From positions 1 through 30,408 of the IMG/VR virus record IMGVR_UViG_3300030099_008287: 30,408 nucleotides of DNA; one strand, given 5' to 3'. Position numbers and translations under genes: made by a program. Below the pieces are notes generated by a model. It did no database searches. It saw only the letters and a program-made list of their open reading frames with translations, and was not told where the DNA came from. Below, in pieces: positions 1 through 30,408 of this stretch. The stretch's first letter is position 1. Each line of letters starts with the position of its first letter. Source of the stretch: a virus.

Positions 1-435
1 ACTGACGGTACTGCACCAGATGCTCAAAGCGCTCCAATCTCTGCTACGGATGATGTCCGTAACCAGGTTTTCAATAGCGCTGGTATGCCTGAATTCTATG
101 GAGTTACCCTCCAGGAATACAATGAGATGGGCGTAGGCAAGAAGTGGAACACAACCTTCGGAGCTGGAGGCAGTGTCTCGTTTGACGATCACTACTCCGT
201 TGCCGCCTCTGCAACGACATTCGTTCCAGGAAGCGAAGAAATTCTCGTAGGCATTGATATGTCTCGTGAATCTTTGATTCGTGCGGTAGCCACCGATTCC
301 GAATCTGGAGACGAGTTTACTCTCGTAGCCGACGACCAGTTCGTAACTCGCCAGTCCAAGATTGGCTACTACGGATCTCTTGAAGAAGGGCGTATGATTA
401 TCGACGACAAGGTCCTCATGGGTCTGATCGTATAA
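1..435 (+). CDS. Major capsid protein, C-terminal part (5' end outside window)
   Basis: The reading frame is open from base 1, so this is the 3' end of a longer gene; the first ATG at 85 is internal. The visible 144 residues include a stretch with EEILVGIDMSRESLIR, then DDQFVTRQSKIGYYGSLEEGR and a VLMGLIV terminus. That pattern fits the end of the HK97-fold major capsid protein of large tailed phages, where the C-terminal part completes the A-domain/P-domain core of the capsomer subunit (family knowledge from memory; no search run). Base composition is about 49% G+C in the first 120 bases, well above the AT-rich genes that follow, with C-ending Phe/Asp/Asn codons, as expected for the most highly expressed late gene. 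It is followed directly by a strong terminator. Identification as capsid rests on pattern recognition of the C-terminal block and is fairly secure. Confidence 0.75.
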   Translation, partial: TDGTAPDAQSAPISATDDVRNQVFNSAGMPEFYGVTLQEYNEMGVGKKWNTTFGAGGSVSFDDHYSVAASATTFVPGSEEILVGIDMSRESLIRAVATDSESGDEFTLVADDQFVTRQSKIGYYGSLEEGRMIIDDKVLMGLIV

Positions 436-457
436 TTTAACCCCCAACTCTCACCTT

Positions 458-489
458 AAAATCCACCTCGAAATCGGGGTGGATTTTTT
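458..489 (+). terminator. Rho-independent terminator after the capsid gene
   Basis: AAAATCCACCTCG (458-470) pairs with CGGGGTGGATTTT (475-487): 13 base pairs with one T-G wobble and a 4-base AAAT loop, ending in a run of six T (484-489). It starts 22 bases after the capsid stop codon. This is the clearest intrinsic terminator in the window and would insulate the very high capsid transcription from the genes downstream. Confidence 0.9.
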
Positions 490-551
490 GTTGTATATAT
501 TTATTATATCTTGTGTATCTATATTTATAAGGAAAAAGGAGTATAATTACT

Positions 552-1001
552 ATGGCAAAAAAGAAAACAACTAATTCACGAGCAGCTTCCGCAAGGAAGT
601 CCAAGGTAAAAACGGCAAAAAAGATTCAGACCCCAAAGAAGGAAAAGCCTCAACTTGAGAGCTTGCAGCAAACAAATGGCAAAAGCTATGATGAGAAGGT
701 TGCAAGGGCGAAAGAACTAGAGCAAATTATGGGGCTTCAGAAAATGAGTCCATTCAAAACAAATGACCCAGAGGCTTTTGAGGAAATGTTGGAAGATATG
801 AATCTGACAGATCTACAAGCTATGGCTGTAAAAGTGGGAATCTTTCCTTCTGGAAATAAGACTGTACTTAAAAATAAAATAAAAAGATCATTTAAGGCTA
901 GCCTTACTGGCCAAGGAAGTGTAACTCTTATGGGGAAACCATTAGAACTTGATCCCAATAATCCAACACATAAAGAAGTACTAGACTATTTGAGAGACTA
1001 A
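552..1001 (+). CDS. Small basic protein with SAP-like helix-extended-helix segment
   Basis: 149 residues. The first ~35 residues are very basic and Ala/Lys/Ser-rich (KKKTTNSRAASARKSK), suggesting nucleic acid or capsid contact. Residues ~82-115 (MNLTDLQAMAVKVGIFPSGN and the following Lys-rich helix) resemble a SAP motif: helix, a Gly-containing turn, then a second helix that keeps a K-x2-L spacing. SAP motifs bind DNA in many proteins. The start ATG has a good Shine-Dalgarno, AAGGAG, ending 10 bases upstream. The gene lies between the capsid gene and two other virion-type genes, so a head-associated DNA-binding role is a reasonable guess. I do not recognise a named family, and no clear sigma-70 promoter was found between the capsid terminator and this gene. 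Confidence 0.7.
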   Translation: MAKKKTTNSRAASARKSKVKTAKKIQTPKKEKPQLESLQQTNGKSYDEKVARAKELEQIMGLQKMSPFKTNDPEAFEEMLEDMNLTDLQAMAVKVGIFPSGNKTVLKNKIKRSFKASLTGQGSVTLMGKPLELDPNNPTHKEVLDYLRD

Positions 1002-1005
1002 TAAA

Positions 1006-1527
1006 ATGACTAAGATCGGCGACCTTGCTACAGAAATATATGATTACGAATTCGGTTATGAAACTGGAGATGCGAGAATCACAGAGATCTCTTTGATCTC
1101 TGGATGGTTGTATGGTCACCTTGGAGAGTTAAATACATACATCTTTACGTGCTTTAGCGGAGACAATCCTAATAAGTTTGATCTGGAGGCTCAAGCAATT
1201 TTAAAGGAAATGTATATATGTGAGTGGTATAGAAAAGAGCACAGAAATCAACTTAGAACCGTGGCTTCCTCGAGCACAACAGAAACTTCCGTAAGTAATG
1301 ATTGGGAGGTAATAAGAGAGGGAGACTCTATGATCAAGAGGGCAACTTCCAAAAAAGGCGAAACTTCCAAGGTTGTTAAAAACTACCAAGATGCAATCGA
1401 CGCTTCGACTCAAAGATTTAAAGATTTAGTTTATGCATATAACTTGTACGGTGCTAATCCAAGTCAAGTGGTAGGAAAAGACTGTCCAATAAAGACCGAC
1501 TCGGATCTAGACAATTACTACGATTAA
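1006..1527 (+). CDS. Hypothetical virion-type protein (possible head/neck component)
   Basis: 173 residues, starting 4 bases after the previous stop, so almost certainly co-transcribed. The N-terminal two thirds are predicted helical with aromatic-rich segments (IYDYEFGYE, ISGWLYGHLGELNTYIFTCF). A Ser/Thr/Lys-rich linker follows, then a C-terminal helix (YQDAIDASTQRFKDLVYAYN) that looks like the small helical proteins at head-tail junctions of myovirus-type phages. It has no signal peptide or membrane segment. The position just downstream of the major capsid gene is where neck and head-completion proteins are encoded in many such phages. The assignment is by position and general shape only; no family was recognised. 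Confidence 0.65.
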   Translation: MTKIGDLATEIYDYEFGYETGDARITEISLISGWLYGHLGELNTYIFTCFSGDNPNKFDLEAQAILKEMYICEWYRKEHRNQLRTVASSSTTETSVSNDWEVIREGDSMIKRATSKKGETSKVVKNYQDAIDASTQRFKDLVYAYNLYGANPSQVVGKDCPIKTDSDLDNYYD

Positions 1528-1543
1528 GTGTACATATATTTGA

Positions 1544-2062
1544 ATGAACGATCAAGCTCCAGAAGAATCAAAAGCTGATAATACTGATATGGGAAGAATG
1601 ACCAAGTCGGAGCTTTTCCATATTTGGAAAAAAGCTAGAGTGATGTATGATATGGTTCAAGAAGATGACGAGCTAGAAACTTGGGTAAAAAACAAAGTCA
1701 GAGAAGCTCATGATGCCCTAGATGAGGCTATGAGATATACTGAATACGATAAAACATTTCCAGCACAACGAGAAAAGGATGACGGCGGGCCGAATAACTT
1801 TTTATCGAACGAAGATAAGCGCTATCCCACTCCTACAGCTACAGAAACTGGCGATCAATTTGTAACAAGATGCATACAAGACGCTAATATGAAAAAAAGG
1901 TATCCAGAATCTTCTGATAGATTCATGTCATGCATGATTATTTATAATGATGTCGTTGAGTCCGAAAAGAAACTCTCTCAAAATCCTGGAGAAAAGTTTA
2001 ATGATCCCATGGCTCCATCAGAGCCAGAAATTAAAGATCCTGAGAAACCTCTGCTTCCTTAA
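1544..2062 (+). CDS. Virion-type protein with Phe-x3-Cys ... Cys-x3-Tyr mini-module
   Basis: 172 residues. Residues 44-69 (LETWVKNKVREAHDALDEAM and onward to YTEYD) form an amphipathic helix of a kind common in phage head or core proteins, typically reading 'WV..K...A.DYL.....Y'. Residues 106-134 carry FVTRC (C110) and, 20 residues later, C130-x3-Tyr; this small two-cysteine module recurs in phage structural proteins and again in the 593-residue protein encoded at 13878-15659. The C-terminus is Pro/Glu-rich and likely disordered. The gene follows its neighbour by 16 bases. Its 3' end overlaps the convergently transcribed clp gene by 32 bases, with no terminator between them. Function is unknown; a structural or core role is inferred from the shared modules. 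Confidence 0.7.
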   Translation: MNDQAPEESKADNTDMGRMTKSELFHIWKKARVMYDMVQEDDELETWVKNKVREAHDALDEAMRYTEYDKTFPAQREKDDGGPNNFLSNEDKRYPTPTATETGDQFVTRCIQDANMKKRYPESSDRFMSCMIIYNDVVESEKKLSQNPGEKFNDPMAPSEPEIKDPEKPLLP

Positions 2063-4505
2063 TTGAGTGGTAAATCTCTCCACCTTTAGCGGAGAAGGTA
2101 ACTTTATCTCCCGCCGATATTTCTTCACCAAGAATAAGCTCTGAAAGCTTATTTTCCACATGCTTTTGAAGTAATCTATGAACTGGTCTTGCGCCCAGCT
2201 TTTCCTCTATAGCTTCCTTTGCAACTAAGGAAATAAAACTTGGAGTTCCATGAACATAGAAATTTTTTGATTTGAGCTTGTCTTGTATTTTGCCAATTTC
2301 CAGTTTAATAATTTTTTTCATACTCTTGTCGTCAAATTCTTTAAACAGAATAATCTGGTCAAGCCTATTTAAAAACTCTGGCCTAAATGTTTTTTTGAGT
2401 TCTTTCTTTAGATTTGACTTATTTTCTTTTTCTTTGTCTACAGCCCCAAATCCCATGCTTGATTTGTCTACCAAAGAGCTTCCAACGTTTCCAGTAAGAA
2501 TAACAATTGCATTATTAAAGTTAACTTTTCTTCCAGCATTGTCGGTCAAAAACCCCTCTTCAAGAATCTGGAGCAACATGTTTAACACGTCTGGATGAGC
2601 CTTCTCAATCTCATCGAATAAAACAACGCTATATGGATTTTTTCTGATTTTTTCTGTTAAGATTCCACCTTCCTCGTACCCAACATATCCAGGAGATGAG
2701 CCAATCATTTTATTTGAGGAGACTTTTTCTGAGTATTCACTCATATCAAGCTGGATTATTTTATCTCTTCCTCCAAATACCGATTCGGCTATAATTTTAG
2801 AAGTGTAAGTTTTTCCAGTTCCTGTAGGCCCAAGCAAAAGAAAGCTTCCTATGGGTTTATTATTATCCTGTAGACCAGATTTTGATCTTAATATAGAGCT
2901 TGAAACTTCTTCAAGGGCTTCGTCTTGACCGATAATATGTTTTTTTAAGTTCGACTTTAATCCAAGCAGCCTCTTTGATTCGCTTTTAGACAACTCTTTT
3001 ACAGGAACTCCAGTTCTTGATGCAATGACTTCATATATATCATTGCTTGTGACAGAAATCTTCCTTTTGAGCGTCTTGGCCGCCCAAGAGGATAATATTG
3101 AGTCATATTCGACCAAAAGCCTTTCTTGGGTATCTCTTATAAAAGATCTTTGCCCCGAATCGAAAACTTGAGTTTCTTCAATAGCAAGTTCTTCGAGCCT
3201 TCTTTCTATGGACTTTGCGGACTCTGGCCTCTGTATTTTTTTGATTTTAACCTTAGATCCAGCTTGGTCCATAATATCTATAGCCTTATCTGGGAAATGG
3301 CGATTCTGCAGATACTTTGAGGAGAGCTCAATAATTAAATTTAGGATTTTATCGTCATAAGATATTCCATGAAAGTCCTCATATTTTTTTCTAATACCAT
3401 TTAAGATTTCAAGCGTCTCTTCTGGAGTTGGCTCTATGGCCTTAACGGCCTGAAACCTTCTATCTAACGCCCCATCTTTTAGAATGCTCTTTTTATACTC
3501 TTCTTGGGTAGTCGCACCTATGCATTTAATTTCTCCTCTTGCAAGCAATGGCTTGAGCATATTTGCCGCATCCATACTTCCCTCTGCCGCCCCAGCGCCT
3601 ATAAGGGTGTGAATTTCATCAATAAATAAAATTATGCTTTGATTCTTTTTTGCTTCGTCTATAACTTTTTTTAATCTATCCTCAAACTGTCCTCTATATT
3701 TAGTCCCAGCAATAAGAGATCCAAGATCTAGAGAGTAAATTACTTTATTAATTAAAAAATCAGGAGCCTCGGCAGATACTATTTTTTGCGCAAGCCCTTC
3801 GACGATAGCGGTTTTTCCAACGCCAGGTTCTCCTAAAAGTATCGGGTTATTTTTTGTTCTCCTGCATAATATCTCGCAGACAGATGATATTTCTTTTTCT
3901 TTGCCAATAATTGAATCAAATTTACCCTCCAAGGCTAAGACATTGTAGTTTACTGCAAACTTGTCTAGATTTGAGGTTGATAGGTCTTTGTGTTTTGGCG
4001 CAGTGGGTGGTTGCATTGATATGCCTGCAACCCTTGAATCTGGGGGCCCGAGTCTTGTAAAATGAAGATAGTTCCTAACCTCCTCGATAATGTCCTCTTC
4101 TGCAAGACCCAGAGAATGAAAGTATTGTGCCGCTGGAGAAGGCTTGTACTTAAGTAGAGCCAATAGCATATGCTCTAATCCAACATATTCATGCCCAAGC
4201 TTTTCGCTCACCGTTGCGGAAACTTTTAAAACTAAATGAAAATGCTCGTCATATTCTAATTTTGAGGCCTTTCTGCCCCTGTCTATCTCTGATAAATTTC
4301 TTTCAATCTCATTTTTGATAATTTCCGCATCAACACCAAGGAGAAAAAGAATTTCATGTACGATTCCCGCGCTTAACTTGAGCATTCCATAGAAAAGATG
4401 CTCCAATGTTATGACTGGAGAATTGTATTTTTCAGCAATCTTTTTCGCTTGACTAATCGCCTGTTGAGCCCTAGGCGTAAAGTTGGGCTTTTGCTTCATT
4501 GACAT
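2031..4505 (-). CDS. clpC: ClpC/ClpA-type AAA+ unfoldase (Hsp100)
   Basis: 824 residues with the full class I Clp layout. A double Clp-N repeat covers about 8-145. AAA-1 has Walker A GEPGVGKT at 225-232 and Walker B ILFIDE at 292-297. A short coiled middle region of about 50 residues follows, and AAA-2 has Walker A GPTGTGKT at 559-566 and Walker B VVLFDE at 627-632. The middle region is the ClpC size, far shorter than in the disaggregase ClpB. In AAA-2, MGF at 684-686 sits where ClpA, ClpC and ClpX carry the IGL/VGF loop that docks into ClpP. The protein should therefore thread substrates into a ClpP barrel, and a ClpP homologue is encoded at 23774-24478. It is the last gene of the polymerase operon, 11 bases after the polymerase stop, with its own Shine-Dalgarno (GGAG, 8 bases before ATG). 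The symbol is by similarity; a ClpA-like name would also be defensible. Confidence 0.93.
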   Translation of the reverse strand: MSMKQKPNFTPRAQQAISQAKKIAEKYNSPVITLEHLFYGMLKLSAGIVHEILFLLGVDAEIIKNEIERNLSEIDRGRKASKLEYDEHFHLVLKVSATVSEKLGHEYVGLEHMLLALLKYKPSPAAQYFHSLGLAEEDIIEEVRNYLHFTRLGPPDSRVAGISMQPPTAPKHKDLSTSNLDKFAVNYNVLALEGKFDSIIGKEKEISSVCEILCRRTKNNPILLGEPGVGKTAIVEGLAQKIVSAEAPDFLINKVIYSLDLGSLIAGTKYRGQFEDRLKKVIDEAKKNQSIILFIDEIHTLIGAGAAEGSMDAANMLKPLLARGEIKCIGATTQEEYKKSILKDGALDRRFQAVKAIEPTPEETLEILNGIRKKYEDFHGISYDDKILNLIIELSSKYLQNRHFPDKAIDIMDQAGSKVKIKKIQRPESAKSIERRLEELAIEETQVFDSGQRSFIRDTQERLLVEYDSILSSWAAKTLKRKISVTSNDIYEVIASRTGVPVKELSKSESKRLLGLKSNLKKHIIGQDEALEEVSSSILRSKSGLQDNNKPIGSFLLLGPTGTGKTYTSKIIAESVFGGRDKIIQLDMSEYSEKVSSNKMIGSSPGYVGYEEGGILTEKIRKNPYSVVLFDEIEKAHPDVLNMLLQILEEGFLTDNAGRKVNFNNAIVILTGNVGSSLVDKSSMGFGAVDKEKENKSNLKKELKKTFRPEFLNRLDQIILFKEFDDKSMKKIIKLEIGKIQDKLKSKNFYVHGTPSFISLVAKEAIEEKLGARPVHRLLQKHVENKLSELILGEEISAGDKVTFSAKGGEIYHSIKEAEVSQDL

Positions 4506-4516
4506 TATTTACACTC

Positions 4517-7078
4517 CTATCTGATTTCAGACAGCTTCATATATATTTTTTCATCCATAATTTTTAAATTTCTTAAGAAAAGTATATCTTCTCCTTTTGT
4601 TCCATACAGTATTACTATGTTATTTTTCTTAGGCACTTTATTGCCTGCGTCTATGTATTTATCGTAATTTTGGCCTCTTCTGCTGTTTAGCAGCATGGCA
4701 TCATATCTCCCAACTTCATCTGCAACAGTTATCTTAATATATTTATTTCCGTTTCTACTCGTTCGTTTGAATGCATCTTCTACTACACCTATGAATCTGG
4801 CAGAATCGTTTTCAAACATTGAATTGTAATATATTGAGTCATTTAATGCTTCGGTTTGCTCTGGAAATACTTTGTTAAGTCTTGTGCTATGGGAATATCC
4901 AAGAAGCTGGGTTTCAAAATACCAATTAGCAAATTTTTCATATTTTTTATTCTTGTCATATATGGTCTTGTATGGGTCATACTTCTTTTTAAATGTATTA
5001 AATCTACTCTCCTTCATAAGGGGCTTACCGTCATCTCCGACAAGGTCTCCTTTTTTTGCGTCTGCGATTGCATTTAGTAGTTTATAGTTATACTTTTCTC
5101 CAAGCGTGATAAAGTTTCTTTTTTCTCTTTCTGTGAGAAGGTTAAAAGCTTGAGCCTCAAGAACCATAAGCGATCTATTGTCGCCTTTACTGCTCAATGC
5201 CCCAGCTTGAATTAACGAAGAGAGTACCCCAATATTTAGTCCAGCTTGTTTGGCTGCAAGAAATATATCATATTTAGTTGGGGTATCTGTGTCCCTAAAG
5301 TCTCTTAACGATTGTAGTGATTTTTCGCTGACACCCTTAATGCTATTTAATCCAAATCTTATATCTTCTCCCTCAATAGAGAATGTCATTTTAGATTTAG
5401 CAAGATCTGGAGACAAGAGCTTGATATTAAACCTGGGTAATTCTTGGCAAATTCTTGAAATTTCTTCTTGGGGGGAGGGCTCGTACTGAGTCATCTTCAA
5501 CAGAGAAACAAAAAACTGTTGAGGGTGGTTGAACTTAAGATATGTGGTCCATGCAGAAAGTGTCGCATATGCCACGGCGTGTGATTTATTAAAAGAATAG
5601 TTCGCGCTATCCTCTGCGACTCTCCACAATACTTCGCCAATCTCGGGGTCTAAATTATTTTTTTCGATTTTTTCTTCAATCTTTTGTTTCCATGCGGGCA
5701 TTTGATCAACTTTCTTTTTACCCACAATTCTTCTAAGTTGTTCAGATTCATCAAGAGTAAATCCTACCTTAACCGCCATCTGCATCAACTGTTCTTGATA
5801 AAGAGGAATTCCGCCAGTATAACCCAAAACTTCGTCATAAAATTCATGAACGCTTTGCGATTCTCCAGTTTCGGAATATTTTGCATAAGAATCCAAAAAG
5901 TCAAGCGCCCCAGGCCTTCCAATAGCAACTGCAGCGCTAAGTTCCTCCAAGTTCTTTGGCTTAATCTTTTTACAAACCTTATAGTTGGTATCAGACTCTA
6001 GCTGAAAAAGACCGTGAGGGCATTGCAGGGAGCTCAAAGGCTCGTATACAAAATCTTCTGAAAGGTCAACCCCATAGATATCTATGTCAAGCGATTTACA
6101 GACATCATAAATAACGCTTAAAGTTCTCAACCCCAAAATGTCAAACTTTACCATAAGTTCGGCAACCCAATTCATGTCATATCCAGTTACCAATGCGCCA
6201 TCGTTAGTGGTCTGGACTGGGCATATATCTGTCAATGTATCATGAGAAATAGCTATACCACTTGGATGAACGCCAGTGTTCTTGTTCAAGCCTTGAAGCT
6301 TTAGCGCGATATTAAAAACTTCTGGATTGCTGGCCGCCCAATCAGAAAACTTCTCACTTTCTTGTAATGCTTCTTCAAGGGGAATCACAACACCGAATCT
6401 TTTAGGAATCATATCGCTAACCTCATTCACCTCTTGCTCTGTATAATCGCCTACAATTTTTCCGCATTCCTTAATGCATAGCTTTCCGCTAAGAGTATTG
6501 AGGGTTAGTATTTTTGCTGTTCGGGCGGGGTGTTTTTTCTCAATATAACTAATAACTTCAGCCCTTCTTTCGTAGGCAATATCGTTATCTACGTCTGCAA
6601 GTAAGCTTCCATCCAGATATGTCACTCCGTCTTTGACGATCTTTTTTGCCCTGCTTTTTGAAACAAATCTTTCAAAGAAAAGGCTATATTTCACTGGATC
6701 TACATTAGTTACTCCAATCAAATACAATACTAGTGAGCCCGCCGCAGAACCGCGGCCTGGACCAGTCGGAATATCATTCTCATGGCAATAATTAAGAATA
6801 TCCCAGTTAAGCAAAATATAATCGATAAAACCCAAATCACGCAGAATATCAAGTTCTGACTTAGCTCTTTTATAATACTCATTTTTATTTTCTAATTGAT
6901 CTATATCTCTGTCCTTGACTCCCTTGTGGCAAAGTTTCCTAAGGAAATCATAATTTGATATATTATTTGATACACCCAGCTCCTTATAATACTTTTCATC
7001 AATCTCAATCTTAGGCAGGCGCACCCCAGCAGGTACGCAATTGTCGTAACTCTCAAAATCTTCTAAAAACTCACTCAT
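4517..7078 (-). CDS. dnaE: DNA polymerase III alpha core (family C), without PHP domain
   Basis: Replicative polymerase core. GPGRGSAAGS (residues 106-115) is the family C nucleotide-binding signature. Three acidic residues in ADVDND (162, 164, 166) replace the usual PDFDVDF and keep the first two catalytic aspartates. VKFDILGLRTLSVI supplies the third. LYQEQLMQMA, LRRIVGKKK and the NKSHAVAYA block complete the palm/fingers. The C-terminal ~100 residues (FIGVVEDAFKR, YIKITVADEVG) are an OB fold. The normal N-terminal PHP domain is absent and is encoded separately upstream. I chose the ATG at 7078 because it forms an ATGA overlap with the exonuclease stop; an in-frame ATG at 7093 is the alternative. 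The length of 853 residues compares with about 1,160 for bacterial DnaE. No sliding-clamp or clamp-loader gene is visible in the window. Confidence 0.93.
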   Translation of the reverse strand: MSEFLEDFESYDNCVPAGVRLPKIEIDEKYYKELGVSNNISNYDFLRKLCHKGVKDRDIDQLENKNEYYKRAKSELDILRDLGFIDYILLNWDILNYCHENDIPTGPGRGSAAGSLVLYLIGVTNVDPVKYSLFFERFVSKSRAKKIVKDGVTYLDGSLLADVDNDIAYERRAEVISYIEKKHPARTAKILTLNTLSGKLCIKECGKIVGDYTEQEVNEVSDMIPKRFGVVIPLEEALQESEKFSDWAASNPEVFNIALKLQGLNKNTGVHPSGIAISHDTLTDICPVQTTNDGALVTGYDMNWVAELMVKFDILGLRTLSVIYDVCKSLDIDIYGVDLSEDFVYEPLSSLQCPHGLFQLESDTNYKVCKKIKPKNLEELSAAVAIGRPGALDFLDSYAKYSETGESQSVHEFYDEVLGYTGGIPLYQEQLMQMAVKVGFTLDESEQLRRIVGKKKVDQMPAWKQKIEEKIEKNNLDPEIGEVLWRVAEDSANYSFNKSHAVAYATLSAWTTYLKFNHPQQFFVSLLKMTQYEPSPQEEISRICQELPRFNIKLLSPDLAKSKMTFSIEGEDIRFGLNSIKGVSEKSLQSLRDFRDTDTPTKYDIFLAAKQAGLNIGVLSSLIQAGALSSKGDNRSLMVLEAQAFNLLTEREKRNFITLGEKYNYKLLNAIADAKKGDLVGDDGKPLMKESRFNTFKKKYDPYKTIYDKNKKYEKFANWYFETQLLGYSHSTRLNKVFPEQTEALNDSIYYNSMFENDSARFIGVVEDAFKRTSRNGNKYIKITVADEVGRYDAMLLNSRRGQNYDKYIDAGNKVPKKNNIVILYGTKGEDILFLRNLKIMDEKIYMKLSEIR

Positions 7079-7722
7079 ATTTCTATATCCCATATCATTT
7101 TTTTAAATACCTCATAGTTTATGCTTATGTCGTAAAGAGCATCATGCAGCTTTGAAGAATCAAAGTTTATATCATAATCTTTACAGCACTGCATAAGGCT
7201 GCACTTTAGACCGCGTTCAATAAAATTACTAAGTCTATATTGCCAAGCTAAAAAATTATCTCCCTTATTTATTTTAATTTGTTTTTTTAATGCTTTGGCC
7301 ACACAAAGCGTGTCTACAAGTTTAAATAGGTAACTATGATCCGCCTTGTGCTTTTTATTCACAAGCTTTCTATGTAGGTTGTGCATATATACATCGAAAC
7401 CCAATAGATTGTGCCCGACCTTAATGTAATCGTCATTATACAAATAGTCCTCAAAGTGCTCCAATGCCTCCTTCGGGTCTGTGGCTCTTTTCTTATATTT
7501 AGATTGAGAAAATCCAGTAATTTTGGCAGCCTCTGGAGAAACATTTAAGTTGTCCCATTTTAGCCAGTAATCTTTCTGTTCTATAACTCTGTCTCCCTCG
7601 ACAGCCATAAATGCGAGCTGCCAAGGCTTATTATCTCCAGCTATCAAATTGAGATTGCAGGTTTCGTAATCAAAAATTAAGTATTTTTGTTTCTTTTTGA
7701 ATCTTAGTAATTTTTCCTTCAC
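7075..7722 (-). CDS. DEDDh 3'-5' exonuclease (DnaQ-like proofreading subunit)
   Basis: 215 residues with all exonuclease motifs: Exo I FDYET (D18, E20), Exo II VGHNLLGFD (D110) and Exo III HDALYD (H193, D198). It belongs to the DnaQ/epsilon group that removes mispaired 3' ends. The gene sits between the PHP-like gene and the polymerase core, overlapping both (GTGA upstream, ATGA downstream), so it is very likely the proofreading subunit of this polymerase. It starts with GTG: the stop of the preceding gene reads TCG TGA, and a strong Shine-Dalgarno AAGGAGG lies 7 bases before the GTG. The PHP-Exo-Pol gene order matches the domain order of Gram-positive PolC, in which the exonuclease is inserted in the PHP domain. 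Confidence 0.9.
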   Translation of the reverse strand: MKEKLLRFKKKQKYLIFDYETCNLNLIAGDNKPWQLAFMAVEGDRVIEQKDYWLKWDNLNVSPEAAKITGFSQSKYKKRATDPKEALEHFEDYLYNDDYIKVGHNLLGFDVYMHNLHRKLVNKKHKADHSYLFKLVDTLCVAKALKKQIKINKGDNFLAWQYRLSNFIERGLKCSLMQCCKDYDINFDSSKLHDALYDISINYEVFKKMIWDIEI

Positions 7723-8480
7723 GATTGAGCCTCCTTCCAGCTTTCAAAGCAAAACTCATTACTTCCAAAGTGATCAAGGTTTGGCTTTGACAGGGTTTTA
7801 TTTCCAAAAGTTCTTCCACAGATACATTTATAAGTTTGAAGTGCGGACACGTCACTCCTATTTTTATAGTAAATGCTCTTGGCGGGCTCAATTTTTGATT
7901 TTTCTGCAGAAGCAAATGAGCTAACCTTTGAGGCTATTAGCTTATCAAATGGCAATCCATTGTCTTCTATGAAAAATGTTGGTTTAGTAAAAGATAAATC
8001 TGGGGTGCAGTTACTAAAAGTCATCGTATTGTTAAATATAAAAGAATCATAAAATGGTATTGCTAGCTTCAAGCTGTCATCGCTCCACACTGATTTTAGG
8101 TATTTCGCATCGATACCATTTTTAAGCTCGGTAAAGGCTTTGCTGTAAATTTGGTTTAGTAATTTGCAGCCATTATTATTTTTAGAAAAAATTATTATTT
8201 TATGTCTCGAGCTTTTCTCTTCATCTTTTGGGTTGATTGTTGCATCTTCACACATATCAATGCGTAACCCAAAGATTATCTGCATGTTATGAGAATCTGC
8301 AATTTTCTTAGCCTGAAGAAAACCAGTTAAGGTATCTTCGACTAGAACAATTTTATCAAGATTGTTTTCTTGGGCAATCGTAAAAATGCTATCCGCGCTC
8401 CCCTCTTTATGTGTAATTGGATTATCAAGGGTAAGTATGCTTTTGCCGATTGAAAAATGTGATTTAAATAATGCTAACAT
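7719..8480 (-). CDS. Detached, degenerate PHP-like domain of DNA polymerase III
   Basis: 253 residues from the chosen start. The segment with ADSIFTIAQENNLDKIVLVE and then FLQAKKIADSHNMQIIFGLRI matches, in order, the 'A...G...+A+TDH....G...F...A...G+KPI+G' core of the DnaE/PolC PHP domain. The N-terminal metal-binding H-x-H of active PHP domains is not present (LFKSHFSIGKSIL instead), and TDH is replaced by VED, so metal-dependent activity is unlikely. The C-terminus carries C-x-C, a His and a further Cys (CICGRTF ... LDHFGSNEFC) that could form a small zinc site. The ATG at 8480 was chosen over the ATG at 8516 because the twelve codons between them coincide with a near-consensus promoter whose transcript should begin at 8480. 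It is the first gene of the polymerase operon and probably forms the N-terminal part of a split polymerase. Confidence 0.75.
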   Translation of the reverse strand: MLALFKSHFSIGKSILTLDNPITHKEGSADSIFTIAQENNLDKIVLVEDTLTGFLQAKKIADSHNMQIIFGLRIDMCEDATINPKDEEKSSRHKIIIFSKNNNGCKLLNQIYSKAFTELKNGIDAKYLKSVWSDDSLKLAIPFYDSFIFNNTMTFSNCTPDLSFTKPTFFIEDNGLPFDKLIASKVSSFASAEKSKIEPAKSIYYKNRSDVSALQTYKCICGRTFGNKTLSKPNLDHFGSNEFCFESWKEAQS

Positions 8481-8487
8481 GCCAATA

Positions 8488-8516
8488 ATCTTACCATAGG
8501 ATCGCTTGTTTGTCAA
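8488..8516 (-). promoter_or_regulatory. Sigma-70 promoter, extended -10, leaderless polymerase operon
   Basis: On the minus strand: TTGACA (8516-8511), a 17-base spacer, then TAAGAT (8493-8488) preceded by TGG, which is an extended -10. Seven bases separate the -10 from ATG at 8480, so transcription should start at or next to the A of that ATG. There is no Shine-Dalgarno. The element lies inside the longest version of the PHP-like reading frame, which argues that the longer start is wrong. Confidence 0.85.
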
Positions 8517-8549
8517 GCGAGAAATTTTATTAACATCACTTTATTTTTA

Positions 8550-8578
8550 TTGACATTCGGCAGTCCGTATGTTAGAAT
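8550..8578 (+). promoter_or_regulatory. Sigma-70 promoter, extended -10, for nrdA
   Basis: TTGACA (8550-8555), a 17-base spacer, TAGAAT (8573-8578), with TGT just before the -10. The expected start site is near 8584-8586 and the ATG is at 8591, so the leader would be only about 5-7 bases, too short for a Shine-Dalgarno; none is seen. It faces away from the polymerase-operon promoter 33 bases to its left. Confidence 0.87.
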
Positions 8579-8590
8579 TTACTTATTACT

Positions 8591-11080
8591 ATGAATATAA
8601 AAGTCAAAAAAAGAAACGGCCGTCTACAGGACTTCCTGGTAGAAAAGATTAACGCAAGCGCTGGCAGGGCGTGTGAAGGTATAGAAGATATCTCCGCAAG
8701 TGAAATAGTTTTGGACGCACAACTACAACTGTTTGATAAAATTACCACTCAGGAAATCGATAAGGCTTTAATATTTTCTGCAAGAGAGAAAATTGAAAAA
8801 GAACCAAACTATAGTTATGTGGCCGCAAGATTGCTTCTAAACACTTTATATAAAGAGGTTTTCAGAGAGGGTGTAGATTCTGATACTTTTAAGTTGCAAT
8901 ACAGGAAGACATTTATTCAAAATATGAAGACCCTTGTTAGGAGTGGCAGACTTGATGAAAGAATGTTGAGCTTCGATCTTCAAAAAATCTCAAAAGCTTT
9001 AAAGATAGAGCGGGATAAGAACTTCAAGTATCTCGGGATTCAGATTCTTCATGATCGATATTTTATCAGAGAGAAAGATAAGATTATGGAGGCCCCACAA
9101 AGCTTTTGGATGAGAGTTGCTATGGGATTGGCTCTTAATGAAGAGAATAAAGAGGAGTGGGCTATTAAGTTCTACAATATGTTTAGCGAGATGAGATATA
9201 CTTCTTCTACGCCAACCTTGTTTAACAGTGGAACATCTCATTCTCAGCTTAGCTCGTGCTATTTAAATACATTCGATGATTCTATTGATGGTATATTTGA
9301 CGGCGCATGGCAAGAAGCTCGCAAGTCTAAGTTCGCTGGAGGGCTAGGTCTTGATGTTACCCCATTTCGCTCAACTGGTTCTTACATACAGGGAACTAAT
9401 GGAATATCAAGCGGTCTAATTCCATGGTTGAAAATTTACAATGATCTACTAATAGCGGTAAATCAAGGAGGTAAAAGGCCTGGTGCTGGGTGCGCTTATT
9501 TGGAGCCATGGCATCTAGATTATGAGGCGTTTTTGAATCTCAGAAGAAATACTGGAGATGATAGATTGAGGTGCCATGACATGAATACTGCGTCATGGAT
9601 TCCAGATATTTTTATGCGTAAAGTTAAAGAAGATGCTGACTGGTATATGTTTGATCCTCATGAGTGCGGGGAGCTTCATGATTTATTTGGAGATAAATTT
9701 GATAAGAAATATCAGGAATATATTGACAAAGCTGAATCTGGCGATTTAGCTAATTTTAACAAAACATCCGCTAAAGAGCTCTGGAAGAAAATGTTAAAGG
9801 TCTTATTTGAAACATCTCATCCTTGGAACACTTTTAAAGATCCTTGTAATATTAGATATACTAATCAGCATGAAGGTGTGGTTCATAGCTCTAATTTATG
9901 CACAGAAATCACTCTACATACAAAGGCTTCCGAGTATAGAGAAGGAAAGAAAATACAGCACGGAGAAACTGCTGTTTGCAATCTTGGCTCTGTAAATCTA
10001 ACTAATCATTTAACTGATAAAGGCTTAGACTATAAAAAACTAAAGGAAACAATACATATCGCAATTAGAATGCTTGATAATGTTATCGATCTAAACTTTT
10101 ATCCAACAGAGGAGGCTCGTCAATCTAATATGAAGCACAGACCGATTGGTCTGGGAATGATGGGATTGCACGACATTCTTCATAGGCTTAATATTCAATT
10201 TGACAGTGATGAAGCAATAGACTTTAATGATGGCCTGTTTGAATTTTATAGTTATCATGCCATCTTGGCCAGTTCTAGACTTGCTAAAGATAGGGGTGCA
10301 TATAATTCATATGAGGGCTCGCTTTGGTCTCAGGGAATTATGCCAATAGATTCTTATAATAATTTAATGCAATATAGGGGCAAAAGCACATCTAATAAAA
10401 TTGCCAAGAATTCTGTTTTTATGGGTAAAGATTGGAAGCTTCTTAGAAGTGAAGTTGCCGAAAATGGAATGAGGAATTCTAATGTTATGGCTATCGCGCC
10501 TACGGCAACTATTGGTTACATCAATGGAATTGAGCAAAGTATCGAACCAAACTTTTCTGTTTTATTTGTTTATGAATGCAAGAGCGGAAACTTTTATATT
10601 ACAAATCCGCATTTTGTTAATGATATGAAAAATGCTGGAGCTTGGTCTAGCGAAATGGCGGCTATGGTAAAAAGCGTCGATGGAGACCTTTCTTTATTGA
10701 ATGGAGAAATTCCTCAAGAGATTAAATCTAAATACATGACTGCTTTTGATAGAGATATGTTTAAGCTGATTGAATGTAATGCCGTGAGACAAAAATGGAT
10801 GGATCAATCTATTAGTTTTAATTTATACAACAAGAGCACCTCTCTAAAATATTTAAATGATATTTACATGGCTTGTTGGGAAGCTGGACTAAAAACTACT
10901 TATTATTTAAGAAATAGGGCTGCTACAAAGATTGAAAAATCAACAGCAGAAGCCGCGGAGCATAATACTTCGGAGGAAAGCTCTTTAAGTGATCTTTATC
11001 AAAAAAGCTCAACCTTTGTAAATGAAGCTTGCAGTATAGATGCCATGAAAAATGGAGGTGAGTGCGAAAGCTGTCAGTAA
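8591..11080 (+). CDS. nrdA: Ribonucleoside-diphosphate reductase alpha subunit, class I
   Basis: 829 residues. Reduces ribonucleotides to deoxyribonucleotides for phage DNA synthesis. An ATP-cone allosteric domain occupies about 3-95 (KVKKRNGRLQDF...). The active-site set is complete: C223 in LSSCYLN, N435/C437/E439 in NLCTE, C463 in AVCNLGSVNL, and the radical-relay tyrosine pair Y771-Y772 in LKTTYYLR. The C-terminal CESCQ supplies the redox cysteine pair (C825, C828) that receives electrons from thioredoxin or glutaredoxin. It is transcribed from its own promoter divergently from the polymerase operon and is followed by a small gene starting in its stop codon (TAATG). The partner nrdB lies 316 bases downstream with a separate promoter, so subunit levels can be set independently. 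Confidence 0.97.
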   Translation: MNIKVKKRNGRLQDFLVEKINASAGRACEGIEDISASEIVLDAQLQLFDKITTQEIDKALIFSAREKIEKEPNYSYVAARLLLNTLYKEVFREGVDSDTFKLQYRKTFIQNMKTLVRSGRLDERMLSFDLQKISKALKIERDKNFKYLGIQILHDRYFIREKDKIMEAPQSFWMRVAMGLALNEENKEEWAIKFYNMFSEMRYTSSTPTLFNSGTSHSQLSSCYLNTFDDSIDGIFDGAWQEARKSKFAGGLGLDVTPFRSTGSYIQGTNGISSGLIPWLKIYNDLLIAVNQGGKRPGAGCAYLEPWHLDYEAFLNLRRNTGDDRLRCHDMNTASWIPDIFMRKVKEDADWYMFDPHECGELHDLFGDKFDKKYQEYIDKAESGDLANFNKTSAKELWKKMLKVLFETSHPWNTFKDPCNIRYTNQHEGVVHSSNLCTEITLHTKASEYREGKKIQHGETAVCNLGSVNLTNHLTDKGLDYKKLKETIHIAIRMLDNVIDLNFYPTEEARQSNMKHRPIGLGMMGLHDILHRLNIQFDSDEAIDFNDGLFEFYSYHAILASSRLAKDRGAYNSYEGSLWSQGIMPIDSYNNLMQYRGKSTSNKIAKNSVFMGKDWKLLRSEVAENGMRNSNVMAIAPTATIGYINGIEQSIEPNFSVLFVYECKSGNFYITNPHFVNDMKNAGAWSSEMAAMVKSVDGDLSLLNGEIPQEIKSKYMTAFDRDMFKLIECNAVRQKWMDQSISFNLYNKSTSLKYLNDIYMACWEAGLKTTYYLRNRAATKIEKSTAEAAEHNTSEESSLSDLYQKSSTFVNEACSIDAMKNGGECESCQ

Positions 11081-11352
11081 TGAACAAAGAGAAACATTTA
11101 GACGCTTTTAATGAATTAAGAAGAAGGCTTTGGTTAATGGAGAGGGATATGCTAAAGAACAGGCAATTTAAAAAACTAGTTGAAAGAACTCAGGATATAT
11201 ATATACATACTATAAAAGAATTAATTAAAAGAGGTAAAAAATATCTCTCTCTTAATCCTGAAACGGAAAATACTATTAAAGTTTCAATAGATATGGATAG
11301 ATACATTTCTATACTAGAAGAGATTACTATTAAAAAATACAAAGAAGATTAA
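11080..11352 (+). CDS. Hypothetical small basic helical protein between nrdA and nrdB
   Basis: 90 residues from the ATG that overlaps the nrdA stop (TAATG), which implies translational coupling; a GTG at 11062 in the same frame is a poorer alternative because the GGAGG before it is too close. The sequence is Lys/Arg-rich and predicted all-helical, with no cysteines, signal or membrane segment (AFNELRRRLWLMERDM, QDIYIHTIKELIKRGKK). I do not recognise a family. It does not resemble NrdI, NrdH/glutaredoxin or NrdR, which are the usual companions of ribonucleotide reductase. It is followed by the nrdB promoter. Confidence 0.7.
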   Translation: MNKEKHLDAFNELRRRLWLMERDMLKNRQFKKLVERTQDIYIHTIKELIKRGKKYLSLNPETENTIKVSIDMDRYISILEEITIKKYKED

Positions 11353-11360
11353 ACTTATTC

Positions 11361-11389
11361 TTGACTTGAACCGATATATGTGATAATAT
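11361..11389 (+). promoter_or_regulatory. Sigma-70 promoter, extended -10, leaderless nrdB
   Basis: TTGACT (11361-11366), a 17-base spacer, TAATAT (11384-11389), with TGA just before the -10 (extended -10). Only six bases separate it from ATG at 11396, so the transcript should begin at the start codon. There is no Shine-Dalgarno. The spacing matches the polymerase-operon and helicase promoters. Confidence 0.85.
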
Positions 11390-11395
11390 ATAATC

Positions 11396-12409
11396 ATGGA
11401 AAATAAAACAGGAGAATTACTAACTAAAAATATTGCAGGAGTAAATAGAATCCTGCCTCACAAACATAAATTTGCTTGGGATTTGTTTTTGTCAAGCTGT
11501 GCAAACAACTGGATGCCTACAGAGATCTCAATGCAAAATGATATTAAACAATGGAAAAACGATGAAATTACAGAAGATGAAAAATTACTTGTTAAACGCT
11601 GCCTCGGATTTTTTGCTGGAAGCGAGTCTTTGGTTGGTAATAATCTTCTTTTATCTGCCTTTCGTTATATCACAGACGCTGAGTGCCGTCAGTACATCTT
11701 GCGTCAAGCATTTGAAGAGAGTCTTCACAATCTAACAGTAGTATATATATGTGACAGTTTAGACTTGGATATAGACGAGGTTTTCGCTGCTTACGAAAAC
11801 ATTCCAAGTATTAAGGCTAAAGATGATTTCCTAATGGAAATTACTAATGATATTAGCAGGCAAGATTTTAACGCTCACTCAAAAGAGGGAAAACAAGAAA
11901 TACTTAGAAACTTTTTGACTTATTGGATTGTGTGCGAAGGAACATTTTTCTTTAGTGGCTTTGCAATGCTTTTGGCTTTGGGGAGGCAAAACAAGCTTCA
12001 GGGAGTCTCTGATCAAATTAAGTATACCTTAAGAGATGAGAGTTCTCATATTTCATTTGGAGTATATTTAATTAATACTCTTATTGAGCAAAACCCATCC
12101 ATATGGACTAAAAAAATTCAGGATGAATTTGTAGAGCATATTAAAAAAGCTGTAGAGCTTGAGATAGCTTATGCTAAAGATGTATTACCAGTAGGTATAC
12201 TTGGCTTAAATGCAGATATGTTTGTTGACTATATGCATTATATTGGAAACAGAAGGCTTGAGTCTATAGGTTTAGATTATAGATTTCCAAGCGATCAAAA
12301 TCCATTTCCTTGGCTTGGAGAGGTTGTAGATGTACAAGCCATGGGTAACTTTTTCGAAAGAAGAGTTAGGGAGTATCAGCAAGGCGGTGCTCTTGAGGAC
12401 GATTTTTAA
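11396..12409 (+). CDS. nrdB: Ribonucleotide reductase beta subunit, tyrosyl-radical-less (class Ic-like)
   Basis: 337 residues. The ferritin-like dimetal site is complete: E77 (FFAGSES), E108 and H111 (EESLH), E181 (CEGTFFF), E215 and H218 (RDESSH). The spacings equal those of E. coli NrdB (31 residues between ligands 1 and 2; 34 between E204 and E238 equivalents). Two differences stand out. The first ligand is Glu where most class Ia proteins have Asp, and the residue seven after E108, the tyrosyl-radical position (Y122 in E. coli), is Val115. Glu at the first ligand plus a non-Tyr radical site is the hallmark of the Chlamydia-type (class Ic) enzymes that store the oxidising equivalent in a Mn/Fe cluster. 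The C-terminus GALEDDF is the usual NrdA-docking tail. It is transcribed from its own leaderless-type promoter. Confidence 0.95.
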   Translation: MENKTGELLTKNIAGVNRILPHKHKFAWDLFLSSCANNWMPTEISMQNDIKQWKNDEITEDEKLLVKRCLGFFAGSESLVGNNLLLSAFRYITDAECRQYILRQAFEESLHNLTVVYICDSLDLDIDEVFAAYENIPSIKAKDDFLMEITNDISRQDFNAHSKEGKQEILRNFLTYWIVCEGTFFFSGFAMLLALGRQNKLQGVSDQIKYTLRDESSHISFGVYLINTLIEQNPSIWTKKIQDEFVEHIKKAVELEIAYAKDVLPVGILGLNADMFVDYMHYIGNRRLESIGLDYRFPSDQNPFPWLGEVVDVQAMGNFFERRVREYQQGGALEDDF

Positions 12410-12430
12410 ACTCGTTCATTTGATCTTGAA

Positions 12431-12607
12431 TCACTCTTTAGCTTTCTTGGCGACATGTTCTCCAACATTTCCCGCAGCATAAAGACCAAAAATCCACTTA
12501 ATGAAATCGGCCCAATCTTTAAATTCGGCCATTCCACCTAATAGTGCTGCAGTTGCAGATACAAAGCAAATGCTTGCACATAAGAGTTTTCTACTTTTTA
12601 AATTCAA
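12431..12607 (-). CDS. 58-residue membrane peptide, holin-like candidate (TTG start)
   Basis: This short frame has a TTG start at 12607 that overlaps the stop of the DUF1501 gene (TTGA) and a strong Shine-Dalgarno, AAAGGAG, 8 bases upstream, inside the end of that gene. The peptide has a basic N-terminus (LNLKSRK), a hydrophobic segment (LLCASICFVSATAALLGG), a short amphipathic stretch (MAEFKDWADFIK) and a second hydrophobic segment (WIFGLYAAGNVG), then a charged tail (EHVAKKAKE). The WIFGLYAAGNVGEH block resembles small phage membrane proteins often labelled holin-like, but that is recalled, not searched. It is the last gene of its operon, and only 21 bases separate its stop from the convergent nrdB stop. 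No terminator was seen in that gap. Confidence 0.7.
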   Translation of the reverse strand: MNLKSRKLLCASICFVSATAALLGGMAEFKDWADFIKWIFGLYAAGNVGEHVAKKAKE

Positions 12608-13875
12608 CTTAAAATCTCCTTTATAATTTGTCCATCATGGGCAACCTTAAATGGTCTTCCTGATGGAGAATATTCTGTTTTATTAATGTCTAGTCCCATA
12701 GCATGTGCTATAGTTGCATTTAAGTCAACCATACCAACGCCACCTTCTTCTACATAGTGGGCTCGTTCATCTGATTGTCCATGCACATAACCTTCCTTGA
12801 TTCCTCCTCCAGCGAGAAGAGCGCTAAATGCAGATGGGTGATGATCTCTTCCTATTCTTCCAGCTTTAACTTCTGGACTTCTCCCAAATTCGCTACATAC
12901 AACGACCATTGTCTCTGATAGAAGGCCTCTTAAATCAAGATCATGTAGTAGAGTTGATAGAGCTTTGTCTAAAACAGCAGCCCTATTTTCTAGGTTTCCA
13001 AATACATCATTATGCATATCCCAGCCGCCGTACTGGACTTTAACAAATCTGACTCCAGTTTCTACTAATCTCCTTGCAAGAAGACAGCCTTGGCCAAAAT
13101 TATCATCCCCGTAAGCATCTCTAGTTTCTTGATTTTCTTTTGTGAGATCAAATGCATCTAGATCTTTGCTTTTCATTAACTTAATTGCATCATCATACAG
13201 GTCTGTATAAGCTCTCACTCCCTTTTGCGGAAAGTCTTTTAAGAAATCAGAATTGAAAGATTTTGCTATATCTAATCTTTCGTTAAAAAGCTCTTGACCT
13301 ACATAACCTGCTTTTTTAACATTTTGAATTCCTGCGTTTGGATTCCCTATTGGAAGTGGGCCGTATTTTTTTTCAAGATAACCAGCGCCAAGAATATCGC
13401 TACCGCCGTTTATTTGAACATTTGCTGGGAGTGTAGGGTTGAGTTGTCCTCTTTTTTTTGTTATCCAGCTTCCTAGGGTTGGGTGAATAATAGTACCTCT
13501 TTTTTGATAACTGGTATGCAATAGATAAGTTGCCTGTTGATGGGCTCCTTGATTTGTGTTTAAAGATCTAACCAAAGATGCCTTGTGCATTTGCTTTGCT
13601 GTTTCTGGCAGCCAGTGGCCCAATTGAATCCCATCGGCAGATGTGTTGATTGCTTTGGTCTCTCCCATAACTTCTTTATTCTCAGGCTTTGGATCAAAGG
13701 TATCGACATGAGTCATTCCTCCAGCCATATATAAAAATATAACGCTTCTTGCTGTAGGTATTTTTGCTGGAGCGATAGACCCAAATAGGCTTGCTTGCGA
13801 TCCTAGTATAGCTCCAACCCCAAGGCAGGATTTAGCCACTTGTTCTGCAAATTTTCTTCTGCTTATCTCTTGCAT
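12604..13875 (-). CDS. DUF1501 protein with twin-arginine signal
   Basis: 423 residues, a full-length DUF1501 protein (alkaline phosphatase/sulfatase-like fold, abundant in Planctomycetes and Verrucomicrobia; biochemical role unknown). A twin-arginine signal is clear at the N-terminus: S-R-R-K-F at residues 5-9, then a mild hydrophobic stretch (LGVGAILGSQASLFGSIAPA), so it should be folded in the cytoplasm and exported by Tat. Family signatures include FLYMAGGMTHVDTFDPKP near the N-terminus, VQYGGWDMHNDV in the middle, and CSEFGRSPEVKAGRIGRDHH near the C-terminus. The gene begins 2 bases after the phage core-like gene and is followed by the overlapping 58-residue peptide. In bacteria DUF1501 genes are typically paired with DUF1549/DUF1553 genes; here the partner lies one gene upstream. 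Codon use and composition match the neighbours, so the acquisition is not recent. Confidence 0.92.
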   Translation of the reverse strand: MQEISRRKFAEQVAKSCLGVGAILGSQASLFGSIAPAKIPTARSVIFLYMAGGMTHVDTFDPKPENKEVMGETKAINTSADGIQLGHWLPETAKQMHKASLVRSLNTNQGAHQQATYLLHTSYQKRGTIIHPTLGSWITKKRGQLNPTLPANVQINGGSDILGAGYLEKKYGPLPIGNPNAGIQNVKKAGYVGQELFNERLDIAKSFNSDFLKDFPQKGVRAYTDLYDDAIKLMKSKDLDAFDLTKENQETRDAYGDDNFGQGCLLARRLVETGVRFVKVQYGGWDMHNDVFGNLENRAAVLDKALSTLLHDLDLRGLLSETMVVVCSEFGRSPEVKAGRIGRDHHPSAFSALLAGGGIKEGYVHGQSDERAHYVEEGGVGMVDLNATIAHAMGLDINKTEYSPSGRPFKVAHDGQIIKEILS

Positions 13876-13877
13876 AT

Positions 13878-15659
13878 TTATTTTTTATCTTTGTTATGGT
13901 AAGACTTGTATCCAGCTTTGTTTTTCATTTTTAAGACCTCATTGTGCTTTTTCATAAAAGTCTCATGATCTGGGCCTGCCATATAAAGTGTTTCTCCGTC
14001 TTCTGTTTTGTGAGAGTGAAATCCTTTTAGTCCCAATTTTTTAGCATCTTTCAAGGCTTCTTCTTTGGTCTTAAAATAGTGCTTCATAATGTCTGGGGCA
14101 GCTTGAGACTTTTTATATCGGGCCTTACTCTTTTCTTTCATAGCCTTTTCTTTCATAACTTCTTTATGACGCTTCATAAAGGTGGCATGATCTGGCCCAG
14201 CCATATATAAAGTTCTTCCATCTTCGGTTTTGTGACTGTGAATACCTTTTAAGCCAAGCTTCTTGGCATCTTTCATTGCCTCCTCCTTAGTCTTAAAATA
14301 GTGTTTCATAACGTCTGGTGCGCCTTGCGCCCTTCTGATAGCTTCCTGAGAAGGTCTATCTTTATCTCCAGGTTTTGCGGGTCTATAGTTTTTGCCCATC
14401 CTTTTTTTCTTTTTGCGAATATTTTCCCAGAGACTAGAATAAGACATCTTCTTTTTCTTCTTTTTCTTTTTGTCTTTATAATGACGACCTTCTGCTCGCT
14501 TTTTTAGAATAGCGTCTCTTAATGGTTTTGGAAGTTTTTTCTGCTTTTCGGTGAGGCCATTCTCATCTTCCTCATCTATATCAGCTTTCATTTTTTTATA
14601 CTGCATTGCACATGCGGCATATGTTTTCTCATCGTCCATACCTGCAGTGTTAATTAAATCTTTATCGTGGCTCATACAGTGCCCCATAAAAATTTTTTCC
14701 ATATTTTCGTCAATCACCGACATTTTGTAGGCTTCCGACTCTTCTTCAAAGATATTTTCAAAGTCAACATCAGATTCATCAGATAGGTCATATATTTCTA
14801 TATCATTATTTGCTTCTGCGAAATCTTCTTCTGAAAAATCAATAAATTCACTAGCTACTGAAGATGACCTAGAAATGTCTTGATCTGCTTTTCTGTAAGA
14901 TTCTTTAACCTTTCCTCCTCGCTTCATCTTTAAGAACATATTTACTCTGGCCATGGCCCAGCCACCTCTTGTCATTCCAGGCCTATGCGACGATGAAAAT
15001 GCTCCTGCGCCCCTACGATATACTTTTTTAAGTTGACCCAAGGTTACTTTTTTACTTGGATGTTTTTCGTTATGGGCTTTAACTTTGGCTTTTAGAGAAT
15101 TTATAACTTTTTCTGAAAAAGTAATCTTTGCGCCTTTTTTGGCGGCGCTTCCAGGCTTGTTTTTAGACGAGCCCTTTTTTCTCTCTGAGGGTTTGGCGGG
15201 TGTTTGTGCTGCGCTTTTGGGCCCAGGTCTTTTTGCCTCAGACTCATCCATGTACTGAAGGAGTGCATCCTCAAGTTCAAGCTCCGAGCCCTTCGTGATA
15301 TTGGTTACGCTTTTTTTAGACCACATCTTGCAGCTCCAATAACGAGCTTTTGTTTTTGGTCCAGGATTTTCACAATTGTGCCTAGCTCTAAAGTTTTTTC
15401 TGCGAGCGGGGTCGTCTCTCTTAATCTCCATATTTGGATCGCCAAAGTTGACCTTTACAACATTGCCCTTTGCATTCTTTACATAAACAGAAAATTTCTT
15501 TGGGCCTCCTGGGGTCCTAAATGGCTTATTTAGCTTTTTGCCCTTATTTTTTTCTGACGCCCAAGCTTCTTCAGAAATTGGATCTTCTGACCCCTCTTCT
15601 TCAAGAAGTCTTGACTTAATTTTATCTGTGAGGTTAATTTTAAATTCTTGATTTTTCAT
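13878..15659 (-). CDS. Large basic phage core/head-like multi-module protein
   Basis: 593 residues, Lys-rich, built from several small modules. Residues 54-113 (KKFSVYVKNAKGNVVKVNFG, then RHNCENPGP and KARYWSCKMW) and residues 178-245 (VTLGQLKKVYRRGAGAFSSS, HRPGMTRGGWAMARVNMFLK) are blocks I associate with phage and other viral proteins. An acidic stretch follows (~262-310), then a Phe-x3-Cys ... Cys-x3-Tyr module (F324-Y354) like that of the protein at 1544-2062. The KQKKLPKPLRDAILKKR motif comes next, then a run of nine lysines. Two tandem copies of a ~60-residue unit at 445-504 and 519-578 end the protein. No signal peptide is present. The likely role is a scaffold, core or DNA-associated virion protein, but this is inference. 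It lies between two exported-protein genes, PSD1 and DUF1501, with gaps of 14 and 2 bases. Confidence 0.8.
   Translation of the reverse strand: MKNQEFKINLTDKIKSRLLEEEGSEDPISEEAWASEKNKGKKLNKPFRTPGGPKKFSVYVKNAKGNVVKVNFGDPNMEIKRDDPARRKNFRARHNCENPGPKTKARYWSCKMWSKKSVTNITKGSELELEDALLQYMDESEAKRPGPKSAAQTPAKPSERKKGSSKNKPGSAAKKGAKITFSEKVINSLKAKVKAHNEKHPSKKVTLGQLKKVYRRGAGAFSSSHRPGMTRGGWAMARVNMFLKMKRGGKVKESYRKADQDISRSSSVASEFIDFSEEDFAEANNDIEIYDLSDESDVDFENIFEEESEAYKMSVIDENMEKIFMGHCMSHDKDLINTAGMDDEKTYAACAMQYKKMKADIDEEDENGLTEKQKKLPKPLRDAILKKRAEGRHYKDKKKKKKKKMSYSSLWENIRKKKKRMGKNYRPAKPGDKDRPSQEAIRRAQGAPDVMKHYFKTKEEAMKDAKKLGLKGIHSHKTEDGRTLYMAGPDHATFMKRHKEVMKEKAMKEKSKARYKKSQAAPDIMKHYFKTKEEALKDAKKLGLKGFHSHKTEDGETLYMAGPDHETFMKKHNEVLKMKNKAGYKSYHNKDKK
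13926..14327 (-). repeat. Two diverged tandem copies of a 60-codon unit, period 222 bases
   Basis: Copies at 14327-14148 and 14105-13926 encode near-identical protein units beginning APD(V/I)MKHYFKTKEEA and ending AGPDH-x-TFMK-x-H-x-EV. They are separated by a short basic linker; the period is 74 codons. The core HSHKTEDG-x-TLYMAGPDH is almost unchanged while codons differ, so the protein is under selection as a repeat. Confidence 0.85.
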
Positions 15660-15673
15660 AATTATCTATACAC

Positions 15674-17719
15674 CTATTTTATAAATATAAACTCATGAGA
15701 ATTCAATAAAATCCAAGATACATGCTTAAATCCATCTTTTTTATCAATCATCCCCTTAAGGCTATTTATTTCTTTGATTGTGGGCTTTCTTCCTAATATA
15801 GAAAGGAATGCGGTTTCTATTTGTTTTGTTTTTATGCTTTCATTCTGAATTTGATTGATAAAGTCTGCACCTTTTTTATTTAGAATATTTGTCTCAACAA
15901 AACCATTTAAAAGCGTTAATACTTGCGGTGCATTAGGCTCTCTGTTACTGTTATCTATTTGCTCTCTATCGCTGCCCCCAAATTGCCTAATTAAGTGTCC
16001 GCTGGGTGCGGGTGATTGTAGGTAGCTGCTTCTCACTAAATACCTATCTGGAAATTTTTTCATTTTTTCGGCTTGATATTCATCTGCACCAATAACCCTT
16101 AGAAAATTTCTATCTCCAGGACTTTTTTCAGAAAGATGTTTAAAGTCTGCATATATTTCTTCAGCGGTCATTTCATTATATCTTTTATATATCGCGCTAT
16201 AGTCTTGCTGATTATGCAGGTACAATCTTGTTGAATCGTCAATTTCATTATATACCAATGTAACCAAAGAGTCCCATAGTTGTTCGCCTGTCATCCTGCG
16301 GAGTAGTGGGCCAGCAAAAGAATACTCTTCTAAGGTTTTGTAGTCTTGTTTTAGGCTCGATCTTTGAAATAATTTAGTATTCATCAAGATTCTTTTATAT
16401 TCTCTTAGATCATATCCAACACTAACCATAATGCGCTCTAGGAACTTCATTAGTTCTGGGTTGCTAGCAACAGTATCATCCATCATTGTATCTATTGGTT
16501 CAATTAATCCAACCCCAAACACATGCTTCCAAACCCTGTTTGCAATCATCGTGGTAAACCTAGGATTATCTTTGCTTGTTATCCAATCGGCAAGAACAAC
16601 CCTACTCTTAGGTTTTGGGCTTTTAGGATCAAAAACGGGTTTGGGGGTAAATATTGCCTTTGCAAAAACTATATCCCCTGGATCTCCATCATCTTCGGCA
16701 TAATCTTTTGGTAGTTTAATTTTTCCAGTTCCTTCATTCTCTAGTCCAAAAAAAGTTGAGTCTCTAACTTGATTTCTCCAGTTGTTGAATGTTCCAGAAT
16801 TTTCATCGCCCTCTTCTCTGATAATTCTGCTTAGTTTACCTATTTTTTTGTTCGCCTCATCTATCCTCACGCTGCCTATTCCAGAGGTGAATGCGGTCAT
16901 TTCATAAAACTCTTTTTGAGTCCATCTATCAAAAGGATGGTCGTGGCACATTGCGCATTGCAGTCTTGTGCCAAGAAATATTCTGAGAGTATGAGAAAGG
17001 TTGTCTTCTTGCATTCCCCTGTCTCTAACATAGTAGCTAACCTCTGGCCCATTTTCGTATAGCTTTCCAGTGCTTGCTATAAGCTCTCTAACTATTTGAT
17101 CATAAGGCTTTTTCTCTCTCAATGACTCTCTCAACCACTTTCTGTATACTGCTCCAACGTTTATATTTGTGCCTGCTGGGCGATCCTTTACCCTGAGCAT
17201 GTCCGACCACCAGTTGATTTGATGATTAACATAGCCTTCAGAGTTTAGAAGTTTTTGTATCAGCTTATCTTTTTTATTTTGATCTCTATCATCAATAAAT
17301 TCTGAAAGTTCGGAATGAGATGGAATTCTACCAATCAATAAAAGATATACTCTCCTTGCGTATGTATATTGATCTAAATCTTTAGTTTTGCTAATTTTTT
17401 TTGATATAAGCTGTTTTTCAATTAACTTGTCTATATAACCCGAATAACTATTAAGGGTTCTTTTATCTATTGGAACTTTTACTTCAGGGATGGTGCTATA
17501 TCTGTCCTCTGAGTGATATAATTCTATTTGTTTGCGAGAATCTATGGTCAGGGCAGAGGTAAGAACTCTAAACTGCTGGAGATCTTCAGATCGCTGCAAT
17601 ACAAGGTGCGTCTCATTGGCCTCTAGTATTTGTGCATCGATAACCTTGCCGTTATTGAAGTAGATTTTATCCGCCTTGCATATAAGGGGAAGAAATAAAA
17701 GTAGTATTAGTTTTTTCAT
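15674..17719 (-). CDS. DUF1549/DUF1553 (PSD1-type) secreted protein with CxxCH
   Basis: 681 residues. A Sec signal peptide covers about 1-16 (KKLILLLFLPLICKA). Residues 18-65 form a small beta domain (KIYFNNGKVIDAQILEANET, SH3/Sm-like). DUF1549 covers about 90-300, with the family hallmark FLGTRLQCAMCHDHPFDRWT, including a CxxCH heme-type motif at 255-259. DUF1553 covers about 375-665 (LADWITSKDNPRFTTMIANR, VWKHVFGVGLIEP). This family is typical of Planctomycetes and Verrucomicrobia, is usually secreted, and its function is unknown; no separate cytochrome domain is present at the N-terminus, unlike many bacterial relatives. The start overlaps the stop of the VWA gene (ATGA). Whether CxxCH actually binds heme cannot be told from sequence; export through Sec would at least place it where c-type cytochrome maturation occurs. 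Confidence 0.92.
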   Translation of the reverse strand: MKKLILLLFLPLICKADKIYFNNGKVIDAQILEANETHLVLQRSEDLQQFRVLTSALTIDSRKQIELYHSEDRYSTIPEVKVPIDKRTLNSYSGYIDKLIEKQLISKKISKTKDLDQYTYARRVYLLLIGRIPSHSELSEFIDDRDQNKKDKLIQKLLNSEGYVNHQINWWSDMLRVKDRPAGTNINVGAVYRKWLRESLREKKPYDQIVRELIASTGKLYENGPEVSYYVRDRGMQEDNLSHTLRIFLGTRLQCAMCHDHPFDRWTQKEFYEMTAFTSGIGSVRIDEANKKIGKLSRIIREEGDENSGTFNNWRNQVRDSTFFGLENEGTGKIKLPKDYAEDDGDPGDIVFAKAIFTPKPVFDPKSPKPKSRVVLADWITSKDNPRFTTMIANRVWKHVFGVGLIEPIDTMMDDTVASNPELMKFLERIMVSVGYDLREYKRILMNTKLFQRSSLKQDYKTLEEYSFAGPLLRRMTGEQLWDSLVTLVYNEIDDSTRLYLHNQQDYSAIYKRYNEMTAEEIYADFKHLSEKSPGDRNFLRVIGADEYQAEKMKKFPDRYLVRSSYLQSPAPSGHLIRQFGGSDREQIDNSNREPNAPQVLTLLNGFVETNILNKKGADFINQIQNESIKTKQIETAFLSILGRKPTIKEINSLKGMIDKKDGFKHVSWILLNSHEFIFIK

Positions 17720-19437
17720 TTATCATTATATTTGCCATCTTTTAAACCACCACCATATATATCTAAATCTAACCCAATCCTTCTTGATGCCTCGAATATT
17801 AAATTTAGATAATACTTGGGGTCTCCAGAATCTTTTGCGTGATATTCATCACTAAAAACAATTCCGTCTTTATTTTTAATATGATTGTTGTTGTTGTCTC
17901 TGTAATATTTTTTTAGATTATTTGACTCTAAATAGCCCTTGCCTTGAAATGCATTACCTACAAATTCTTTGAATGATTTAGCAAATGTTTTGCCTCTATC
18001 AACCTGAAACATAACTCCTCTGTAAACTCCATTATATCCATTAAGTGATGATTTGAGCTTGCCAATATCATCAATGTAATGATCTTCAGGCTTCTTGTTG
18101 AAGTTAGGTAGATGATAGGCTGGTTGAGCTTCGTCTTGAAATGCTATAGCTAGTACATTGTCCTTTTTCGCCGCTTCTGCAAAGAATTTTAAAGTTCTTT
18201 CTCCAGAGCTAGATACAATCGTGACTCGATTATTATACAAATTTTCATCATTATTATAATAAGGCAGAAGAGCGTCTTTTAGAATGGTTTCTTTCATTAT
18301 ATCTAGCTGCTTTCTTGTGTTTAGTATACTTCCGCTGCCATCTACATGCATCATAATATGCAATGCTCCATTTTTTGGAAGGTGGTCATAATTGTAATGC
18401 CCTCTACCAATACCTGCGCCTCCGCCACCCATACCATTACCTGGGCCCATACCAAGCTTTTGAGTGATATAACCTTGTGTTAAACCAGCGGCTCCACCAG
18501 CCCCAGCGCCACCAAGCAAACCTCCAACTCCAGCCGAGTAGGCAGAATCTTTTGGGTATCCTTCCATTGGTTGACTTCCGTCACCAATACCTCCTAATGT
18601 GGGAACAGATTGGCCGTCTAGCATCGCTTCGCCAATTCCTGCGCCAATTCCTGCGCCTGCGCCACCTCCTGCACCAAGGGCGGGAGATCCAACTCCTGCT
18701 CCTATACCTTTAGTTGGAAAATTATAAGCGTATAATTGTCCTCCTTTTCCCACTTCGTAGCCTCCGTCAGAAGATATGCCAAAGTCATTTACTTCTCCTA
18801 GTTCGGAATTGTTTTGGTTAGTTACTGGAGACAGGTTTCCTAAATCCAAATCATCTTTAGTATCTAGGCCGATTTTTTCTATTTTATCTTTCTGGTCAAA
18901 ATGTTCAAATGTTTCAACCTCGTTCAGTTCTTTTATTCTTCTATCTAAAAGTCCATGATCAACACTCTTATCCACCCGATTTCCGATACTATACTCATGA
19001 TCCACATCATTATCCAAACGGCCCCTATGTAGCCCAATACCGACATCACCGCCATGAGCAAAGCCGCCATCATGTTCAAAAAATCTTTCATTTTCAATTA
19101 CTGTAGTTCCAATCTGCCTATCTGCATCAATATGGTAGGTATTATCTAAAACGGTAATATTCCTATCTATATCATCTCTTATTATTCTTCCTTGAAGTCT
19201 ATCTATATACACAGATTCTTGAGTTCGAAATACTGAGGGTGGATTGTAAACAATTGGTTGTCTAGCCTCAATTGTATTGTTTTGCTCTACCTTAACGAGT
19301 TCATGATCAGCCTCGTGGAGTAACTCATCTTTTTGATTAATAGGTATTAGCGCAATAAAAGCTATTGCGAGTAAATACCCAGCAATCAGATTCCCGAGAG
19401 ACAGTCTTTTTTTATTAATTGCATTCACAGTTTTCAC
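17716..19437 (-). CDS. Membrane-anchored Gly-rich protein with C-terminal VWA domain
   Basis: 573 residues from GTG at 19437, chosen because AAGGG lies 8 bases upstream; an in-frame GTG at 19467 has no Shine-Dalgarno. A single membrane segment at about 12-33 (LSLGNLIAGYLLAIAFIALI) with basic residues before it anchors the protein with most of it outside the cytoplasm. A charged Asp/His/Arg-rich region follows (~40-215), then a Gly/Ala-rich flexible region at ~243-345 (SPALGAGGGAGAGIGAGIGE). The C-terminal ~215 residues look like a von Willebrand A domain: a hydrophobic strand HIMMHVDGSGS contains a complete D-x-S-x-S metal-site motif (D366, S368, S370). VWA domains usually mediate metal-dependent protein contacts. 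The gene overlaps the Cys-rich lipoprotein upstream and the PSD1 gene downstream (ATGA), so it is part of the envelope operon. The VWA call is by motif and order, not by search. Confidence 0.8.
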   Translation of the reverse strand: MKTVNAINKKRLSLGNLIAGYLLAIAFIALIPINQKDELLHEADHELVKVEQNNTIEARQPIVYNPPSVFRTQESVYIDRLQGRIIRDDIDRNITVLDNTYHIDADRQIGTTVIENERFFEHDGGFAHGGDVGIGLHRGRLDNDVDHEYSIGNRVDKSVDHGLLDRRIKELNEVETFEHFDQKDKIEKIGLDTKDDLDLGNLSPVTNQNNSELGEVNDFGISSDGGYEVGKGGQLYAYNFPTKGIGAGVGSPALGAGGGAGAGIGAGIGEAMLDGQSVPTLGGIGDGSQPMEGYPKDSAYSAGVGGLLGGAGAGGAAGLTQGYITQKLGMGPGNGMGGGGAGIGRGHYNYDHLPKNGALHIMMHVDGSGSILNTRKQLDIMKETILKDALLPYYNNDENLYNNRVTIVSSSGERTLKFFAEAAKKDNVLAIAFQDEAQPAYHLPNFNKKPEDHYIDDIGKLKSSLNGYNGVYRGVMFQVDRGKTFAKSFKEFVGNAFQGKGYLESNNLKKYYRDNNNNHIKNKDGIVFSDEYHAKDSGDPKYYLNLIFEASRRIGLDLDIYGGGLKDGKYNDK

Positions 19438-19531
19438 AGTCTTTACCCTTGCATTCTTTGCAGTCACATGGGTTTTTGACTATACTGCATGAGGAAATGA
19501 TAAATGCTATAAGTATTGAAATATATTTCAT
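19415..19531 (-). CDS. 38-residue Cys-rich lipoprotein
   Basis: A very short frame. It has a lipoprotein-type signal MKYISILIAFIISSC with lipobox I-S-S-C (lipidated Cys15), then SIVKNP and a dense cysteine cluster CDCKECKGKDCENCEC (seven Cys in 16 residues), ending in Asn. If processed, the mature product would be a lipid-anchored peptide of about 24 residues, metal-binding or disulfide-rich. It is the first gene behind the promoter at 19573-19601, with an expected leader of roughly 35 bases and no good Shine-Dalgarno. Its 3' part overlaps the start of the VWA gene by 23 bases in another frame, suggesting coupling. I know no family for it; the combination of promoter, lipobox and cysteine pattern makes a chance frame unlikely, though translation is unproven. 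Confidence 0.6.
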   Translation of the reverse strand: MKYISILIAFIISSCSIVKNPCDCKECKGKDCENCECN

Positions 19532-19572
19532 TGTATTATGTCTTTAGTTTGTTTGGGTTATTTGGTACATGT

Positions 19573-19601
19573 ATAATACACTATATTGAGGTCGATGTCA
19601 A
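19573..19601 (-). promoter_or_regulatory. Sigma-70 promoter of the DUF1501/PSD1/VWA operon
   Basis: On the minus strand: TTGACA (19601-19596), a 17-base spacer, then TATTAT (19578-19573); no TGn. The expected start is near 19566, giving a leader of about 35 bases before ATG at 19531. An inverted repeat, TTGAGG (19586-19591) and CCTCAA (19611-19616), flanks the -35 and could be an operator. This promoter differs from the other four in having a normal leader. Confidence 0.78.
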
Positions 19602-19633
19602 GTATTTAGCCCTCAAAGTGTACTAAAGTATAG

Positions 19634-19891
19634 ATGTATAGATATTTGTGTCTTTTGCTGCTTTGCGGTTGTGTTCCTAAACATAGCCCGCAACCTAGTG
19701 ACACAAAATTCAAGGATGAGCATCGAAATTGGCTAGAAACATATAGAGCAGAGGTAAAGATTGCAATTAAAAATGAAGATGAGGAGGGGTATTACTTTTT
19801 TATGCAAGAAATAGTTAAAGAGCACTATAAGCAACAGACGGGTCAGGACATGGATCCAAACCCGTCTTTAAGATTTATAAATAATCCCTAA
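19634..19891 (+). CDS. Small lipoprotein
   Basis: 85 residues. The N-terminus MYRYLCLLLLCGC is a lipoprotein signal with lipobox L-C-G-C (lipidated Cys13). The mature part starts with a Pro/Ser linker (VPKHSPQPSD) and continues as one long charged helix (RNWLETYRAEVKIAIKNEDE). It has no cysteine beyond the signal. It is the only plus-strand gene between 12409 and the right end of the window and lies divergent from the Cys-rich lipoprotein operon. Its last 4 bases overlap the end of the convergent 79-residue membrane protein. An outer-membrane spanin or an exclusion lipoprotein would have this general look, but no specific family was recognised. No good promoter or Shine-Dalgarno was found for it. 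Confidence 0.72.
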   Translation: MYRYLCLLLLCGCVPKHSPQPSDTKFKDEHRNWLETYRAEVKIAIKNEDEEGYYFFMQEIVKEHYKQQTGQDMDPNPSLRFINNP

Positions 19892-20127
19892 GTTTTTTTC
19901 TGCACTAAATCGTAGAGTTTTCTTATATCGTTACGCCGATCTTCTAATCTTTTCTCTACGCTTCTGTTGATCTCTGTATCTCTTACTTCGTTCTTTGCTA
20001 GAGTTACATTAATTTTGTTTATTAAGTCCTCCATCTCCTCTAAGCGTCTGTTTTCTCGCTTAAGGAAATAGCCAATTACTGAAATAGCTGTTCCTATCCC
20101 TATCAATATGAATTCGTTATACGCCAT
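19888..20127 (-). CDS. Small membrane-anchored coiled-coil protein
   Basis: 79 residues. One membrane segment at about 6-22 (FILIGIGTAISVIGYF) is followed at once by a cluster of basic residues (LKRENRR) and a charged coiled coil to the end (LEEMEDLINKINVTLAKNEV, RSVEKRLEDRRNDIRKLYDL). Positive charges after the segment predict the coiled coil on the cytoplasmic side. Such N-anchored coiled-coil proteins are very common in phages and remain mostly uncharacterised. It is the last gene of the long minus-strand run and is separated from hsp20 by a strong hairpin. It converges with the small lipoprotein gene, overlapping it by 4 bases. Confidence 0.72.
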   Translation of the reverse strand: MAYNEFILIGIGTAISVIGYFLKRENRRLEEMEDLINKINVTLAKNEVRDTEINRSVEKRLEDRRNDIRKLYDLVQKKT

Positions 20128-20138
20128 ACATATATATA

Positions 20139-20180
20139 CACAAAGGGCGCCAGAAAAACTGACGCCCCTGAACCTTTGTG
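20139..20180 (-). terminator. Strong hairpin after hsp20, probable terminator
   Basis: On the minus strand GGGCGTCAG (20167-20159) pairs with CTGGCGCCC (20153-20145): nine base pairs with one T-G wobble and a TTTTT loop. An outer CACAAA/TTTGTG pair (20180-20175 with 20144-20139) extends the stem across a bulge. It starts 8 bases after the hsp20 stop and is followed by a T/A-rich tract rather than a pure T run. It probably ends or attenuates hsp20 transcription before the 79-residue membrane protein gene; on the plus strand it would also act on the convergent lipoprotein transcript. Confidence 0.65.
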
Positions 20181-20187
20181 TGATATT

Positions 20188-20652
20188 TTATAAAATCTTC
20201 ACTTTTTTAGGTTGATCTTTTTTTATTTTTGATATTGTGATTAACAATAGTCCATTCTCAAAATCAGCCCCAATATTTTCTTTGTCTACATTATCTCCCA
20301 GCTTAAAAGACCTTTTGAAAGATGATCTTTTTAGCTCTTTTCGAATATATTTGAGATTCGTATCTTCGTCGCGGCTATGCTTTAGCCCAGAGATAGTCAG
20401 CACATCTTCTTCTAAATCTACCGAAACCTCCTCTCTGCCAAGCCCTGGAATCTCCGCCTCAATGGTTATCTTGTCGGAATGGTCGATTACATCAACCTTG
20501 GGGTAGGAATTATTACCAAAGAACTCTACTCCAAACTCTTGTCCGAACGATGGGAACGCCTTTTGTATTACATTATCAAACAGAGCGTCAAAGGGCGTTA
20601 GAAACTCTTCTCTGCTGAATGGTGCTAGTTTGCGATTTTTTGACTGTGTCAT
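20188..20652 (-). CDS. Small heat shock protein, Hsp20/alpha-crystallin family
   Basis: 154 residues. The N-terminal arm contains the usual DPF/FDxLFD-type segment (LTPFDALFDNVIQKAF). The alpha-crystallin domain runs from about 50 to 145: YPKVDVIDHSDKITIEAEIP, then LEEDVLTISGLKH, then RSFKLGDNVDKENIGADFEN and GLLLITI. The end KKVKIL gives a V-x-I type tail used for oligomer contacts. It would be an ATP-independent holdase that keeps unfolding proteins soluble. Hsp20 genes are known in several T4-like and cyanophage genomes, where a virion-assembly or stress role is suspected. A good Shine-Dalgarno AAGGAG lies just upstream of the ATG and is predicted to pair with a U-run in the leader (separate entry). 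It is followed by a strong hairpin. Confidence 0.95.
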   Translation of the reverse strand: MTQSKNRKLAPFSREEFLTPFDALFDNVIQKAFPSFGQEFGVEFFGNNSYPKVDVIDHSDKITIEAEIPGLGREEVSVDLEEDVLTISGLKHSRDEDTNLKYIRKELKRSSFKRSFKLGDNVDKENIGADFENGLLLITISKIKKDQPKKVKIL

Positions 20653-20657
20653 TTTTA

Positions 20658-20711
20658 CTCCTTGTTAGATGTTATATGAGCCCTTTCGGCGCTCAAAAAG
20701 CCTCTTTTGAG
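20658..20711 (-). promoter_or_regulatory. Candidate FourU-type RNA thermometer in hsp20 leader
   Basis: In the minus-strand RNA, CUUUUUG (20700-20694) can pair with CAAGGAG (20664-20658), which is the Shine-Dalgarno of hsp20: seven pairs, two of them G-U, with five consecutive U facing the ribosome-binding site. Between them GAGC-G-CC, GAAA, GGGCUC (20694-20678) forms a small hairpin with a GNRA tetraloop and one bulged G. A competing helix CUCAAAA/UUUUGAG (20711-20705 with 20698-20692) would release the Shine-Dalgarno. U-runs pairing with AAGGA are the defining feature of FourU thermometers, which usually control heat-shock genes. Structure drawn by eye. Confidence 0.5.
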
Positions 20712-20716
20712 TGCTT

Positions 20717-21022
20717 TCACCTATAGTGTAGAATAAATCGTGCCAGTTTTCTAAAAGGCTTAATTATATAGTGTTTTACAAACCCCTGTATTGGTTGTAG
20801 GTTTAATTTTTTTCTTAATTTATTTTCTAGATTTGTGAGCGGGCAGTCAATTACCCTAGACAAACTTATTACTACTATAAAGGTCACAATTGGCAAATAT
20901 ATATACCAGTTATCTAAATCGTTCGCAGCTTTAAAAATTAAGAAGGGGAGGGCAATAATGTTACCCACCGCTATAGCACAGTGAAACAATACAATTAAAG
21001 TTAGAAAAATTTTATCTTTCAT
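20717..21022 (-). CDS. Small membrane protein resembling DUF2784
   Basis: 101 residues with two or three hydrophobic segments (about 5-32 KIFLTLIVLFHCAIAVGNII and 40-58 WYIYLPIVTFIVVISLS) followed by DCPLTNLENKLRKKL and GFVKHYIIKPF. The CPLT-x-LE-x-LR signature after the last membrane segment, and a downstream GF-x2-HY, match my memory of the DUF2784 family of bacterial membrane proteins, whose function is unknown. It starts in the stop of the acyl-CoA dehydrogenase gene (ATGA overlap), so the two are translated together. A lipid-linked role with its upstream partner is possible but not supported by anything beyond that coupling. Confidence 0.72.
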   Translation of the reverse strand: MKDKIFLTLIVLFHCAIAVGNIIALPFLIFKAANDLDNWYIYLPIVTFIVVISLSRVIDCPLTNLENKLRKKLNLQPIQGFVKHYIIKPFRKLARFILHYR

Positions 21023-22557
21023 TTCAGTTGTTCAAGATGCCTATGCTTTTCCCTAAATATCTCTTGCCCTAAATCAAAGTCTTTACAGTCTCTATTGTTT
21101 TTAATTGAATCGAAATGGCTTTTAATTTTCTTTTTTGAGTCATAGAATATCGATTCTAAAATTTTATTTGATTGATCGTCCCCGTCTTTACTGCACCTAT
21201 AGACACAAGTATATAAAACAAATAGTTGTATTCTTATTTGCGATATTCTATAAAGCAGTAATTGCTTATCTTTTACGCTCTCCCTGTATCTGATTTTTGA
21301 AAATAATATGCACCTTGATAGCTTGCGGTTTATTTTGTTGATAAATTTTATCTTTGATTTTAAATTCTTATCACTTGTATTAATTTTATCAAACTTTTTA
21401 AAACCGAATTTTTTCCCAAAACCCTCTTTCGCTAAAAGCATATTCAAAACTTCATTTGATCCCTCTAGAATTAGATTAATCCTAAGGTCTCTGAATAGCC
21501 TCTCAGCAGAAGAGGCCTTTTCTCCTCTAAGTTTTAGCGACTTGGATTTTTCGTATCCTCTTCCCCCTCTAATTTGCACAGCTTGATTAACAATTTCCCA
21601 GCATGATTCGGTGCAGTAAATTTTCGTCATGGTAGATTCTTCTTTAATCTCTGCATCTTTTCTATCCATTATAAGGGAGCTATATAAAACCATAGATTCC
21701 ATCGCAAAGGTTTTTCTCGCCATGTCAGTAATTTTATCTGATATTAATTCGTGCCCACCGATATATTTACTCCATTGACATCTTCTTGATCCCCATTCCC
21801 TAGATTCTTTTAAGAGTTGTTTTGCAGCACCGACGCAAATAGCAGACAGAAAAATCCTTGACTCGGAGAGAACCTCTAAGGCCATTTTAATACCACATGT
21901 TTCTGGAGAGATAATATTTTCTTTCGGAATTTTGACATTATCAAATTTTAAAACTGCGCTTTCCGAGCCCCTTAAGCCAGAAAACTCACATTTACTTCTT
22001 TTTGAAACCCCCGAATAATCAGATCTAACTATTATTGCCTTAAATTTATCTTCTGGGCATTTTGCTATAACTACAATCAGGTCTGCCCTTAATGAGTTTG
22101 TGCTCCATATTTTTTGTCCATTTAGAACTAGATTGCCTGCAGAGTCTTCAGATATACTACAACTTATATTTTTGGGATTTGACCCAGCATGCCATTCTGT
22201 TAATGCGAGAGCGCTCGAGGAACCATAGGAAAACCTTGGTAGGTATTTTTGTTTTTGATCTTGGTTTCCATATTTTAATAAAAAAGCTGGAAGCCCAATC
22301 GATTGACTCGCTAAAAGCACTGCAGATATACTTCCACATTTTGCACCACACATCATTAGGGCTCTTGAAAATTGTAGAGAAGATAGCCCTTTTCCGCCGT
22401 ACTCATTTGGAATTTTAATACAAAAAGCTCCAACATCAATTAAAGCTTTTCTTAAGGATGGTCCTATATATTTCTTTTCATCTATAAAGTCTGGGTCGAC
22501 ATTATGATTTAGTAAAGAGCCAAATTCTTCAAGGAACTTTTCTTGATCGTTTATCAT
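21019..22557 (-). CDS. Acyl-CoA dehydrogenase, long/very-long-chain type
   Basis: 512 residues. It is an FAD flavoenzyme of the acyl-CoA dehydrogenase family, catalysing alpha-beta dehydrogenation of a fatty acyl-CoA. An N-terminal helical domain (DVGAFCIKIPNEYGGKGLSS), a middle beta domain with ALTEWHAGSNP and LNGQKIWSTNS, and a C-terminal helical domain (QIRGGRGYEK, ERLFRDLRINLILEGSNEVL) are all present. The Glu in LILEGSNEV occupies the position of the catalytic base in VLCAD-like members. A Lys-rich extension of ~115 residues follows, as in VLCAD/ACAD9, which use it for membrane or dimer contacts. I chose ATG at 22557; the frame also allows TTG at 22566. A beta-oxidation-type enzyme is unusual in a phage and its substrate cannot be read from sequence. 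It is coupled to the DUF2784-like gene. Confidence 0.93.
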   Translation of the reverse strand: MINDQEKFLEEFGSLLNHNVDPDFIDEKKYIGPSLRKALIDVGAFCIKIPNEYGGKGLSSLQFSRALMMCGAKCGSISAVLLASQSIGLPAFLLKYGNQDQKQKYLPRFSYGSSSALALTEWHAGSNPKNISCSISEDSAGNLVLNGQKIWSTNSLRADLIVVIAKCPEDKFKAIIVRSDYSGVSKRSKCEFSGLRGSESAVLKFDNVKIPKENIISPETCGIKMALEVLSESRIFLSAICVGAAKQLLKESREWGSRRCQWSKYIGGHELISDKITDMARKTFAMESMVLYSSLIMDRKDAEIKEESTMTKIYCTESCWEIVNQAVQIRGGRGYEKSKSLKLRGEKASSAERLFRDLRINLILEGSNEVLNMLLAKEGFGKKFGFKKFDKINTSDKNLKSKIKFINKINRKLSRCILFSKIRYRESVKDKQLLLYRISQIRIQLFVLYTCVYRCSKDGDDQSNKILESIFYDSKKKIKSHFDSIKNNRDCKDFDLGQEIFREKHRHLEQLK

Positions 22558-22699
22558 AAATTCCAACCCAACATAAAAATGCTACAAAAAAACTAACTAA
22601 ACTAAACCATTCTCCAGCAAGGGCATATACAAAAGCTATGCAAATATTAAGGTAAGCCAAAAAAAGACAAAATTTACCTCTGGCATTTAAGTTCTTCAA
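22529..22699 (-). CDS. Possible 56-residue two-helix membrane peptide
   Basis: A short frame spans the gap between the dehydratase and acyl-CoA dehydrogenase genes and overlaps both. From TTG at 22699 it encodes a basic start (KNLNARGK), two hydrophobic segments (FCLFLAYLNICIAFVYALAG and WFSLVSFFVAFLCWVGI) and a basic end YDKRSRKVP, a sensible positive-inside pattern for a hairpin membrane protein. It explains an otherwise empty 100-base gap in a region where genes touch. Against it: no Shine-Dalgarno near the TTG, and the start is uncertain. It is probable but unproven. Confidence 0.4.
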   Translation of the reverse strand: MKNLNARGKFCLFLAYLNICIAFVYALAGEWFSLVSFFVAFLCWVGIYDKRSRKVP

Positions 22700-23774
22700 G
22701 GTTCGGATATGGGTTTAAGTGCTTGTAGTCATTGTTAAACATTTTATGCACGAGGCCCACAAAGTCTGTTTTTCTTTGCCAACCCAATTCTTTCTCTGCT
22801 CTAAATGGGTTTCCGCATAATTGATGAACCTCTGCAGGTCGATAGAATTTTGGGTTTACCTCAAAAATCAATTGCCCGTTACAAATTGGGCCAGACAAAT
22901 AAAACTTTTCATCCGCCCCTTCCCCTTCTGATCTCCACTCTATGCCCGCAAACCTCAAGCATTCCTCAAGAAAATCTCTAATAGTGTGCATTTCTCCGCT
23001 GGCCAAAACATATTCTTCGGGTGTTTTTTGATTTAGCATTAGCCAGACTCCGTGCATAAAATCCTCTGCATCGCTCCAATCTCTTTGAGCTTCTAGGTTC
23101 CCGAGGGTCAATACTGGAATTTCTTTCTTTGATTCAATTGGCAAGCCATTACATTCAATTGCATATTTAAGTTTTGCTATTCCGTCTGTAATTTTTCTTG
23201 TTACAAAGTCAATGCCCCTTCTTTCTCCTTCGTGATTAAAAAGCCAACCTTGAATCGCAAACAGTTGATAAGATTCTCTATAGACCCTTACTAGGTGTCT
23301 GGCTGCACACTTAGCAGCTCCATAGGGAGACTGCGGGCGAAGGGGGTGGGTTTCATCTTGTGGGCTATTAATTACATCTCCAAATTCTTCTGAAGATCCT
23401 GCATTATAAAACCTACAGTTTGGCGCAAACCTCCTTATAGATTCTAGGATATGAAGAACCGCATCTGAGTCTGTTATCCAGGTTTGTATTGGGTAATCCC
23501 AACTTCCAGCAACAAATGATTGTGCGGCAAAGTTGATAAAATATTGGGGTTGGTGGGTGATTACAACGTCTCTAATACTATGCGCATCATTTAGATCCAT
23601 ATTAATCAATGAGAACCTAGGTTCGTTCTCGAGATGTTTAATATTGTCGTGGTTTTTTACGCTCAATCTTCGAGCGGTACCAACCACTAGAAGATTTGTA
23701 TTCTTTAACAGGTAGTCAACCATAAGGCTGCCGTCTTGACCTGTAACTCCAGTTACTATAACTTTTTCTCTCAT
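22674..23774 (-). CDS. gmd: GDP-mannose 4,6-dehydratase
   Basis: 366 residues. It is an extended short-chain dehydrogenase that converts GDP-mannose to GDP-4-keto-6-deoxymannose, the entry to GDP-fucose, rhamnose and related deoxysugars. The Rossmann motif is TGVTGQDG near the N-terminus; NAGSSEEFGDV supplies the catalytic Ser/Glu region and SPYGAAK the Tyr-x3-Lys pair. NHEGERRGIDFVTRKI and GNLEAQRDWSDAEDF are Gmd signatures. The length is that of bacterial Gmd. The start shares a base with the ClpP stop (TAATG). In phages such genes are thought to modify cell-surface polysaccharide, or sugars on the virion or DNA; no glycosyltransferase or epimerase is visible here to say which. Confidence 0.96.
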   Translation of the reverse strand: MREKVIVTGVTGQDGSLMVDYLLKNTNLLVVGTARRLSVKNHDNIKHLENEPRFSLINMDLNDAHSIRDVVITHQPQYFINFAAQSFVAGSWDYPIQTWITDSDAVLHILESIRRFAPNCRFYNAGSSEEFGDVINSPQDETHPLRPQSPYGAAKCAARHLVRVYRESYQLFAIQGWLFNHEGERRGIDFVTRKITDGIAKLKYAIECNGLPIESKKEIPVLTLGNLEAQRDWSDAEDFMHGVWLMLNQKTPEEYVLASGEMHTIRDFLEECLRFAGIEWRSEGEGADEKFYLSGPICNGQLIFEVNPKFYRPAEVHQLCGNPFRAEKELGWQRKTDFVGLVHKMFNNDYKHLNPYPNLEELKCQR

Positions 23775-24478
23775 TATAACATAATTCCTTTAATTTCATC
23801 AACCAATCCCATCTCAAGGGCCTCGTCTGCGTTAATCCACCAGTCTTTTCTATCCCAGTTGCGTTTAATTTTTATTGAACTTAGATTAGATCTAGTAGTA
23901 AAAATATTAATAATTCTCTCTTCAATTCTTTTAATCAATTCAACTTCATCCTCAATTTCAAAAGATTTTCCAATAGCGCCAAAAGATGCTCTGTGAATTA
24001 GTATCCATGATTGATGACCTATCCACCGATTATCCCCAGCCTGAAGTAGTATACCTGCCATGGACGCCGCCATCCCAAGAGAGCCAGTTGTAATTTTATG
24101 ACCTCTAGACCTTAATTGTTGAATAAAGTCAAAAAGCTCAAATCCCGCAGTTATGCTGCCACCAGGAGATGCAAAGACTATTTCCATTGAGCTATCTGGA
24201 TCGAGCCTCGACCATTGTGTTAGTTTTTGTCTGCATTTAACAACGGTTGTTTTATCAACCGCACCATTAAATCTATAGACCCTGTTTTCTGAATCGGAGG
24301 CTTTTATTTTGTCTTCAGCCTTTTTTAATTTTTTTAATTCAATTGTCTCTTTTTCAGCTTTTGCTTCAGCAGTTATAGCGTCTGCTTCTGCTTTTCTAGC
24401 CTCAGCTTCAATCTTCTTTGTCTCTGCTTTTATCTTTTCTGCGTTGGCTTTTTGTTCTTCTTTTGATCGATCAGTCAT
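23774..24478 (-). CDS. clpP: ClpP-type serine protease with N-terminal coiled coil
   Basis: 234 residues. The ClpP fold occupies about 62-234 with a complete catalytic triad: Ser139 in GMAASM, His162 in LIHRAS, and Asp212 in NWDRKDWW, before ADEALEMGLVDEI. SPGGSITAG is the conserved oxyanion/substrate strand. Instead of the usual short propeptide, residues 5-60 are an Ala/Glu/Lys-rich coiled coil (KIKAETKKIEAEARKAEADA). Two readings are possible. It may partner the phage ClpC-like unfoldase, whose MGF loop predicts ClpP docking. Alternatively it may be a ClpP-related head maturation protease, a known phage class, in which a coiled coil would act as a scaffold tether. The neighbours are metabolic and replication genes, which favours the first. 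It overlaps the Nudix stop by 8 bases. Confidence 0.92.
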   Translation of the reverse strand: MTDRSKEEQKANAEKIKAETKKIEAEARKAEADAITAEAKAEKETIELKKLKKAEDKIKASDSENRVYRFNGAVDKTTVVKCRQKLTQWSRLDPDSSMEIVFASPGGSITAGFELFDFIQQLRSRGHKITTGSLGMAASMAGILLQAGDNRWIGHQSWILIHRASFGAIGKSFEIEDEVELIKRIEERIINIFTTRSNLSSIKIKRNWDRKDWWINADEALEMGLVDEIKGIML

Positions 24479-24869
24479 CTTTAGTTAGTTTTAATATTGA
24501 GTTTTTAATTTCTTTTGATATGGGCTCTGGGAAAAAACTTTTATTTAAGCTAAAGTATCCCCACTCGGTGTGTTCATAAGCATCTTCTGCGTTTGGGTCT
24601 GGGAATACAAGTGATTGCACCTCATGTACATATACATAGAACATACCTTCTCCGTCTTTAAATTCACACAAATATCTTAAGGGCTTATCAACCATAATTC
24701 TAGTCTCTTCAAATAATTCTCTTTTTGCACAACAGGCCGTAGACTCTTCCTTTTCAACCAAGCCTGCAGGTATAGACCAATAGCCAGCATATGCACATCC
24801 ATTATCTGCCCTTCTTCCAAGGAGAATACTGTTCTCGTATTTTACTATAACTCCAGCGTAATTTTTCAT
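24471..24869 (-). CDS. Nudix hydrolase
   Basis: 132 residues from ATG at 24869, which shares a base with the upstream nuclease stop (TAATG); an upstream in-frame start at 24917 would give 148 residues and overlap that gene. The Nudix box is GLVEKEESTACCAKRELFEE followed by TRI: G-x5-E-x7-R-E-x2-E-E, with all metal-binding glutamates, though the Gly near the box end is replaced by Arg. WSIPAGLVEK and the flanking strand IVKYENSILLGRR are typical of small MutT/ADP-ribose-type Nudix proteins. It probably hydrolyses a nucleoside diphosphate derivative such as an oxidised dNTP, ADP-ribose or a nucleotide sugar; the substrate cannot be told. It sits in the metabolic tail of the replication operon. 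Confidence 0.92.
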   Translation of the reverse strand: MKNYAGVIVKYENSILLGRRADNGCAYAGYWSIPAGLVEKEESTACCAKRELFEETRIMVDKPLRYLCEFKDGEGMFYVYVHEVQSLVFPDPNAEDAYEHTEWGYFSLNKSFFPEPISKEIKNSILKLTKDD

Positions 24870-25945
24870 TATGAAAGAAAGTCGTCTATTTTTTTCTTGT
24901 TTTGCCAGTGCGGGCAACCATCATATTTCATTCTTTTGATTGATTCTCCTTTTGACTCGTTAGCCACTAATAACTCTTTTTCTTCTTTAAATTTTGTTTT
25001 GATTATCTTACCGTTTTGGTCCAGCAGTGCGTAATAGGTTATTGGCTTTCTAAAGGGACATATAAAGGCTTTTATCTTATTTCCTAACTTATCTTTTACT
25101 GGTTTCCCGTAGGACATTTTGTAGCCATCTTTACCGCAAGCTAGTGGTCCGCCAAACGTGCCATCTTTGGGGTAGTCTTGAGTAGCGGCATAATTTGAGG
25201 TGGCCTTTTGGTAATCATAATTTTCAAGATATTTATTAAACTGAGTTAATTGGTATTCGAAGCCCTCTAGTTCCTCATCGGAAATTTCATCCATCTTCAT
25301 AAAACCCTTTCCATATGAGCCCAACATATCTTTTTCTAGATCAAATCTTAAAAATAAGAACTCTGCTCGGGGCTTAGATTTTGGCATCAAGTGTTTCACC
25401 GCAAGGCAGTAAATTAAGTTCTGTAAGTTATCTGTAATTTCTTTGCCCTTGAATACCTGCTTACTACTCTTAAAATCCCTAATAACTACAGAATTATCCT
25501 TATATACGAACATTTTATCTATATATCCCCTAATGGCATAGCGCTTATCTCCCTCATTTATTTCGAGGTCAAAGAATTTTTCAGAAACAGCCTTTTTTAA
25601 GTCCCCTTTTTCTTCTCCAAAAAAATCACAACGAAGGCCGTTAACTATCATTTCGTCTATCAACTGAAGGTTTTCTTCATCGTTGACTAAAAGTTCCTCC
25701 GCTTCTTTTTTCACTTGGGCCGCAACGACTTTAGTGTTCCATATAGTGCCTTCTTTAACGATTGTATTAAACTCTCTCTTATGCTTATCTCCAAGCAGTT
25801 CGAATATGTTGTGACAAATTGTTCCCCTGCTAGCCCCTTCGTTTGAGGTGTCAGGTAGCTTTAGGACATATTTGCAATAATAAGTCCATGAGCACTGTTG
25901 TGCAGTTTTTATTCTACTTGCTGAGAGTTTTACTGTATCGCTCAT
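24869..25945 (-). CDS. PD-(D/E)XK nuclease, RecB/Cas4-like
   Basis: 358 residues. The N-terminal LSASRIKTAQQCSWTYYCKY is the S-x-S-R motif with a following Cys, typical of RecB/Cas4 nucleases. The motifs then run in order: H45 in GTICHNIFE, D143 in GYIDKM, D157-x-K159 in VVIRDFKSSK, and Q175...Y179 in NLQNLIYC. Several cysteines near the C-terminus (ACGKDG, FICPF, DGCPHW), together with C18, could ligate an iron-sulfur cluster as in Cas4 and AddB. Such enzymes process single-stranded DNA ends; phage Cas4-like proteins are common and usually sit in replication modules. It overlaps the primase stop (ATGA) and is followed by the Nudix gene. No Cas1/Cas2 or CRISPR array is present, so the role is recombination or end-processing rather than adaptation. 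Confidence 0.88.
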   Translation of the reverse strand: MSDTVKLSASRIKTAQQCSWTYYCKYVLKLPDTSNEGASRGTICHNIFELLGDKHKREFNTIVKEGTIWNTKVVAAQVKKEAEELLVNDEENLQLIDEMIVNGLRCDFFGEEKGDLKKAVSEKFFDLEINEGDKRYAIRGYIDKMFVYKDNSVVIRDFKSSKQVFKGKEITDNLQNLIYCLAVKHLMPKSKPRAEFLFLRFDLEKDMLGSYGKGFMKMDEISDEELEGFEYQLTQFNKYLENYDYQKATSNYAATQDYPKDGTFGGPLACGKDGYKMSYGKPVKDKLGNKIKAFICPFRKPITYYALLDQNGKIIKTKFKEEKELLVANESKGESIKRMKYDGCPHWQNKKKIDDFLS

Positions 25946-26982
25946 TCCAAACTATCTGTTATAATTTTTTTGTTTTTTAAAAGCTGCTTTGATAGTTTGC
26001 TTGATATTTCATCTATCTTTTTTAAGATGAAGGTCTTTTGAGTTTTAGCTTCCATTGATGATAACTTTTGCGCCCATGTTTTAAAGTCATCTTTTGTCAT
26101 GTCTCCAAAATCATTTGCTGTTGGTAGACATATCACTATTTTATTAGGATCAAAGTATTTTACTAATTTTAGATAATTTTTTATACATCCATTTAGCCCC
26201 CTGTTTTCGCCTTGGTCGGAATCATTGTTCAGGGACAATATAATTCTGTCTGGATTTATAGCCACAAGAGCGCATAAAAGTTTAGGAGAGATATCCAGAC
26301 CAAATGTAACCAAGGCGTTATCAAAGCCAGACTCATGAAGGTTAATTAAATCGCCAATACTCTCGACGAGAATGACTTCCTTTTTTTCAGCTATAAAAGA
26401 CTCTATCTTCTTATCGACGTGAAGTGGATAAATCCAGTTAGTCTTTCTTCCTATATGTTTCCATTTTGGGCGATTTTCCGAAACAGTCATATCCCTGCCA
26501 GAGAATCCATGAATTTGCCCAAACTCATTATATATTGGAAAAACAAATCTTTTATTTAATTGTCCAGTCGTTGCAAACCCACCCTTAAGGCGCTTTAGGG
26601 TTTCATTCCCTATGCCCTTATCGTTATAAAATTTATAGTGTGGGAGAAGTTTAGATAGACAATCTTCTGGGTATATTTCTTCCATTTGAATTTTTTCTGA
26701 AGATTTTCTTTTTGTATAAAGAACTCCCATATTATCTTCTTCAAGATATTTTTTGACTTCATTTGGGTCGTTTGTTCCAAGCGTAACCTCGATAAGCCTC
26801 TGAAACGGGGAGAATTTACTTCCCTCCACATAATCTTTCCAGACGCCAGTATCCTTGTATATTTGTATAGCCGTATTATTATCGCCATTCCTAAAGATTG
26901 CGTTTGTTTGCCAATAGGCTCCCCTGTCTGCAAGCTTGTACCCAAGCTCCGTAAGTGATTGCTTAATCTTATCTGCGTCCAT
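25942..26982 (-). CDS. DnaG-type primase lacking zinc-finger cysteines
   Basis: 346 residues. The RNA polymerase core is recognised from KRFVFPIYNEFGQIHGFSGR and the Toprim domain: E207 in VILVESIGDLINLHE and D254-S-D256 in LSLNNDSDQGENRG. The first ~70 residues keep the length and pattern of a CHC2 zinc-ribbon domain (YWQTNAIFRNGD, VWKDYVEGSKFSPFQRLIEV) but contain none of its Cys/His metal ligands. The zinc site therefore appears lost while the fold may be kept. Primes DNA synthesis for the polymerase encoded at 4517-7078. It begins 1 base after the helicase stop, as with the T4 gp41/gp61-type helicase-primase pair. The C-terminal ~60 residues are helical and may bind the helicase. Confidence 0.9.
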   Translation of the reverse strand: MDADKIKQSLTELGYKLADRGAYWQTNAIFRNGDNNTAIQIYKDTGVWKDYVEGSKFSPFQRLIEVTLGTNDPNEVKKYLEEDNMGVLYTKRKSSEKIQMEEIYPEDCLSKLLPHYKFYNDKGIGNETLKRLKGGFATTGQLNKRFVFPIYNEFGQIHGFSGRDMTVSENRPKWKHIGRKTNWIYPLHVDKKIESFIAEKKEVILVESIGDLINLHESGFDNALVTFGLDISPKLLCALVAINPDRIILSLNNDSDQGENRGLNGCIKNYLKLVKYFDPNKIVICLPTANDFGDMTKDDFKTWAQKLSSMEAKTQKTFILKKIDEISSKLSKQLLKNKKIITDSLE

Positions 26983-26983
26983 A

Positions 26984-28498
26984 TTAAATCTCTGGTACTA
27001 GATCGATTCCGTCTTGATCTGGGGATACTCCTTCAAAATCCATGTGGTCTACCATATCTTGAAGATCTCCCTTCTCTGTAATATTGAAATTTTCCATATG
27101 AAGATTGATATAGTTTTTTCTCTTGCTTCCGTCGGGCATTTCAACTGGCTGAGTGGCTCTATGGACATCTTTACCTAGCCATCTGTATTTAAGGCAGATT
27201 AATTTATGGGTTCCGAAGTCGGGTGGCTCTGACTGAATTTCATCCATGGTTTTTTGCCTTAATAGAAACAAGTGAGAACAAAATTGAGTGATTTGATCAG
27301 AAAGAGAAACAATGCTCTCATCGTCAACTATAGACTCTGAGTTTCTATTATTGGTTATACCAAGCCTATTGCTCTGAACGCTGGTTAACATGGCCACACA
27401 AGGCCCATTTTCAAAACAAAGTTCTTTTTGAATTAGTTGCTTAAATTTGTCTACCATTCTGCCGACAACCTCCCAAGAGCTTAGACCCTTTTGTGTTTCA
27501 TAAGTTGTTTTAATATAATCAAAACTAAATATTAGAGGGTTACCTCTTCCGACCTCTGAAAAATAGAACCTTCTTATAATATTTGCCATGCTTTCTACTG
27601 TATGTCCCGCAACGTTGTAATAGTAAAACTTAAAATTCTTAACCTTATTCCATGTGGATCTAACTTTTTCCACGACATCTTCGCCCGCTTGCCTCCATCT
27701 TCCCGTTTCCAAAAGATGCATTGGAACTCCAGATAGAGCAGAGCACTGTCTAATTATCAACTCCTCCTTGCTCATTTCTCCGTTATCAAAGTGAAGAACT
27801 GGAATGTTATTGTTTTTTTCAGAAACCTTAGTGCAGAAATCCATGCAAAATTGTGTCTTGCCTACTCCAGCCCTAGCAACAACGACAGAAATATTACCTG
27901 GCCTAAGCAAAGACCCATAGTTGTCATTAACCCTTTCGTGTGGGCCCATTAGTCCAAATTCGTCAACTGGGTTATTTCCTCGGTCTTCTATAAACTCTTC
28001 CATTTCCTCAAAAAGATTCTCTGGGATCTCTCCACCTATTTCGTATAGATTAATTTGCTTATTGTATATAGAGTCTGCCTCTGAAACTATTTCATGGTAA
28101 GATGAGTTCGGCGACATTGATTTCATCTTTTTTGCAACATCAATAGATGAATCGTGAATCTCCCTTCTGATAGTCAGCTTCTTTAGCTCTTGGGCTGTTT
28201 TAATCACTCCCTCGCTTGAGATTTGTCTCATAGAAAGTGCTTTTATATAATCGCCAATATTTATATTATCCTCAAAAGATATGCCTAAGGCCGTAACCCT
28301 TTGAGATAAAATCACATCATCCAAAGATTCTCCAGATTCCAAAGCTTGTCGGAGTACGCAAAAGATAGTTTTGTTAACAAGAGTGTTTTCTGAGAAAAAA
28401 TCCTTATCTGAGATAAATGGAGCTATGGATGGGTAGCTCTCTGGAAATTTAATCAGCCCTGCTAGTAGGTGTTGTTCTAGTTCGTATGAGTATACCAT
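26984..28498 (-). CDS. Replicative DNA helicase, DnaB/gp41 type
   Basis: 504 residues. A DnaB N-terminal helical domain (YELEQHLLAGLIKFPESYPS) is followed by a linker and a RecA-like motor with Walker A ARAGVGKT at 208-215. The Walker B region is LIFSFDYIKT, and downstream motifs include VAMLTSVQSNR and LICLKYRWLGKD. The hexamer unwinds the fork ahead of the phage polymerase. It is transcribed from its own promoter at 28505-28533, from which the mRNA should begin at the ATG (no leader, no Shine-Dalgarno), and is followed at once by the primase gene. A perfect 8-base inverted repeat spans the -10 and the start codon. The assignment is firm at the family level; DnaB versus T4 gp41 grouping would need a tree. 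Confidence 0.94.
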   Translation of the reverse strand: MVYSYELEQHLLAGLIKFPESYPSIAPFISDKDFFSENTLVNKTIFCVLRQALESGESLDDVILSQRVTALGISFEDNINIGDYIKALSMRQISSEGVIKTAQELKKLTIRREIHDSSIDVAKKMKSMSPNSSYHEIVSEADSIYNKQINLYEIGGEIPENLFEEMEEFIEDRGNNPVDEFGLMGPHERVNDNYGSLLRPGNISVVVARAGVGKTQFCMDFCTKVSEKNNNIPVLHFDNGEMSKEELIIRQCSALSGVPMHLLETGRWRQAGEDVVEKVRSTWNKVKNFKFYYYNVAGHTVESMANIIRRFYFSEVGRGNPLIFSFDYIKTTYETQKGLSSWEVVGRMVDKFKQLIQKELCFENGPCVAMLTSVQSNRLGITNNRNSESIVDDESIVSLSDQITQFCSHLFLLRQKTMDEIQSEPPDFGTHKLICLKYRWLGKDVHRATQPVEMPDGSKRKNYINLHMENFNITEKGDLQDMVDHMDFEGVSPDQDGIDLVPEI

Positions 28499-28504
28499 GC
28501 TTTC

Positions 28505-28533
28505 ATGGTATCATGTTTTTTACAAAAAGTCAA
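28505..28533 (-). promoter_or_regulatory. Sigma-70 promoter, extended -10, leaderless helicase
   Basis: On the minus strand: TTGACT (28533-28528), a 17-base spacer, TACCAT (28510-28505) preceded by TGA (extended -10), then six bases to ATG at 28498. The geometry is identical to the nrdB promoter. The stop codon of the upstream small gene lies inside the -35. A palindrome ATACCATG-CTTT-CATGGTAT (28492-28511) covers the -10 and the start codon. Confidence 0.75.
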
Positions 28534-28802
28534 GGATTATCTTCTTCGTCGATATCTTCTATTTTTAATTCATTGCAAGATACCTGCCTAAGATATTGCT
28601 CCAAAGCCTTTCTTAGTCCCATTTCAACTATAGGTGAGGAGGTTTTGGTTAAAATTGCTGGTTGGCCATTTTGGCTAACATAAGACAGAATAAAACCACT
28701 GTCTCCGTCATTGCATCCAGTGAATTCAAACAGTTGCGATAATATTCCCTCTGGCAACTGGAAGTCATCTAGATTTTCTGGATCTATTTCTTCTGGGTTC
28801 AT
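28530..28802 (-). CDS. Hypothetical acidic protein in the replication operon
   Basis: 90 residues. The N-terminus (MNPEEIDPENLDDFQLPEG) and C-terminus (IEDIDEEDNP) are strongly acidic, enclosing a compact core with alternating hydrophobic residues (GFILSYVSQNGQPAILTKTS) and a helix (VEMGLRKALEQYLRQV). No motif was recognised. It lies between the RecA-adjacent nuclease and the helicase, so a small replication or recombination accessory, for example a loader or an inhibitor of a neighbouring enzyme, is possible but only by position. Its stop codon is embedded in the helicase promoter. Confidence 0.65.
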   Translation of the reverse strand: MNPEEIDPENLDDFQLPEGILSQLFEFTGCNDGDSGFILSYVSQNGQPAILTKTSSPIVEMGLRKALEQYLRQVSCNELKIEDIDEEDNP

Positions 28803-28820
28803 TAAATTAATTTACACACA

Positions 28821-29231
28821 TTATAGTTCTACTCCAAATTTTTTGAATAGTTTTTTATCAATTGTGTCGCTCTCATATATCTCTATCAATGTAATGTCGT
28901 TAAGTTTGCAAAATGAAAGCTTATCTTGATCTCTCTTGAGTTGACTGATATAGTTCGCTTTATTACCTTGATGAAAAAATGGTACATATTTTGTATGTTG
29001 TTTTCCTTGAACCTCTACTGCAATTTTTTTATTTGCATTGTACAGATCCAAGGTTAGTTTTGTTCCTGCGACAGGAAACTCTTCAAATACAATATGATGA
29101 AGCCAGTGCCTTTTTAGGAACTGTTTAGCCTTGAATTGTATTTTGCTTCTACTGGGACCATCCCAGTCAATTAAATATTTTTTCGCTTTAGAGATTCCTC
29201 TAACTCTTCCTGTTAGGGTCTTAAAGCGCAT
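28821..29231 (-). CDS. Small PD-(D/E)XK endonuclease-like protein
   Basis: 136 residues from ATG at 29231, which overlaps the recombinase stop; a TTG at 29237 also begins the frame. The sequence TKLTLDLYNANKKIAVEVQG followed by KQH fits the D...E-x-Q/K core of Vsr/DUF559-like endonucleases, and LKRDQDKLSFCKLNDITLIE is the typical closing helix and strand. SRSKIQFKAKQFLKRHWL before it is a basic DNA-binding helix. Translational overlap with RecA suggests a recombination role such as a branch- or end-cleaving nuclease, but a free-standing homing-type nuclease would have the same fold. The catalytic set is inferred from sequence pattern only. Confidence 0.72.
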   Translation of the reverse strand: MRFKTLTGRVRGISKAKKYLIDWDGPSRSKIQFKAKQFLKRHWLHHIVFEEFPVAGTKLTLDLYNANKKIAVEVQGKQHTKYVPFFHQGNKANYISQLKRDQDKLSFCKLNDITLIEIYESDTIDKKLFKKFGVEL

Positions 29232-30327
29232 CTCCAAGCTTTTTGAAATCTTTATATAGGAAGTCTGTAATTTTTTTATTTGCTTCTAGATACTCTATTA
29301 GCTTGGGCTCTCCCTGAATTTTTTCTGGACAATCTATCTTTTTTTCTTTCAATTCTTTAATTAAGTCTTCTGAAAATGATATCCACGCCCCCTTTTTATC
29401 GATTAACTTAAATAGATATAGCATATCCAAAACCTCACGCTCTCTCCACACAGAGCTACCCTGGGCCCTTCCGTATTTAATTGGATATCTTACCTGTGCT
29501 CCAGTTTTTTCGTTTACAGATTTTCTAAATCTTATTTTACAGTAATGACCTATTGGAGATCCTTTGTCTTCAAGCTTTGATGCGTTTGGGTTTGGGAAAA
29601 TAATATCTGAATTATACCTATCTTCGAATTCAAGAATAAAGTTTGCATAGTGCTTGATCGCATTACCTCCAGCCTGTTTTACCTTTGGGCCTCCTCTGGC
29701 TGCGTATGGGTTAGTTGCAACCTCTACCCTAACTTGACTTGTTAGTATCATCATGTGTCCCATTTTAGATATAGGTAGGACCATTTTTTTAAGAAATACT
29801 GATGTGATAAGGGCTCCTCCAGCCACCTGCTCTGATTCAGCAAATGGTTTATCTATATCCCCAATCCTGCATAGCGCATCAACGCTATCTATGACAAACA
29901 TATATTTTTTGTTTTGTTCGTTGCGAAAAACGAGTTCCCTAATAAGTTCAAAAACTTTTTCGAAAATATTGCAGTCGAAGACAAAAAATCTATTTTCAGA
30001 TGTGTCTATTCCTGAGCGATTTAAAACTTCCGTACTCAATCTCCCTTCGCTTTTTATGTAAACCACCATGCCTTCATCTTTAAAATGTTCTTGGAAGTTT
30101 TTGGCAAATGCTAGTGCGCAGCTAGTTTTACCTCCTTCATTAACTCCAGTAAACCTATGAGCGCCAGAACAAAGTCCTCCTCCTAGGGCCATGTCAAGGT
30201 TTAGGCTGCCAGAGGATATCTTATAGTCTTCTGCCTCATAGTGGTTATAGTGATATTTTTTATTATCTTTATCTTCAAGAAAGCTGGCAATTTGCTCTTG
30301 TGATGTTAGTTTCTCTGCTTTACTCAT
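29221..30327 (-). CDS. RecA/UvsX-family recombinase
   Basis: 368 residues from ATG at 30327, chosen because AAGGA sits 8 bases upstream. The frame stays open to the window edge (TTG at 30393 is a longer option), so a longer N-terminus cannot be excluded. Walker A is GVNEGGKT (61-68), Walker B is KYMFVIDSVDALC, and ISSGSLNLDMALGGGL precedes the P-loop as in RecA. The L2/ssDNA-binding region is recognised from GGPKVKQAGGNAIKHYANFI, matching RecA GGNALKFYA. It forms the strand-exchange filament used for recombination-dependent replication and repair. The nuclease, helicase, primase and Cas4-like genes follow on the same strand, forming a recombination-replication module. Confidence 0.92.
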   Translation of the reverse strand: MSKAEKLTSQEQIASFLEDKDNKKYHYNHYEAEDYKISSGSLNLDMALGGGLCSGAHRFTGVNEGGKTSCALAFAKNFQEHFKDEGMVVYIKSEGRLSTEVLNRSGIDTSENRFFVFDCNIFEKVFELIRELVFRNEQNKKYMFVIDSVDALCRIGDIDKPFAESEQVAGGALITSVFLKKMVLPISKMGHMMILTSQVRVEVATNPYAARGGPKVKQAGGNAIKHYANFILEFEDRYNSDIIFPNPNASKLEDKGSPIGHYCKIRFRKSVNEKTGAQVRYPIKYGRAQGSSVWREREVLDMLYLFKLIDKKGAWISFSEDLIKELKEKKIDCPEKIQGEPKLIEYLEANKKITDFLYKDFKKLGDAL

Positions 30328-30408
30328 GTAGAAAGTCCTTAATTGTTTTGGGTTTGTTTTTATATACTCTATCTTCTCCAACTGTTTTTCCAATATTAAT
30401 TTTTTTAG

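Follow-up and report, generated by a model that had tools for sequence, protein, structure and literature searches.

Large marine tailed phages have captured a pair of host envelope genes several times, mostly as one host orthologue, and keep it under purifying selection. The pair, a PSCyt2-PSD1 (DUF1549/DUF1553) gene followed by a DUF1501 gene, is the conserved heart of an operon in which a VWA-like protein is a frequent partner, and the phages that carry it appear, from sequence relationships, to infect Verrucomicrobiota of the marine Opitutia. The operon was found in the window, the whole 30,408-nucleotide stretch of IMG/VR record IMGVR_UViG_3300030099_008287 analysed here. Its six open reading frames, all on the minus strand, were confirmed, and the operon is real and lies on a genuine tailed-phage fragment. 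From the 5' end it encodes Lp38, a 38-aa Cys-rich lipoprotein identified from its ORF and sequence (19415-19531; CDCKECKGKDCENCECN); the VWA-like protein (17716-19428, 5' end approximate), assigned by alignment with host homologues; PSCyt2-PSD1 (15674-17719), assigned by Pfam; a 593-aa phage-specific protein (13878-15659) with matches to phrog_7595, DUF5824 and two DUF3721; DUF1501 (12604-13875), assigned by Pfam and the AF2 model; and TM58, a 58-aa membrane peptide (12431-12607) identified as an ORF with homologues in other phages. Overlaps of 4 bases and gaps of 14 and 2 bases agree with the first-pass annotation, whereas the first overlap, given there as 23 bases, is 14 or 23 according to which GTG starts VWA. 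A chimaeric contig at 12.4 or 19.6 kb was ruled out, since the junctions with NrdB, TM79 and Lp85 reappear in the independent contig IMGVR_UViG_3300002242_003264 (L002). Against the nearest relative, dN/dS was 0.055 for DUF1501, 0.054 for PSD1 and 0.12 for VWA, which confirms purifying selection on the reading frames.

The proposed single, complete six-gene module found no support in the comparison with other phages, where PSD1 plus DUF1501 is the only constant unit and the other members vary. Lp38, present only in the window and L002, is accessory and without conservation. The 593-aa gene is inserted between the pair in the window, though in other phages it may precede, split or follow the pair, and it is outside the conserved unit; its description as a phage core gene is backed by none of its matches (phrog_7595, of unknown function, DUF3721 and DUF5824). 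TM58 is an optional member, found in at least five phages, among them L006, where kilobases separate it from the pair, and L016, where it is encoded on the opposite strand. Upstream of the operon, a sigma-70-like promoter (TTGACA-N17-TATTAT, minus strand, 19573..19601) is predicted, which is the top site of the 12-30 kb region with 11/12 matches; none of 200 shuffles of the 160-bp leader equalled its score, while the total of promoter-like sites showed no excess over shuffles (61 vs 56.8). Sites with 11/12 matches also precede the pair in L004, L020, L021 and L133 and are absent from most others. Near-consensus sites occur in only 5 of 21 leaders and were not taken as proof of timing.

The window PSD1 (681 aa) combines PSCyt2 (PF07583, 7.6e-44, 150.6 bits) and PSD1 (PF07587, 1e-33, 117.3 bits) domains in one protein with a Sec signal and CxxCH, the combination that defines the family. 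A SHD1-like N-terminal barrel follows the Sec signal and precedes the haem-c type motif CAMCHDHPFD and the PSD1 C-terminal domain. The CxxCH is kept in all 45 phage copies, and haem binding is predicted from this motif. In the AF2 model (pLDDT 87.6), the N-terminus resembled SHD1 (2hbp, Z 4.8 across 55 residues), and no overall match above Z 6 was found in the PDB; the partial matches, this SHD1-like region and a C-terminal piece resembling a phycobilisome linker, may be common arrangements. The window DUF1501 (423 aa) matched PF07394 over model positions 1-390 (8.9e-109, 364.6 bits against a cut-off of 27). It carries a Tat-type RRKF signal, of the RRxF type seen in 67 of 72 phage copies, and is predicted to be exported. 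Together with the Sec signal of PSD1 and the membrane anchor of VWA, this motif supports the earlier suggestion that the products are envelope-directed.

An alkaline-phosphatase-superfamily fold is predicted for DUF1501, the AF2 model of which (pLDDT 90.5) matched PafA (5too) with Z 20.7 over 278 residues and many other solved members of the superfamily with Z 18-21. H112, D286, H288, E329 and H345 are invariant in the 72 phage proteins, and D58/T59, R332 and R343 are further conserved residues. Of the invariant residues, D286, H288, E329 and H345 are candidate ligands of a metal site like the Asp/His site of the superfamily. Unlike PafA, NPPs and sulfatases, with which it shares the predicted fold, DUF1501 does not conserve the superfamily nucleophile, expected at the N-terminal end of the helix that follows core strand 2: among 66 homologues, with positions assigned by motif spacing, position 108 is N, S, Q, E or T, and the Asp at the end of strand 1 is replaced by Met or Leu at position 50. 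Since both the nucleophile and the first Asp are missing, hydrolase activity of DUF1501 is not assured.

The VWA-like protein consists of one N-terminal transmembrane anchor, a Gly-rich stalk and a C-terminal MIDAS-like domain. All nine aligned homologues contain VDGSGS, which fits the MIDAS motif DxSxS, and no Pfam VWA model matched any of these nine members. Homologues in Opitutia genomes (up to E 5e-186) indicate that the phage gene is host-derived; the host gene sits in an ExbB/ExbD-type operon, and in phages of types A, B and C the gene adjoins the pair or DUF1501. A common YHS-like, metal-binding-like module (CPxK...FCCxxC) links the VWA and PSD1 proteins of the hosts. Among the phage proteins, PSD1 of types A and B2 and every VWA seen have lost this module, and type B1 PSD1 retains one copy.

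The expected recurrence of the gene set in other phage contigs held for the pair and failed for the full six-gene set. DUF1501 is encoded on 93 viral stretches in all, and PSD1 stood directly upstream on the same strand in 32 of 40 distinct phage-contig DUF1501 genes checked; some phages have DUF1501 without PSD1. Contigs of these phages reach over 200 kb, one record (G008) carries the terminase large subunit alongside the pair, and a second, T4-like lineage with baseplate wedge and clamp loader also has the pair. Bacterial contamination called viral was ruled out by the terminase, PolIII, NrdAB, baseplate-wedge and clamp-loader genes on the same contigs. The neighbours of the pair in most phages are genes for nucleotide metabolism and replication. 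The slot beside NrdAB/PHP-exo-PolIII is constant, with pairs only about 40%/53% alike on a backbone 75-80% alike. The type D DUF1501 of L379 is placed between the terminase and a likely portal gene, a setting unlike metabolism that speaks against an auxiliary role. DUF1501 was missing from roughly half of the large related phage records in the search, and PSCyt2 was absent from all 15 large related records not found through PSD1. This patchy presence rules out the pair as a core gene set of the phage clade and indicates that its function is dispensable or host-dependent. Among isolated phages, tblastn against INPHARED found none with the pair, and neither PHROGs nor INPHARED gave a match to the PSD1 or DUF1501 families.

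The phage pair has direct homologues in marine Opitutia, which narrows the PVC-superphylum host suggested before. In the trees, viral sequences nest inside marine Opitutia at the starred branches, and the AU test rejected one viral origin for both DUF1501 (p = 2e-4) and PSD1 (p = 2e-29), ruling out a single ancient viral acquisition. The DUF1501 proteins of phage L219 and Opitutia ARS76 share 93% identity. Opitutia host genomes hold 11-41 PSCyt2 genes each, and where coverage suffices a DUF1501 gene follows almost every one; despite this number of paralogues, type A and B phage pairs group with a single host orthologue, and within type A the pair has persisted over a long time. Host pairs of Planctomycetota and Verrucomicrobiota resemble the phage pairs in domains, PSD1-DUF1501 order, CxxCH and RR motifs, whereas phage copies are of reduced length, with the YHS-like insert diminished or gone, have no PSCyt1-LRR gene beside them and often share an operon with VWA.

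Marine phages carry auxiliary metabolic genes, such as psbA of cyanophages. The pair resembles such genes in its host origin, the purifying selection that acts on it in the phage, its several captures and its nucleotide-metabolism setting, and differs in that its products are predicted to be exported to the envelope. These sequences are best read as copies of a host envelope redox/hydrolase pair that serve an auxiliary-type role during infection, a reading to which we give about an even chance. The phage would make functional Opitutia-derived PSCyt2-PSD1 and DUF1501, often with VWA, and so sustain, boost or retune the envelope redox/hydrolase activity of its host. Transcription of the pair would fall in the early or middle phase of infection, together with that of the genes for nucleotide metabolism and replication; judging by the motifs, PSD1 would be exported by Sec and receive haem at CxxCH, and DUF1501 would be exported folded by Tat. 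Their strict adjacency in phages and hosts suggests that the two act as periplasmic partners, DUF1501 using its alkaline-phosphatase-type fold with a conserved, putative metal site of non-canonical type; the membrane-anchored VWA may be coupled to them. The phage forms shed the metal-binding-like domain and keep every catalytic-type residue, which argues for active enzymes rather than decoys.

The first-pass annotation raised superinfection exclusion and a virion role, and both are less supported than the auxiliary-type role. In the former, the exported proteins would change the host surface, or compete with a host envelope complex that serves as phage receptor, and block adsorption or injection by later phages. 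TonB/Tol-type machines are exploited by phages, and the envelope direction of all products, the origin of VWA in an ExbB/ExbD-type operon, the dropped accessory domain and the swapping of several alleles in one slot would all suit this role; however, perfectly kept catalytic-type residues and low dN/dS are unlike a typical arms-race decoy, a family of so many host paralogues would be an odd receptor, and nothing speaks specifically for exclusion, which we regard as rather unlikely. Still less probable is a dominant-negative takeover, in which YHS-less PSD1 and VWA, assembled with host partners, would switch off an envelope complex that responds to metal, or uncouple it. The parallel loss of a domain common to both host proteins is what such a takeover predicts, but type B1 PSD1 keeps its one copy, the active-site residues are fully conserved, and the trimming of PSD1 is documented for phages of types A and B.

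Particle-borne enzymes for attachment or entry would explain the L379 gene position, yet the window-type pair lies apart from the head genes, beside NrdAB and PolIII, and Tat and Sec signals would direct the products to the periplasm instead of assembling virions; with the pair mostly among nucleotide-metabolism and replication genes, we consider this role very unlikely. Chance-acquired host genes without function in the phage could account for the accessory distribution, but such passive cargo is largely refuted by dN/dS of about 0.05, repeated capture of one orthologue and long persistence in type A, and has hardly any probability left.

Many genomes of Planctomycetota and Verrucomicrobiota contain PSCyt2-PSD1/DUF1501 genes by the dozen, with 41 such genes reported in Rhodopirellula baltica (PMC2754498); in the literature on DUF1501 or DUF1549 we found no tested function for them. 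A pair kept by phages offers a new route to the function of these abundant host genes: its repeated choice among many shows which orthologue matters in infection, the phage operons show VWA as its partner and the YHS-like insert as a dispensable part, and the 681 + 423 aa proteins form a minimal system for expression and assay. More speculatively, and with a probability we place low, phages may have built a trimmed host envelope machine, with PSD1 as haem protein, DUF1501 of the alkaline-phosphatase fold and VWA as the part taken from an energised complex of the ExbB/ExbD type; in infected cells this machine would retune an envelope process that responds to metal. If true, phage envelope effectors would gain a new class, and the phage set would directly hint at cooperation of the three families in the host. 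A phage-encoded DUF1501 is also present in BFVD as a single database entry (A0A6J5M742, uncultured Caudovirales phage), for which no proposed function was found in the literature. P8625, described as the first lytic Verrucomicrobia phage, with a marine subdivision 4 host, a capsid of about 47 nm and a long tail (PMC4642752), is by that description alike in host group. The pair itself can serve as a gene marker for a large group of marine Opitutia phages.

The window, a 30.4-kb IMG/VR virus record, carries on its minus strand an operon (12431-19531) whose layout in the first-pass annotation was borne out apart from small corrections, and Pfam matches identified its PSCyt2-PSD1 (15674-17719) and DUF1501 (12604-13875) genes beyond doubt. 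The operon is flanked by genes for a ClpA/C-like protein, PolIII alpha with separate exonuclease and PHP genes, NrdA/NrdB, Hsp20, ClpP, primase, DnaB and a RecA-like protein (names beyond the Pfam matches were assigned by reading the sequences), which are the setting of a large tailed phage. In the related 205-kb record G008, the terminase large subunit gene lies about 10 kb from the pair, and window bases 1-435 match the end of a 379-aa gene in the G008 head cluster. The same record contains one ORF of 5,409 aa (L025:162-16391). The PHP, exonuclease and polymerase of PolIII alpha are separate genes in a single operon of the window (4517-8516), a split kept across the clade, and PolIII alpha finds 342 IMG/VR relatives. 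A full acyl-CoA dehydrogenase gene (21019-22566) adjoining a DUF2784 membrane protein (20717-21022) is unusual phage cargo, with homologues (41-92%) in the viral contigs L002, L008 and L287.

In PVC bacteria the domains of the pair are described as expanded, paired and unexplained (PMC5615132, PMC4452313, PMC2754498), and in Proteobacteria DUF1501 and DUF1800 adjoin chitin synthases (PMC5122149). Searches of PHROGs and INPHARED gave zero matches to DUF1501 or PSCyt2-PSD1, BFVD held one DUF1501 from uncultured Caudovirales, and no report of phage-borne pairs was found in the open literature. The pair recurs beyond the window: 40 distinct DUF1501 genes were compared in phages, and PSD1 lies upstream on the same strand in 32 of them, at most 120 bases away in 20 of these. 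IMG/VR scans found close copies in 14 contigs (type A), each with one DUF1501 and one PSCyt2 and no more, and a profile scan added 23 contigs of type B. Type B phages share this backbone, with PolIII alpha mostly at 75-80% and NrdB at about 90%, and the pair often occupies the same slot, yet its identity is only ~40% for PSD1 and ~53% for DUF1501. A broader scan found DUF1501 encoded in 93 viral stretches. Since checked members of another group (L351-L369) carry T4-like baseplate-wedge and clamp-loader genes, the pair is present in at least two phage lineages. It is not core, because large records of the window's clade hold DUF1501 in 10/20 and PSCyt2 in 5/20, those five having been found via PSD1; prevalence figures vary with how the contigs, all metagenomic and mostly fragments, were found. 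In the T4-like relatives L361 and L368, a homing element resembling an intein or intron breaks the clamp-loader gene adjoining the pair. Immediately before PSD1, three contigs (L005:9539-9936, L006:9585-9951 and L007:9504-9941) have a predicted phage tmRNA gene, possibly the mark of an insertion site, with an atypical-looking tag in L006.

The nearest cellular relatives of the pair are from Planctomycetota and, with full-length coverage, marine Opitutia (Verrucomicrobiota). In quick-search trees, some branches of which are long, type B nests at several places inside the Opitutia clade and type A is its sister. A single viral origin was rejected (AU p = 2e-4 for DUF1501 and 2e-29 for PSD1), as was type B alone as one clade (p = 5e-4 and 1e-46). 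The starred branches of a DUF1501 tree of 72 viral and 65 cellular sequences, run under a simpler model because of its size, force at least eight label changes, and the DUF1501 proteins of one phage and of Opitutia ARS76 share 93% identity. The nesting, together with the conserved surroundings of the host genes on the chromosome, leads us to infer transfer from host to phage.

PSCyt2 is present in 11-41 copies in each of seven Opitutia genomes, and in the three sampled for this, nearly all copies with sufficient coverage have a DUF1501 gene after them. Every DUF1501 protein of type A and type B phages groups with one single host orthologue, whose conserved neighbourhood comprises a multihaem TPR cytochrome, PSD1, DUF1501, PSCyt1 with LRR, a class-V aminotransferase (SufS-like), a sulfatase and a glyoxalase-like gene; the phages took the pair but left PSCyt1 behind. 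Types C and D stem from other branches and, in the cases seen, lack a PSCyt2 of their own next to DUF1501. One type D DUF1501 (L379:4403-5629) lies between the terminase and a likely portal gene, and another (L145:12937-14268) is a second copy after VWA.

The DUF1501 model is confident (pLDDT 90.5) and has an alkaline-phosphatase-superfamily fold (Z 20.7 to PafA, ~20 to NPPs). Across 66 homologues the residue at the superfamily nucleophile position varies, the strand-1 Asp is replaced by Met or Leu, and D58/T59, H112, D286, H288, E329, R332, R343 and H345 vary hardly or not at all; most of these residues are kept in 72/72 phage copies. By its predicted fold DUF1501 is thus a superfamily member, with a non-canonical, strongly conserved site that, judged from sequence, may be of metal type. 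In the PSD1 model (pLDDT 87.6) the N-terminus is SHD1-like; the PDB holds no overall relative of it above Z 6, and CxxCH is kept in 45/45 phage copies. The reading frames are under strongly purifying selection, with dN/dS about 0.05 for DUF1501 and PSD1 and 0.12 for VWA. Against L002, synonymous divergence (pS) is low (0.08-0.48) at 11396-12409, 12431-12607, 12604-13875, 15674-17719 and 21019-22566, compared with 0.72-0.82 in backbone genes and 0.72 in the 593-aa gene (13878-15659) amid the low-pS genes; this may reflect recent exchange between phages or codon constraint.

VWA, a neighbour of the pair or of DUF1501 in phages of types A, B and C, is also host-derived, with Opitutia homologues matching at up to E 5e-186. 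In the host it belongs to another operon, alongside ExbB/MotA-like, two ExbD-like, GYF and HtrA-like genes (assigned by reading sequences, not by profile). Its host C-terminus carries a CPxK...FCCxxC module, by motif like a YHS/TRASH metal-binding domain, which is also inserted in host PSD1 in one or two copies. The module is missing from the phage VWAs seen and from PSD1 of types A and B2, while B1 keeps one. That two separately encoded host proteins share this module and are joined in one phage operon is a good hint that VWA and PSD1 act together.

During infection, the phage would sustain or retune the activity of a host envelope pair, in the manner of an auxiliary metabolic gene. This role is suggested by the host origin, the several captures of a preferred pair, the fixed partner order, the conserved catalytic-type residues, the envelope signals and the fact that the pair often lies among genes for nucleotide metabolism and replication. 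Possible readings of lower weight are that the pair serves superinfection exclusion, has a dominant-negative effect or plays a part in the virion.

Opposite the operon lies Lp85 (19634-19891, plus strand), a short lipoprotein-like gene; other phages have weak homologues of it close to the module. A GTGTA-containing motif, WWAGTGTAWWAT (one match in the window against 0.12 expected), recurs before the pair, at 19573-19584 and in the leaders of the contigs L003, L004, L006, L133 and L134, and is possibly a phage promoter signature.
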